Source of the DNA: an uncultured Pelagibacteraceae bacterium
GTDB lineage: Bacteria; Pseudomonadota; Alphaproteobacteria; Pelagibacterales; Pelagibacteraceae
Direction of reading: 5' to 3'
DNA: 63,193 nucleotides
Assembly: GCA_902545035.1 (NCBI GenBank)
Contig: CACCEJ010000006.1
Location: 1-63,193, forward strand
The notes under the pieces were generated by a model that saw nothing but the letters and a program-made list of their open reading frames with translations, did no database searches and had not been told where the DNA came from. Shown here piece by piece: positions 1 to 63,193 of the stretch. Numbering within the stretch: the first letter of the stretch is position 1; each line of letters starts with the position of its first letter. A program made the position numbers and the translations under genes.

Positions 1-153
1 TGGAGAGGGCATGTAGCAATTTGTCTAAATACAAGAGAATTAATTCATGCATATGGTCCAAGAAAAAAAGTAATAATAATGCCAATAATAAAAACCATTA
101 AATTAATTGAAAAAACTGCAAATTTAAAAGTGATTAAAATAATATCGATTTAG
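1..153 (+). CDS. NlpC/P60-family cell wall hydrolase, C-terminal fragment
   Basis: An open frame enters from the left edge and ends at TAG 151-153, giving the last 50 residues of a protein. The fragment contains GHVAICL followed by LIHAYGPRKKV, which matches the end of the NlpC/P60 fold, where the catalytic His lies in a GHVAI-like strand and is followed by a (V/I)HA motif. Alphaproteobacterial members usually end soon after this with a short basic tail, as here. The family cleaves peptidoglycan stem peptides. The catalytic Cys would lie upstream of the window. The end overlaps the convergent tyrA by 4 bases. The family call rests on a short fragment. Confidence 0.7.
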   Translation, partial: WRGHVAICLNTRELIHAYGPRKKVIIMPIIKTIKLIEKTANLKVIKIISI

Positions 154-1049
154 CTTAGATCTCTTCCAAAGTCTGGTTTTGCTATATCATGTTTTAAATT
201 CAATATTTGCTGTCTTACTTTTTTTGAATTAACCAATTTTTTTCTTAACGTTTTGTCATCTAAATTTTCAATATTTTTTTTAAAAGATTTTAAATTTTTA
301 ATAAATAAGTTTATTGCAATAACAACATTTTTTTTATTATTAAAAAAAATATCTCTCCACATAATTTCGTTTGATGCAGCTATTCTTGAAAAATCTCTTA
401 ACCCACCTGCGCTAAATTTAATTACATCTTTTTTTTGAGTTTTTTGAAAATCTTGAGCGGTCTTTATTAAATTGTAAGCAATTAAATGGGGCAAATGACT
501 TGTAATGGAAAATATCTTATCATGAACTTTCTCATCCATAATTATTACTTTAGAACCAATTTTTTTCCAAAAATTAACCAATTTTCTCTGTTTTATTTTG
601 TTTTTATCTCTTAAAACTATGCACCATTTATTAATAAATAGATTTTTACTTCCATACTTTGGTCCACTTACCTCTGATCCAGATATCGGATGACTCATAA
701 TCCAATCAAGCGACTTTGATAGGCTATTATTTTTTAAGTTGCTAACGTTTTCCTTTGTAGAACCAACATCGGTAATTAAAGATTTTTTACTTAAATGCTT
801 ATTTAAGTGAAGAATAATTCTTTCATACTGACTCATTGGAGTAGCAATTATAACAAAATCCATATCTGAGATTTTATTGTTTAGTTTTTTTAAAATAATT
901 ATTTGTTTATTTATTTTTTTAATTTCTCTAATATTTTTTTTTGATTTTTCATAAACAAAAAAGTTTTTAGAAATTTTTTTATTTATGGATGCTCTTAAAA
1001 TCGAAGATCCAATTAATCCGCAACCAACGATCAATGTATTTTTAAACAT
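150..1049 (-). CDS. tyrA: Prephenate (or arogenate) dehydrogenase, TyrA
   Basis: This enzyme oxidatively decarboxylates prephenate to 4-hydroxyphenylpyruvate (or arogenate to tyrosine) in tyrosine synthesis, in the cytoplasm. The 299-residue protein opens with a Rossmann NAD(P) motif, GCGLIGSS, at residues 9-16. It carries the family signatures TDVGSTKE near residue 95 and HPISGSEVSG near residue 120, and an all-helical C-terminal half with a SHLPHL segment. No ACT or chorismate mutase domain is fused, so this is the simple alphaproteobacterial type. Its start overlaps the end of hisC by 8 bases, so the two are co-transcribed and translationally coupled. Choice between prephenate and arogenate as substrate cannot be made by eye. 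Confidence 0.9.
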   Translation of the reverse strand: MFKNTLIVGCGLIGSSILRASINKKISKNFFVYEKSKKNIREIKKINKQIIILKKLNNKISDMDFVIIATPMSQYERIILHLNKHLSKKSLITDVGSTKENVSNLKNNSLSKSLDWIMSHPISGSEVSGPKYGSKNLFINKWCIVLRDKNKIKQRKLVNFWKKIGSKVIIMDEKVHDKIFSITSHLPHLIAYNLIKTAQDFQKTQKKDVIKFSAGGLRDFSRIAASNEIMWRDIFFNNKKNVVIAINLFIKNLKSFKKNIENLDDKTLRKKLVNSKKVRQQILNLKHDIAKPDFGRDLS

Positions 1050-2127
1050 TTTTAAAAATTTTTTTCATCTGCTTAATTAAAAGTATATTTTCTCTCACAT
1101 TTCCAATTGTAAGTCTTAAACAATTTTTAATTCCATACGAATTCATTTCTCTAAGAATAATTCCTGATTTCTCAAGATTTCTCTCAACAAAACTTGCAGT
1201 TAATTTACAACTTTTAAAATCTAATAGAAAAAAATTCGGTCCAATTTCATTTGTTTGTATATTAAAAGAATTCATTATTTTTTTTATTTTTTTTGCCCAA
1301 TCTAAATTATGTTTTACAGATTTTTTTATAAACTTTTTATCTTTAAGTGACTCTACTGCACATTCCTGTGCTATCTTATTAACATTAAATGGTGGTTTAA
1401 TTTTATATAAGGCATCTACAATTTTTTTACAGCCATAACCCCATCCTACTCTTAAAGAAGCAAGACCATAAATTTTTGAGAAAGTTCTTAATATAAATAC
1501 ATTATTTTTATTTTTAAAAAGCTCTAAACCTGATTTATAATCTTTATTTAACATATATTCAAAATAAGCATCATCAACTACTAATAAAATTTTTTTATTT
1601 AAACGCTTTCTTAAATCTAATAACTGATTTTTAGAAATGTATGTGCCTGTAGGATTATTTGGATTAGCTATAAATACAATTTTAGTTTTTTTAGTTATTT
1701 TTTTTATAATTTCATCATTTGATACTTTAAAATTTTTTTCTTTAGAAAATATTACTTTTGCTCCAACTATTTTTGCATAAATTCTGTACATTAAAAAACT
1801 GTACTCTGGCACAACTACCTCATCCCCTTTGTTCAAAAATAACTGGCATAGCATTTGAATAATTTCGTCAGATCCAGATCCACAGATAATCTGATTTTGT
1901 TTACAATTATATTTTTTTGAAATTGTGGATGTTAATTCCTTAAATTTACCATCTGGATACTTTGATATATTATTTTTGGATTTTAATATTGCTTTATTAG
2001 CATTTATGCTCATGCCCAAAGCAGATTCATTAGCTGATAGTTTTATTATACTTTTTTTTTTATTTAAGAAAGATCTTCCAGGCTTATAGGCTTCTAGGTT
2101 TAATTTTCTAAATAATGGAGTATTCAT
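1042..2127 (-). CDS. hisC: Histidinol-phosphate aminotransferase, HisC
   Basis: This is a PLP-dependent class II aminotransferase that converts imidazole acetol phosphate to histidinol phosphate. Many alphaproteobacterial copies also act on aromatic 2-oxo acids. Visible motifs are LSANESALG near residue 30, the ANPNNPTGT loop at about 154-162, DDAYFEY near 185, and the PLP lysine K218 in RTFSKIYGLASLRVGWG. The length of 361 residues is normal. Being first in a two-gene unit with tyrA suggests a role in tyrosine transamination as well as histidine synthesis (inference). It is divergent from metX, and a candidate promoter lies just upstream. Confidence 0.93.
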   Translation of the reverse strand: MNTPLFRKLNLEAYKPGRSFLNKKKSIIKLSANESALGMSINANKAILKSKNNISKYPDGKFKELTSTISKKYNCKQNQIICGSGSDEIIQMLCQLFLNKGDEVVVPEYSFLMYRIYAKIVGAKVIFSKEKNFKVSNDEIIKKITKKTKIVFIANPNNPTGTYISKNQLLDLRKRLNKKILLVVDDAYFEYMLNKDYKSGLELFKNKNNVFILRTFSKIYGLASLRVGWGYGCKKIVDALYKIKPPFNVNKIAQECAVESLKDKKFIKKSVKHNLDWAKKIKKIMNSFNIQTNEIGPNFFLLDFKSCKLTASFVERNLEKSGIILREMNSYGIKNCLRLTIGNVRENILLIKQMKKIFKNV

Positions 2128-2145
2128 GATGCTTAATTTTATTAA

Positions 2146-2173
2146 TAAATAGTCAGATAATTAGATAATACAA
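2146..2173 (-). promoter_or_regulatory. Candidate sigma-70 promoter for hisC-tyrA
   Basis: On the minus strand a -35-like TTGTAT (2168-2173) is separated by 16 bases from a -10-like TATTTA (2146-2151). Transcription would begin about 10-15 bases before the hisC ATG. The region is AT-rich, so chance matches are easy; the call rests on spacing and on the absence of any other upstream room. Confidence 0.3.
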
Positions 2174-2192
2174 TCAATAATTCTAAAAAAAA

Positions 2193-2219
2193 TTGACATC
2201 TAAAAAGCTATCTTATAAA
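2193..2219 (+). promoter_or_regulatory. Sigma-70 promoter for metX
   Basis: A perfect -35 TTGACA (2193-2198) is followed after 15 bases by TATAAA (2214-2219). The predicted start site, about 7 bases further on near 2226, coincides with the first base of the SAM-II aptamer, which supports the call. Confidence 0.6.
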
Positions 2220-2225
2220 AGCTTT

Positions 2226-2276
2226 TTGCGCTGATTTAACTGAATTGCGAGCGCTTTAAAAAACCTGCTAAATAAG
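2226..2276 (+). promoter_or_regulatory. SAM-II riboswitch upstream of metX
   Basis: The segment reads GCGCTGATTTAA, then ATTGCGAGCGC, then GCTAAATAAG, which are the conserved blocks of the SAM-II (metA/metX) H-type pseudoknot aptamer in their usual order and spacing. The P1 stem pairs GCGCT (2228-2232) with AGCGC just upstream of the TTTAAAAAA linker. The downstream GCTAAA block makes the pseudoknot with the P1 loop. In this class SAM binding closes the pseudoknot and reduces expression, mainly by hiding the ribosome site. Metagenomic SAR11-like metX leaders were among the first examples. It lies 34 bases before the metX ATG. Confidence 0.93.
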
Positions 2277-2310
2277 TTTTTTTCTCACAATTCATTTCAG
2301 CAAAATTTTT

Positions 2311-3444
2311 ATGAGCAATTTAAATAAAATGAAAAGTATACTTATTGAGAAAACTCTTAAGCTTGATTGTGGCAAAGAAATATCAAACTTTCCATTAGCT
2401 TATGAGACTTATGGAAATCTTAATGAGAAGAAAGATAATGCTATATTAATTTTTCATGCTCTGACTGGCGACCAATATGCTTCGGGCATCAATCCAATTA
2501 CAAAAAAAGAGGGTTGGTGGAACTATGCAGTTGGTCCAGGTAAGTCATTCGATACTAATAAATTTTTTATTATCTGTGCGAATGTTATTGGTGGATGTAT
2601 GGGATCCTACGGACCAGGAACTATTGATCCTTTGACCAATAAACCTATAGGTACAAATTTTCCTGTCATTACAATTAACGATATGGTTAATGCCCAATAT
2701 AATCTGCTAGATTATTTTAAAATAGAAAAATTATTTGCAGTTGCTGGTGGCTCAATGGGTGGAATGCAAGTTTTACAATTCGTATCAAACTTTCCAAATA
2801 AGGCTAGAGTAGCATTACCAATTGCTTGTACGGCTAGTCATTCAGCTCAAAATATTGCTTTTAATGAACTTGGAAGACAGGCAATAATGTCTGATAGTAA
2901 TTGGAAAGAGGGATTGTACGATGAAAAATCAACAAATCCAGATAAAGGTTTAGCTGTCGCTAGGATGGCTGCTCATATCACGTATTTATCAAAACAAGGT
3001 TTACAAGAAAAGTTTGGAAGAAATCTTCAAGAAAGATCTGATTTAAAATTTGGGTTTGATGCTGACTTTCAAATTGAGAGTTATTTGAGATATCAAGGTT
3101 CTGTATTTGTAGATAGATTTGATGCAAATAGTTATTTGTATATCACGAGAGCAATGGATTATTTTGATTTAACTAAACAATTTAGTGGAAACCTTTCTAA
3201 AGCATTTAAAGATACGAAAACAAAATTTTTTATTATTTCCTTTACTTCTGATTGGTTGTACCCAACCTCTGAGAATAAAGATATTGTTATAGCACTCAAT
3301 GCAATAGGTGCCGATGTTGGTTTTGTTGAAATTAAAACAGACAAAGGCCACGACTCCTTTTTATTAGATGTGCCAGATTTTTTAAGCACTATTAAAAATT
3401 ATTTAAACACAACTTATTCTAATATTAATGAAAGAAGAATTTAA
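2311..3444 (+). CDS. metX: Homoserine O-acetyltransferase, MetX
   Basis: This enzyme acetylates (or, in some lineages, succinylates) the hydroxyl of L-homoserine to commit it to methionine synthesis. It is an alpha/beta hydrolase of 377 residues with the nucleophile elbow GGSMGGMQ (Ser148), an acid residue in FTSDWLYP near 307, and the catalytic His in KGHDSFLLD near 340. The GCMGSYGPG segment near 95-103 is a family signature. The SAM-II riboswitch just upstream ties expression to SAM supply. An alternative start at codon 7 (2329) is possible. The 3' end overlaps metW by 17 bases, a conserved alphaproteobacterial pair. Confidence 0.95.
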   Translation: MSNLNKMKSILIEKTLKLDCGKEISNFPLAYETYGNLNEKKDNAILIFHALTGDQYASGINPITKKEGWWNYAVGPGKSFDTNKFFIICANVIGGCMGSYGPGTIDPLTNKPIGTNFPVITINDMVNAQYNLLDYFKIEKLFAVAGGSMGGMQVLQFVSNFPNKARVALPIACTASHSAQNIAFNELGRQAIMSDSNWKEGLYDEKSTNPDKGLAVARMAAHITYLSKQGLQEKFGRNLQERSDLKFGFDADFQIESYLRYQGSVFVDRFDANSYLYITRAMDYFDLTKQFSGNLSKAFKDTKTKFFIISFTSDWLYPTSENKDIVIALNAIGADVGFVEIKTDKGHDSFLLDVPDFLSTIKNYLNTTYSNINERRI

Positions 3445-4024
3445 AGTTATATCTAGGTTTATTGAGGAAAAATCAAGAGTATTGGACGTTGGATGTGGTG
3501 ATGGAATTTTAATGGAATATCTATCAAAAAATAAAGTGGTAGATGTTAGAGGACTTGAAATTTCTAAAGAAAAAGTAAAAAAATGTTTATCCAAAGGACT
3601 AGCTGTTATTGAAGGCGATGCTGAAAATGATTTAAAACAATTTCCAGATTTATCATTTGATTATGTAATATTAAGCCAAACACTTCAAGCATTTATGAGT
3701 CCAGAAAAAGTAATTGAAAATTTATTAAGAGTTGGAAAAAAAGTAATCGTCACAATTCCAAATTTTGGACATTGGAAAGTTAGATTAGATTTGCTATTAA
3801 AAGGAGAAATGCCAGTTACAAAGAATTTGCCTCATCAATGGTATAATACCCCCAACTTACATATGTGTACAATTCAAGACTTTTACAATTTTTGTAACAA
3901 CAAAGAAATTAATATTTATAAAACAATTTCTTTAAATGGAGAAAAAATATCAAATATTTCGAATTCAAATTTAAAATATAAAAACTTAATATCTGAATTG
4001 GGTATTTTTTTATTAGAAAAGTAA
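3428..4024 (+). CDS. metW: MetW, methionine biosynthesis methyltransferase-fold protein
   Basis: MetW is a 198-residue class I SAM-methyltransferase-fold protein with motif I LDVGCGDG at about residues 19-26 and acidic loop GLEISKEKV. The C-terminal half has the MetW signatures TIPNFGHW and LPHQWYNTPNLHMCT. It works with MetX in methionine synthesis; in proteobacteria the pair acts together as the acyltransferase, and MetW itself has no well-settled methyl acceptor. Overlap with metX indicates translational coupling. It is shorter than a typical standalone methyltransferase but normal for MetW. Confidence 0.93.
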   Translation: MKEEFKVISRFIEEKSRVLDVGCGDGILMEYLSKNKVVDVRGLEISKEKVKKCLSKGLAVIEGDAENDLKQFPDLSFDYVILSQTLQAFMSPEKVIENLLRVGKKVIVTIPNFGHWKVRLDLLLKGEMPVTKNLPHQWYNTPNLHMCTIQDFYNFCNNKEINIYKTISLNGEKISNISNSNLKYKNLISELGIFLLEK

Positions 4025-4025
4025 A

Positions 4026-4745
4026 ATGAAAATAGAAATTATAAAATGTTTAGAAGATAATTTTTCATATTTGTTAATTGATGAATTAACAAAATCTACT
4101 ATTGTAATAGATCCTAGTGAAGCAAAGCCTATTATAAATAAAATTGAAAGTCTTAATCTAAAATTAAAATTCATTATGAATACTCACCATCATTATGACC
4201 ATGTGGGAGGTAATAAAGAGCTCAAGAAATTATATAATGCAAAGGTTATAGGTTTTGATGAAGATAAACATAGGATACCAGAAATAGATATATCTTTAAA
4301 AAATGATGAAATTTGGAAGGACGGTATATTTGAAGCAAAAGTCTTTCATATTCCAGGACATACTTTGGGTCATATATGTTTCTATTTTTTTAATGAAAAA
4401 GCATTATTTTCTGGAGATACATTATTTTCATTAGGTTGTGGAAGAGTCTTTGAGGGCACTCATGAACAAATGTTTAATTCTTTGCAGTTGTTAAAGGATT
4501 TACCAATTGAGACAGAAATTTATTGTGGGCATGAATATACATTAAAAAATTCAGATTTTTGTCTAAAACACGATCCAGAAAATAAAGCCTTAATTTCGAA
4601 AATTGAGTTTATAAAAAATCAACTGGCCAAAGGTCAGCCAAGTATTCCATCGACGCTTGAAGAGGAGCTGAAAACTAATATTTTTTTAAGATCAAAAAAT
4701 GTTGAAAATTTTTCAAAATTGAGAGATTTAAAGGATAATTTCTAG
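4026..4745 (+). CDS. gloB: Hydroxyacylglutathione hydrolase (glyoxalase II)
   Basis: This metallo-beta-lactamase-fold hydrolase cleaves S-lactoylglutathione to D-lactate and glutathione, the second step of methylglyoxal detoxification. Metal ligands are visible: H54, H56, D58 and H59 in THHHYDHVGG, then HIPGHTLGH near 113, FSGDTLF near 130 and YCGHEYT near 168. The C-terminal helical domain with the substrate-binding basic segment completes a 239-residue protein, slightly shorter than the E. coli enzyme. It begins one base after metW stops and probably shares that transcript. The D-lactate product could feed the LDHD-like enzyme at 57954-59327 (inference). Confidence 0.9.
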   Translation: MKIEIIKCLEDNFSYLLIDELTKSTIVIDPSEAKPIINKIESLNLKLKFIMNTHHHYDHVGGNKELKKLYNAKVIGFDEDKHRIPEIDISLKNDEIWKDGIFEAKVFHIPGHTLGHICFYFFNEKALFSGDTLFSLGCGRVFEGTHEQMFNSLQLLKDLPIETEIYCGHEYTLKNSDFCLKHDPENKALISKIEFIKNQLAKGQPSIPSTLEEELKTNIFLRSKNVENFSKLRDLKDNF

Positions 4746-4755
4746 CTTATTCAGC

Positions 4756-4783
4756 TTGACTAACATAGGACCCTGACTATATT
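4756..4783 (+). promoter_or_regulatory. Sigma-70 promoter for the rplU operon
   Basis: TTGACT (4756-4761) and TATATT (4778-4783) are spaced by 16 bases in the 64-base gap before rplU. The gap contains no clear terminator for the preceding gloB, so read-through from the met genes is possible. Confidence 0.55.
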
Positions 4784-4809
4784 GCTGATAATTAAAAATT
4801 AGGTACATT

Positions 4810-5223
4810 ATGTCATACGCAGTTATACAAACAGGTGGAAAGCAATACAAAGTATCGGCTGGAGAGATTATTAAAGTTGAAAAATTACCTGATTTTAATC
4901 CAGATACTAAAGTAGAATTTAAAGAAATTTTAGCATATGGAGATGATAAAAGTATTGAGTTAGGCGAACCAATAGTAAGTGGAGCTAAAGTTGAAGCAGA
5001 ATTGTTAAAAAATGCTAAAGAAAGAACAGTTTTAATTTTTAAAAAAAGAAGAAGAAAAAATTCAAGACGAAAGAATGGACACAGACAGCAATTCTCTTTA
5101 ATAAGAATTAGTAAGATTTTTTCAAAAGATGGTAAAGTGCTATCAGAGGCTGAAAAAATGAAAAAAAAAGAATATGCAGTTAAAGAATCCAAAGAAGAAA
5201 AATTGAGGCTTCAAAATAAATAG
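4810..5223 (+). CDS. rplU: 50S ribosomal protein L21
   Basis: L21 binds 23S rRNA in the large subunit. The protein starts with the family signature MSYAVIQTGGKQYKV and carries the basic block FKKRRRKNSRRKNGHRQ near 77-93. At 137 residues it is about 35 longer than the usual bacterial L21, because of a lysine/glutamate-rich C-terminal tail after residue 103, a common alphaproteobacterial trait. It is first in the operon leading to rpmA and obgE, the standard order. Confidence 0.95.
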   Translation: MSYAVIQTGGKQYKVSAGEIIKVEKLPDFNPDTKVEFKEILAYGDDKSIELGEPIVSGAKVEAELLKNAKERTVLIFKKRRRKNSRRKNGHRQQFSLIRISKIFSKDGKVLSEAEKMKKKEYAVKESKEEKLRLQNK

Positions 5224-5230
5224 GTAAATT

Positions 5231-5485
5231 ATGGCAACAAAAAAAGCAGGTGGATCATCAAGGAACGGAAGAGATAGTGCTGGTCGTAGACTGGGAGTAA
5301 AAAAATATGGTGGTCAATTCGTAGTACCTGGGAATATAATTGTTAGACAAAGAGGTACTAAAATATTTCCTGGAGAAAATGTTGGAATGGGTAAAGACCA
5401 TTCAATTTTCTCTGTTGTTAAAGGAAAAGTAATTTTTAAAAAAAGCAAGTCAGATAGAACTTACGTTTCAGTAAAGCCTAATTAA
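5231..5485 (+). CDS. rpmA: 50S ribosomal protein L27
   Basis: L27 sits near the peptidyl transferase centre. The 84-residue protein begins [20 protein letters not shown], the canonical N-terminus that reaches the P-site tRNA, and contains the [12 protein letters not shown] and [12 protein letters not shown] blocks. No processed N-terminal extension of the Firmicutes type is present. It follows rplU by 7 bases. Confidence 0.97.
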
Positions 5486-5513
5486 TAAACAGATAATTAA
5501 CATCTGTAAAATC

Positions 5514-6497
5514 ATGAAATTTCTCGATCAAGTTAAGATATATTTAAAAGCTGGAGACGGTGGGTCTGGATCACCCAGCTTTAGAAGAGAAAAATTTATT
5601 GAATTTGGAGGACCTGATGGAGGTGACGGAGGAAAAGGTGGTTCAGTAATTCTAATATCAGAAAGAAATTTAAACACACTAATTGATTTTAGATATCAAC
5701 AACACTTTAAAGCTGAGAAAGGTAGAGATGGAAGTGGAAAAAATAAGACAGGCAGAGGTGGAGAAGATTTATATTTGAGAGTACCAATTGGGACCCAAGT
5801 ATTTGAAGAAGATAATAAAACTTTAATTTATGATTTTAAAAAAGAGAATGAGGAGTTTGTTGCAGCAATTGGTGGAAAAGGAGGATTTGGAAATACAAGA
5901 TTTAAATCTTCAACAAATAGAGCTCCAAAAAAATTTACTAAAGGAACAATTGGTGAAGAATTTTGGATATGGCTTCAACTTAAAACAATCGCAGATATAG
6001 GAATTATTGGATTACCAAATGCAGGTAAATCAAGTTTATTAGCATCATTAACAAGTGCAACTCCCAAAATAGCAAATTATAAATTTACAACTTTAAATCC
6101 AAATCTTGGAGTTGCAATGTATGACGATAAGGAAATAACTTTAGCGGATATTCCAGGATTGATTGAAGGCGCACATAGAGGAACAGGATTAGGTATTAAA
6201 TTTTTAAAACATATAGAAAGATGCAAAGTATTGTTACATCTTATAGATATATCAGAAGGTGATTTATCTCATTCTTATATCCAAGTGAGAGAAGAGTTGG
6301 AAAAATATAGCTCAGAACTTACAAAAAAGCAGGAAATAATTGTATTTAATAAGATAGACTTAATTGATGACAATGAAATAAGTATAAAAATTAAAGACTT
6401 TGAAAAAATAACAAAGAAACCTACTTTTAGAATATCAACGCTCGATAAAAAATCTGTATCTGATATTAAGTCAAAATTACTTAATTATGTATCTTAA
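5514..6497 (+). CDS. obgE: Obg-family GTPase, ribosome assembly factor
   Basis: Obg is a GTPase for late 50S assembly and stress control. The N-terminal glycine-rich Obg domain spans about residues 1-157 (GDGGSGSPSFRREKF, GGPDGGDGGKGG). The G domain follows with P-loop GLPNAGKSS near 168, the switch region FTTLNPNLG, DIPGLIEGAH, and NKID near 281. The 327 residues stop at the end of the G domain, so no OCT domain is present, as in many alphaproteobacteria. A small inverted repeat, ACAGAT with ATCTGT at 5489-5507, lies in the gap before the start. The 3' end overlaps proB by 11 bases. Confidence 0.95.
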   Translation: MKFLDQVKIYLKAGDGGSGSPSFRREKFIEFGGPDGGDGGKGGSVILISERNLNTLIDFRYQQHFKAEKGRDGSGKNKTGRGGEDLYLRVPIGTQVFEEDNKTLIYDFKKENEEFVAAIGGKGGFGNTRFKSSTNRAPKKFTKGTIGEEFWIWLQLKTIADIGIIGLPNAGKSSLLASLTSATPKIANYKFTTLNPNLGVAMYDDKEITLADIPGLIEGAHRGTGLGIKFLKHIERCKVLLHLIDISEGDLSHSYIQVREELEKYSSELTKKQEIIVFNKIDLIDDNEISIKIKDFEKITKKPTFRISTLDKKSVSDIKSKLLNYVS

Positions 6498-7596
6498 AGA
6501 TTCTAAGACAGTTGTTATAAAGATTGGATCATCTTTGTTAATTAATGACAAAAAAATTATTAGAGAAAAGTGGTTGAAAGAATTTGCTAAAGATATTGAA
6601 CATCTCAAAAAATTAAAAAAAAATATTATTTTAGTAAGCTCAGGAGCAATTGCCCTTGGTTGTAAAAAGTTAAAATTAAGTAAGAAAAAATTGAAACTTG
6701 ATAAAAGCCAAGCTGTAGCTTCAATCGGACAAATTGAATTAATGAATCTTTTTAAAAAAACTTTTAATAAATCAAAAATTAATCTGTCACAAATATTATT
6801 AACTCTTGAAGATACAGAAAAAAGACGGAGAGCAATAAATGCTAAAAGAACTTTTGAAAATTTGTTTGATCTTGGTTTTATTCCAATAGTAAATGAAAAT
6901 GATAGTATTGCTACTTCTGAGATTAAATATGGGGATAATGATAGGCTAGCATCTAGAGTTGCTCAAATATCAAGTGCAGACTGTTTGATTTTATTGTCTG
7001 ATGTAAATGGTCTTTACTCAAAAGATCCAAAATTAGATAATAAAGCTAAACTAATTCGTGAGATCAAAAATATTGATCAAAAAGTAGAAAATCTAGCTTC
7101 ACAAAAAACTGGGGAATTTGGATCTGGCGGAATGAAAACAAAGATTGATGCTGCTAAAATTTGTCAATTTTCTGGATGTCATATGGCTATAGCTAACGGG
7201 TTGATAAATAGACCAATACAAAAAATTTTGATGAAAAATATATGTACTTGGTTCTTACCTAAGATTTCAAAGTTAGATGCTAGAAAAAAATGGATAATTA
7301 GTTCAATTTCTCCCAAGGGTAAAATAATAATTGATGAAGGCGCTTTATCAGCTTTGAATAATGGTAAAAGTTTATTAGCTGCTGGGATTAAAGATGTACA
7401 AGGTAGTTTTAATAAAGGTGATCATATTAAAATTCTAAATAATAAAATGACTGAATTTGCCAGAGGCTTGAGTAGTTTTTCATCTGATGAAATTTTAAAA
7501 ATAAAAGGGAGGCACTCTAATAAAATAAATGATATTTTAGGTTATGTTTCAAAATCCGAGGTTATTCATAAAGATGATATGGTACTATTAAAATGA
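6487..7596 (+). CDS. proB: Glutamate 5-kinase
   Basis: ProB phosphorylates glutamate, the first step of proline synthesis. The amino acid kinase domain covers about residues 1-260 with KIGSSLL near 13, VSSGAIALG near 50, VNENDSIA near 138, and GDNDRLASRVA near 150. A C-terminal PUA domain follows from about residue 278, giving the normal 369 residues. It overlaps obgE and proA by 11 and 4 bases. Feedback inhibition by proline is usual for the family but cannot be read from the sequence. Confidence 0.95.
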   Translation: MYLKDSKTVVIKIGSSLLINDKKIIREKWLKEFAKDIEHLKKLKKNIILVSSGAIALGCKKLKLSKKKLKLDKSQAVASIGQIELMNLFKKTFNKSKINLSQILLTLEDTEKRRRAINAKRTFENLFDLGFIPIVNENDSIATSEIKYGDNDRLASRVAQISSADCLILLSDVNGLYSKDPKLDNKAKLIREIKNIDQKVENLASQKTGEFGSGGMKTKIDAAKICQFSGCHMAIANGLINRPIQKILMKNICTWFLPKISKLDARKKWIISSISPKGKIIIDEGALSALNNGKSLLAAGIKDVQGSFNKGDHIKILNNKMTEFARGLSSFSSDEILKIKGRHSNKINDILGYVSKSEVIHKDDMVLLK

Positions 7597-8840
7597 AGAA
7601 ATATTTAGAAAAGATTGGGTCAAATGCTAAGATTGCTTTTGAGAAAAAAATAAGCAATAAAAAAAAAAATAAAGTATTAAATTATTACACTCAACTAATA
7701 ATAAAAAATCAAAAAAAAATTTTAAGTGAAAATGCGAAAGATGTAAAAATTGCAAAATCCAAAAAACTTAAAGAAAATTTGATTAATAGACTTACTCTTA
7801 ATCAAAATAAGATAAAATCAATAATTGAATCGATAAAAACTATTGCTAATTTTAAAGATCCAGTGGACTTGAATTTAGATACATGGAAAAGACCAAACGG
7901 CTTAAAAATCAAAAAAGTATCAATTCCAATAGGTATTATTGGTGTAATCTACGAGAGTAGACCAAATGTTACATCAGATGTTTCAACTCTTTGTTTTAAA
8001 TCAGGAAATTGTGTTATTTTAAGAGGAGGCTCTGAAGCATATTTTAGTAATAAAATTTTAGCCGAACTTTTTAGAAAATCATTAGAAAAAAATAAAATAA
8101 ATAAAAATTTTGTTCAATTTATTGAAAATAAAAATAGAAAGCTTGTTGATTATATGCTTTCAAAAATGACAAAATTTATTGATGTCATTATTCCAAGAGG
8201 TGGAAAAAATCTTGTTAAAAAAGTACAAGCTCTGTCCTCTGTTCCTGTCATAGGACACCTTGAAGGTATATGTCACACTTATATTGATAAAGATGCAAAT
8301 CTTTCGATGGCAAAAAAAATTTTAGTTAATGCTAAATTGCGAAATACAAGTATTTGTGGTGCTACAGAAACACTATTAATACATAAAAATAAATCGAAAA
8401 ATATTAATGAGATATTAATTGAACTAACAAAGAGAAAATGCTCTATTTATGCAGACAAAAAAGTATTAAAAATATTTAAAGGAAATGCAAAATTAGCAAA
8501 TAATAAAACTTGGTCTAAAGAGCACCTTTCCTCAAAAATTTCTGTAAAGTTGGTAGATAGTATTAACGATGCCATTAGTCATATTAACAGGTATGGGACA
8601 ATGCATACTGATGCTATAATTACAAAGAACAGACTTTCAGCGAAATATTTCATAAAAAATATTAAAAGTTCTATTGCTATTCACAATTCATCAACACAAT
8701 ATGCAGATGGAGGAGAATTTGGTTTTGGAGGAGAAGTTGGAATTTCAACAAATAAACTTCCACCAAGAGGTCCGGTGGGACTTAATCAGCTGGTAAGTTA
8801 CAAATATGAAATATATGGTTCTGGACAAACAAGAAAATAA
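7593..8840 (+). CDS. proA: Gamma-glutamyl phosphate reductase
   Basis: ProA reduces glutamyl phosphate with NADPH to glutamate semialdehyde, step two of proline synthesis. The ALDH-fold protein of 415 residues has the signatures IGVIYESRPNVTSDV near 112, SGNCVILRGGSEA near 140, the catalytic Cys in NTSICGATETLL near 253, and the C-terminal block YADGGEFGFGGEVGIST. The ATGA overlap with proB implies coupling of the two steps. Its end overlaps nadD by 35 bases as called. Confidence 0.96.
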   Translation: MKKYLEKIGSNAKIAFEKKISNKKKNKVLNYYTQLIIKNQKKILSENAKDVKIAKSKKLKENLINRLTLNQNKIKSIIESIKTIANFKDPVDLNLDTWKRPNGLKIKKVSIPIGIIGVIYESRPNVTSDVSTLCFKSGNCVILRGGSEAYFSNKILAELFRKSLEKNKINKNFVQFIENKNRKLVDYMLSKMTKFIDVIIPRGGKNLVKKVQALSSVPVIGHLEGICHTYIDKDANLSMAKKILVNAKLRNTSICGATETLLIHKNKSKNINEILIELTKRKCSIYADKKVLKIFKGNAKLANNKTWSKEHLSSKISVKLVDSINDAISHINRYGTMHTDAIITKNRLSAKYFIKNIKSSIAIHNSSTQYADGGEFGFGGEVGISTNKLPPRGPVGLNQLVSYKYEIYGSGQTRK

Positions 8841-9351
8841 AAAAAAAATTGGTATTCTTGGTGGATCGTTTGATCCTGCACATATAGGTCATATCAAAAT
8901 TTCTAAAGAAGCAAAAAAAAAATTTGGTCTTGATAAAATTATTTGGGCTATAACAAAAAAAAATCCTTTTAAAAATAAAAGTAGTTTGAGTTTAGAAAAA
9001 AGAATCAAACATGCAAAAAAAATAAATCAAAACAATTTATTTATAAGAGTTAAATATTTTGAGAATAAAATAAAATCAAATAGAACCATTGATTTACTCA
9101 GATATATTAAAAAACAAAATAAAAATACTGATATTTTTTTTATTATGGGAGCAGACAGTCTTATAAATTTTCATAAATGGAAGAATTCTGATTTAATTTC
9201 ATCTATTTGTAAGATTCTTGTTTTTGACAGGGACAGATATAAAAGAAAATCATTGAGCTCTGTGAGCTTTAAGAAGTATAATAAAAAAAGCCTAAAATTT
9301 ATTAAATTTAACAAGGTCAATATTTCATCTTCTAAATTAAGAAAAATTTGA
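8806..9351 (+). CDS. nadD: Nicotinate-nucleotide adenylyltransferase
   Basis: NadD transfers AMP from ATP to nicotinate mononucleotide in NAD synthesis. The nucleotidyltransferase motif GGSFDPAHIGH lies near residue 19-29, followed by IIWAITKKNPFK, IMGADSL near 110 and the C-terminal ISSSKLRK signature. The first ATG overlaps proA by 35 bases; a second in-frame ATG at 8815 would shorten that to 26 bases and is equally plausible, since the first 12 residues are not conserved. The protein stops right after the ISS-x-x-(I/L)R motif, so it is shorter than most homologues. Confidence 0.92.
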   Translation: MKYMVLDKQENKKKIGILGGSFDPAHIGHIKISKEAKKKFGLDKIIWAITKKNPFKNKSSLSLEKRIKHAKKINQNNLFIRVKYFENKIKSNRTIDLLRYIKKQNKNTDIFFIMGADSLINFHKWKNSDLISSICKILVFDRDRYKRKSLSSVSFKKYNKKSLKFIKFNKVNISSSKLRKI

Positions 9352-9368
9352 TACTCTTTTAATAATTA

Positions 9369-9719
9369 ATGGATAAAATCTCTACTCTTCACAAAGATGT
9401 AATTAATCTTTTAGACTCAAACAAAGCTTTAGATATAGTTTCAATAGATTTAGATGGGAAATCTTCAATAGCTGACCAAATGATTATAGCAAGCGGAACT
9501 TCTTCAAGACACATCCAAGCTTTATCAGAGCAGGTGTATGAATACTTAAAAAAAAATGGCGTTACTGATTGCAAGATTGAAGGAAAAGAAAGTAATGATT
9601 GGAAGCTTGTTGATGGTATAGATCTTATAATTCATATTTTTAATCCTGAGAAAAGAAAATTTTATGAATTAGAAAAAATGTGGTCTGAATTAATACCTAA
9701 AGAAAAAGTAATTATATGA
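9369..9719 (+). CDS. rsfS: Ribosomal silencing factor RsfS
   Basis: RsfS binds L14 on the large subunit and blocks subunit joining when nutrients are scarce. The 116-residue protein has family blocks ALDIVSIDL, DQMIIASGTSSRH, and the C-terminal DWKLVDGIDLIIHIFNPEKRKFYELEKMW region split over about residues 77-105. It is placed after nadD in the usual order. The rlmH gene commonly found directly downstream is missing: ctpA overlaps the rsfS stop by 4 bases. Confidence 0.95.
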   Translation: MDKISTLHKDVINLLDSNKALDIVSIDLDGKSSIADQMIIASGTSSRHIQALSEQVYEYLKKNGVTDCKIEGKESNDWKLVDGIDLIIHIFNPEKRKFYELEKMWSELIPKEKVII

Positions 9720-10861
9720 TAAAAAAATTTCGTGTATGTATTGTTTTAATATTATTTTTTTTTTTTCATACAAATTTAGTTAGTTCATCAGAAGAAGATG
9801 ACATTTATAAAAAAATAGATATTTTTTCAGAGGTCTTGGATAAAATTAATAAAGAATTTGTTGATGAAGTTAATCAAAGTGAAGCTATGGATGCTGCTAT
9901 CAACGGCGTTTTGCAATCCTTAGATCCATACTCTGCTTATATGACTCCAGAACTATATGAGAGCATGCAAACAGAGACAAGTGGAGAATTTGGAGGTTTA
10001 GGAATTGAAGTAAGTATGGAGGCTGGTGTTATAAAGGTGATTACACCAATGGATGACTCTCCAGCAGCTGAGGCTGGAGTAAAGGCAGGTGATTATATTG
10101 TGAGAATAAACGACATTCAAGTTCAGGGTAAATCATTAAGTGAAGCAGTTGACATTATGAGAGGGCCAGTCGGAACAGATATAGAAATAACTATTCGAAG
10201 ACGAGGTGAAAGAAAAGCATTAATTTTTAATATAACTAGAGAAAAAATTAAAGTAGCATCAGTTAAATCTGAAATTTTAGATAATCAAACCGGTTACATT
10301 AGACTAACTTCATTTAATGAAAATAGTGGAGACCAAATTAAAGATAAAATTAAAGAATTTAAAAAAAATGAAAAAATTAAAAACTACATTTTAGATTTAA
10401 GAAATAACCCAGGCGGTCTACTTTCACAGGCAATTAAAATTACAGATTTTTTTATTGATAGTGGAGAGATTGTATCAACTAAAAGTAAAAGAAAGTATGA
10501 AAGTCGAAAATTTTTTGCTAAACAAGGTGATTTGATTGATGGGAATACTATTGTTGTGTTAATAAATTATGGTTCGGCTTCAGCCTCTGAAATAGTAGCA
10601 GGAGCTCTAAAGGATCACAAGAGAGCAATAATAATTGGTGAAAATAGCTATGGAAAGGGCTCTGTTCAATCAATCATTCCGCTAAAAAATAAAGGTGCGA
10701 TTAGACTTACTGTATCAAAATATTATCTTCCATCTGGAAAATCAATTTCTGAAATAGGGGTATCACCTGATATTGAAATAGCCGAGGAATCTGATGATTT
10801 TAGATTTAATACAGATACAGACAATCAACTTCAATTCGCTCTTAAACTTCTGAACGGTTAA
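9716..10861 (+). CDS. ctpA: Carboxyl-terminal processing protease (S41), periplasmic
   Basis: This is an S41 serine protease that trims C-termini of exported proteins. An N-terminal hydrophobic signal (residues about 6-24) is followed by a cap segment, a PDZ domain with GLGIEVS and SPAAEAGVKAGDYI near 95-130, and the protease core with LRNNPGG near 225. The catalytic Ser is in YGSASASEI near 285 and the Lys in SYGKGSVQ near 315. At 381 residues it is shorter than most alphaproteobacterial CtpA proteins (about 430-450), lacking a long C-terminal tail. It sits between rsfS and rppH, as in other alphaproteobacteria. Confidence 0.93.
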   Translation: MIKKFRVCIVLILFFFFHTNLVSSSEEDDIYKKIDIFSEVLDKINKEFVDEVNQSEAMDAAINGVLQSLDPYSAYMTPELYESMQTETSGEFGGLGIEVSMEAGVIKVITPMDDSPAAEAGVKAGDYIVRINDIQVQGKSLSEAVDIMRGPVGTDIEITIRRRGERKALIFNITREKIKVASVKSEILDNQTGYIRLTSFNENSGDQIKDKIKEFKKNEKIKNYILDLRNNPGGLLSQAIKITDFFIDSGEIVSTKSKRKYESRKFFAKQGDLIDGNTIVVLINYGSASASEIVAGALKDHKRAIIIGENSYGKGSVQSIIPLKNKGAIRLTVSKYYLPSGKSISEIGVSPDIEIAEESDDFRFNTDTDNQLQFALKLLNG

Positions 10862-10862
10862 A

Positions 10863-11342
10863 ATGAAGGACAAATATAAAAATTTACCGCTCAGAAGCGG
10901 GGTTGGCATAGTTGTTTTAAATAAAGAAAACAAAGTTTTTGTTGCTAGGAGAATAGATAATAAAAAAAACTTTTGGCAAATGCCGCAAGGAGGAGTGGAT
11001 AAAGGGGAGAACCTTTATGAAGCAGCTATAAGAGAATTAGATGAGGAAACAAGTATTAAGTCTGTAAGTTTAATTAAAAAAATAGATGGTTTATTGACAT
11101 ACCATTTACCAGAAGAACTTTTGGGAATTATTTGGAAGGGTAAATTTAAAGGACAAGAACAACAATGGTACATTATGAGATTTAATGGTGACGAAAAAGA
11201 AATTAATATTAAAACTCAACATCCAGAGTTTCTTGAATGGAAGTGGGTGGATATTGACGAAATTACAAAATTAGTTGTAACATTTAAACTCCATGTATAT
11301 CAGAAAATTCAGAAAGAAGTTAAGAAAATATTAGTTAATTGA
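10863..11342 (+). CDS. rppH: RNA pyrophosphohydrolase (Nudix), RppH
   Basis: RppH removes pyrophosphate from 5'-triphosphate RNA ends to start decay; alphaproteobacterial versions also hydrolyse dinucleoside polyphosphates. The Nudix box GGVDKGENLYEAAIRELDEE fits GX5EX7REUXEE at about residues 43-63. The N-terminal LPLRSGVGIVVLN and W-Q-M-P-Q-G-G segments are typical. The 159-residue protein starts one base after ctpA. Its last 12 bases overlap the end of convergent atpC, leaving no room for a terminator. Confidence 0.92.
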   Translation: MKDKYKNLPLRSGVGIVVLNKENKVFVARRIDNKKNFWQMPQGGVDKGENLYEAAIRELDEETSIKSVSLIKKIDGLLTYHLPEELLGIIWKGKFKGQEQQWYIMRFNGDEKEINIKTQHPEFLEWKWVDIDEITKLVVTFKLHVYQKIQKEVKKILVN

Positions 11343-11722
11343 CTTTAATACTTCAATTTTTTGATCTAACAAATATTTTTCTTGATCGCTGATTTCAGAC
11401 TTACTTAATTCTTCCTCAGTTGATTTCTGGATTTCTAAAATTTTTTCTTTGTCAATATCTTTTAAATTAAAAATAAGACTCGTAAGTATAGAAAGGTTAT
11501 TATTTTTAAATTCAATAATGCCATCATTAACATAGTAGCTATCCTCTCCGGACTTTGAAAAAATCTTGATTATTCCTGGTTTTAAAAAAGATATGATAGA
11601 AATATGGTCCTTTAAAATTCCAATCTCCCCCTCAAATGCAGGTACAACTACTTCAGTAACATCATTTTTAGACAAAAAAGACTTTTCGGGGTTTACTATT
11701 TCTAATGAATATTCCTCGCTCA

Positions 11723-11723
<1 letters not shown>
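11331..11723 (-). CDS. atpC: ATP synthase F1 epsilon subunit
   Basis: The epsilon subunit is part of the central stalk and regulates ATP hydrolysis. The N-terminal beta sandwich has FEGEIGILKDHISIISFLKPG at about residues 29-49, a family hallmark. The C-terminal helical hairpin (from about 88) is lysine/glutamate-rich. Length, 130 residues, is normal. It is the last gene of atpHAGDC and its start overlaps the atpD stop by one base. Confidence 0.95.
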
Positions 11724-14019
<2,296 letters not shown>

Positions 14020-14023
14020 AATT

Positions 14024-15559
14024 TTAAGCGCTAAAATTTTTTTTTAGTTGGAGAATTATTTCGTTAAGAGACTTCTCATTTTCATCATCAAGTTTTCCAG
14101 ATGCGGTGATAGCCTCAATAATTTCAGGTTTTTCAGCTTTACATTTTTCAATTATTTTATTTTCAAAAATAGAGATATCTTTTTGTTCAATATCATCAAG
14201 ATGCCCTTTCACTCCACAATAAATAGAAATTACCTGTTCAGCTACAGTCATTGGTGAATACTGATTTTGTTTTAAAAGTTCAGTTAATTTTGAACCTCTA
14301 TTGAGTAATTTTTGTGTTGATGCATCAAGATCTGAACCAAATTGGGCAAATGCTGCCATTTCTCTGTATTGTGCAAGTTCTAATTTCATTGAACCAGAAA
14401 CTTTTTTCATCGCTTTCGTTTGTGCAGAAGACCCAACTCTTGAAACTGATAGTCCAACATTTATTGCAGGTCTAATACCTTGGTTAAAAAGCTCTGTTTC
14501 TAAGAATATTTGACCATCTGTAATTGATATTACATTTGTTGGTATAAAAGCAGAAACATCACCCCCTTGAGTTTCAATAATAGGTAAAGCAGTCAAAGAT
14601 CCGCCGCCATGTTCATCGCTTAACTTAGCAGCTCTTTCTAGTAATCTGCTGTGTAAATAAAATACGTCACCTGGATAAGCTTCTCTTCCCGGGGGTCTTC
14701 TTAATAGAAGCGACATTTGCCTATAAGCTACAGCCTGTTTTGATAAATCGTCGTAAATTATCAAAGCATGCATCCCATTATCTCTAAAATATTCACCCAT
14801 TGCACATCCAGTATAAGGTGCTAAAAACTGCAATGGTGCTGCATCTGAAGCTGTTGCGGCAACTATTGTTGTATATTCCATTGCTCCAGCTTCTTCTAAT
14901 GTTTTTTCTATTTGTCTCACAGTAGATCTCTTTTGACCAACTGCTACATAAATACAATATAACTTTTTCTTTTCGTCTCCAGACTCATTAATTTTCTTTT
15001 GATTTATGATTGCATCAATGGCAACTGCAGTTTTACCTGTTTGTCTATCTCCAATAATTAGCTCTCTTTGTCCTCTTCCAATTGGTACCAAACTATCGAT
15101 TGATTTTAGACCAGTTTGCATTGGTTCACTCACAGATTTACGTGGAATTATACCTGGCGCCTTAACTTCAACCCTGCTTCTCTTTACACTTTTATCTAGT
15201 GCTCCCTTCCCATCAATTGGATTTCCTAAACCATCAACTACTCTACCAAGCAATTCCTTACCAACTGGAGTATCAACAATCGCACCTGTTCTTTTTACAG
15301 TATCTCCTTCTCTTACTGATTTATCGTCACCAAAAATTACGACACCTACATTTTCACTTTCTAAATTTAATGCCATTCCTTTTGAGCCATCAGAAAACTC
15401 TACCATCTCACCCGCTTGAACATTATCTAAACCATATATTCTGGCAATACCATCTCCTACTGATAAAACCTGACCTACTTCGGTTACTTCAGCCTTATCT
15501 CCGAATTTCTTTATTTGCTCTTTTAATATCTTTGTTACTTCTGACGGATTTATTTCCAT
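14024..15559 (-). CDS. atpA: ATP synthase F1 alpha subunit
   Basis: The non-catalytic nucleotide-binding subunit of F1. The P-loop [10 protein letters not shown] is near residue 170-179, [10 protein letters not shown] near 206, the signature [17 protein letters not shown] near 368-384, and the arginine finger lies within the latter block. Its 511 residues are normal. It abuts atpH with no intervening bases (atpH stop 15560-15562). Confidence 0.98.
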
Positions 15560-16117
15560 TTATGCCTCTATCATTTTATTTTCAATTTGTTGTAATTTAT
15601 TTTTAATAGAGGTATCAACCATAATACTTCCAACTTGTATTATTAATCCTCCAATTAAACTTTTATCGAACTTATAGTCTAATTTTATTTTTGAGCTAAA
15701 ATTTTTTGACAAATCGTTTTTAATTTTATCGATTTGATCATTTGATAATTCTTTTGAAGATATTAATTCAGCTTTAACTTCGCCTCTTTTTTTCGAACAA
15801 GTATTGACAAAGTCCTGAAGAATTAATTGCACAAAAAAAAATCTTCTTTTTGAAATCAAAAAACTCAGAAACTTAATAAGCAATTTATTTAAATTATATA
15901 TTCCTGCAATTTTTGATAAAACATTATTTAAATCCTTAACTGAGTTTGTCGGATCTTTTATTAAAGAATTAAAATCCTTACTCTCCTGAATTAATTTTAG
16001 AAAGAGGTTAGAGTGACTTTCTACTTCTTCTAATGAATTCTCCTCATGAGATAATTCATAAAGTGCTAACGAGAATCTACTCGCGGTTGTCACTGAAAAA
16101 TTGTTATTTTTACTCAA
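15560..16117 (-). CDS. atpH: ATP synthase F1 delta subunit
   Basis: The delta subunit links F1 to the peripheral stalk. The 185 residues show the N-terminal helical domain (SRFSLALYELS, NSLEEVESHSNLFLKLI) and a C-terminal block with LDYKFDKSLIGGLIIQVGSIMVDTSIKN, a family hallmark around 148-175. It opens the F1 operon; the F0 genes are not in the window, the usual split arrangement of alphaproteobacteria. A candidate promoter is in the 98-base gap upstream. Confidence 0.95.
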   Translation of the reverse strand: MSKNNNFSVTTASRFSLALYELSHEENSLEEVESHSNLFLKLIQESKDFNSLIKDPTNSVKDLNNVLSKIAGIYNLNKLLIKFLSFLISKRRFFFVQLILQDFVNTCSKKRGEVKAELISSKELSNDQIDKIKNDLSKNFSSKIKLDYKFDKSLIGGLIIQVGSIMVDTSIKNKLQQIENKMIEA

Positions 16118-16151
16118 TTTTAACTCTTATTATTACTATGATTTTCTCGTG

Positions 16152-16180
16152 TAACTAGCACATGACTCTGTTGTCTTCAA
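16152..16180 (-). promoter_or_regulatory. Candidate promoter for atpHAGDC
   Basis: On the minus strand TTGAAG (16175-16180) and TAGTTA (16152-16157) are spaced by 17 bases inside the 98-base priA-atpH gap, one of the larger gaps in this block. No terminator for priA is visible there, so read-through is likely to add to this promoter. Confidence 0.4.
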
Positions 16181-16215
16181 GTATCAGATTGACCAAATAT
16201 TGTTAAATTTTAAAG

Positions 16216-18171
16216 TTAATTGAAGGATATTGGGTCAACATCAACTGTCAGTTTTATTTCTTTTGGTAATTTATAATTATTCAATATTTGACTTAGTTTT
16301 TTTTGTATTTTTCTATTTTTATTAGATCTAATAAGTAATCGATTTCTATATCTCCCCCTAACTTTATAGATAGGTGCGTTAACAGGTCCAAGAACTCGAT
16401 CATCTAGATTATTTACCAAATAATTCTTAAGATTATTAGATTCTTGCTCTAATTTTAATTCTTTAGGAGATGTCAAAATCAAAGATACAAATCTTTGAAA
16501 AGGGGGTAAATTATAACTTTCTCTTAATTTAAGTTCATTATCTAAAAATATAAATGGGTCAGGATCTGTAATTTGACTAATTATTTTTTGATTTTTTCCA
16601 AAAGTTTGAAAATATACCGTTGCAGGTTTACCTGCTCTGCCAGCTCTTCCTGAAAGTTGATGATAGAGTTGCAAATTTTTTTCTGCCACTCTTAAATCAT
16701 GACCATTTAATGTTAAATCAATATCTAATACAACAATACAATTCAATTTAGGAAAATGAAAACCTTTAGAAATTAATTGGGTACCTACTAAAATATCAAT
16801 TTCTCCGTTAATTATTTTTTTTAATTTTTCAATAGAAGATTTTTTACTCATCGTGTCACTTGAAAATATTGAAATTTTTTTATTAGGAAATAATAATTTT
16901 ACTTCCTCGGCAACTCTTTCAACACCACTTCCACTAAAAACTAGATCGCATTCATTACCTTTTTTACAATTTCTATTAAGATCACTTTTAAAACCGCAGT
17001 AATGACAAAGAAGTTTTTTTTTATTCTTATGAAAGACAAGATTAATTGAGCAATGTGGGCAAGAATATACCTTCAAGCAATTTTTGCATAACGCAAATGG
17101 TGCAAAACCTCTTCTATTAATAAAAAATAAAATTTGATCTTTTTTTATTAAGTGTTCTTTTACTTTTTCTAAAGTTTTATTTGATATCCATGAATTTTTA
17201 TTTAATTTATTTTTATTTAAATCAATGATTTCGTAGGTAGGCAAATTTGCATCTTTGTATCTTTTTAATAACCTGGAACCTGTATATTTTTTTTTTATAA
17301 AATTTGAATAAGTTTCTATAGATGGTACAGCTGTAACTAAATTTATCGGTATATTCTCAAATTTTGCTCTAGAAACAGCCATATCTCTAGCGTTGTAAAT
17401 TACTCCTTCATCTTGTTTGAAAGATTGATCATGCTCTTCATCAACAATTATTAATCCAATATTCTTAAATGGTAAAAATAGAGATGATCTAGCTCCGATT
17501 ACAACCTTTATTTTTCCTGATGAAAGACCACTCCAAATTACTTTTTTTCTTTTTTGAGTAATCCCAGAATGCCAAATTGATGGGTTAAATCCAAAAAATT
17601 CTTTAAATTTCTTCTCAAATTCAGCCGTTAATCCAATTTCAGGCAATAATATTAAGGCTTGCTGATTTTTTTTTAAAATTTTTAATATATGACTAAAGTA
17701 TACTATGGTTTTTCCAGAACCTGTTGTGCCTTGTAACAAATGAACTCTAAATTTGTTATCTTTATTTTTTAATTCATCTAAAATTTTATTTTGATCTTTA
17801 GATAGCCTAAATTCCTTAACTTCGTCTTTACTCAAAAAGAAATCATAATCTTTATCTTCGAATTCTTCAATTGCCTCACCACTTAACAAATGTAATTTTA
17901 AAGACATACCTTTAGGAACTAAATTATATTCAGAGAACCAATTCAAAAATTTTATTGTCTCTTTTTTCAAAGGTTTAATATTTAACCTTCTAACGATTTT
18001 TTTTAATTTGAAACTTTTATTGTCGTTTTTTTCAAAATTGTCCCAAATAACTCCGGTTATTATAGATTTACCAAACGGAACTTTTACATATTCTCCAATT
18101 TTTAAATTTAAATTACTCTCATAAGTAAATGGGTGATCAAAAATATTTGGTAAAAGGACTGGATATTTCAT
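16216..18171 (-). CDS. priA: Primosomal replication helicase N' (PriA)
   Basis: PriA restarts stalled replication forks. The 651-residue protein has an N-terminal DNA-binding domain (about 1-105), Walker A GTTGSGKT near 150, DEEHD near 245, and the zinc-binding insert with CKNC, CPHC, CHYC and a CKKGNEC pair between about 363 and 405. The helicase C-terminal motifs GTQLISKGFHFP and QLSGRAGRAGKP follow. It is somewhat shorter than E. coli PriA (732). In alphaproteobacteria priA often lies upstream of atpH, as here. Confidence 0.95.
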   Translation of the reverse strand: MKYPVLLPNIFDHPFTYESNLNLKIGEYVKVPFGKSIITGVIWDNFEKNDNKSFKLKKIVRRLNIKPLKKETIKFLNWFSEYNLVPKGMSLKLHLLSGEAIEEFEDKDYDFFLSKDEVKEFRLSKDQNKILDELKNKDNKFRVHLLQGTTGSGKTIVYFSHILKILKKNQQALILLPEIGLTAEFEKKFKEFFGFNPSIWHSGITQKRKKVIWSGLSSGKIKVVIGARSSLFLPFKNIGLIIVDEEHDQSFKQDEGVIYNARDMAVSRAKFENIPINLVTAVPSIETYSNFIKKKYTGSRLLKRYKDANLPTYEIIDLNKNKLNKNSWISNKTLEKVKEHLIKKDQILFFINRRGFAPFALCKNCLKVYSCPHCSINLVFHKNKKKLLCHYCGFKSDLNRNCKKGNECDLVFSGSGVERVAEEVKLLFPNKKISIFSSDTMSKKSSIEKLKKIINGEIDILVGTQLISKGFHFPKLNCIVVLDIDLTLNGHDLRVAEKNLQLYHQLSGRAGRAGKPATVYFQTFGKNQKIISQITDPDPFIFLDNELKLRESYNLPPFQRFVSLILTSPKELKLEQESNNLKNYLVNNLDDRVLGPVNAPIYKVRGRYRNRLLIRSNKNRKIQKKLSQILNNYKLPKEIKLTVDVDPISFN

Positions 18172-18190
18172 AAAAAAATTATGAAATATA

Positions 18191-19585
18191 TTAAGAGTGA
18201 ATCTGTCTTTTATCTACAGATAATGCTGCCTCTTTTATTGCCTCTGAGAAGGTTGGATGAGCATGACAAGTTCTTGCAATATCCTCAGAACTAGCACCAA
18301 ATTCCATAGCAACAGACATCTCAGCGATCATTTCTCCAGCATGTGGACCAATAATATGCACACCTAAAACGCGGTCTGTCGAGCTATCTGCTAATATTTT
18401 AACGAATCCCTCAGGCTCATTTATTGCTTTTGCTCTTGAATTTGCCATGAAAGGAAATTTTCCAATTTTATAACTAATATTTTTTTCTTTAAGCTGTTCT
18501 TCATTTTCACCTACATAAGCAACTTCCGGGGATGTGTATATTACCCCTGGTATCAAATTATAATTTACATGACCTGATTGACCTGCAATAAGTTCCGCAA
18601 CAGCAATTCCTTCTTCCTCTGCCTTGTGAGCAAGCATAGGACCATCTATTACATCACCTATTGCATATATATTTTTTATATTTGTCTCAAAATTTTTATC
18701 AACTTTAATTCTTCCTTTTTTATCAAGGCTAACTCCAATTTTGTCTAGATTTAAATTATCAGTATAAGGTTTTCGACCTACTGAAATAAGAACTACATCT
18801 GCCTCTAGTTTGCTTTTTTTTCCATTATTAGAAATATCAACTATAACTCCTTCACTACTTTTAGAAATTTTTTCAACCTTAGTTTTTAAATCAAACTTAA
18901 TATTCTGTTTTTTTAAAATTTTCATAAACTCGCTAGAAATTTCTTTATCTAAACCAGGGGTTATATGGTCAAGATACTCTACAACTTGAACCTCAGTTCC
19001 CAGTCTTGACCAAACTGATCCCATTTCTAATCCAATATATCCTCCACCTACTACAATCATTTTTTTTGGAAGCTCAGAAATGGATAATGCCCCTGTTGAG
19101 GATAGTATTTGCTTTTCATCAAACTCTATACCAGGAAGAGGTAAAGGAGCTGAGCCAGTACTAATTATTATTTTGTTCGATTTTATTTTTGTCTCTTGAT
19201 TATTATTTTTTACTAATATTTCATCTTTTTTAATTAATGTTCCAGTCCCCTTAATGTATGTGACCTTATTTTTTTTAAATAAAAATTCCACACCTTTTGT
19301 CAACGTTGATACAGATTTTTCTTTATTTTCCATCATTTTTTTTAAATTTAATTTTATCTCACCTGTTTCAATACCAATATCAGCAAAATTTTTAGCTTTA
19401 TGAAAATTCTCAGATAGATTTAATAAACTTTTTGATGGTATACATCCAATATTTAAACAAGTTCCTCCTAAAGATCCTCTTGATTCAATACATGCGGTGT
19501 TTAAACCTAATTGAGCCAATCTTATAGCACAAACGTATCCTGCAGGACCACCACCAATTACTGTAACATCAAATTTATCAGCCAT
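18191..19585 (-). CDS. lpdA: Dihydrolipoyl dehydrogenase (E3)
   Basis: E3 reoxidises dihydrolipoamide in the 2-oxoglutarate dehydrogenase complex, and may also serve pyruvate dehydrogenase or the glycine system. The FAD motif GGGPAGYVCAI is near 11-21, the redox disulfide is GGTCLNIGCIPSKSL near 41-55, the NAD motif is VVGGGYIGLEMG near 183, and the C-terminal HAHPTFSEAIKEAAL has the catalytic His-Glu pair. It overlaps the sucB stop by one base, so it is the third subunit of the sucAB-lpd unit. Confidence 0.96.
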   Translation of the reverse strand: MADKFDVTVIGGGPAGYVCAIRLAQLGLNTACIESRGSLGGTCLNIGCIPSKSLLNLSENFHKAKNFADIGIETGEIKLNLKKMMENKEKSVSTLTKGVEFLFKKNKVTYIKGTGTLIKKDEILVKNNNQETKIKSNKIIISTGSAPLPLPGIEFDEKQILSSTGALSISELPKKMIVVGGGYIGLEMGSVWSRLGTEVQVVEYLDHITPGLDKEISSEFMKILKKQNIKFDLKTKVEKISKSSEGVIVDISNNGKKSKLEADVVLISVGRKPYTDNLNLDKIGVSLDKKGRIKVDKNFETNIKNIYAIGDVIDGPMLAHKAEEEGIAVAELIAGQSGHVNYNLIPGVIYTSPEVAYVGENEEQLKEKNISYKIGKFPFMANSRAKAINEPEGFVKILADSSTDRVLGVHIIGPHAGEMIAEMSVAMEFGASSEDIARTCHAHPTFSEAIKEAALSVDKRQIHS

Positions 19586-20931
19586 TATATATTTAAAAAT
19601 AATCTTCTAGGGTCCTCAAGATTTTCCTTAACAGTTTTTAGAAATGTAACAGACTCTTTTCCATCTATTATTCTGTGATCATATGATAATGCCAAATACA
19701 TTATAGGCTTAATTTTTATTTCACCTTCAACATTAACTGGTCTTTCTACAATGTTATGCATTCCCAAAACACCAGATTGAGGTGGGTTCAAAATAGGAGT
19801 TGATAACATTGAACCATAAACTCCACCATTACTAATTGTGAATGTTCCTCCCTGAAGATCCTCAATTGACAAATTTCCGCTATTGGCTTTTTCTGAAAGT
19901 CTTTTAATTTCTTTTTCTATATCAGCAAATGACATTTCGTCAGCATTTCTCAAAACTGGCACAACCAATCCTTTATCAGTGCCAACTGCAAAACTTATAT
20001 TATAATAATTTTTGTAAATAATATCTTCACCTTCAATTTCAGCATTTATTGCTGGAAATAATTTTAAGCCAACGACACAGGCTTTTACAAAGAATGACAT
20101 TAATCCTAGCTTTATTCCATATCTACTTTTAAAATCTTCTTGGTTGTCCTTTCTCATCGACATTATATTAGACATATCAACTTCATTAAAAGTTGTTAAC
20201 ATTGCTGCATTTTCTTGCGCTTGTTTAAGTCTTTTAGCTATAGTTTGTCTTAACCTTGTCATTTTAATCCTCTCTTCTTCACCATATTGAATTCTTCTCT
20301 GATTAGGTTGTGGATTTGTTCCCATCAAGCTTAAAAGGTCACCTTTTAATACTCTACCATCTCTTCCTGTACCTTTAACCTTTTCCACATCAATATTATT
20401 TTCAGCAGCAATTTTTCTCACCGCTGGTGAAAGAACAATAGGATTAACTTTTGTAGTTTGGTTTGTTTGAACTTCGTCAGTTAGTAGAAGAGGTTCTTCA
20501 TTAACCTCATCTAAAAGTTCCATTGGCTCTTCTTTGCTAGTTGCAGAAATATTACCTAATTTTGGAGTAGGTTTTTTCTCTATTTCTAGATTTATGACGT
20601 TGGTATTCTCTTCTTTTATTAGATCTTCAGGAACGGTTTCTACTTCTTTTTCTTGCTTTGAGGATGCTTTTTTCTCTACACTTGATTTCCCTTCAGAAAC
20701 AGAACCTAGCACTGCCCCAACTTCAACAGTATCTCCATCTTTTGAGTTAATTTCTGATAAAATTCCACTTAATGGTGATGGAACTTCTAAGTTAACTTTA
20801 TCAGTCTCAAGTTCGACAATAGCTTCATCTGCTTCAACTGGATCTCCAACTTTTTTAAGCCATTTTGAAACAGTTGCTTCTGTAATACTCTCACCTAATG
20901 CAGGAACTAATATTTTTTCACTCATCATCAA
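19585..20931 (-). CDS. sucB: 2-oxoglutarate dehydrogenase E2, dihydrolipoyl succinyltransferase
   Basis: E2 transfers the succinyl group to CoA. One lipoyl domain lies at residues about 4-78 with the lipoylated Lys in [13 protein letters not shown] linker rich in Glu, Lys and Thr follows. The peripheral-subunit binding domain is near 167-205 ([15 protein letters not shown] and [13 protein letters not shown]), and the catalytic domain ends with [16 protein letters not shown], carrying the active His and Asp. The succinyl- rather than acetyl-transferase call rests on linkage with sucA. It begins 14 bases before the sucA stop. Confidence 0.96.
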
Positions 20932-23818
20932 AAACCTTTTTTATAATCTCTTCTTGTTCTACCATATGCCTTTTTGCATAGCCAGTTGCGGGAGATGCAT
21001 CAGGATTTCTTCCTATATAAGAAATTTTATTATTTTTAGCTTTAATAGTTTCTAATGTCCATTGAATATAATCTCTCACTGAAAACCATGCTCCCATATT
21101 TTTTGGTTCTTCTTGGCACCAATAAAATTTAGCATTATTTGCATAAGGCTTAAGCTCTTTGACTAAGCTTTTTACGGGAAAAGGATATAATTGTTCTATT
21201 CTAAACAAGATCACATCGTCTCTTTTAATTTTTTCTCTAGCAGCTAATAAGTCAAAATAAACTTTTCCAGAACAAAGAATAACTTTTTTAATTTCATCAG
21301 ATTTTTTCAATTTTATAAAATTTTTAGTATCTTTATTTAGTGCGTGGTCCCATAGAATTCGGTGAAATGAAGTTTGCTTATTAAAATCCTCAATACTTGA
21401 AACACAATATTTGTTTCTTAAAAGTGACTTTGGCGTCATTAAAACTAAAGGTTTTCTAAAGTCACGATGAACTTGTCTTCTAAGAGCATGAAAGTAATTA
21501 GCTGGTGTTGTGCAATTCATCACTTGAAGATTATCATTAGCACACAACTGTAAAAATCTTTCTAATCTTGCAGATGAATGCTCGGGACCCTGACCTTCAT
21601 ATCCATGAGGTAATAACATTACTAAACCAGAGGCTCGCTGCCATTTTCTTTCACCTGAAGATATAAATTGATCTATTATAACTTGTGCTCCATTAGCAAA
21701 ATCACCAAATTGAGCTTCCCAGATTGTTAATGTATTAGGCTCAACTAAACTATAACCATACTCAAAACCAAGAACTGCTAACTCCGATAAGAAACTATCT
21801 ACAATTTCGAATTTCTTTTGATTTTTTGAAATACTATTTAAAGGTATATATCTGGTGTTATCTAATTGATTACGTAAAACTGAATGCCTTTGACTAAAAG
21901 TTCCTCTTCCAGAGTCTTGACCTACAAACCTTACTGGGAAACCCTCTTCTAACAATGAACCAAAAGCTAGTGCTTCTGCTGATGACCAATCAATATTATA
22001 ACCTTGATTAATTGTTTTTTTTCTGTTTTGAAATATTTTAGTAATTGTCTTATGAACATTAATTTCATTAGGAATTATATTTATTTTATCTGAGATATTT
22101 CTCAATAAATCAGGGTCTGCACCTGTAATACCCTTTTTATCTTTCCCTTTTTTAGGCTTGTAACTCGACCAAGCTCCTTCAAACCATTCTATTTTTGGTT
22201 TATAATCTTTTGCAGTTTTAAATTGATCATCTAACAAAGTTTTAAATTTATTAATTTGATTATTTAAATCATTTTCTGAGATTAAATCCTCATCTATAAG
22301 TTTTGATCCATAAATTTTTGCCGTGGAAGGATGTGACCTTATTTTTTTGTACATTAGAGGTTGAGTAAAAGAGGGCTCATCTCCCTCATTATGTCCAAAT
22401 CTTCTATAACAAACTAAATCTAAAACCACGTCTCGATTGAATTTAAGCCTGAACTCTGTTGCAATTCTTGATCCATAAACTACAGCCTCTGGATCATCAC
22501 CGTTAACGTGAATTATTGGCGCTTCAACCATTTTAGCAATATCTGATGGGTGAGGTGAAGATCTTGCAAATCTTGGACTAGTTGTAAATCCAATTTGATT
22601 ATTTACAATTATATGAATTGTTCCACCGGTATTATGCCCTGGTAAACCAGACATGGCAAAACATTCAGCTACTACACCCTGTCCAGCAAAAGCAGCATCT
22701 CCATGTATTAAAATTGGAATAACCTTATTTCTTTTTACATCCTTGTGAAAAAATTGTTTTGCTCTAGTTTGACCTAAGACAACTGGATTGACTGCTTCTA
22801 AATGTGAAGGATTGTCAGTAAGACTTACATGAACTACATTTCCATCAAATTCTCTATCGGAAGATGCTCCCAAATGATATTTCACATCACCGGCGCTATC
22901 TTCCTCTGTATTATTAATTTCACCAGCAAACTCGTTAAATATTCTTTTGTATGATTTTTGTAAAACATTAGCTAAAACATTTAGTCTTCCCCTGTGGGAC
23001 ATTCCAATTTTAACTTCTTTAATATTTGACTGACCGCCAATTTTAATTATTTGCTCTAACGCAGGTATCAAACTTTCACCACCATCAAGACCAAATCTTT
23101 TTGATCCCACATATTTTGTGTGTAAGAATTTTTCAAAACCCTCAGCTTGTATTAATTTGTTTAAGATTGCATTTTTTCCATTTACTGTAAATTTCAATGC
23201 ATTTTCATCTTTTTCAACTCTATCACGAAACCATTTTCTCTCTGTTGGATTTGAAATATGCATATATTCATAACCAATATTTCCACAATAAATTTTTCTT
23301 AATACAGATAAAATTTCTTTTATGTTAGAATATTTTTTATTTAAGACACCATCTAAGTAAATTTTTTTACTATAATCATCTTTTTTAAATCCATAATTTT
23401 CAGGATGTAGTTCGTCAAGATACTCACTTTCTCTAATTTCTAATGGATCAACTTTCGATAATAAATGACCACGCTGTCTATAAGCTCTAATCAAAGAGAC
23501 TGCTTTAATAGAATTACTGTTACTTGAAACTATATCGTTTTGATCTATTTCTTTATTTTCACTTTCTAGAATCTCAATTTTATTTTCAAATATTTTACTC
23601 TCATCAATTTTATTTTTTCTTGGACTCCAAGATGGTCCATTAACCTCTTTAACGATTGAATTAATATCATCGCCAATATCAATAAAATATTTTTTCCAAC
23701 TCTCAGGTAAATTTGGATCATTGTTTACATACTTCACATACATTTGTTCTATAAATGCACTATTTGATTTGTTTAGAAATGAAGTTTTTTTGTATTCTAA
23801 ATTTTTAGATGATGGCAT
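20918..23818 (-). CDS. sucA: 2-oxoglutarate dehydrogenase E1
   Basis: The thiamine diphosphate-dependent decarboxylase of the TCA cycle. The 966-residue protein has the N-terminal E2-binding segment with [24 protein letters not shown] split over residues 22-46, the [11 protein letters not shown] block near 270, the ThDP/Mg region [11 protein letters not shown] near 360, and C-terminal [20 protein letters not shown] near 720. It lies between sucCD and sucB; a 33-base gap separates it from sucD. Confidence 0.97.
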
Positions 23819-23851
23819 TTTTAAATATAATTATACACGAATAAGGTGTTA

Positions 23852-24727
23852 TCAATTAGACAATTTATTCAATAGAGTTATTCCAATTTCAGATGGTGAT
23901 TTTGCCATTGTAATACCAGATTTTTCCATAATTTTAATTTTTTCATCAGCATTACCTTTTCCCCCTGATATTATTGCACCAGCATGACCCATTCGTCTAC
24001 CAGGTGGTGCTGTAATTCCAGCTACAAATCCAACCATTGGTTTTTTTATCTTATGATTTTTTATAAATTCAGCAGCTTCTTCTTCGGCGGTACCTCCGAT
24101 CTCACCAATCATGACTATAGACTCAGTTTTTTCATCATTTAAAAACAGATCTAGGCAATCAATAAAATTTGTACCATTTATTGGATCTCCACCTATTCCT
24201 ATACATGTAGATTGACCGAGGCCATTTTCTGAGGTTTGGGCTACAGCCTCGTAAGTTAATGTTCCTGACCTAGAAACAATTCCTACTGTTCCTTTTTTAT
24301 GAATATTTCCAGGCATAATTCCAATTTTACATTCATCAGGAGTTATTATACCTGGACAGTTGGGACCAATAAGTCTCGATTTAGAGTTCGAAAGTCTTCT
24401 TTTTACTTTAAGCATGTCTAAAACTGGAATTCCCTCACTTATACATACAATCAATTCTATAGATGAATCAATTGCCTCTATAATTGCTGAAGCTGCAAAC
24501 TTTGCAGGAACATAAATCATTGTCGCATTTGCACCTGTCTGATCTTTAGCTTCTTTTACAGTATTAAATACTGGTCTTTCCAAATGAATTTGACCTCCTT
24601 TTTTAGGAGTAACTCCACCAACCAAGTTAGTTCCATACTTAATAGATTGTTCAGAATGAAAAGTTCCATGAGCGCCAGTGAAACCTTGACAAATTACTTT
24701 TGTATCCTTGTTAATTAAAACTGACAT
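23852..24727 (-). CDS. sucD: Succinyl-CoA synthetase alpha subunit
   Basis: It makes ATP (or GTP) and succinate from succinyl-CoA in the TCA cycle. The CoA-binding N-terminal Rossmann fold has [12 protein letters not shown] near 13-24. The phosphorylated histidine lies in [16 protein letters not shown] near 250-265. The 291 residues are normal. The start overlaps the sucC stop by one base, so alpha and beta subunits are coupled. Confidence 0.97.
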
Positions 24728-25887
24728 TATTTAATTGCCTCAACAATTTTTTTTGCTGCATCGGATAAATCATTTGCAGAAATAATCTCTAATCCAGAAT
24801 TATCTAAAATTTCTTTTCCCTCTTTGAAATTTGTGCCTGCTAGTCTAACTACTAAAGGAACTTTAATTTTAATTTCTTTTGCTGCATCTACAACACCTTG
24901 TGCAAGTACATCACATCTCATAATTCCTCCAAAAATATTTATTAGTATTCCTTTTACATTTTTGTCAGATAAGATAATTTTAAATGCTGCTGAAACTTTT
25001 TCTTTAGAGGCACCTCCACCTACATCTAAAAAATTTGCAGGCTCTTCTCCATATAATTTAATAATATCCATGGTGGCCATTGCTAATCCAGCACCATTTA
25101 CCATACATCCTATATTTCCGTCCAATTTAATGTATGCAAGATCGTGTTTGCTTGCTTCAATCTCAGTTTCTTCTTCTTCATTAAAATCTCTTAGTTTCTG
25201 AATTTCTGGATGTTTAAATAATGCATTTTCGTCAAAAGTCATCTTTGCATCCAAACATACAATTTTGTTTTTTTTGGTTAAAATGAGTGGATTTATCTCT
25301 ACTAAATTTGCATCTGTATCAATGAACATTTTGTAAATTGATTTTATTAAATTGATTGCTTGCTTACTTGCATCGTTGTCTAAATTAAAAATTTTAATAA
25401 TTTTGTTACAGTCTTCCTCTGAAATACTTTCATTAAAATCTACTTTAGTAGTGATTATTTTATCTGGTGATTTTTCAGCAACTTCCTCAATATTCATTCC
25501 ACCCTGATCGCTGGAAATAAATGCAATTTTCGCAGAAGCTCTATCAACAAGACAAGACAGATAGAATTCTTTTTCTATTTCTGATGCAGTTTCAACATAT
25601 AATCTTTTCACCTCTCTTCCTGAGGGTCCAGTTTGATGGGTAACCAATGTTTTACCAAATAATTTTTTCGCTTCCTCTTCCAAAATAGCAATATTATCAA
25701 CAATTTTTACTCCTCCAGCCTTTCCTCTACCTCCTGCATGAATTTGAGCTTTTAATACATACTTATCGGCTTTGAGATTTTTTACTTTTTCAATTAATTC
25801 ATTTACATTAAGAGCATAAACGCCCTCGGGTACAACCGCGCCATACTTTTTAAGTATTTCTTTTGCCTGGTGCTCGTGGATATTCAT
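24727..25887 (-). CDS. sucC: Succinyl-CoA synthetase beta subunit
   Basis: The ATP-grasp subunit of succinyl-CoA synthetase. [16 protein letters not shown] is the standard opening, and [16 protein letters not shown] near 45-60 forms nucleotide contacts. LVEINPL near 200, [18 protein letters not shown] near 256 and the IFGGIMRCD turn near 320 are all present in 386 residues. The gene directly abuts mdh (mdh stop 25888-25890). Confidence 0.97.
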
Positions 25888-28348
<2,461 letters not shown>

Positions 28349-28372
28349 GATTGAAATTATTTAATTAAGTAA

Positions 28373-29143
28373 TCAAGCTGTTGCAAGCATTTTCTTTATC
28401 TCTGCAATAGCTTTTGCAGGATTTAGGCCTTTAGGGCAAGCATTTGTACAATTCAAGATAGTATGACATCTATAAAGTTTAAGTTCGTCAGCAACTTTTT
28501 TAAGTCTTTCTTTTCTGTCCTCGTCTCTACTATCAATTATCCATCTGTAAGCTTGAAGTAAAACTGCAGGACCCAAATATTTTTCACCATTCCACCAATA
28601 ACTTGGGCAAGATGTTGAACAGCATGCACACATTATACACTCATATAAACCATCTAATTTTGCTCTATCCTCTTTTGTCTGAATGTTTTCTTTGTCATTT
28701 ATTTTTGTTGTTTTTAGCCAAGGTTCAACTGACTCGTATTGTTTGTAAAGAGTGCTTAGGTCTCCAATTAAATCTTTTAAGACTTTTAAATGTGGTAATG
28801 GATAAATATCGATATCTCCATCTAATTCAGAATGAGATTTGGTGCACGCTAGACCATTCTTTCCATTCATATTCATTGCACATGACCCACATACACCATG
28901 AGCACATGATCTTCTATATGCAATAGATGGATCAATTTCATTTTTGATTTTATTCAAAATATCTAAAACTTTAGAAGAGCAATTATTCATATCAACTTCA
29001 TAAGTATCAATTCTTGGATTTTCATTTTTAGATGGATCCCATCTATAAACATTTACTTTTCTTATATTTTTTGATCCTGTTTTGTCTTTGTAATATTGAC
29101 CTTTTTTTATTTTTGAATTTGACGGTAAATTAAACTGTACCAT
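28373..29143 (-). CDS. sdhB: Succinate dehydrogenase iron-sulfur subunit
   Basis: It passes electrons from SdhA to quinone through three clusters. The cysteine patterns are all present: [2Fe-2S] in [22 protein letters not shown] split over about 88-109, [4Fe-4S] in [12 protein letters not shown] near 169-180, and [3Fe-4S] in [17 protein letters not shown] near 228-244. The His after the first Cys of the third cluster, which helps the quinone site, is conserved. The 256 residues are normal. It starts one base inside the sdhA stop region. Confidence 0.96.
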
Positions 29144-30918
29144 TAATATACTCTTTCCTGAGGAGGAAAATATTGTACATCATTAGTTAGTGTTGATCTA
29201 TGAACTGGTCTATAATTTATTTTTGTTTTAGAGCCATTACACCATGAGAGAGTATGTTGCATATAATTTTCATCATCTCTTTTCGGAAAGTCTTCTCTTG
29301 CATGTGCTCCTCTACTTTCTTTTCTATGATAAGCTGAGTCCATAGTAGTAATCGCTTGTCTAATTAAGTTATCGAATTCTAAAGTTTCGACTAGATCTGT
29401 ATTAAATATTAATGATTTATCTTTAACAGATAAAGATTCCATACCCTCAAAAGGTTTTCTTATTTCATCAACACCTTCCTTTAATGTCTTTTCACTTCTA
29501 AATACTGCACATTTAGACTGCATCGTTTTTTGCATTGATAGTCTGAGTTCAGATGTAGGGTTAGAACCTTGAGAGTTTCTAAGTTTATCAAATCTATCTA
29601 AACATCTATCAGTCTCACTTTTATCGATTTCGTCATGTTTCATTCCTGGTTTTACAAGCTCTGCTGCCCTTTTTGCAGCTGCTCTTCCAAAAACTACAAG
29701 ATCAATTAATGAGTTTGACCCCAATCTATTAGCACCATGAACAGATACACATGCAGCTTCTCCGATAGCCATTAAACCAGGAACAGTTTTCTCCGATCCA
29801 TTAACTGTAAGAACTTCGGCCTTATAGTTTGTTGGTATTCCTCCCATGTTGTAATGCACAGTTGGAACAACTGGTATAGGCTCCTTAGTTACGTCAACGT
29901 TAGCAAATAATTTAGAAGCTTCAGAAATACCTGGTAATCTTTCTTCAATAACTTTAGGGTCTAAGTGATCTATATGAAGATGAACATGATCTTGTTCTTT
30001 TCCTATACCTCTACCTTCATTTATTTCTACCGCAATTGATCTACTCACTACGTCTCTTGATGCTAAATCTTTTGCTTTTGGTGCGTAACGCTCCATAAAT
30101 CTTTCACCTTTTGAATTTACTAAATAACCTCCTTCACCTCTAACACCTTCTGAAATTAAAGTTCCATGGCCGTATATGCCAGTAGGGTGAAATTGTACAA
30201 ATTCCATATCTTGTAAAGGTAAACCAGCTCTTAAAACCATCGCATTACCATCTCCAGTACAAGTATGAGCAGAAGTAGCTGAGTAATATACTTTTCCATA
30301 TCCTCCTGTTGCAATAATTGTAATGTGAGATCTAAATCTGTGTATAGTTCCATCGTTAAGGTTCCAAGCAATTAAACCTTTGCATGCTCCATCTTTCATT
30401 ATTAAATCTAAAGCAAAGTATTCAATAAAAAATTGTGTATTGTGCTTCAGGGCTTGACCATACAAAGTGTGAAGTATTGCATGACCTGTTCTATCAGCAG
30501 CCGCACATGTTCTCTGGACTGTCTCATTCCCATAGTTTTTTGTCATACCTCCAAAAGGTCTTTGATAGATTTTTCCATCCTCTGTTCTACTAAATGGAAC
30601 TCCATACTTTTCTAATTCTAGCACCGCTGCTGGAGCCTCTTTACATAAATATTCTATTGAGTCCTGGTCGCCCAACCAATCTGCACCTTTAACTGTATCA
30701 TACATGTGCCATCTCCAGTCATCCTCACCCATATTTCCTAACGCTGCAGAAATACCTCCTTGTGCAGCAGAAGTATGACTTCTTGTAGGAAATACTTTTG
30801 ACACACAGGCTGTTCTTAGACCAGCTTCACTTAGGCCAACTGCAGCTCTTAAACCTGAGCCACCAGCACCCAAGACAACTACATCATATTCATGATCAAT
30901 TATTTTGTACGAACTCAT
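29143..30918 (-). CDS. sdhA: Succinate dehydrogenase flavoprotein subunit
   Basis: SdhA oxidises succinate at a covalently bound [16 protein letters not shown] near 17-29 binds FAD, and [14 protein letters not shown] near 47-60 holds the flavin-linked His. HPTGIYGHG near 245 and [19 protein letters not shown] near 395 form the active site. The C-terminal REDFPKRDD is typical. The length, 591 residues, is normal. It is in the order sdhC-D-A-B. Confidence 0.97.
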
Positions 30919-30920
30919 AA

Positions 30921-31244
30921 CTATAAATTAAATACTAAGATAATTATTAATAATGGAAATACTATAGCAAAGATATTTAAGGTTTTATTTGCGGCATTTT
31001 TGATATTTTTGTCTTCAATATAATCTTCAAAAACCTCGCTTATGCTCAGTGCAGAGAAAAAATATGCAAAAATCAAAAACATGCTAAATAATAACTTGGA
31101 TGGCTGTGAAGATATAAATGTTAGAACCTCATTATAGCCTTTGTCATAAATAGAAGCCAAACTCATTGCAAACCATATCATTAAAGGTATTAAAATTGCA
31201 GAACTTACTTTTAAAAATAACCATTTCTTAGTTACAGATCCCAT
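30921..31244 (-). CDS. sdhD: Succinate dehydrogenase membrane anchor SdhD, lacking the heme His
   Basis: A 107-residue protein with three predicted membrane helices (about 9-32, 49-70, 88-106). The quinone-site pair Asp74-Tyr75 in VFEDYIED matches the conserved DY of SdhD (E. coli D82/Y83). Eleven residues before the Asp, where E. coli has the heme b ligand H71, there is Phe63. The whole protein contains no histidine. Identity is assured by position between sdhC and sdhA and by the DY motif. The missing ligand suggests a complex II without normal bis-His heme b. Confidence 0.88.
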
Positions 31245-31627
31245 TAAATTATTAACCTTCCGATAGTGTATATTGAAACTGATATAGGAAAAGAGCCAAT
31301 CAAAACAATCAATCCAGATATTTTTGTAGTTTTGGGTTCAAAACCATATCCTAAGTCCATCACCAAATGCCTTATCTCACTTAGAACTTGAAATGTGAAA
31401 GACCAGATTATTCCAATACAAATAAATTTACCGAAAAAAGAAGACAAAAAAGAACTTGTTTGTTCATAATAACCCTCACCTAATAATAATGAAGCTATCC
31501 ATAAACCTATTAAAGTAATAGCAAAAAAATTTATAATACCAGTTATCCGATGCGATATTGAAACCAATGAGGAAATGTGCCAGTTATAAATCTGTATATG
31601 TGGTGATATTGGATTTTTATCTTCCAT
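31244..31627 (-). CDS. sdhC: Succinate dehydrogenase cytochrome b556-type subunit SdhC, heme His replaced
   Basis: A 127-residue three-helix membrane anchor. SISHRITG (Ser23, His26, Arg27) carries the quinone-site Ser and Arg equivalent to E. coli S27 and R31. The second helix aligns without gaps to E. coli SdhC from SSFFGKFI to IRHLVMDLGYG. In this alignment the axial heme ligand H84 becomes Gln80, and the following Gly becomes Glu84, while the later His (H91 in E. coli) is kept as His87. The start lies inside the end of asd (11-base overlap). Confidence 0.9.
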   Translation of the reverse strand: MEDKNPISPHIQIYNWHISSLVSISHRITGIINFFAITLIGLWIASLLLGEGYYEQTSSFLSSFFGKFICIGIIWSFTFQVLSEIRHLVMDLGYGFEPKTTKISGLIVLIGSFPISVSIYTIGRLII

Positions 31628-32627
31628 AAAAATCTTCTTCTATTAAAGCTTCAGCAATTTCAACAGCATTAAGTGCAGCACCTTTTAATAAATTATCTGA
31701 TACTATCCACATATTAATTGAATTAGGTTGTGAAGAGTCATCACGAATTCTTGATATGAATGTTTCAAATTTATCTTCAGCTTCAACTGGAGTAATGTAC
31801 CCACCATCTTTATGTTCATCAACTACTTTACATCCTGGAGATGATGATAAAACAGTTTTGACCTCTTCTAAGTTATGTTTCTTGTTAAATTCTACATTCA
31901 CACTTATTGAGTGAGATACGAGAACAGGAATTCTTACACAAGTAGAGGTAATGTTAATTTTATTATCTAAAATTTTTTTCACTTCATCATGATTTTTTTG
32001 CTCCTCTTTTGTACTTCCGTTTTCAAGAAAGCTATCGATATGTGGTATTGCATTGAAAGCTATCTGTTTAGTAAAATTTTTAGACTGAACATTTTTATTT
32101 TCTAATACTTCTTTTGTTTGAGATATCAGTTCATCCATGCCAGCTTTTCCTGCACCTGATACTGATTGGTAAGTTGATGCAACTATTCTTTTAACATTAT
32201 ATAAATCGTGTAAAGGTTTAAGAGCTACAACTATTGGAATTACAGAACAATTAGCATTTGCTATAATATTTTTATTTTTAAATTTTGGTAATTCTTTTGA
32301 ATTTACTTCAGGTACAATTAAAGGTATTTCAGGATCTTTTCTAAAAAATTTTGAATTATCTATAACAATTGTTTTTTCAGCAGCTATTGGCGCCCATTTT
32401 TCAGCTATTGCTGATCCAGCTGCAAAAAATGCTATTTTTACTTTTGAAAAATCAAACTCCTCTAAGTTTATTACTGTATGTTCTTTGCCTAAAAAATGTA
32501 TTTTTTTTCCAGCACTATTTGGGGAAGCAACTAAGTAAGCTTCTGTTACAGGAAAATTTTTTTTTTCCAAAACTTCAATTAATTTTCGACCTACGTTTCC
32601 AGTTGCACCAACTATTGCTATATTCAT
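31617..32627 (-). CDS. asd: Aspartate-semialdehyde dehydrogenase
   Basis: It reduces aspartyl phosphate to aspartate semialdehyde, supplying lysine (dapF is also in the window), threonine and methionine. The 336-residue protein has GATGNVGRKLIEVL at 7-20, SGxGxxG-like SVSGAGKAGMDEL near 155-167, the catalytic Cys in NANCSVIPIV near 125, and the active His in CVRIPVLVSHSISV near 237. In many alphaproteobacteria asd is near leuB; here dmdABC is inserted between them. Confidence 0.95.
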   Translation of the reverse strand: MNIAIVGATGNVGRKLIEVLEKKNFPVTEAYLVASPNSAGKKIHFLGKEHTVINLEEFDFSKVKIAFFAAGSAIAEKWAPIAAEKTIVIDNSKFFRKDPEIPLIVPEVNSKELPKFKNKNIIANANCSVIPIVVALKPLHDLYNVKRIVASTYQSVSGAGKAGMDELISQTKEVLENKNVQSKNFTKQIAFNAIPHIDSFLENGSTKEEQKNHDEVKKILDNKINITSTCVRIPVLVSHSISVNVEFNKKHNLEEVKTVLSSSPGCKVVDEHKDGGYITPVEAEDKFETFISRIRDDSSQPNSINMWIVSDNLLKGAALNAVEIAEALIEEDFYGR

Positions 32628-32645
32628 GATATTTAGAGTTTTATA

Positions 32646-33755
32646 CTAAATGAAAGGTAAATCACAAACTTTTCCATCAAAATGATTACCATTTATATTG
32701 ATTTTGAAGGATTTCGACTCCTCAAAGTGAGGTTTATTTATCATTGCAATTCCAATAACTTGGCCGAATGTTGGATTATAACATCCGGATCTTAATTCTC
32801 CAATTACTTGATTATTTTCATCAATTAAATCCATTGAACCAGTAACATTTATTTCCTTAGTATCAATTTTCACTCCCATCAATTTTTTTTTAATTCCTTC
32901 TGATTTTATTTTCTTTAATTTTTCTTTCCCTAAAAAATCTACGTCACTGTCAATATTGATATATTTATCAAATCCACATTCATATGGATTGTCTCCATTG
33001 TCCATGTCATTACCATGTGAAAGCAAACCACTCTCAATACGTTCAATTAAATTTGGCCCACCTGGTTTAATATTAAATTCTTTACCAATTTCAAAAAGGT
33101 GATCATATAGTTTTAAACCTGACTCGTTGTGTTCCATATAAATTTCATAGCCACCTTGTTTAGACCATCCAGATTTTGCAATAAGATGTTTATCTCCGCC
33201 AAATTCAAAATAATCAAAGCCAAAAAATTTTAAATTTACAATTTTTTCTCCAAAAACTTTTTCCATTAATTGGAATGATTTTGGTCCTTGCACTGCCATT
33301 ATGTCAACATCAGGTTCAGAAATTTTTACATCAAATTTGTTTCCAATCGCTAATCCTTTGGCAAATAGAATTACATCTGAATCAGCTAAAGAAATCCACC
33401 ATCTATTTTCATTTAGTCTTAAGACTACAGGATCATTTATTAAACCAGCATTATCATCAATTATTGGGCAGTAGTAACATCTTCCATCTTTAGATTTTGA
33501 TAAATCTCTACATGTCATTAATTGAACTAATTTTGCAGAATCTTTACCAGAAATTTCAACCTGTCTTTCAGCAGCAACATCCCAAATTTGAACATGTTCT
33601 TTCAAGTGATGATAAGCATCTTCTACAGAACCAAATGCTGCTGGCAACAACATATGATTATAAATGGTGTAAGCAGTCACACCTTGTTTCTCAATTCTAG
33701 AGGTATACGGTGTTCCCCTTAGTCTTCTTGATTTTGCTATTAAAAAGTTTTTCAT
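32646..33755 (-). CDS. dmdA: Dimethylsulfoniopropionate demethylase DmdA
   Basis: DmdA moves a methyl group from DMSP to tetrahydrofolate, giving methylmercaptopropionate and 5-methyl-THF. The 369-residue GcvT-fold protein matches the remembered Pelagibacter DmdA in length and in blocks such as [63 protein letters not shown] and the C-terminal VCDLPFI. True GcvT proteins lack these blocks. It is followed by asd and preceded by dmdB and dmdC. DMSP supplies both carbon and reduced sulfur to SAR11 cells, which cannot use sulfate. Confidence 0.94.
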
Positions 33756-33806
33756 TTATTTTTCCGCATTACTGTCATCTTATTCCAATTTTGTAAAGAA
33801 ACTATA

Positions 33807-35435
33807 TTAGCTAAGCTCTTTAGCTTGTTTTCTTAATTCAAACTTTTGAATTTTACCCGTTGATGTCTTTGGCAATGGAGCAAATACTACTTTCTTTGGA
33901 AGTTTAAACCCAGCGAGAGTTTCTCTACAAAAAGTAATAATTTCCTCCTCTGTGCTAGATTTCCCTTCTATCAACTCCACAAAGGCACATGGAGTTTCTC
34001 CCCATTTCTCATCAGGCTTTGCCACCACTGCTGCTAGAGATACTGCAGGGTGTTTTGATATTGTATTTTCGATTTCAATAGATGAAATATTTTCTCCACC
34101 AGATATAATAATATCTTTAGACCTATCCTGAATTTTTATGTAACCACTTGGATGAGTTACAGCTAAATCTCCTGAATGAAACCATCCACCTTCCATAGAT
34201 TTTTCTGTTGCCTCTTTATCTTTAAAATAGCCTTTCATTACAACATTGCCTCTAATCATTATTTCACCCATAGTTTTTCCGTCATGAGGTATTGGTTTCA
34301 TAGTTTCTGGGTCCATGACAACAACACCCTCCGTGTTTGGATATCTCACACCTTGTCTAGCCTTGATTTCATTTTGATTGTCTTGATCTAATCCATCCCA
34401 CTCGACATTCCATGCACATTGTAAAATATGACCATAAGTTTCCGTTAAACCATAAACATGCATTACTTCAAATCCAAGTTTTTTCATTTTTTCAAAAATT
34501 ATACTAGGGGGAGGAGCACCTGCAGTTAACACGTAAACTTTTCTTTTTAATTCTTTTTGTTGATCTTTTGGAGCATTAGCCAGCATATTTAAAACAATAG
34601 GAGCACCTCCAAAATGAGTCACTTCATATTTATCTATCAACTCAAATATTTTTTTAACATCAATGTTTCTTAAACATATGACTCTTCCATGTATCATTGA
34701 CATTGTCCAAGGATAGCACCATCCATTACAATGAAACATTGGAACTGTGTATAAAAAGTTTAATTTATTAGGCATGTTCCATGCAACAGCACTTCCGGTT
34801 GCCATTAAATATGATCCTCTATGATGATAAACTACTCCTTTTGGATTCCCTGTTGTTCCTGATGTATATCCTAAAGCAATTGCCTGCCACTCATCTTTGG
34901 GTAATTTCCAAATATAGTCCTCATCACCTGTATTTAGAAAATCTTCATATTCCAGAGAACCTATTGCTTTAGAGTTTTTTAAATTCGCATCTTTATCGTC
35001 AATATCAATTATTTTGATTTCTTGATTCACATCTTCTAAAGCTTTTTTAATTACATCATGAAATTGTCTATCAACTATTAATACCTTTGCCTCACTATGA
35101 TTTAAGATGTAACTTATTGTCTTAGAGTCAAGTCTTGTATTAATTGCATTTATTACTGCACCAACCATTGGAATAGAATAATGGGCCTCAAAAATTTCTG
35201 GAGTGTTAAACGCTAAAACAGATACTGTGTCACCAGTTTTAATTCCAATCTTGTCTAGTGCACTGGCAAACTTCACACATCTTTTATAAACTTCGCTCCA
35301 AGTATATTTTCTACTCTCATAAACCACAGCCTCATAATTTGGGTAAATATCTTTTGCCCTCTCTAAAAACGATAAAGGCGTTAATGGAACATAATTAGCA
35401 TCATTTTTATCCAAATTTGTCTCATAATGGTTCAT
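33807..35435 (-). CDS. dmdB: Methylmercaptopropionate-CoA ligase, DmdB
   Basis: This is an ANL-family acyl-CoA synthetase that activates 3-methylmercaptopropionate with ATP and CoA. The 542 residues include the P-loop-like YTSGTTGNPKGVVYHHRG near 188-205, YGLTETYG near 333, the HSGDLAV motif near 421, and the C-terminal lysine in KTSTGKIQKFELR. The substrate is inferred from the neighbours: it is one base from dmdC and followed by dmdA. Without that context it would only be called a medium-chain acyl-CoA synthetase. Confidence 0.88.
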   Translation of the reverse strand: MNHYETNLDKNDANYVPLTPLSFLERAKDIYPNYEAVVYESRKYTWSEVYKRCVKFASALDKIGIKTGDTVSVLAFNTPEIFEAHYSIPMVGAVINAINTRLDSKTISYILNHSEAKVLIVDRQFHDVIKKALEDVNQEIKIIDIDDKDANLKNSKAIGSLEYEDFLNTGDEDYIWKLPKDEWQAIALGYTSGTTGNPKGVVYHHRGSYLMATGSAVAWNMPNKLNFLYTVPMFHCNGWCYPWTMSMIHGRVICLRNIDVKKIFELIDKYEVTHFGGAPIVLNMLANAPKDQQKELKRKVYVLTAGAPPPSIIFEKMKKLGFEVMHVYGLTETYGHILQCAWNVEWDGLDQDNQNEIKARQGVRYPNTEGVVVMDPETMKPIPHDGKTMGEIMIRGNVVMKGYFKDKEATEKSMEGGWFHSGDLAVTHPSGYIKIQDRSKDIIISGGENISSIEIENTISKHPAVSLAAVVAKPDEKWGETPCAFVELIEGKSSTEEEIITFCRETLAGFKLPKKVVFAPLPKTSTGKIQKFELRKQAKELS

Positions 35436-35436
35436 G

Positions 35437-37200
35437 CTAATTAAATTTATAGTTCATAATATAATTACTTCCAGTTGTTGCACTAATATAACTACTTTCT
35501 ATTCTTGGAAGTACTCTATTAAAGAAAAAGTTTGCAGTTTGGATTTTGTCCTCATAAAAGTGTTTATTATTGTCATATTCTTTAAAAGAAACTTCTAGCA
35601 CTTTCAACCATGCATGTCCTGTAGCCACTAAACCTAAAACTTTTAAATAGTCATTACATGCTCCACTAGCATCCTCTGGAGAATTTTTGATTTTTTCTTT
35701 CATCCAATCAGTAAATTTGGACAAAATATCTAAATGATAATTAAGTTGTTTTATAAATGGCTCTGCTTTTTTGTCTGTGATGTTAATCTCTTCTTTAATT
35801 AGGTTTAAATAATTTTCAATAACATCACCATTTTTGTTAATTAACTTTCTAAAAACTAAGTCAGCCGCCTGAACTGAATTCGTTCCCTCATAGATAGGCG
35901 TAATTCTATTATCTCGATAGAATTGCTCAATACCTTGATCTTTTGTAAATCCATACCCTCCATGAATTTGCATTGCTTCACTGGTTATCTCCATTGCATT
36001 GTCTGTGAAAAGTGATTTAACAACTGGTGTCATCAATGAAACGAGATCTGAAGCCTCTTGTTTTATTTTTTCATCAGAATGATTCAAACTTACTTCAATT
36101 TGCTGAGACAACCAGAAACTCAAGGCTCTTTGTCCTTCTATCATAGATTTCATGCTTAAAAGTGATCTTCTTATATCAACATGGTCAATAATAAAATCTG
36201 CACCATTGTTTGATTTAGAATTAAATGCCTTCCCTTGTTTTCTTTCTTTGGCATAAGTAAGAGAATTTTGGTATGCAATTTCTGAAATTCCAAGTCCCTG
36301 AATGCCAACAATTATTCTTTCTAAATTCATCATTGTAAACATAGAGTTTAGACCTTTATTTTTAGGTCCAATCATGTATCCAACAGCATCATCAAAATTT
36401 AAAACACATGTTGCTGATCCTTTAATTCCCATTTTATTTTCAATAGAGCCTGTTGAAACACCATTTCTTGGTCCAACAGATCCATCTTTATTCAAAACAA
36501 ATTTAGGAACTAAAAATAAACTAATTCCTTTAGTCCCTTTCGGAGAGTCTGTTGATCGAGCTAACACTAAATGAATAATATTTTCTGTTAAATCTTGGTC
36601 ACCTGAGGTAATGAAAATTTTTTGTCCACTTATCTTGTATGTTCCATCTTTTTGATCCACAGCTTTAGTTTTCAACAGGCCTAAATCTGTTCCACATACT
36701 GGTTCTGTAAGACACATTGTACCACTCCATTTTCCCTCAACCATTTTGGGTAAATAAGTATTCTTTATTTCTTCATCTGCATGTCTTAGTAAACAATTAT
36801 ATGCTCCAATTGTTAGTTCACTATAAAGTTTAAATGATAAACTTGCTGATGAAAGCATTTCATCAAAAAATGTACTGACTGTTTTTGGCATTCCCTGACC
36901 ACCGTATTTAGGATCACAAGATAAGGAAATCCATCCATCTTCTATAAATTTTTGGTAAGCCTCTTTGTATCCAGGGGGTGTTCTTACAACTCCATTTTCA
37001 AGGACTGCAGGCGTTTCATCTCCACTCTTTGCGAGAGGTAAAATTAAGTTTTGAGTTATTTTAGCAGCTTCATCCAAAATATCTTTTACTAATTCTGAGT
37101 TAACTTCCTTGTATTTTTCAATCTCATTATATTTTTTATTGTTTCTCAATTTATCAAAGAGAAACATCATATCTTCTACAGGTGCATTATAAGTTGGCAT
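35437..37200 (-). CDS. dmdC: Methylthiopropanoyl-CoA dehydrogenase, DmdC
   Basis: This FAD acyl-CoA dehydrogenase makes methylthioacryloyl-CoA. The 587-residue protein has CLTEPVCGTDLG near 155, the FITSGDQD segment, MGIKGSATCVLNF near 255, IHGGYGFTKDQGIEQFYRD near 400, and the catalytic Glu in ITPIYEGTNSVQA near 427. The extra C-terminal domain of about 150 residues is typical of the DmdC/FadE-like group. A perfect palindrome AAGTATACTT (37201-37210) abuts the ATG and occupies the ribosome-site region, so no Shine-Dalgarno is visible. DmdD, the next enzyme, is not in the window. Confidence 0.88.
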   Translation of the reverse strand: MPTYNAPVEDMMFLFDKLRNNKKYNEIEKYKEVNSELVKDILDEAAKITQNLILPLAKSGDETPAVLENGVVRTPPGYKEAYQKFIEDGWISLSCDPKYGGQGMPKTVSTFFDEMLSSASLSFKLYSELTIGAYNCLLRHADEEIKNTYLPKMVEGKWSGTMCLTEPVCGTDLGLLKTKAVDQKDGTYKISGQKIFITSGDQDLTENIIHLVLARSTDSPKGTKGISLFLVPKFVLNKDGSVGPRNGVSTGSIENKMGIKGSATCVLNFDDAVGYMIGPKNKGLNSMFTMMNLERIIVGIQGLGISEIAYQNSLTYAKERKQGKAFNSKSNNGADFIIDHVDIRRSLLSMKSMIEGQRALSFWLSQQIEVSLNHSDEKIKQEASDLVSLMTPVVKSLFTDNAMEITSEAMQIHGGYGFTKDQGIEQFYRDNRITPIYEGTNSVQAADLVFRKLINKNGDVIENYLNLIKEEINITDKKAEPFIKQLNYHLDILSKFTDWMKEKIKNSPEDASGACNDYLKVLGLVATGHAWLKVLEVSFKEYDNNKHFYEDKIQTANFFFNRVLPRIESSYISATTGSNYIMNYKFN

Positions 37201-37226
37201 AAGTATACTTTAGAATAAATGTTAAA

Positions 37227-38333
37227 TTATTGCAATTTTGAAATTATCGCATCACCCATTACTGATGTAGATACCTCTTTCATTCCTTTGGAAATAATAT
37301 CTTTTGTTCTAAGACCTTCATCTAAAACATCTTGAACAGCTTTTTCCAAACTATCTGCTTCTTTATCAAGGTCTAAGGAATATCTCAAAGCCATAGCAAA
37401 GCTTAAAATTGTGGCAATTGGGTTCGCTATACCTTGTCCAGCTATGTCTGGTGCAGATCCATGAACTGGCTCATATAGTGATCGCATATTACCATTTTTA
37501 TCTTTTGCGCCTAAAGAAGCTGAAGGTAAAAGTCCTAAAGAACCAGTCAACATTGCTGCTTCATCAGATAACATATCACCAAAAAGGTTATCAGTAACAA
37601 TAACATCAAATTGTTTTGGATTTCTTACTAATTGCATTGCACAATTGTCAGCAAGCATATGATTTAATTCAACATCGCTATATTCTTTTTCATGAATTGA
37701 TTGAACTTCTTCTTTCCATAATTGGCCAGCTTCCATTACATTTGATTTTTCACAAGAAGTAACTTTATTACTTCTTTTTCTTGCTAGATCAAATGCAACT
37801 CTAGCTACTCTCTGAATTTCACTTGAGGTGTAAATATGTGTATTTATTCCTTTTCTCTCTCCATTATCTATAGGCTTAATTCCTCTCGGTTCACCGAAAT
37901 AAATTCCTCCAGTTAATTCTCTTACGAAAAGTAAGTCTAAATCAGAAACAAGCTCGGGTTTTAAACTTGATGCATCAACAAGTTGTTTAAAACATATTGC
38001 AGGTCTAAGATTTGCAAATAACTTTAATTCTTTTCTTAATTTTAAAAGTGCTCTTTCTGGTTTTTTAGAAAAGTCAAGGTTATCCCACTTCGGTCCACCT
38101 ACTGCACCTAAAATAACTGCTGCACTCTCTTGTGCTTTATAAAAAGCTTCGTCAGTTATTGGTGAACCATGCTTGTCATAAGCAGCTCCACCAACTAGGT
38201 CTTTGTCTATTTCAAAATCTAAAGATTTTTTCGAGTTGAACCATTTAATTATTTTTTCAACCTCGGCCATAACTTCCGGACCAATACCATCACCAGGCAA
38301 TAGTAGTATTTTTCTCTTTTTAATTTTAATCAC
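37227..38333 (-). CDS. leuB: 3-isopropylmalate dehydrogenase
   Basis: LeuB oxidatively decarboxylates 3-isopropylmalate in leucine synthesis. The 368-residue protein has [15 protein letters not shown] at 11-25, the substrate loop [20 protein letters not shown] near 93-112, and the signature [29 protein letters not shown] near 247-275 (shown here only as its start [13 protein letters not shown]). It overlaps leuD by 8 bases. Confidence 0.96.
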
Positions 38334-38931
38334 TAAAAATCCAAGGCTTTGATGTTTTTATTTTATTTTCGTAGGAAATTATTTTGTCTGACTTTTCTAA
38401 TGATAATGCAATATCATCAAGTCCTTCTATCAAACATTTTTTCTTAAATTGATCTATCTCAAATTTGATTTCTTTATTTCCAAAATTTATAGTTTGTTCA
38501 GGCAAATTTACAGAAATTTCCTCTTTTCTTTTTGAATATTCTGAGATCTCTTTAATTTGGTCTTCTGAAATTGTAATCGGCAAGATGCCATTTTTAAAAC
38601 AGTTATTGTAAAATATGTCTGCGTAACTAGAACTTATCACACAAGTAATTCCAAAATCTAACAAAGCCCAAGGTGCGTGTTCTCTCGAAGATCCACATCC
38701 AAAATTTTTTCCTGCTATTAAAATTTTTGAATTATCGTAAGGACTATTATTTAAAATAAAATCATTAATTTCTTTACCACTTTGATCATATCTCATTTCA
38801 AAGAATAAGTTTTTTCCTAATCCTGTTCTTTTAATAGTTTTTAAAAACTGTTTGGGAATTATCATATCTGTATCTATGTTCACGATAGGAAGATAAGCAG
38901 GAATACTTTTGATTGAACTAAATTTTTTCAT
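38326..38931 (-). CDS. leuD: 3-isopropylmalate dehydratase small subunit
   Basis: LeuD forms the swivelling domain of isopropylmalate isomerase. The 201 residues include [15 protein letters not shown] near 18-32 and [19 protein letters not shown] near 76-94, both family hallmarks. It starts directly at the leuC stop with no gap, so subunits are made in step. Confidence 0.96.
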
Positions 38932-40335
38932 TTAATTTTGATACTTTCTAACATCATCTAAATTCCCAGATATTGCAGCTGCTGCAGCCATTGCTGGGCT
39001 AACTAAATGTGTTCTACCACCTCTTCCTTGTCTTCCCTCAAAATTTCTGTTTGATGTCGACGCACATCTTTCCTCTGGCTTAAGTTTGTCTGCATTCATA
39101 GCTAAACACATTGAACAGCCTGGTTCTCTCCATTCAAAACCTGATTGTAAAAATATTTTATCTAAACCCTCTTGCTCAGCTTGCTCCTTAACTAATCCAG
39201 ATCCAGGAACGATCATTGCATGTACATGATTGGCAATTTTTTTATTTTTAAGAATCTTAGCTGCTTCTCTGATATCTTCTATTCTTCCATTAGTACAGCT
39301 TCCAATAAAAACTTTATCTATCTTAATATCTTGGATTTTTGTGTTTGGTTTTAAACCCATATAATTTAATGATCTGTTAATTGAATTTTTTCTATCTGGA
39401 TCAGTTTCGTTTTCAGGACTAGGAACTTTTCCATCTATTTCCACCACATCTTGTGGAGATGTTCCCCATGTGACCATTGGTTTTATTTGAGAACCATCTA
39501 ATGTTAACTCTTTGTCAAAGTTTGCATCCTTATCAGACTTCAATGTGTGCCAATATTCTAAGGCTTTATCCCAGTTTTCTCCCTTCGGTGACATTGGTTT
39601 TCCTTTTAAATACTTAAATATTTTCTCATCTGGTTGTATAAGTCCTGCTCTAGCACCACCTTCAATAGTCATATTGCAGATTGTCATTCTTTGCTCAACA
39701 CTTAGATCAGAAATAAGATTTCCAGCATACTCAATTACGTAACCTGTGCCTCCTGCTGTACCTATTTTTCCAATTATTTGTAATATTACATCTTTCGATG
39801 TTACCCCAATAGGTAAAGACCCATTAACACTTATCCTAAAATTTTTTGATTTCTTTTGAACTAAAGTTTGTGTTGCTAAAACATGTTCTACTTCAGACGT
39901 TCCAATTCCAAATGCTAAAGATCCAAATGCACCATGTGTTGCAGTATGACTATCACCACAAACAATAATATTACCAGGTTGTGTAAATCCTTGCTCTGGC
40001 CCAATGATATGAACAATACCTTGACGTTTGTCATTCATTCCAAATAACTCTACTCCAAATTCTTTACAGTTCTTATTCAAAGTTTCAACTTGAATTCTTG
40101 AATCTTCATCTGCAATTCCCTCTGATCTGTCAGTAGTAGGAACATTGTGATCTGCAACAGCAAGTGTTAATTTTGGATGTCTGACTTTTCTGTTAGAATT
40201 TCTTAATCCTTCAAATGCTTGTGGGCTGGTCACCTCATGAATTAAATGTCTATCTACAAATAATAAAGATGTTCCATCTGGTTGTTCATCAACTAGGTGA
40301 TCATTCCAAATTTTATCGTAAGTTGTAAGTGACAT
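38932..40335 (-). CDS. leuC: 3-isopropylmalate dehydratase large subunit
   Basis: LeuC carries the [4Fe-4S] cluster of isopropylmalate isomerase. [19 protein letters not shown] near 127-145 and the cysteines in FIGSCTNGR near 345 and GCSMCLAMN near 407-415 are the cluster ligands and active-site segments. The 467 residues are normal. It follows rplS by 11 bases, continuing the ribosomal transcript into amino acid synthesis. Confidence 0.97.
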
Positions 40336-40346
40336 TTAGAAAAAAA

Positions 40347-40865
40347 TTATTTTTTCTGATCTTGATTATCTTTCGGTTCTTTTTTTTTAGCAGGCTCTGC
40401 TTTTGGAGCTTCTGCTTTTGGAGCTTCAGTTTGAGGCTCTGTTGTAGGCATTACATTCTCTTCAGTGACTTCATTGATTTTAGTTTCTAAGTCAATACCA
40501 ATAGTCTTCTTAATTTTTTCAGCTATTCTTGCAGATTTACCTGTTCTATCTCTTAAGTAATATAATTTTGCTCTTCTCACTTTACCTGATCTAACAACTT
40601 TAATTGTATCAACAATTGGACTGTACAATGCAAAAGTCCTCTCCACTCCTTCTCCAAATGAAATTTTTCTAACTGTAAATGAGGAGTTTATATCTCTACT
40701 TTTTTTTGCAATACAGACACCTTCAAAATATTGAATTCTGTCTCTTTTACCTTCGGTTATTCTTACCCCAACTTTAACTATATCCCCTGGAAAAAAGTCA
40801 GGATGTTTTCTCTCTGCAATGATTTTGTTTAAATTTGATCTGTTAATTTCTTCTATATTTTTCAT
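40347..40865 (-). CDS. rplS: 50S ribosomal protein L19 with charged C-terminal tail
   Basis: L19 lies at the subunit interface. The core (about residues 1-125) has [26 protein letters not shown] and the [19 protein letters not shown] block. The last 45 residues form a Pro/Ala/Glu/Lys-rich tail with repeated EAPKA units ([16 protein letters not shown]), like the tail of S16 two genes upstream. Length is 172, against about 115 in E. coli. It starts one base after trmD. Confidence 0.95.
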
Positions 40866-40866
40866 T

Positions 40867-41550
40867 TTAATTTTTCTTATATTTTTGCCATAAATCTGGT
40901 CTTCGGTCGCGTGTTATAGCCTCAGATTGAGATAAACGCCAGTCTTTAATTTTGGCGTGATCGCCTGAAATTAGTACATTTGGGACCTTTTTTTCCTCCC
41001 AAATTTGGGGTTTTGTAAATTGAGGATACTCTAAAAGACCATTTTCAAAACTTTCATCTCTTGATGAATTTAGATTGCCTAAAATTCCTGGAATAAATCT
41101 AAGGATAGAGTCAATCACTACAAAAGCAGCAACTTCACCTCCTGACAATATAAAATCACCAATACTTATTTCCTCAATATTTCTACTTTCTAGTATTCTT
41201 TCATCTACGCCTTCGAAGTGACCACAAATTAAATTTATTGAATTTTCATTAGAAAATTCTCTTGCAAGTTTTGAGTTAAATACTTTCCCTCTAGGACTCA
41301 AATAAATGGTTTTTTCTCCACTTTTAACATTCGCATCTAATGAGCTTGCCAAAACATCTGCTTTCATTATCATTCCATTTCCGCCGCCATATGGAGTGTC
41401 ATCAACAGTTTTATGTTTGTCCAAAGCATAGTCTCTTATATTTATAATTTCTAAATTCCATTCTTTTCCCTTAGACTTACCAAAAAGACCTTTATCGAGA
41501 TAACCAGGAAAATAATCTGGATACAAAGTAAATACTCTGGATAAAAACAT
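40867..41550 (-). CDS. trmD: tRNA (guanine37-N1)-methyltransferase
   Basis: TrmD methylates G37 of tRNAs reading CNN codons and prevents frameshifting. The 227 residues have [30 protein letters not shown] near 51-67, [13 protein letters not shown] near 112, and [14 protein letters not shown] near 132, covering the trefoil-knot SAM site. The rimM gene usual between rpsP and trmD is missing (5-base gap). Confidence 0.96.
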
Positions 41551-41555
41551 TTATT

Positions 41556-41996
41556 TTATTTAGCCTCTTCTTTTGTAGCTTCTGCTTTAGCTTCTTCTTT
41601 TGGTGCTTCTGCTTTAGCTTCTTCTTTTGGTGCTTCTGCTTTAGCTTCTTCTTTTGGAGCTTCTGCTTTAGCTTCACTACCCTCTTCAGTTTTCTTTCTG
41701 TCTTTTTTTGGAATTGCTTTTTGAGGATTATTACCTTTTGCTGGCATTGGCATTATTTCATTTTCTCCCAACAATCTTGCTACTCTAGTTGTTGGTTGAG
41801 CACCTTGACCTAACCAATACTTAACTCTTTCAACATCTAAACCCATTCTCTCTTTTTTTTCTTTTGGAATTAGGGGATTAAAAAAACCTAATTTTTCAAT
41901 AAATCTTCCATCTCTTGGAAACCTGCTATCAGCAACTACTATTTTATATACGGGTCTCTTCTTAGTACCTCCCATTGATAAACGCATTTTTAACAT
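41556..41996 (-). CDS. rpsP: 30S ribosomal protein S16 with repeat tail
   Basis: S16 is an early 30S assembly protein. The core, about residues 1-85, has [20 protein letters not shown] and [19 protein letters not shown]. The C-terminus adds about 60 residues, ending in four near-identical 9-residue units of the form AEAPKEEAK. Total length is 146 against 82 in E. coli. It lies 12 bases after ffh. Confidence 0.96.
41559..41666 (-). repeat. Four 27-base tandem repeats encoding the S16 tail
   Basis: Four direct copies of a 27-base unit, three coding AEAPKEEAK and the last AEATKEEAK, end at the stop codon. Copies are nearly identical at the base level (GCTTCTTCTTTTGG-type blocks on the plus strand), so the array probably varies in copy number among close relatives. 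Confidence 0.9.
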
Positions 41997-42008
41997 TTTT
42001 TCTCCTAT

Positions 42009-43367
42009 TTATTTTAATTGATTAAAAAGTTCTGGAGGTATGCCTTTATCCGCCATCCCTTTCATATTTCCTTTTGACATTTTTTTCATCATCTCTGACA
42101 TCATTTTAAATTGCTTAAGCAATTTATTGATAGTGGCCACATCTGTACCTGAACCATTAGCAATTCTTTTTTTTCTGGAACCATCTATTATCCTTGGATT
42201 TTCTCGTTCTTTTTTAGTCATTGATAATATTACAGCCTCATTTTGGGTAATTATCTTTTCATCGACTCCAGCTTGATCCATTTGGGATTTAACTTTTGAA
42301 ACACCAGGTAAAAAAGACATTATACCTTCAATACCACCCATTTTTTTCATCTGTCTTAGTTGAGTAAGATAATCCTCTAAAGAAAACTGACCTTTTTTAA
42401 GTTTTTCTTCTGTTTTTTTCAATTTTTCTTCATCAAGATCTTCAGCAGCTTTTTCTACTAAGGAAACAATATCTCCCATACCCAAAATTCGATTTGCAAT
42501 TCTATCTGGATGGAAAACTTCAAAGTTTTCTACCTTTTCACCAACCCCTAAAAACTTAATAGGTACATCTGCAACATACTTCATGCTTAGTGCTGCACCA
42601 CCTCTACCATCACCATCTGATCTTGTAAGAATGATACCTGTAAGATTTACTGTACTTTTAAATTCTTTTGCAACATTTGCAGCAACTTGACCTGTAAGAG
42701 AGTCTGCAACAAGTATTGTCTCTGATGGATTTATAATGGCTTCAATTTGTTTGATCTCACTCATCATTTGTAAATCGATTTGTGTTCTACCAGCTGTATC
42801 AAATAAAATTACATCTGCTCCATTAAGATTAGCTGCACTAATTGCTCTTCTACAAATATCTGCAGGTAACTGATCTTTAATAATTGGAAGTGTGATTATA
42901 TTGTTTTGTTCACCAAGAAGTTTTAATTGCTCTTGTGCAGCAGGTCTATAAACGTCTAGACTCACCATCATCACTTTTTTCTTTTTATTAGTCTCTAAAA
43001 ATCTTGCAAGTTTAGCTGTCGTAGTTGTTTTTCCAGATCCCTGTAATCCAACTAACATCATTGGAACAGGTGGAACTGCATTTAATTCAATTTCAGAATT
43101 TTTATCCCCCAGGAAAGAAATCAACTCATCGTTAACAACTTTAACTACCATCTGTCCAGGTGAAGTTGATCTGATAATTTCCTGACCTAAAGCTTTAGGT
43201 TTAACTCTATTTATAAATTCTTTTACAACTTCTAAAGATACATCCGCCTCTAAAAGAGCAAGCCTTATTTCTCTTAAACCTTCATCTACTTGCTTTTCAT
43301 CAAGTGAAGGGGCTTTTTTTAATGAAGAAAATATTTCTTCAAATTTATTTGTTAAGTTTTCAAACAT
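42009..43367 (-). CDS. ffh: Signal recognition particle GTPase Ffh
   Basis: Ffh binds signal peptides and SRP RNA and delivers ribosomes to FtsY. The N domain begins MFENLTNKFEEIF. The G domain has P-loop GLQGSGKTTT near 107, DVYRPAA near 138, DTAGR near 190, and the ILTRSDGDGRGGAAL block near 248. The M domain follows with RKKRIANGSGT near 402 and methionine-rich helices. A longer frame begins at 43391, but its first 8 residues lie in a structured leader and are not family-like. The start at 43367 has a ribosome site GGATGG at 43372-43377 and the family N-terminus, so it is chosen here (452 residues). Confidence 0.96.
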   Translation of the reverse strand: MFENLTNKFEEIFSSLKKAPSLDEKQVDEGLREIRLALLEADVSLEVVKEFINRVKPKALGQEIIRSTSPGQMVVKVVNDELISFLGDKNSEIELNAVPPVPMMLVGLQGSGKTTTTAKLARFLETNKKKKVMMVSLDVYRPAAQEQLKLLGEQNNIITLPIIKDQLPADICRRAISAANLNGADVILFDTAGRTQIDLQMMSEIKQIEAIINPSETILVADSLTGQVAANVAKEFKSTVNLTGIILTRSDGDGRGGAALSMKYVADVPIKFLGVGEKVENFEVFHPDRIANRILGMGDIVSLVEKAAEDLDEEKLKKTEEKLKKGQFSLEDYLTQLRQMKKMGGIEGIMSFLPGVSKVKSQMDQAGVDEKIITQNEAVILSMTKKERENPRIIDGSRKKRIANGSGTDVATINKLLKQFKMMSEMMKKMSKGNMKGMADKGIPPELFNQLK

Positions 43368-43371
43368 AATT

Positions 43372-43377
43372 CCATCC
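43372..43377 (-). promoter_or_regulatory. Ribosome binding site that fixes the ffh start
   Basis: GGATGG lies 4 bases before the ATG at 43367, on the minus strand. It supports this start over the upstream in-frame ATG at 43391, which falls inside the long hairpin of the leader. Confidence 0.6.
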
Positions 43378-43384
43378 AGCAAGT

Positions 43385-43475
43385 ATCGCACCAGTGGGCG
43401 AACTCTCGCTGACTGGTGTCGATCTCTTTGTTACCAAAGACACCGCAAATTGCTGTATTTTGCGGAAACGGCGAT
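43385..43475 (-). ncRNA. Multi-branched structured RNA leader upstream of ffh (candidate)
   Basis: Read on the minus strand, this 91-base stretch can form three hairpins inside a closing stem. The closing stem is ATCGC (43471-43475) with GCGAT (43385-43389). Hairpin 1 pairs CCGCAAA with TTTGCGG (43443-43449 and 43459-43465). Hairpin 2 pairs TCTTTG with CAAAGA (43425-43440) around a GUAA loop, a GNRA tetraloop only in this orientation. Hairpin 3 pairs CACCAGT with ACTGGTG (43389-43395 and 43412-43418) and, beyond a 2x2 internal loop, GCGA with TCGC. It is much richer in GC than the flanks. It does not show the SRP RNA GGAA loop motifs. It may be an ffh regulatory leader or an independent small RNA. 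Confidence 0.6.
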
Positions 43476-43477
43476 AA

Positions 43478-43503
43478 ACTATAATAGAGGTTCAAAATGT
43501 CAA
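43478..43503 (-). promoter_or_regulatory. Candidate promoter for the ffh leader and downstream operon
   Basis: On the minus strand a perfect TTGACA (43498-43503) is followed after 14 bases by TATAGT (43478-43483); TAGTTT two bases further on gives 16-base spacing. The predicted start, around 43470, is at the 5' end of the structured leader. It overlaps the plus-strand -10 of dapF. Confidence 0.5.
43480..43485 (+). promoter_or_regulatory. Perfect -10 element for dapF
   Basis: TATAAT at 43480-43485 lies 42 bases before the dapF ATG on the plus strand. The -35 region (TTTTGC or similar around 43458-43464) is weak. It shares bases with the opposing ffh -10, so the two promoters may compete. Confidence 0.4.
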
Positions 43504-43527
43504 TAAATAAGTTAAATACTGAAGTAT

Positions 43528-44352
43528 ATGGAATTTAAAGCTTTTAAAATGGATGGTCTTGGAAATGATTTTGTAATTATTGATAATAGGTCAAATAATG
43601 TCGAATTAACCAGGGATCAAATAATTAGAATTTGTGATCGAAAATTTATTGGTTGTGATCAACTAATATTTGTAAACAAAAGTAATAAAGGTGATGCTGA
43701 AATGGAATTTTATAATTCTGATGGAAGTATTTCAGGCGCATGTGGAAATGGTACAAGATGTGTAGCATTTTTAATTTTTAAAGAAACAGACAAAAAAGTT
43801 ATAGATCTATTTGTAGGATCCAATCAATTAAAATCAAAAATACTTGAGAATAGCGAAGTTGAAACAATTATAGGAGCACCAAAAACTCATTGGAAAGATA
43901 TTCCAATGTCAGAAAATCTCGATACCAAAAATTTAGGTATTGAAATTAGTGACAAAAATAATTCAAGCTCAAAAGGAGGTATAGCTGTTAACGTTGGAAA
44001 CCCTCATGTGATTTTTTTTGTGAACAATATTGATGATTTTGATTTAAAAAAAATTGGTCCAATGATTGAAAATAACAAATTATTCCCAGAGAAATGCAAT
44101 TTTACACTTGCAAACAAAATAGGAAATAATCATTATAAAGTTAAGGTTTGGGAAAGAGGAGCGGGGTTGACAAAAGCATGTGGCACAGCAGCATGTGCAA
44201 CAGCAGTAGCAGCAAATTTAGAAAAATTAGAAAATTCATCCACAGAAATTGAATTCAGCTTAGGCAAATTAATAATTAATATTGATCAAGACAAAAAAAT
44301 TCATATGAGGGGACCAGTCTCAGAGATAAAAGAAATAAAAATAAATATATAA
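43528..44352 (+). CDS. dapF: Diaminopimelate epimerase
   Basis: DapF makes meso-diaminopimelate for lysine and peptidoglycan. The 274 residues contain KMDGLGNDFVIID near 7-19, the first catalytic Cys in SGACGNGTRCVA near 71-82, and the second in TKACGTAACATAV near 213-225. The chosen ATG gives the family N-terminus MEFKAFKMDGLGND. The miaB-like gene often found between dapF and ftsY in alphaproteobacteria is absent; the ftsY ATG overlaps the dapF stop by one base. Confidence 0.97.
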   Translation: MEFKAFKMDGLGNDFVIIDNRSNNVELTRDQIIRICDRKFIGCDQLIFVNKSNKGDAEMEFYNSDGSISGACGNGTRCVAFLIFKETDKKVIDLFVGSNQLKSKILENSEVETIIGAPKTHWKDIPMSENLDTKNLGIEISDKNNSSSKGGIAVNVGNPHVIFFVNNIDDFDLKKIGPMIENNKLFPEKCNFTLANKIGNNHYKVKVWERGAGLTKACGTAACATAVAANLEKLENSSTEIEFSLGKLIINIDQDKKIHMRGPVSEIKEIKINI

Positions 44353-45269
44353 TGGGAATTTTTGAAAAGTTTAAATTTGGTTTTAAAAAAAGTGCAGAGA
44401 ATATTAAGTCTGGTCTAAGGGAAATAATTGTCAAAAAAGAAATAGATGACGACACATTAAATAAAATTGAGGAATTTTTAATAAGTTCAGATGTTGGTAT
44501 TGATGCTGCGTCTGAAATTAAAAGTATAATTGCTGAAAAAAAGATTGATCCAAATAACGAAACCGTTGATGAAATTAATTTAATATTAAAGAATTATATT
44601 CTTGAGCTGATGAGACCATTAGAAAGAAAAGATTTTTTTGAAAATAAAGAAAAGTTAAATATTACTTTAGTATCTGGTGTTAATGGGGTTGGAAAGACAA
44701 CAACGATTGGAAAAATTGGACAAATTTTTAAAAATAATGGATCTGAAGTATTATTTTCTGCTTGCGATACTTTTAGGGCAGCTGCTATAGAACAACTTGA
44801 GGCTTGGTCAGGCAAAGTTGGTGTCCCAATAGTAAAATCTGATCCGGGTTCTGACCCAGCATCTGTCGCATATAAATCGATAGAATACGCTAAAAACAAC
44901 AATATTAAGCGTGTATTGATTGATACCGCTGGAAGACTGCAAAATAAGAAAAATTTGATGGATGAATTTAAAAAAATAGCAAAAGTAATAAAAAAAACTG
45001 ATGAAACTGCTCCTCATGATGTTGTTTTGGTCTTAGATGCAACATCTGGACAAAATATAATAAATCAACTTGAAGAATTTAATAAAATTATAAAAATTAC
45101 AGGTTTAATTATGACAAAACTTGATGGAACAGCAAAAGGTGGGGTACTAATTGCAATTTCAAAAAAATATAAAGTTCCAATTTTGGGTCTCGGCCTTGGA
45201 GAAAAAGAAGATGACTTACAAATTTTTAATGCAGAACAATTCGCTGATGCTTTTACTCAATTTAATTAA
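44352..45269 (+). CDS. ftsY: SRP receptor FtsY (short form)
   Basis: FtsY is the membrane-associated GTPase partner of Ffh. The N domain starts near residue 5 and the G domain has VSGVNGVGKTTTIGKI near 103-118, CDTFRAAAIEQLEAW near 137, DTAGRLQNKKNLMDE near 193, and TKLDGTAKGG near 256. At 305 residues it lacks the long acidic A domain of E. coli FtsY, which is common in alphaproteobacteria. It is divergent from its partner ffh on the other side of dapF. Its end overlaps the convergent unknown gene by 8 bases. Confidence 0.96.
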   Translation: MGIFEKFKFGFKKSAENIKSGLREIIVKKEIDDDTLNKIEEFLISSDVGIDAASEIKSIIAEKKIDPNNETVDEINLILKNYILELMRPLERKDFFENKEKLNITLVSGVNGVGKTTTIGKIGQIFKNNGSEVLFSACDTFRAAAIEQLEAWSGKVGVPIVKSDPGSDPASVAYKSIEYAKNNNIKRVLIDTAGRLQNKKNLMDEFKKIAKVIKKTDETAPHDVVLVLDATSGQNIINQLEEFNKIIKITGLIMTKLDGTAKGGVLIAISKKYKVPILGLGLGEKEDDLQIFNAEQFADAFTQFN

Positions 45270-45822
45270 TTAAATTTTTAGAAATTAAAGGTTTTTCAAT
45301 AGAACATTCAAAATTATTCTTATTTGTTTTATATCCACAAATCTCTGCGTAGCTCGAAATAATAAAATTTAATTTACCATTACTAGAAAATTTTTTTAAA
45401 TTTTTAGTTTCAATATTATATTGTAAATTTTGATAAAAATTTTTTTTACCACTAACTAGAATGAGAGTATTATTATCCTTCATTAAGTAATAAGCAAAGT
45501 CCTCTGGAAAAACTGGATAGGAATAATTTTTTACAAGTTTTTTTACTTTTTTTGGAAACCACTCGTAAGTTAGTAATGGGTGATCTTCTTTTGAAGTATG
45601 GTTGTAAATATATAAATCTTGTGGATAATCATTAATATAATTTGTTTCTTCTCCTTTTGCTAAAATAGCTTTATTTCTAGTTTTAAAATATAAGGTGAAT
45701 TTATCATTATATGATTTCATTTTTCCAATATAAAAATATTTATTTCTAGTTTCACTACTAATTTCTGCATAAGAAATATTTGAAATAAAAATTATAAGTA
45801 TTATAGATAAAATTCTTGTCAT
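45262..45822 (-). CDS. Small exported protein of unknown function
   Basis: The product is 186 residues with a clear Sec signal: a positive start (MTR), a hydrophobic stretch at about 4-14, and SYAEI, giving cleavage after residue 19. The mature part is rich in Tyr, Lys and Asn and has no motif I recognise. Two cysteines near the C-terminus (CGYKTNKNNFEC) are spaced so they could form a disulfide in the periplasm. It is in the same direction as the downstream end of the hydrolase gene, separated by 49 bases, but no shared role is apparent. Confidence 0.75.
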   Translation of the reverse strand: MTRILSIILIIFISNISYAEISSETRNKYFYIGKMKSYNDKFTLYFKTRNKAILAKGEETNYINDYPQDLYIYNHTSKEDHPLLTYEWFPKKVKKLVKNYSYPVFPEDFAYYLMKDNNTLILVSGKKNFYQNLQYNIETKNLKKFSSNGKLNFIISSYAEICGYKTNKNNFECSIEKPLISKNLIN

Positions 45823-45871
45823 ATGAGATTTAACATAAATAAAGTTGATTAATTTTTGTTTGAATTGTGTC

Positions 45872-46684
45872 TTAATTTAAATCTTTAATAAACAACTCAA
45901 TTGAATTAATAAGATTTTTATTAAAATCCATCATATGATCGTCATTTTCAACAAAAAAACTTGATTTTTCTCCATTAAACTTGGTAAAAATTTCTTTTCC
46001 CATTTTAAATGGAACGATTTTATCTCTCATACCGTGCATAACAAGTATTGGAGCAGAGTTATTGTTCAATTTACTAATTGAATTGTATTTATCTTTTAAC
46101 AAATATTTAACCGGTAAATATGGATAATAACTTTTTGCTAATGTTTCCATAGATGTAAAGGGAGACTCCAATATCACACCACTAAACGAATAATCTTTCG
46201 CAAGGTTAAGTGCGATAGCTGTACCCAACGATTCTCCATACAGTATTATATTTTTATCTGCTATTTTCTTTGAATTTAGCCATTTCTTTGCTGCTAAAGC
46301 ATCATCATAAAGACCAATTTCTGAAGGATTTCCATCATTTCCACTAAATCCCCTGTAAGCAAATATCAAATAGTTAACATTCATTTTTGAGAATTCATTT
46401 AATTTATAAATACGATTATCAAGTTTGCCAGCATTTCCATGAAAAAATAGTATGGTCTTATAATTTTGGTTCTTTTGAAAATGCCAACCAACTAATCTAC
46501 TTTCTGAGTTAATATAAATCTTTTCAATTTTGTGATTTAAGGGACCTTCATCTAAATAATTATTTTCCCCTGGATGATAAAGTAGATTTCTCTGGTAAAA
46601 GTAAATGAAAATACAAATAATAATATAAATTAGTGGTATTAAAAAAAGAAATTTGGATAATGTCATTTTAAAATTAATTCTCAT
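45872..46684 (-). CDS. Membrane-anchored alpha/beta hydrolase (Bem46/ABHD13-like)
   Basis: The 270-residue protein has one N-terminal membrane helix (about residues 10-29) followed by YQRNLLYHPG, which matches the start of Bem46/ABHD13-type serine hydrolases. Core features are FFHGNAGKL near 78-86 (oxyanion region), the nucleophile elbow YGESLGTAIAL near 150, an acidic residue in VMHGMRDKIVPF near 215, and a late catalytic His in DDHMMDF near 248. The substrate is unknown; short acyl esters are usual. The start at codon 7 (46666) would remove the 11-base overlap with the MFS gene. Confidence 0.82.
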   Translation of the reverse strand: MRINFKMTLSKFLFLIPLIYIIICIFIYFYQRNLLYHPGENNYLDEGPLNHKIEKIYINSESRLVGWHFQKNQNYKTILFFHGNAGKLDNRIYKLNEFSKMNVNYLIFAYRGFSGNDGNPSEIGLYDDALAAKKWLNSKKIADKNIILYGESLGTAIALNLAKDYSFSGVILESPFTSMETLAKSYYPYLPVKYLLKDKYNSISKLNNNSAPILVMHGMRDKIVPFKMGKEIFTKFNGEKSSFFVENDDHMMDFNKNLINSIELFIKDLN

Positions 46685-47885
46685 TTTTATTAAAATAAAT
46701 AAAAAACAGATAGCTAAAAATACATAAAATTAAGAATATAGAGAAGGAAATCTTATAGCTTGTGACTGTGTTTGCACCCATATTTTTAGAAAGATCAATT
46801 AATAATCCAATTCCCCATTGTACAAAAAATGTTCCTGAATGAATAAATACATTTATAGAGGTTAATGATTTTCCAGCAAGATTTTGAGGAAAACTTAAGG
46901 CTAAGGCAGGTTGAGTTAAAGATAAAACAATTGACGATAAAATATAAAGAGTAAACATTATAGCCCCTGCATTTTGGCCCATTATTATTATAGAAAATAA
47001 AACAACATAACTTATTGGCAAACCAATCTTTACAATCTTTATGCTGTCAATGCCTAGGGATGAAAATTTTGGTAAAATATATCCCCAAAACATAAATGCA
47101 AATAACATTGTTATATTTATCCAAAACAAGCCTGTAGCACTATCAAGTGGAGAATAACCTGCAACATTTAACATCCAAGGACCTGCCCATAAAGTTTGGA
47201 CTGCTTGAACGCCTCCGTAATTTAAAAAACATAGTGGAATTAAACTTATGAAAAATTTATTTTTCCATACATCCGAAAGATTTCCTTTCTCCTGAGTTAT
47301 TGTATTTTTAGGATTATTATTCCAAGATGGGATAAAAACTAAAATTAAAATAATACTTAATAAAATCAAAATTGAAATTAAAAGAAAAATAGACCTCCAG
47401 CCGATCATCGGTAGTAAAATTTGTACTGGTAATGTTGAAATTACAAAACCAAAACTTGCTACCATCAACATCCATGAATTTGCTCTTTGCTGATATTTTT
47501 CTTCAAACCAAACACGATAACCAGTCAAAGGTCCCATTAGACATGCTGCAACACCAACACCAATAAAAAATCTAGAAATTAACAATCCTGTAAAACTTTT
47601 TGCAAATGCAAAAGAAATGGTACTAATCAGAGCTATCAATAAAAGATATGCTACGACTTTTTTTGGGCCATACTTATCAAGAAGTAAACCTGCTGGTATT
47701 TGCATTAATGAAAATCCTAAAAAATAACCACCTGCTAGCAGCCCAAGGTTACCCGCTGATAAATCAAATTCACTTGTTAGAACTGGAGTGAGTGTGGCAG
47801 TAATTGATCTTAATAAATTAGAAATAAAAAAGCCAAAGGCAAATACACAAAAAATTAAAATACTTTTATTTGCTTTACTAATCAT
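46674..47885 (-). CDS. Major facilitator superfamily transporter
   Basis: The product has 403 residues and about 12 predicted membrane helices. The loop 2-3 motif GLLLDKYGPKKVVAYLL near 67-83 and ISRFFIGVGVAACLMGPLTGYR near 108-129 are MFS signatures. Alphaproteobacterial sets of this type are often annotated as anion or organic acid carriers, but the substrate cannot be told here. The divergent ggt-like gene starts only 27 bases away, so its promoter must overlap that start. It is followed by, and overlaps, the hydrolase gene. Confidence 0.85.
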   Translation of the reverse strand: MISKANKSILIFCVFAFGFFISNLLRSITATLTPVLTSEFDLSAGNLGLLAGGYFLGFSLMQIPAGLLLDKYGPKKVVAYLLLIALISTISFAFAKSFTGLLISRFFIGVGVAACLMGPLTGYRVWFEEKYQQRANSWMLMVASFGFVISTLPVQILLPMIGWRSIFLLISILILLSIILILVFIPSWNNNPKNTITQEKGNLSDVWKNKFFISLIPLCFLNYGGVQAVQTLWAGPWMLNVAGYSPLDSATGLFWINITMLFAFMFWGYILPKFSSLGIDSIKIVKIGLPISYVVLFSIIIMGQNAGAIMFTLYILSSIVLSLTQPALALSFPQNLAGKSLTSINVFIHSGTFFVQWGIGLLIDLSKNMGANTVTSYKISFSIFLILCIFSYLFFIYFNKNEN

Positions 47886-47911
47886 TTATATCTCTCTACT
47901 TAATCATTACT

Positions 47912-49495
47912 ATGAATAATCAATCAACAAAAGATAAAGATGCACGATCGTCGAATGCAATGGCAGCGACTTCTCATCCATTGGCCACTGAAGAAGCATT
48001 AAAAATACTTAAAATGGGAGGAAATGCAGTGGATGCCTCTATTGCTGCTTCAATTGTTTTATCAGTTGTTGAACCTAACGCAACAAGTATCGGTGGTGAT
48101 TGTTTTGCAATTGTTAAAATGAATAATAAAGATGCAGTATCTTTTAATGGATCTGGTTTGGCTCCAGAAAAATTAAATTATGATTTCTTTAAGGAAAAAA
48201 ATATAGATAAAATTGGATTAACAAGTCCTCATTCGGTAACTATACCTGGAGCAGTTCATGCTTGGGAAACTATCCATAAAGAATTTGGCAAACTTGATTT
48301 TGAACAATTATTTTCAGGAGCAATTGATATTGCAAAAGATGGTCATAAAATTTCTAAAGTAGTATCGCAAGCTTGGCATAACAGTTTAAATAAAATTAAT
48401 GGAAATGAGAATTCAAAAAAAATTTTTTTAAAAGATGGTCGTACATATCAAGAAAATGAATTAATGAAAAATATTGCGTTGGGAGAAACGCTTGAGGCAA
48501 TTAGTAAAAAAGGAAGTAAAGAATTTTATGAAGGTGAAACTGCAAAAGATATAATTGAAAGTTTAAATGAATTAGGAGGCGTTCATACTTTTGAAGATTT
48601 TTCTAAGCAGAAAACAATAAGATCAGAAACTATCAAATCTTTATATAAAGGTGATTTTATTCATCAATGCCCACCTAATGGACCTGGTGTTACGGTATTA
48701 GTTATGATGAAATTATTAGAAAGACTTAACATTCAAAACTATAAATTCAACAGCGTAGAAAGATTTCATCTTGAAGCAGAAGTTACAAAACAAGCCTATA
48801 AAGTTAAAGAAACAAGTTTGGGTGATCCAAGTTTTGCAAATATTAATTTGGATGAAATTTTAAGTGATAAAAATATTGAAGATATTTTTAATAAAATTAA
48901 TCTAAATTCATGCGGTGATGTTGGTGACTTAAATATTCCAGCTCACCCAGAGACAATTTATCTAACAGTAGTAGATAAAGACTTAAATAGCGTATCAATA
49001 ATCAATTCTGTTTGTTATGTTTTTGGATCAGGGATTACAACAAATAAAAGTGGAATACTTTTGCATAATAGAGGTACAAATTTCAGAGTAGAGCATGGAC
49101 ACCCTAACTGTATTGCTGGCTTAAAAAGACCATTGCATACTATTATTCCAGGTATGGTCATTGATAAAGATAACAACGCAACCTTAAGCTATGGTGTTAT
49201 GGGTGGTCAATATCAACCAGTCGGACAAGTTCATGTTTTAAATAATATGATTGATTATGGGATGGGACCGCAAGAAGCTTTAAGCTTTCCTAGAGCATTT
49301 CATTTTAATAATATTTATAAGCTCGAAAAAACTGTTGATAAAGAGATTTTTGATGGTCTTAAAGAAGTAGGTCACAATGTAGAATATATTGATGGTACAC
49401 ATGGTGGAGGGCAAGCAATAAAAATTAATAGAAGCGAAGGTGATCTATTAGGTGGATCAGATCCTAGAAAAGATGGGTACGCAAAAGGATATTAG
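47912..49495 (+). CDS. Cytosolic GGT-like Ntn hydrolase (YwrD/HpxW type)
   Basis: The protein is a gamma-glutamyltransferase-family proenzyme of 527 residues. The N-terminal part has MAATSHPLATEEALKIL, GGNAVDASIAASIVLSV and IGGDCFA, a large-subunit pattern. The self-cleavage site lies before the Thr in HPETIYLTVVD near 340, aligned with E. coli GGT Thr391. The small subunit has FGSGITTNKSGILLHNRGTNF-type motifs (shown in part) and VMGGQYQPVGQ. There is no signal peptide, unlike periplasmic GGT. The family also includes oxamate amidohydrolase (HpxW) and glutaryl acylases. The next gene, an oxalate-CoA-ligase-like enzyme, makes an oxamate or related amide substrate worth testing (inference). 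Confidence 0.85.
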   Translation: MNNQSTKDKDARSSNAMAATSHPLATEEALKILKMGGNAVDASIAASIVLSVVEPNATSIGGDCFAIVKMNNKDAVSFNGSGLAPEKLNYDFFKEKNIDKIGLTSPHSVTIPGAVHAWETIHKEFGKLDFEQLFSGAIDIAKDGHKISKVVSQAWHNSLNKINGNENSKKIFLKDGRTYQENELMKNIALGETLEAISKKGSKEFYEGETAKDIIESLNELGGVHTFEDFSKQKTIRSETIKSLYKGDFIHQCPPNGPGVTVLVMMKLLERLNIQNYKFNSVERFHLEAEVTKQAYKVKETSLGDPSFANINLDEILSDKNIEDIFNKINLNSCGDVGDLNIPAHPETIYLTVVDKDLNSVSIINSVCYVFGSGITTNKSGILLHNRGTNFRVEHGHPNCIAGLKRPLHTIIPGMVIDKDNNATLSYGVMGGQYQPVGQVHVLNNMIDYGMGPQEALSFPRAFHFNNIYKLEKTVDKEIFDGLKEVGHNVEYIDGTHGGGQAIKINRSEGDLLGGSDPRKDGYAKGY

Positions 49496-49497
49496 AA

Positions 49498-51006
49498 GTG
49501 TCAAAAAGAATTGTTAAAAACATTTTTGAAAATAGTGAAAATGATAAAATTGCAATTTCGTCTGAAAACAATTCAAAAGTTAGTTACAGAGATTTAAAAA
49601 TATTTGTTGAAGATATTTCAAAACAATTATCAGGAAATGGTATATCTAATAAAGATAGAGCCGCAATAGTTCTACCGAATGGACCATCTATGGCCACTAG
49701 TTTCTTAGGAATTTCAAGTTACATGTCTGCTGCTCCTCTTAATCCATCATATAAATCAGAAGAGTATGAGTTTTATCTTAAGGATTTAAATCCTAAAATA
49801 ATTATTGTTGAAAAAAATTCAAATAATCCGTCAGTAGAAGTTGCAAAAAAATTAAATATAGAAATTTGTGAATTGAAAATCCATAAAGATCAACCTGAAG
49901 GTTTATTTGATTTGTTTGTTAACAAAAGTAATTATTCATCCCCAAATGAAAATGATGAGGCTTTGGTCCTGCATACTTCAGGAACTACCTCAAGGCCAAA
50001 AATTGTGCCGTTATCTAATAATAATATTTATTCATCTTCTGAAAATATTTCAAAAAGTTTAAGTCTTACAGATAATGATCATTGTTTAAATATTATGCCA
50101 TTATTTCATATTCATGGACTTATAGCAGTTTTAGCAACATCAATGAAAGTTGGTGCATCAGTATGTGCCTCTAGCGGTTTTAATGCATTAAAGTTTCTTG
50201 ATTTGGCTAGATTAGAAAAAATTACTTGGTATTCAGGCGTACCAACTATGCATCAAGCAATCTTATTAAGAGCAAATAAAAATAAAGAGGCAGCAAAAAA
50301 CTTAAATTTAAGATTAATTAGATCTTCCTCAGCTTCATTACCTCCTGCTGTATTTAAAGATTTAAATGAAGCATTTAATTGTCCTGTTATTGAAGCATAT
50401 GGGATGACTGAAGCAACGCATCAAATGACGTCAAATCCATTACCACCAAAACAACAAAAAGCAGGATTTGTAGGCCTACCAGCAGGTCCAGAAGTATGTA
50501 TTATGAGTGAAAATGGTGACATGATGAAAAAAGGTGAAGAAGGCGAAGTATGTATAAAGGGTGAAAACGTAACACTTGGCTACGAAAATAATGAAGAAGC
50601 AAACAAAACAAGTTTCACAAATGGTTGGTTTAGAACTGGTGATCAAGGATATTTTGACGAAGACGGATATTTGAAAATTTCAGGAAGATTGAAAGAAATA
50701 ATTAATAAGGGTGGAGAAAAAATATCTCCTTTAGAGGTTGATAATGTTTTAATGGATCATCCATCAATAGACCAAGCTGTATGTTTTGGTTATGAGGATA
50801 AAATGCTTGGTGAAAATATAGCAAGCGCTATAATTATTAAGTCCGGAGAGATGTGTTCAGAAGAAGATGTATTAAAATATGCTCAAGAAAAATTAGCAAA
50901 ATTTAAAATTCCTAAGAAAATTTTTTTTGTAGATGAAATTCCAAAGGGAGCAACTGGTAAGTTACAAAGAAACGTTTTAGCAAAAAAATTTGGTTTAAGT
51001 AGTTAA
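49498..51006 (+). CDS. Acyl-CoA synthetase, oxalate-CoA ligase (AAE3/Pcs60)-like
   Basis: An ANL-family ligase of 502 residues starting at GTG. HTSGTTSRPKIVPLS near 161-175, MPLFHIHGLIA near 198, TWYSGVPTMHQAIL near 238, RSSSASLPP near 275 and AYGMTEATHQMTSNPLPP near 298-315 closely resemble plant AAE3 and yeast Pcs60 oxalyl-CoA synthetases, notably the Ser in SGTTS and the MTEATH-x-M-x-SNPLP block. The catalytic Lys is in KGATGKLQRN near the end. Oxalate activation is the leading guess; other short carboxylates are possible. It sits 2 bases after the GGT-like gene and overlaps the PanE-like gene by one base. Confidence 0.8.
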   Translation: MSKRIVKNIFENSENDKIAISSENNSKVSYRDLKIFVEDISKQLSGNGISNKDRAAIVLPNGPSMATSFLGISSYMSAAPLNPSYKSEEYEFYLKDLNPKIIIVEKNSNNPSVEVAKKLNIEICELKIHKDQPEGLFDLFVNKSNYSSPNENDEALVLHTSGTTSRPKIVPLSNNNIYSSSENISKSLSLTDNDHCLNIMPLFHIHGLIAVLATSMKVGASVCASSGFNALKFLDLARLEKITWYSGVPTMHQAILLRANKNKEAAKNLNLRLIRSSSASLPPAVFKDLNEAFNCPVIEAYGMTEATHQMTSNPLPPKQQKAGFVGLPAGPEVCIMSENGDMMKKGEEGEVCIKGENVTLGYENNEEANKTSFTNGWFRTGDQGYFDEDGYLKISGRLKEIINKGGEKISPLEVDNVLMDHPSIDQAVCFGYEDKMLGENIASAIIIKSGEMCSEEDVLKYAQEKLAKFKIPKKIFFVDEIPKGATGKLQRNVLAKKFGLSS

Positions 51007-52022
51007 TGACAAAAATTTGTATATTTGGTGCAGGATCTATCGGTGGATATTTGGCAGCTTGTTTAAGTAAAACAAATATAGATTTATCTCTTATAGCTAG
51101 AGGACCACACAAAAAAGCGATAGAAGAAAATGGATTGACATTAATTAAAGAGGGTAGGTCTGAAAACTTTAAATTAAAAGTAACCGATGATCCCAAAACA
51201 TTAGATGTACAAGACTATATATTTATTTCTGTAAAGGCTCATGCAATTTCAAATATTGTTGATTCACTAAAAAATATTATTGGAGAAAAAACTTCGATTA
51301 TATCAGCTGTAAATGGCCTTCCTTGGTGGTATTTTTATAAAGCAAATACTGGAACGAATTTAGACAACCATCATATTGATAGTGTGGATCCCGAGGGAAA
51401 AATATGGAAACATTTAGATCCAGCAAAAGCTATTGGTTGTGTTGTTTACCCAGCTGCTGAAATAACCGAACCAGGTGTAATAAAACATAATGGAGGAGAA
51501 AGATTTACACTTGGTGAACCTGATGGATCTAAATCAAAAAGACTTAAACTCATTGCTGATTTACTAATTGCAGGCGGCTTAAAAGCTCCTCAAAAAAGTA
51601 ATTTAAGAGATGAAATTTGGATAAAACTCTGGGGTAATTGCTCATTTAATATTATTAGTGCTCTTTATGATAAAACCTTAGATGAAATTGGAAATGATCC
51701 AGAATTGTTAAAAATAGTAAGAAAATTGATGGAGGAATGCCAACAAGTAGGTGAAAAAATTGGTGTAAAATTTAATGTTTCTATTGATCATAGAATAAAT
51801 GCTGCGATTTCTATTAAGGGTCATAAACCATCAACAACTCAAGATTTACATGCTAAACGTCCATTAGAAATTGATCCAATTATTGGTTCTCTTATTGAAA
51901 TTGGTAACAAAGTTAACATCAAAACTGAAAATTTAAAATCTGAGTACGAAAAATTAAAAACAAAAGCGGAAAATCTTGGTTTATACGAAAGATCAAAATT
52001 AATTGATCAAATCACAAAATAA
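51006..52022 (+). CDS. Ketopantoate reductase-family (PanE/ApbA) dehydrogenase
   Basis: A 338-residue NADP-binding dehydrogenase. GAGSIGGYLAACL at about 8-20 is the nucleotide site, SVKAHA near 75 and NGLPWW near 100 are family blocks, and the C-terminal helical domain has LWGNCSFNIISAL near 210-222 plus an STTQDL-x-x-K/R motif near 280. It is longer than PanE of E. coli (303) and belongs to the broad family used in several 2-oxo acid reductions. Its position in an operon with an oxalate-CoA-ligase-like enzyme argues against a simple pantothenate role (inference). It ends directly at the convergent dctM stop. Confidence 0.78.
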   Translation: MTKICIFGAGSIGGYLAACLSKTNIDLSLIARGPHKKAIEENGLTLIKEGRSENFKLKVTDDPKTLDVQDYIFISVKAHAISNIVDSLKNIIGEKTSIISAVNGLPWWYFYKANTGTNLDNHHIDSVDPEGKIWKHLDPAKAIGCVVYPAAEITEPGVIKHNGGERFTLGEPDGSKSKRLKLIADLLIAGGLKAPQKSNLRDEIWIKLWGNCSFNIISALYDKTLDEIGNDPELLKIVRKLMEECQQVGEKIGVKFNVSIDHRINAAISIKGHKPSTTQDLHAKRPLEIDPIIGSLIEIGNKVNIKTENLKSEYEKLKTKAENLGLYERSKLIDQITK

Positions 52023-54674
52023 TTAAAAGTTTAAAGATATATCTCTGTGGATAGAATTACATTTAGAAACATATATAGCTTGTTCTTTCGTAAGTTTTGA
52101 TTGCAATCTTAATCCAATAGTCTCACTAATAACTTTGTCATGAGCATTTATTCTATCCATATATTTTTTCTTAAAATTTTTTCTCCAACTAACTTCTTGC
52201 TCAAATAACGCGATAGTATCGACCGTTGAGGATTGAAGTTTTTCAAAATCAACTTCGTCCTCATCCATTAAAGTGATAAGATAATCTAATTTATCGGCAA
52301 ACTCATCAGATCCAGAAATTTCTCCAACTTTTTCAAATATATTATCTATAAACTCTATTGCATCAATGTAACCTCTGTTATCTATTTTATTTTTAAGAAG
52401 TTTCATTTCTTGCTCTAATTCTTCAAATTTTTCACCATCATTTATAAAACTCTTAATCAACAATAAATCTTCGTAAGCATTATCAACTGTTTTTCGATAT
52501 TTTCTTGTTGCTAGATTTTTAGCTTTATTAATTTTATTAAATTCATCATTTTTTGATTTCCATTCTTCTGGGATTTGACTACTTATCTCGTCTATTTCTA
52601 GTTTCACATTTTCAATTTTTTGTTCAAGTTTGTTTTTATCTGAAACATCATCATCATCTAAGTTTCTAATCTCAGCTTTATACTTATCTATCTTTTTATT
52701 TAATTTTAAAATCTTCTTTTGTTTCTTTCTTGTTTTAAAATGTAAGTCTCTGTAATCGACCGCATAATCGTTATATAATGTCTCTGTACTTTTAACCTCA
52801 TTAACAAGTTCAAAAGAGTACTTAGAGTTATCAACATGGCGTTGGAAATAACTTAATTTATCTGCTGGTAAATTTGCAAGAATAATGTCGTCAAAGTCAG
52901 TTATACTTTTATTTATTACATCAGCATTATTAGAGTAGTTTGCAAATTTATACTCTTGTAAGCAATATTGTAGTTTTGGATTCATCGGCGGCGGAGCAAC
53001 ATTAGATGTTAAATAAACCCTGTTCGGTAAATAATTTACTAGACTCGGGTATGCACCCACAATTCCTAAACCGATAAGTTGTAAGATAATAAAAGGAACA
53101 ACACCTTTCCAGATATCTAATGTTTGGACCACTTTTGGAGCTACACCTTTTAAATAAAATAAAGCAAATCCAAATGGCGGTGTTAAGAAAGAAGTTTGTA
53201 AATTTACACCTATCATTACTCCAAGCCATACAGCTGTAACATTTGCTCCTGTTTCAGCTAGCAATATTGGTGCAATTATTGGTACAACAACAACTGCAAT
53301 CTCAATAAAATCTAAAAAGAAACCTAACAAGAAAATTACAATCATGACCACAACAAACTGAGTCCAAAAACCTCCTGGTAAATCTTGAAGAAAATCTCTT
53401 ACTAATTCCTCACCACCAAATGCTCTAAAGCCTGATGTAAGCATCGCAGCACCAAGAAGGATTATAAATACCATTGAAGTAGTAATACATGTCTCAGTAA
53501 CAACTTCTTTTAAAACATTTTCAGTTTTAAATGTTCTCCAAAAACTCCATGCAATACCATAAACAAGTATTGCTACAAAAAAAGCAGCAATATAAATTGC
53601 ACCAATATTTCTTTCTTCTAAATTTTTAACGTTAAGTTCATATGTAGAGGCAATAAATGTAATGGGTATTAATGATCCAATTATCAGAATTAAAGGATAA
53701 AAAGCACTTTTCTTACCTTCAAACAATCTATATCCTGCCATCAATGTTGCACCAATTGCACCAATTGAACCAGCTTGGTTAACTGTTGCTATACCCATCA
53801 GAATTGAACCCAAAACTGCAAAGATAAGTGCAAGAGGAGGAATAATTATAACAATTACACGTAACCAAAATTTAAAATTAAATTCTCCCTTAAATGGAAC
53901 TGGTGGCGCTACACCTTTTTTAATTCTAGCATAGAAAAATACATAAATCATATAAAGTGCAACTAAAACTAAACCAGGTAAAAGAGCGCCAAGGAACATG
54001 TCACCAGCACTTGAGGATCCAACTCTAAATTCTCCAGGCATGTTAAATTCTCCGGTGACTGCTTTGTAATCATTTTGACGAATGTTATTTGCAACATCTG
54101 ATGCACTAGCTAATTGATCAGCAATAATAATTAAAACAATAGATGGAGGTATTATTTGACCTAACGTTCCAGATGAACATACTATACCACTAGCAAGTTT
54201 CCTATCGTAGTTATTATTTAACATAGTAGGTAATGAAATTAATCCCATTGCAATAACTGTTGCTCCAACAATACCTGTGGTTGCTGCTAACAATGCACCA
54301 ACGAAAATTACTGAAATACCAAGACCACCAGGAATTGGACCAAACAATTGACCCATTGTTATTAATAAATCTTCTGCAATTTTGGATTTTTGCAGCATTA
54401 TTCCCATAAAAATAAATAAAGGAATTGCAATTAGGGTATCAGTTTCAACGTCCCAATAATTACTCCTAAAGTTTGTTATACCAGCTACAAGCCATTCTAT
54501 AGGACCATCAACTGCAAAATATGCGTCTGCATCGCCTTCAAATAAGTATCCAAAAAACGCAGCTAAACCAATAGATATTATAGCTGAACCTGGAAGCGCA
54601 AATGCTACGGGATACCCAGAAGCAAGAGCAACTATCATTATTAAGACTAAAACTGCTAAGAAAAAAAGTTCCAT
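52023..54674 (-). CDS. dctM: TRAP transporter large permease DctM with long C-terminal tail
   Basis: The large, ion-coupled subunit of a TRAP transporter. About 13-15 membrane segments fill residues 1-545, with family blocks PLFIFMGIMLQKS near 85, GLGISVIFVGALLAATTG near 117-134, SSGTLGQIIPPSIVLI near 167-182 and LTPPFGFALFYLKG near 497. After a PNRVYL and PPPMNP linker, residues about 560-883 form an extra hydrophilic tail with long charged helices (KKQKKILKLNKKIDKYKAEI and similar) that look coiled-coil. Typical DctM proteins end near residue 430-600. The tail should face the cytoplasm or periplasm depending on helix count. Confidence 0.92.
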   Translation of the reverse strand: MELFFLAVLVLIMIVALASGYPVAFALPGSAIISIGLAAFFGYLFEGDADAYFAVDGPIEWLVAGITNFRSNYWDVETDTLIAIPLFIFMGIMLQKSKIAEDLLITMGQLFGPIPGGLGISVIFVGALLAATTGIVGATVIAMGLISLPTMLNNNYDRKLASGIVCSSGTLGQIIPPSIVLIIIADQLASASDVANNIRQNDYKAVTGEFNMPGEFRVGSSSAGDMFLGALLPGLVLVALYMIYVFFYARIKKGVAPPVPFKGEFNFKFWLRVIVIIIPPLALIFAVLGSILMGIATVNQAGSIGAIGATLMAGYRLFEGKKSAFYPLILIIGSLIPITFIASTYELNVKNLEERNIGAIYIAAFFVAILVYGIAWSFWRTFKTENVLKEVVTETCITTSMVFIILLGAAMLTSGFRAFGGEELVRDFLQDLPGGFWTQFVVVMIVIFLLGFFLDFIEIAVVVVPIIAPILLAETGANVTAVWLGVMIGVNLQTSFLTPPFGFALFYLKGVAPKVVQTLDIWKGVVPFIILQLIGLGIVGAYPSLVNYLPNRVYLTSNVAPPPMNPKLQYCLQEYKFANYSNNADVINKSITDFDDIILANLPADKLSYFQRHVDNSKYSFELVNEVKSTETLYNDYAVDYRDLHFKTRKKQKKILKLNKKIDKYKAEIRNLDDDDVSDKNKLEQKIENVKLEIDEISSQIPEEWKSKNDEFNKINKAKNLATRKYRKTVDNAYEDLLLIKSFINDGEKFEELEQEMKLLKNKIDNRGYIDAIEFIDNIFEKVGEISGSDEFADKLDYLITLMDEDEVDFEKLQSSTVDTIALFEQEVSWRKNFKKKYMDRINAHDKVISETIGLRLQSKLTKEQAIYVSKCNSIHRDISLNF

Positions 54675-54677
54675 ACT

Positions 54678-55667
54678 TTAATTTTCCTTACCATTTAAAA
54701 TTTTATAACTACTACCCATGAAATAACTCGTAAACTGTAAGAGCATTGTAACGGCAAACACTGCTAAGTATACAGCCATCAAATATAAAAGGTATAAACC
54801 GTTAGATCCTTGCTGCGTAACTTCAAAAGCAACAACCGGTCCATTAATTATACTTGCTTTACCGTTAAGTCCTAAAAATATAACTATCAATACAAGTGGA
54901 ACACCTAAAAGTGCAGAACCTAAAAGGTTTGTCCAAGCCTTTTTTCTTTCACTGAATGAAGAGTAAAGAACATCTACTCTTACATGACCTTCGTGAATTA
55001 AAGCATAAGCACTTGCGAATAAATAAAGTGCAGCGTACCAAAAACGGACAAGATCTCCTTGGAAGGCTTGCTCGTAAGAAAATATAAATCTAGATAAGAC
55101 AATTATGAATTCACTGACAACAACTAAAACTGCTAACCAAATAAAACCAACAGATTTTGTAAAGTAACCAATTACAAATGAAATTAATATAATTGGAAAA
55201 TGTATAAATGTAATTCTTTCTGGTGATTTCACCATGAAGGCTTTCACTTCTGGACTGAATATAGCTTCCCATAATCTTTCAACGACCATAAATGAAATTA
55301 TAAAATCAGCCACTCCGACTAAGAATACTGCCCAAAAAGATGACCTAACTAAGTAGGCTGAAAAATTTGATAGTATCTCTGAGTCTCGTTCTAAAGTTTG
55401 AGAGTACGTTTTAAATACATAAATTATTACAGCTACAATGCATATTAAGTAAACTCCAATTTGCATAAAACCATAACTCAAAGTGGATCCATCAATTGCT
55501 TTTTTCTTAAAACCAAACATTTCATAATGAGAAAAAATTTTCTTAACTCCAGGCCAATCAATCCAAACTGTTAAAACATTATTTATGAGGAATGCCAGAG
55601 TGAAAGCTAATACTGAGTAGCTAGCAATTCTTAGATATAGAGATATTTTGCTATTTTCTGAACTCAT
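54678..55667 (-). CDS. dctQ: TRAP transporter small permease DctQ, enlarged
   Basis: The small membrane subunit of the TRAP system. At 329 residues it is nearly twice the usual size (about 160-200). It has four or more extra predicted helices in the first 170 residues, and the canonical DctQ core lies at the C-terminal end with the AYALIHEGHVRVDVLYSSFSERKKAW region split over about 215-240, the conserved HVRVD motif. It is 3 bases from dctM. Expression relative to dctP is probably reduced by the terminator in the 89-base gap. Confidence 0.88.
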   Translation of the reverse strand: MSSENSKISLYLRIASYSVLAFTLAFLINNVLTVWIDWPGVKKIFSHYEMFGFKKKAIDGSTLSYGFMQIGVYLICIVAVIIYVFKTYSQTLERDSEILSNFSAYLVRSSFWAVFLVGVADFIISFMVVERLWEAIFSPEVKAFMVKSPERITFIHFPIILISFVIGYFTKSVGFIWLAVLVVVSEFIIVLSRFIFSYEQAFQGDLVRFWYAALYLFASAYALIHEGHVRVDVLYSSFSERKKAWTNLLGSALLGVPLVLIVIFLGLNGKASIINGPVVAFEVTQQGSNGLYLLYLMAVYLAVFAVTMLLQFTSYFMGSSYKILNGKEN

Positions 55668-55707
55668 ATGAATTTAAATTTCTCTTAGTAATACTTAATT
55701 TTGAAAT

Positions 55708-55737
55708 AAAAAAAAGGGCCCAAAAGAGGGCCCTTTT
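55708..55737 (-). terminator. Intercistronic terminator between dctP and dctQ
   Basis: A perfect 10-base stem, AAAAGGGCCC with GGGCCCTTTT (55712-55721 and 55728-55737), has a 6-base loop and, on the minus strand, is followed by a run of eight T. It lies 19 bases after the dctP stop. Partial termination here would leave much more binding-protein mRNA than permease mRNA, as is common for SBP-dependent transporters. Confidence 0.85.
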
Positions 55738-55756
55738 AATATCAAATTAAGCTTGA

Positions 55757-56887
55757 TTACATTCCTAAAGCTCTGTTTCTTTGAGAAATGTAAGGTGAGT
55801 CAGACAAGTTAGTCCAAGATCCAATGTCTTTTCTTGCTTTTAAGAAGCTCGAGTGAACCCTTTCAGCAAGACCACTGCTAGCTCTTGTTTCTTCAAACAC
55901 TTCATTAGCAGCTGATGCAAAGCCATCATATACCTTGTCGCTAAACTTCTCTAGTTTAACACCATGATCATTGATCAATCTAGCTAAAGCTGCACCATTT
56001 TTAGCATTGTACTCAGACATCATTACGTCATTTTCCATTGCTGCAGCAGCTTCAATCAATAATTGATCTGATTTGTTTAAGCTTGTGAACCAAGATTTGT
56101 TTGTTCCACATGCTAACATTGATCCAGGCTCGTGCATACCAGGATAGTAGTAGTATTTAGCAGCTTCCTGGAATTTCATAGCTTCATCATTCCATGGACC
56201 TACCCACTCTGTAGCATCAATTGCTCCAGATACTAGGTTTTCGTAAATTTGTCCACCAGGTAATGAAACTGGAGATCCTCCAAGTTTACCAATTACTTGT
56301 CCACCTAAACCAGGCATACGCATTTTTAAACCTTTGAAGTCATTAGGGCTTCTAATCTTTTTGTTAAACCATCCACCCATTTGAACTCCTGTGCTTCCAC
56401 ACATAAAGTTTTTAAGACCAAATTTGTCAGCTAGTTCATCCCATAACTCTTGACCACCTGCAAATCTAATCCATGCATTCATTTCAGTGTAAGTAAAACC
56501 AAATGGTACCGCTGTAAAATAACCCCAAGCTGGATCTTTCTTCACCCAGTAGTAGTCAGCAGCATGGTACATTTGTGAGTTACCAGATGCAACTTCATCA
56601 AATGAGTCAAATGCTTTAACTCTTTCGTTCGCTGCATAATAAGTAACTTGAATTCTACCATCACTTATATCTGAGATTCTTTGTGCAAATCTTTGAGCTC
56701 CTGTTCCTAAACCTGGAAAGTCTCTTCCCCAAGTAGCAACCATTGATGCTTCAATTCTTTCAGCAGCAACAGCTGGAGCAGCTAAAGATGATGCAGCTAC
56801 AGCAGCAACACCTGTTGCAGCAGCAGCTTTAAAGAACTTACGTCTTGAAGGTGTTTTTTTAACCTTCAGCTTTTTGTCTTTAATCAT
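55757..56887 (-). CDS. dctP: TRAP transporter substrate-binding protein DctP, Tat-exported
   Basis: A 376-residue periplasmic binding protein. The start has a twin-arginine signal, SRRKFFKAAAATG at about 15-27, then APAVAAERIE, with cleavage after AVAA. Family segments include GWFNKKIRSPNDFKGLKMRM, LPGGQIYENL and SGAIDATEWVGPWND, which resemble TRAP proteins for 2-oxo and 2-hydroxy monocarboxylates (TakP and lactate types). The arginine in KMRMPG aligns with the carboxylate-binding Arg of TRAP proteins. A strong ribosome site GAGGAG lies 8 bases before the ATG, stronger than in most genes here. Binding of lactate, glycolate or pyruvate is inferred from the neighbours. Confidence 0.92.
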   Translation of the reverse strand: MIKDKKLKVKKTPSRRKFFKAAAATGVAAVAASSLAAPAVAAERIEASMVATWGRDFPGLGTGAQRFAQRISDISDGRIQVTYYAANERVKAFDSFDEVASGNSQMYHAADYYWVKKDPAWGYFTAVPFGFTYTEMNAWIRFAGGQELWDELADKFGLKNFMCGSTGVQMGGWFNKKIRSPNDFKGLKMRMPGLGGQVIGKLGGSPVSLPGGQIYENLVSGAIDATEWVGPWNDEAMKFQEAAKYYYYPGMHEPGSMLACGTNKSWFTSLNKSDQLLIEAAAAMENDVMMSEYNAKNGAALARLINDHGVKLEKFSDKVYDGFASAANEVFEETRASSGLAERVHSSFLKARKDIGSWTNLSDSPYISQRNRALGM

Positions 56888-56944
56888 TTATTTCTCCTCT
56901 ATAGTTAATTAACTGCAGGATATTAAACACATATGTTACTTAGA

Positions 56945-56961
56945 GTCATTTTAAAAATGAC
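56945..56961. repeat. Perfect palindrome upstream of dctP, candidate operator
   Basis: GTCATTTT and AAAATGAC flank a single central base, 58 bases before the dctP start. On neither strand is it followed by a T-run, so it is not a good intrinsic terminator. The size and dyad fit a dimeric regulator site. A TTGTCA that overlaps one arm could be a -35, with TAACAT after 19 bases. Confidence 0.4.
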
Positions 56962-56990
56962 AATATCCAGTGAAATACAACTTCAGATTG

Positions 56991-57944
56991 TTAATTTACT
57001 TTATTTTTACAGTTTCCAGTTTTGAAAAATTCGTCAATATTATCAATAGCTAAGTTAGCCATCGCAGTCCTAGTTTGCTTAGTGGCACTACCTAAATGTG
57101 GAAGAATGAAAGCACTTTTGTGCTTATAATAACCTTTATTTAAATGTGGCTCATTTTTGTAAACATCTAATCCTACTGCATAAACTTTCCTTCTGTTAAG
57201 TGCATCAATCATTGCCTCATCTTCAATAATGTCTCCTCTTGCAACATTGGTTACAACTGCACCCTTTGGTAAATATTCAATTGTATCTTTATTAATCATA
57301 TCAATTGTTTCTTTTGATGCTGGACAGCATACTGATAGCACATCTGATACAGATAAGAGGTCTTTTAAATTATCATGATAAATAGCACCTTGCTCTTTAT
57401 CTTCACTTAGTTTTGATCTGTTATGATAGTGAATTATCATACCAAGAGACTTTGCTACTTTTGCAATTTTTTGTCCAATTCTTCCCATCCCTAAAATTCC
57501 TAATCTAGTACCTGTAAGTTGTTTCCCAATTAAAAGATCAGCTGACCAAACCCATCCTCCTTGTCTTGCTTGCTCAATTCCTTCTGAAGCTCTTCTACAT
57601 GCACCTAAAATTAATAATACTCCAATTTCAGCAGTAGCATCTGTTAAAACATCTGGAGTATTTGTTACAGCAATACCTCTATTTTTTGCTGCATCTAAAT
57701 CAATATTTCCAAATCCAACTGCAAAGTTAGAAAGTATTTTAATACTATCTGGTAATTGATTAATTGTATCAGCATCCAACTTATCAGTTAATGCTGAAAG
57801 TATACCATCACAACCTTGGCTCATTTCAATTAATTTTTTTTGTGAGTAAAGTTCATCATTTAAATTTAGATTTGCATCAAACATTTCCTTTGCTCGATCT
57901 TCACAAGATCTTAGCAATCTTCTAGTAACTAAAATTTTTTTCAT
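56991..57944 (-). CDS. D-2-hydroxyacid dehydrogenase (glyoxylate/hydroxypyruvate reductase type)
   Basis: The product is a 317-residue NAD(P)-dependent D-isomer 2-hydroxyacid dehydrogenase. VGFGNIDLDAAKNRGIAV near 76-93, the Rossmann motif GMGRIGQKIAKVAKSLGM near 152-169, the catalytic Arg in NVARGDIIED near 232, the Glu in YKNEPHL near 262, and the His in LPHLGSATKQTR near 281 are all seen. The pattern fits glyoxylate or hydroxypyruvate reductases (GyaR-like). It lies between the TRAP genes and the LDHD-like oxidase (9-base gap), suggesting work on glyoxylate or a related acid. Confidence 0.88.
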   Translation of the reverse strand: MKKILVTRRLLRSCEDRAKEMFDANLNLNDELYSQKKLIEMSQGCDGILSALTDKLDADTINQLPDSIKILSNFAVGFGNIDLDAAKNRGIAVTNTPDVLTDATAEIGVLLILGACRRASEGIEQARQGGWVWSADLLIGKQLTGTRLGILGMGRIGQKIAKVAKSLGMIIHYHNRSKLSEDKEQGAIYHDNLKDLLSVSDVLSVCCPASKETIDMINKDTIEYLPKGAVVTNVARGDIIEDEAMIDALNRRKVYAVGLDVYKNEPHLNKGYYKHKSAFILPHLGSATKQTRTAMANLAIDNIDEFFKTGNCKNKVN

Positions 57945-57953
57945 ACAATTTGA

Positions 57954-59327
57954 TTAGTTTAAATCAAAGATTTTTCCAGGATTCATTATGTTATTAACAT
58001 CTAATGATCTTTTAATAGATTTCATAACAGGTACATTATCTGGATGTTCTCTAAGTAAATAATGTTTCTTTTGAAGTCCAATACCATGCTCTCCTGTAAT
58101 CGTTCCTTCGAGTTCAAGAGCTTTATTAATTAAGTCATCACTGTATTGTCGGATTTTTTTTTGTTTTTCCTCATCATCTGGATCATAAAGTACTATTGAG
58201 TGAAAATTTCCATCTCCCACATGTCCTACCATTGGTGCGGTCAATCCTAACTTTTGTACCTCTTTTTCTGCCCATGAAATACATTCAACTAATCTTGAAA
58301 TTGGCACACAAACATCTGTGGAATAAACTTTCATATCGTTACCCAAAGCTTTAACGGAGTAATATACATCATGTCTCGCTTTCCATAATTTTTTCTGTTC
58401 CTCAGGTGACGATGCCCATTGAAAATCACTTCCACCATTACTTTTTGAAATTTCTTCGACTATACCTATTGACTCATTGTTTGAATTTTCACTACCATGA
58501 AATTCAAAAAACAAAGTAGGTGATGCTTTTATGTTATCTAATTTTGAATATTTAATACTTATTTCCATTTGATCTTTATTTAGCATTTCGATTCTCGCTA
58601 TTGGGACACCATATTGAATAACCTCTTGAGCAGCTTTTACTGCTGAGTCTAAATCTGGAAAGTAACACACTGCACTCATTATACTTTCAGGTATCGGTGA
58701 TAACCTTAATTGAACTTCAGTGATTATTCCTAGAGTTCCTTCAGAACCAATAAATAAATTTGTTAAATTATATCCAGCAGAAGTTTTTTTTGTTCTGGCT
58801 CCAGTTTTAATGATATCTCCATTAGGAAGAACAACTGTTAGACCTGAGATTACAGTTCTCATAGTTCCATATTTCACAGCCATTGTACCTGATGCCGATG
58901 TTGCAGCCATTCCGCCAAGAGCAGCGTCTGCTCCTGGATCTATTGGAAAGAATACTCCATCCTCTCGAAGATATTCATTTAGCTGTTTTCTAGTTACATT
59001 TGCCTGTACTCTACAATCGAAATCTTCAGCATTTACACTCAATACCTTGTTCATTTTTTCAAGGGAAATTGTTATTCCATTTTGATTTCCAACAACATGG
59101 CCTTCTAAGGAAGTTCCAGTACCAAAAGGAACAACTGGAATTTTGTGTTCGTTACATAACTTTAATAACTGTGATACTTCTTCATTAGTTTCAGGAAATA
59201 CTACAGCTTTTGAGAGAATTGGATCATAAGTATCTTCTCCTCTAGCATAATTTGCTCTTGTGGACTCAGAGGTTGAAAACCTTCCATTAAAAATCTTTTT
59301 TAATTCTGTCTGAACAGTTTCATTCAT
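57954..59327 (-). CDS. FAD-linked oxidase, D-lactate dehydrogenase/glycolate oxidase GlcD type
   Basis: A 457-residue flavoprotein of the VAO family. The FAD-binding PCMH domain has VPFGTGTSLEGHV near 66-78, FPIDPGADAALGGMAATSASG near 127-147, and NLFIGSEGTLGIITEVQL near 191-208. The C-terminal cap shows APMVGHVGDGNFHS near 367, where the two histidines sit, and GEHGIGLQKKHYL near 413. It resembles cytochrome-linked D-lactate dehydrogenase (LDHD) as much as GlcD. No GlcE or GlcF is adjacent, so a single-subunit enzyme is favoured. It can oxidise D-lactate or glycolate with electrons to cytochrome c or quinone. Confidence 0.87.
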   Translation of the reverse strand: MNETVQTELKKIFNGRFSTSESTRANYARGEDTYDPILSKAVVFPETNEEVSQLLKLCNEHKIPVVPFGTGTSLEGHVVGNQNGITISLEKMNKVLSVNAEDFDCRVQANVTRKQLNEYLREDGVFFPIDPGADAALGGMAATSASGTMAVKYGTMRTVISGLTVVLPNGDIIKTGARTKKTSAGYNLTNLFIGSEGTLGIITEVQLRLSPIPESIMSAVCYFPDLDSAVKAAQEVIQYGVPIARIEMLNKDQMEISIKYSKLDNIKASPTLFFEFHGSENSNNESIGIVEEISKSNGGSDFQWASSPEEQKKLWKARHDVYYSVKALGNDMKVYSTDVCVPISRLVECISWAEKEVQKLGLTAPMVGHVGDGNFHSIVLYDPDDEEKQKKIRQYSDDLINKALELEGTITGEHGIGLQKKHYLLREHPDNVPVMKSIKRSLDVNNIMNPGKIFDLN

Positions 59328-59365
59328 AATTGAATATTATAGAAGTTTCTTTTAAAAAATACAGT

Positions 59366-60532
59366 CTATTTAGAAAGCATCTTGCCTATATTTTCTAAGG
59401 CCTGCTGTATGTTATCTCTTGATGCGGCAAAACTAAATCTCACATAATCTTGGCAAGTTTGACCAAATGCAGTTCCCGGCACTATTGCTACTCCGGCTTC
59501 ATGCATAGCTTTTTTACAAAATTCAGCACCTGTCATTCCAGTTCCTTTTACATTTGGAAAAGCATAAAATGCACCACCTGGTAAACTACATTCTACTCCT
59601 GGTAATTCATTCAAACCTGTATGAATTAAATTTCTTCTTAAAGTAAATTTATCCAACATATCATTAATTGAGTCGTCTGGACCATCTAAGGCTGCTATTC
59701 CAGCGAATTGGGCTGCTGCGTTCACACAAGATACACTATTGATTAATAATTTATTAACATGTTCAACAAGCTCTTTTGGCCAAAAACTCCAACCTAATCT
59801 CCATCCAGTCATTGAATATGCTTTACTCCAACCTTCAAGAACAATTAGTCTATCTCTTAAATTTTCATAGTGGAAGAATGATGGCATCTCTTTGTAATCA
59901 AAAATCTGTCTACTATAGATTTCGTCACTTAAAATAGTGACATGTGGATGTTTTTCCAATTCCTTTGCAAAATAATCTATAACTGGTTTTTCAACAAAAC
60001 TACCTGTTGGATTGTTAGGATTAATTAAAATTAATAATCTTGTTTTATCAGTTATAAGTGAAAGTATTTTATCCGGATCAAATTTAAGGTCCTTATCTTC
60101 AGTTAGATCATATGGTACTGGAGTAGATCCAGTATAGTTAATCATTGACTCATAAATAGGAAATGCAGGTGTTGGATGGATTATTTCTGCTCCTGGTTCA
60201 CCATAACATTGGATTGCATAACTCATTGTAGGTTTTCCACCTGGCATAATTAAAATTCTTTCAAAATCTATATCTGTGTTGTAACGTTTTTTAATCCATC
60301 TAGTTACAGCTTGCCTACATTCTGGAATTCCATTTGACATAACATAACCATGATGACCATCATCTAAAGCTTTCTTAGCAGCCTCGACTACATGTTTTGG
60401 AGTTTTAAAATCTGGTTGACCTAAACCCAAATGTATCATTGGATGACCTTTGGCCTCTAATGCTTTCGCTTCAGCTAAGACACTGAACGCAGACTCTGTT
60501 CCTAGATTTTCTAAACTTTTTGCTAATTTCAT
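59366..60532 (-). CDS. Class I/II PLP aminotransferase
   Basis: A 388-residue fold-type I aminotransferase. GLGQPDFKTPKHVVEAA near 36-52, INPNNPTGSFVEKP near 169, DEIYSRQIF near 200, the PLP-lysine in GWSKAYSMTGWRLGW near 234-248, and a C-terminal Arg in YVRFSFA near 368 match aspartate/alanine-type enzymes. Standing downstream of two 2-hydroxyacid oxidases, it may convert a 2-oxo acid such as glyoxylate or pyruvate to an amino acid (inference). A weak hairpin lies in the 96-base gap upstream. Confidence 0.88.
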   Translation of the reverse strand: MKLAKSLENLGTESAFSVLAEAKALEAKGHPMIHLGLGQPDFKTPKHVVEAAKKALDDGHHGYVMSNGIPECRQAVTRWIKKRYNTDIDFERILIMPGGKPTMSYAIQCYGEPGAEIIHPTPAFPIYESMINYTGSTPVPYDLTEDKDLKFDPDKILSLITDKTRLLILINPNNPTGSFVEKPVIDYFAKELEKHPHVTILSDEIYSRQIFDYKEMPSFFHYENLRDRLIVLEGWSKAYSMTGWRLGWSFWPKELVEHVNKLLINSVSCVNAAAQFAGIAALDGPDDSINDMLDKFTLRRNLIHTGLNELPGVECSLPGGAFYAFPNVKGTGMTGAEFCKKAMHEAGVAIVPGTAFGQTCQDYVRFSFAASRDNIQQALENIGKMLSK

Positions 60533-60555
60533 AATCTCAATTTTAAGATGTGAAA

Positions 60556-60573
60556 ACTAACTGAAAAGTTAGT
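60556..60573. repeat. Short inverted repeat before the aminotransferase
   Basis: ACTAACT and AGTTAGT flank GAAA. On the minus strand it is followed by TTTTC only, so it is at best a weak terminator for the upstream oxidase gene. Nothing else recognisable lies in the 60533-60628 gap. Confidence 0.3.
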
Positions 60574-60628
60574 GTATGTCTATTATATTTAATTTATTTT
60601 ACTTATTTTTTATATTAGTAATTTTTAT

Positions 60629-61780
60629 TTATTTTCGGAAAATAATTTTTGATTCATCAAGGTCTTTGATACTTTTGCAGCCCATCAATATCATGTTACG
60701 TCTTATTTCATCATGCATATTTTGTAATAATCTTTCAATACCTTGTTGTCCGCCAGCCCCTAAACTAAACAAAAATGCTTTACCAAAACTACAAGCTGTC
60801 GCACCCGCCGCAAGTGCTTTCAATACATGTGTACCTCTTCTAACGCCCCCATCTAATATAACCTCTAATTTATCACCTACTGCATCCCTAATAGCTTTTA
60901 CCTGATCAAATGGAGATCTAGATCCATCAAGTTGTCTTCCTCCATGATTTGATATCATTATAGCTGTACATCCAATATCTATTGCTTTTTTTGCATCTTC
61001 AACTGACATAACTCCTTTAAGAGCAATAGGACCATCCCATTTTTTGATACAGTACTCTGCATCTTTCCAATTCATAGCTGGATCATACTGTTCATTTATA
61101 TATCCCATAACAGATTGAGCAATATTTGTTCCTTTTTCAACTTTATCTTTCAAGTTAGCTAATTCAAATTTCTTATTTGTAAAATAATTAAATACCCACT
61201 GCGGTCTCATGGCGAAACTCATTAGACTATCTAATGTAAATTTTGGAGGTGTTGTAAAACCTGTTCTATGGTCCCTTTCTCTATTTCCGGCAACAATTGT
61301 ATCAACAGTAATACACATACCATTGAAGTTTGCTCTTTTACATCTATCAATTAAGTCGTCGGTTATAGATTGATCTTTATGGATATATAATTGAAAAATT
61401 TTCGGTCCACTTGAAAGATTTGCAATTTCTTCGATCGAAAAAGATGCCATTGTAGACATGCTATAAATTGTACCAAATTTTTCTGCTGCACGAGCAGATG
61501 CTTTATCTCCATCTGGATGATATAAACTTTGCATTGCAGTGGGGGACAAAAAAATTGGCATGTCCATTTTTGTTCCAAAAACCTCAGTTTTTAAATCTGG
61601 CTCACCAACACTATTTAAAATATTTGGGACTAGATCGCAGTCGTTAAATGAATCTGTGTTTCTGTTCATTGTGACTTCATCGTCAGCTCCACCATCAATG
61701 TAATGAAAAATTGGGGCAGGTAATTTTTTTTTTGCTAGCTTTCTAAAGTCATCAAAATTGTAGCAATTCTTTAGACTCAT
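60629..61780 (-). CDS. FMN-dependent 2-hydroxyacid oxidase/dehydrogenase, paralogue 2
   Basis: This is a 383-residue member of the LldD/glycolate oxidase/lactate oxidase family. IFHYIDGGADDE near 24-35 has the substrate Tyr27, QLYIHKD near 130 has Tyr132, and the catalytic base is His279 in SNHGGRQLDGSRSPFDQ. Substrate arginines lie in DHRTGFTTPP near 171 and in GGRQLDG. It is about half identical by eye to paralogue 1, with clear changes near residue 106-117 (YSMSTMASFS against FGVSALATVS), a region that lines the active site. L-lactate or glycolate are the likely substrates. Confidence 0.88.
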   Translation of the reverse strand: MSLKNCYNFDDFRKLAKKKLPAPIFHYIDGGADDEVTMNRNTDSFNDCDLVPNILNSVGEPDLKTEVFGTKMDMPIFLSPTAMQSLYHPDGDKASARAAEKFGTIYSMSTMASFSIEEIANLSSGPKIFQLYIHKDQSITDDLIDRCKRANFNGMCITVDTIVAGNRERDHRTGFTTPPKFTLDSLMSFAMRPQWVFNYFTNKKFELANLKDKVEKGTNIAQSVMGYINEQYDPAMNWKDAEYCIKKWDGPIALKGVMSVEDAKKAIDIGCTAIMISNHGGRQLDGSRSPFDQVKAIRDAVGDKLEVILDGGVRRGTHVLKALAAGATACSFGKAFLFSLGAGGQQGIERLLQNMHDEIRRNMILMGCKSIKDLDESKIIFRK

Positions 61781-62931
61781 TATCTTCTGAATCTTAAATT
61801 ACTTCTATTTAAATCGCTAATTTTTGTGCATCCCATGAGTTTCATGTCACGTTGCAGCTCTGTTTTGTATTGGTTTAAAGCCCTTTCAACACCGGCTTGG
61901 CCTGCAGCAGCTAGTGCGTATAAATAAAGCCTTCCACCTGAACATGCTTTAGCACCTAGAGATAATGCTTTAAGCATATGAGTTCCTCTGTGAATTCCTC
62001 CTTCACATATAACATCAAGTTTATCTCCTACAGCATCAACTATTTCTGCTAATTGATCAAATGGAGACCTTGATCCATCAAGTTGTCTTCCACCATGATT
62101 AGAAACCATTATACCGGTACACCCAATATCTACCGCTCTTTTTGCATCTTCAACACTCATTATACCTTTAAGAGCAAAATGACCTCCCCATTTAGAACAA
62201 AGATTTTCAGCATCTTTCCAATTCATTGATTGATCTAACATCGTAGAAAAATAACTTCCAATCGAGGAATTAGTACTGGTTCCCTCTTTAACAAAATCTT
62301 GAAGATGTGGTAATTCAAACTTACCTTTTGTTAAATAATTTATTCCCCACATAGGCTTTGTAGCAAAACTAAATAAACTTGATAAAGTTAATTTTGGAGG
62401 TGATGTAAAGCCAGTTCTTAAATCTCTCTCCCTGTTTCCACCAGTAATAGTATCTACAGTTAATGCCATAACATCAAACTTTGCTGCTTTTGCCCTTTCT
62501 AGACAAGAGTCATTAAGGCCTCTGTCTTTATGAAAATAAAATTGAAACATTTTAGGTGTATCAATCATAGAAGATATTTCTTCTACACTGACAGTTGCTA
62601 AAGCTGAAACACCAAACATCGTATTAAATTTTTTTGCTGCTTTTCCTACTGCTCTTTCTCCATCATAATGAAAAAGTCGTTGTAGGGCTGTTGGTGCTAG
62701 GTAAAAAGGTAAGTCCAATTTTTTTCCAAATATTGTTGTTGAAAGGTCAACATTTTCTACTCCTCTTAGAACATTTGGAACTAAATCAACATCATCAAAA
62801 GCACTTGTATTCCTAGCATATGTTATCTCATCATCAGCAGCACCATCTATGTAATGGAATATTGGAGAAGGTAATTTTTTCTTAGCTAATTTTCTAAAAT
62901 CACTAAAATTGTGACAATCTTTTAAATTCAT
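61780..62931 (-). CDS. FMN-dependent 2-hydroxyacid oxidase/dehydrogenase, paralogue 1
   Basis: This 383-residue protein has the same length and the same fold as its downstream neighbour. IFHYIDGAADDE, FYFHKD with Tyr132, TGGNRERDLRTGF near 163-175, and the base His279 in SNHGGRQLDGSRSPFDQ are present. The stop overlaps the next start by one base (TAATG), so the two are co-translated. Tandem duplication with divergence suggests two substrates or a hetero-oligomer. It is the first gene of the hydroxyacid block and lies 9 bases from the PagL-like gene. Confidence 0.88.
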   Translation of the reverse strand: MNLKDCHNFSDFRKLAKKKLPSPIFHYIDGAADDEITYARNTSAFDDVDLVPNVLRGVENVDLSTTIFGKKLDLPFYLAPTALQRLFHYDGERAVGKAAKKFNTMFGVSALATVSVEEISSMIDTPKMFQFYFHKDRGLNDSCLERAKAAKFDVMALTVDTITGGNRERDLRTGFTSPPKLTLSSLFSFATKPMWGINYLTKGKFELPHLQDFVKEGTSTNSSIGSYFSTMLDQSMNWKDAENLCSKWGGHFALKGIMSVEDAKRAVDIGCTGIMVSNHGGRQLDGSRSPFDQLAEIVDAVGDKLDVICEGGIHRGTHMLKALSLGAKACSGGRLYLYALAAAGQAGVERALNQYKTELQRDMKLMGCTKISDLNRSNLRFRR

Positions 62932-62940
62932 ATCTTTAAA

Positions 62941-63193
62941 TTAAAATTTTTTTATATAATTAAACATATAACTATTTGCCCCAGGATTCTTATCTCCAAG
63001 ACTAGCATTAGATATATGATTATATGAGGCTGCTATTTCGCTATTATTTGAAAATTCATAAGATATTTGAATTTCAGTTTTAAATTCAATCACATGCCCT
63101 AAATCTTTACCATCACCTTCAGAATATAATCCAGGTGTAAAACTTGGAGTAAATTTTAGTGGTCCCTCATTGTAAATCTGAAACCCTGTATAA
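62941..63193 (-). CDS. PagL-like lipid A deacylase (acyloxyacyl hydrolase family), C-terminal part
   Basis: The right-edge frame codes the last 83 residues of an outer membrane beta-barrel-like protein. The end, HISNASLGDKNPGANSYMFNY, matches the PagL/acyloxyacyl-hydrolase family, where HxSN carries the catalytic His and Ser. The glutamate at the third position of the P. aeruginosa triad is not obvious here. Terminal aromatic-rich beta strand and final Phe fit outer membrane targeting. The enzyme would remove an acyl chain from lipid A. The N-terminus is off the window. Confidence 0.65.
   Translation of the reverse strand, partial: YTGFQIYNEGPLKFTPSFTPGLYSEGDGKDLGHVIEFKTEIQISYEFSNNSEIAASYNHISNASLGDKNPGANSYMFNYIKKF

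Follow-up and report, generated by a model that had tools for sequence, protein, structure and literature searches.

A complex II of SAR11 bacteria whose membrane anchors have lost both axial ligands of heme b

The sdh operon and its membrane anchors

The window, a stretch of 63,193 nucleotides from an uncultured Pelagibacteraceae bacterium, carries a succinate dehydrogenase operon, sdhC-sdhD-sdhA-sdhB, on its minus strand between 31627 and 28373 (Table 1). SdhC matched the NCBIfam family TIGR02970 (115.8 bits against a cut-off of 52.3) and SdhD matched TIGR02968 (48.3 against 41.8); with the Pfam family PF01127, SdhC scored above the cut-off and SdhD just below it (25.7 against 25.8 bits). 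At E 0.001 the only NCBIfam families matched above cut-off were succinate dehydrogenase anchor families, and PF01127 was the only Pfam family. Neither anchor matched a fumarate reductase anchor family in NCBIfam or Pfam at this threshold, and assignment to class D (FrdCD) was rejected for that reason. The single-chain models of SdhC and SdhD each contain three long helices, as expected of class C anchors. The sdh genes are adjoined on the same strand (31617..37200) by the DMSP demethylase gene dmdA (PRK12486, 571.3 bits against a cut-off of 410); an aspartate-semialdehyde dehydrogenase gene and dmdB/dmdC-like acyl-CoA ligase and acyl-CoA dehydrogenase genes in this neighbourhood were assigned by eye.

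Table 1. Genes of the sdh operon and residues of the former heme site in the window (residues numbered as in the window's own proteins)
Feature	Position	Strand	Description
sdhC	31244..31627	-	127 aa, membrane anchor of the cytochrome b556 type, heme His replaced
sdhD	30921..31244	-	107 aa, second membrane anchor, zero histidines
sdhA	29143..30918	-	591 aa, flavoprotein subunit, FAD His48 retained
sdhB	28373..29143	-	256 aa, iron-sulfur subunit; cluster Cys, Trp183/184 and His227 retained
SdhC Gln80, codon CAA	31388..31390	-	at E. coli heme ligand His84
SdhC Glu84, codon GAG	31376..31378	-	at E. coli pocket Gly88; Glu in 143/143 genomes of g1, g15 and g16 (labels in text)
SdhC His87	31367..31369	-	at E. 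coli His91; retained with and without the heme ligands
SdhD Lys12, codon AAA	31209..31211	-	at E. coli Arg20; possible partner of SdhC Glu84
SdhD Phe63, codon TTC	31056..31058	-	at E. coli heme ligand His71
SdhD Ser67, codon AGC	31044..31046	-	at E. coli pocket Gly75

Helix 2 of SdhC aligns without gaps to E. coli SdhC and places Gln80 at the heme ligand His84. The model of SdhC fitted E. coli SdhC roughly (TM 0.59-0.62, rmsd 5.8-8.1), so the reading of this subunit rests on the sequence alignment, in which Ser27, His30, Arg31, His91 and Asp95 of E. coli are kept as Ser23, His26, Arg27, His87 and Asp91. SdhC has further histidines at positions 10 and 17, in addition to 26 and 87. For SdhD, a pairwise BLOSUM62 alignment slips by one residue and sets Ser64 at His71, a non-histidine either way, and profile and structural alignments were therefore used. 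The profile alignment to 1nek_D is gap-free up to and through helix 2, with a single gap near the C-terminal end, and puts Phe63 opposite His71. The predicted structure gives the same pairing, residues 3..107 superposing on 11..115 of 2wdq_D at a constant offset of 8 (105 residues, Z 13.5, where values under about 13 mean little for helical bundles). A Foldseek search with the SdhD model returned no match at E 0.001, the best being at 5.3e-3 with probability 1.00. SdhD has neither histidine nor cysteine, and its methionines lie at 1, 22, 27 and 55.

The window thus offers Gln80 and Phe63 where a class C enzyme has one axial heme b ligand on each anchor, and the glycines four residues beyond each ligand, which line the heme pocket, are also both replaced (SdhC Gly88 by Glu84 and SdhD Gly75 by Ser67). 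We take the quinone site to be formed by SdhC Ser27 and Arg31, SdhD Asp82 and Tyr83, and SdhB Trp164 and His207 (E. coli numbers); all of these positions are retained, the SdhD pair as Asp74 and Tyr75, and this is the pattern of a heme-free class C enzyme of the yeast type, with ligand histidine replaced and quinone site kept. As the FAD, iron-sulfur and quinone residues are retained, both catalysis and quinone binding appear unaltered, and the change lies in the heme site. The preliminary description of this locus had read the two ligand substitutions in the same way, with gap-free alignment of SdhC helix 2, and had described SdhD as devoid of histidine, the quinone-site residues as kept (SdhC Ser23/Arg27, SdhD Asp74/Tyr75 and the SdhB cluster His) and SdhA and SdhB as normal; each of these points was borne out, the last by FAD His48, the cluster cysteines and Trp183/Trp184. 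The replacement of the pocket glycines was absent from that description.

Distribution of the heme ligands in SAR11 and beyond

SdhC and SdhD from 282 genomes and E. coli K-12 were aligned by profile HMM, and the ligand and pocket-glycine columns were read (E. coli numbers are used from here on for census positions). A check of the group assignment of all 282 genomes gave no mismatch. Genera are given by label: g1 is the genus of the window, g15 and g16 are its sister genera, and g12, g13, g14 and g17 are other genera of the same family, f1; the sister family in the same order (SAR11), f2, holds g2, g3, g4 and g5. The 97 genomes of g1 comprise 65 of the 71 with a match in a first search, the window included, and 32 from an order-wide search (G039, G077, G040, G020 and G008 were left out, as was G041, in which SdhC is cut). 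We sampled 40 of the 44 genomes listed for g15, 15 of 31 for g2, and every listed genome with a match for g3, g4, g5, g12, g13, g14, g16 and g17. A class set holds 101 of the 192 non-SAR11 alphaproteobacterial genomes with a match (241 searched), a non-random choice of best-scoring, weakest-scoring, small and mid cases, and a phylum set holds 49 loci (30 less one duplicate, plus 20 of lower score), four of its genomes being in the class set too. Rows in which SdhD could not be read were excluded (two from the class set, one from g3, two from the named genomes described below and one from the phylum set). Genomes with no match numbered 34/150 in the first search and 51/397 in the order-wide search, and most of these are incomplete. 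We note that 13 of 151 near-complete genomes of the SAR11 order gave no SdhC match at E 1e-14.

The preliminary description had called for such an alignment across SAR11 and other Alphaproteobacteria, allowing that most SAR11 relatives might keep the histidine pair and that the window might hold a local error. The pair is retained in 0/97 genomes of g1, of which 91 have neither ligand and six have one, and the site is canonical in 96 of the 99 readable rows from other Alphaproteobacteria. Within g1, SdhC84 is Gln in 94 genomes and His in three, SdhC88 is Glu in all 97, and SdhD71 is Phe in 78, Tyr in 15, His in three and Asn in one. Glu88 and Phe71 are present in all 40 genomes of g15 (SdhC84 His in 33, Gln in seven) and in all six of g16 (Gln in four, His in two). 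Across these three genera (143 genomes) both ligands are lost in 102, one is left in 41 and the pair is retained in none, and Glu stands at SdhC88 in 143/143. By eye, the segment linking SdhC helices 1 and 2 is shorter in one g16 genome (L083, G312) than in its relatives.

Single histidines in g1 could be reversions or retained states: His occupies the SdhD site in L175, L178 and L184 and the SdhC site in, for example, L021, where it is nested among Gln, and the two never occur together. SdhC His30 is Thr or Asn in three of the 97 g1 genomes, L021 among them, and its neighbour Arg31 is invariant. Among the g1 genomes listed in the first search, none gave more than two anchor matches at E 0.001, one for SdhC and one for SdhD, and a second, heme-binding complex II in these genomes was rejected as a candidate.

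Both ligands and both glycines are retained in all 13 genomes of g12 (four), g13 (four) and g14 (five). The single g17 genome has both ligands and Ser at SdhD75. In f2 the site is retained in the four readable genomes of g3 (SdhD is cut in the fifth), and the remaining genera combine SdhD His71/Gly75 with SdhC Tyr84/Cys88 (g2, 15 genomes), Tyr84/Ser88 (g4, three) or Asn84/Asp88 (g5, one). The change of SdhC His84 to Tyr with the SdhD histidine retained in g4 and g2 (L087-L104) is the mirror image of the His-Tyr pair of yeast. Outside SAR11, the three non-canonical rows of the class set are L241 (SdhC Tyr84/Ser88, SdhD His71/Glu75), L242 (Tyr84/Gly88, His71/Glu75) and L261 (His84/Gly88, Tyr71/Ser75), and the phylum sample is canonical in 47 of 48 readable loci, the other being L402 (His84/Cys88, Tyr71/Gly75). 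With Tyr for one ligand, and in L241 and L242 also a Glu four residues beyond the SdhD ligand, these four are possible further cases of heme loss. L261 and L284 belong to the same genus and differ in the state of the site. SdhC Ser27/Arg31 and SdhD Asp82/Tyr83 are invariant throughout the census wherever they could be read.

The same positions were read in named genomes, some of which are also in the census. Among the best 80 of at least 577 loci the ligand pair is lost in 37, all titled Pelagibacteraceae or Pelagibacterales, and 40 are canonical, including one Pelagibacterales (L285). L286 (Pelagibacteraceae AG-439-C13) has both ligands and Ser75 and is closest to g17 (71.9% identity). Since L296 is G421 of g15, and L303 and L295 are G049 and G190 of g1, both genera belong to the Pelagibacteraceae. 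Single-contig g1 genomes also lack the pair (G155, G012, G151, G152 and G082). G155 and G012, which we take to be Candidatus Pelagibacter ubique HTCC1062 and HIMB5, have Gln/Glu in SdhC and Phe/Ser in SdhD; G153, G247 and G482 are canonical, the last presumably being HIMB59 and the first two, presumably HIMB114 and IMCC9063, representing genera that retain the site.

Origin of the losses and constraint on the altered site

A tree was built from 112 SdhC plus SdhD rows with the four trait columns removed, 168 of the 280 rows having been dropped to thin near-copies. Every genus is recovered apart from g15, which needs two changes; g1, g15 and g16 are joined (SH-aLRT 99) with g17 as their sister (85), and g2, g4 and g5 of f2 are joined (92). 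Retention and loss of the pair require at least four changes on this tree, some of them outside SAR11. Placing all SAR11 losses in one clade gave p-AU 0.0019, and a single origin was rejected: the loss in f2 (g2, g4) is separate from that in Pelagibacter. Repeated independent loss of the ligand pair is shown; the number of events behind L241 and L242 is unsure because their long branches meet. The living lineages of f1 suggest an order of steps, in which Ser would have appeared first at SdhD75 with both ligands kept (g17), followed by SdhD His to Phe together with SdhC Gly to Glu while the SdhC His remained (most of g15), and then by SdhC His to Gln (g1 and some of g15 and g16).

Ligands and pocket glycines go together. 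Among the 280 rows in which SdhC and SdhD could both be read, one of them from E. coli, every row without the pair lacks at least one pocket glycine (165/165), and both glycines are present in 114 of the 115 rows with the pair. This coupling is clumped by descent, and reduces to four independent pairs (sign test, median p 0.125). The position of SdhD Arg20 is Lys in 140/143 genomes of g1, g15 and g16 and Arg in 14/14 of g12, g13, g14 and g17; outside f1 it is not diagnostic, being Lys in 5/5 of the site-retaining g3 and Arg in 15/15 of g2.

Median dN/dS in g1 is 0.184 for SdhC and 0.253 for SdhD (medians of 0.18-0.25 over g1 and g15), compared with 0.125 and 0.234 in g12-g14 and 0.092 and 0.149 in g2. 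Both genes are under purifying selection in g1 and g15, with SdhC values somewhat higher in g1 than in the site-retaining g12-g14 or in g2. Ferrochelatase and cytochrome b were found in all six genomes tested, one of them that of the window, so these cells probably continue to synthesize heme and to use it in other places.

A class C complex II likely to lack heme b

The loss of the ligands is confirmed as real, clade-wide and repeated. We consider it highly probable that the complex II encoded in the window is a functional class C succinate:ubiquinone oxidoreductase of SAR11 with an anchor that carries no heme b. The earlier suggestion that this complex II may work without heme b is well supported by comparison, as the loss is genus-wide, the pocket glycines are replaced, the quinone site is invariant and SdhD offers neither His nor Cys. 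Electrons would pass from succinate through FAD and the 2Fe-2S, 4Fe-4S and 3Fe-4S clusters to ubiquinone, the heme being off this route and dispensable. The space it once filled would be held by side chains within the four-helix bundle of SdhC and SdhD, with Phe or Tyr in most cases where SdhD had its ligand, Gln or a remaining His where SdhC had its own, and the invariant Glu at the formerly heme-facing SdhC glycine. This residue, Glu84 in the window, is probably bonded to SdhD Lys12 or SdhC Arg27, basic side chains that would once have contacted the propionates of the heme.

An artefact of sequencing or assembly, or a gene decaying into a pseudogene, is refuted by the genus-wide pattern and has a negligible chance of being right, given that all 97 g1 genomes lack the pair, single-contig ones included, the listed rows have no internal stops and dN/dS is well below 1.

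Another possibility is that heme b is still bound, through SdhC His87 or His26, through one remaining ligand, or in a five-coordinate state. The counterparts of these two histidines, His91 and His30 in E. coli, are present in 143/143 and 140/143 genomes of the loss clade, one ligand histidine is left in 41 of these genomes, and E. coli mutants with a single ligand reportedly may keep heme, to go by the title of a 2001 study by Maklashina. On this last point, lineages with one histidine (g15 and the f2 genera) could still bind some heme, and such half-lost lineages may hold it today. Both histidines were nevertheless rejected as replacement ligands, as they are about equally conserved where the pair is retained: His91 is present in 95 of the 101 other Alphaproteobacteria and His30 does not change with the state of the site. 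His87 is for this reason not a new ligand, which counts against ligation by a nearby histidine, the finding that the preliminary description had named as decisive against it. Neither ligand is present in 102/143 genomes, all 143 have Glu for the SdhC pocket glycine, and the SdhD of the window has neither His nor Cys, its Met residues being at 1, 22, 27 and 55. We regard continued heme binding of this kind as very unlikely.

Alternatively, a lipid, a second quinone or another cofactor could occupy the cavity. In the class D QFR of E. coli, a putative cofactor that has yet to be assigned lies where homologs have heme (PMC10238741), and yeast complex II buries a phospholipid deeper (PMC13066397). 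The substitutions seen here (Gly to Glu, Gly to Ser, Thr or Asn, and His to Phe or Tyr) are mostly to bulkier residues, which argues for a filled pocket and makes an occupant of this kind very unlikely.

Why the site was lost is a separate matter from whether it was lost. Relaxed decay of a dispensable cofactor site, rather than adaptation to low iron, is an explanation for which we see an even balance. It fits with the tree, which needs four or more losses and has some of them outside SAR11, with an additional loss in L402, with the drift of ligand identity after the first loss (Gln or His in SdhC; Phe, Tyr, His or Asn in SdhD), and with the report that E. coli activity is independent of heme potential (PMC3290573). 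Set against decay are the invariant replacement Glu and purifying selection on both genes, and the rebuilt site is therefore constrained.

Iron saving would fit retention of the site in the genera that presumably hold HIMB114 and IMCC9063 and its loss in oceanic ones, which amounts to one or two independent contrasts. The main text of PMC2864753, on iron limitation in Pelagibacter, does not contain the word succinate. We put forward tentatively, as a scenario somewhat more doubtful than not, that the dominant SAR11 respire with a bacterial class C complex II that is naturally and entirely free of heme and evolved in steps (the g17 glycine, then the SdhD ligand together with the SdhC Gly-to-Glu change, and the SdhC ligand last), that losses also occurred independently in the second SAR11-order family and in other Alphaproteobacteria, that these enzymes converged with yeast on an aromatic residue, a carboxylate at +4 or both, and that iron-poor water favoured the change. 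If heme is absent, complex II in these very abundant marine bacteria would contain nine rather than ten iron atoms, and for them the label 'cytochrome b556 subunit' would mislead. The part played by heme b in complex II has been called "highly ambiguous" (PMC3290573). Relatives within one order with the site intact, half-lost or fully lost, together with independent repeats, form matched sets in which the contribution of heme b to stability, rate and superoxide production could be tested.

Among the titles and abstract openings listed from open-licence PMC papers, several of the lists covering a fraction of the hits, none reported whether complex II of SAR11 carries heme, nor is this treated in the excerpted text of PMC11561045; heme-free relatives are known in yeast and protists, and the same lists showed no report of one in bacteria. 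The closest canonical enzyme is SdhCDAB of E. coli (1NEK), which shares the gene order, anchor family and quinone-site, iron-sulfur and FAD residues but has one bis-His heme b, where the window has both ligands and both glycines replaced. Its heme lies off the electron path, and a variant without heme remains significantly active and allows growth on succinate, at lower rates, although the isolated enzyme needs heme for stability (PMC3290573). Class D FrdCD of E. coli resembles the proposed SAR11 enzyme in having two anchors and no heme, but is a weaker structural match to SdhD (1kf6_D, Z 9.2, against 13.5 for E. coli SdhD). Membrane domains without heme are also reported in complex II of Tetrahymena and Perkinsus and in yeast Sdh3-Tim18 of TIM22 (PMC13066397, PMC10238741); the former are eukaryotic and divergent, the latter is non-respiratory, and both are likened to SAR11 by description, the fold match of SdhD to the TIM22 chain 6lo8_D (Z 9.8) lying in the range below about 13 that means little for helical bundles. 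The same holds for the match of SdhD to yeast 9qdl_D (Z 10.0, 91 residues).

The nearest parallel is complex II of Saccharomyces cerevisiae (Sdh3/Sdh4), which is heme-free by cryo-EM and for which a subdivision of group C has been asked (PMC13066397). There, Sdh4 Tyr108 takes the place of the histidine and bonds Sdh3 His156, Sdh4 Glu112, four residues on, bonds Sdh3 Arg97, and two more contacts replace those of the propionates (PMC13066397). Yeast lost the Sdh4 histidine only, whereas g1 has mostly lost both; its Glu is on Sdh4, whereas that of SAR11 is at +4 on SdhC in all 143 sequences of g1, g15 and g16 (the models being of single chains); and Sdh4 has an N-terminal extension, unlike SdhD. 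From the yeast and E. coli findings we infer that side-chain packing and a contact between Glu and Lys or Arg replace the structural role of heme in SAR11. Both enzymes share a class C anchor with its quinone site retained, an aromatic residue in place of a ligand histidine and a Glu four residues on.
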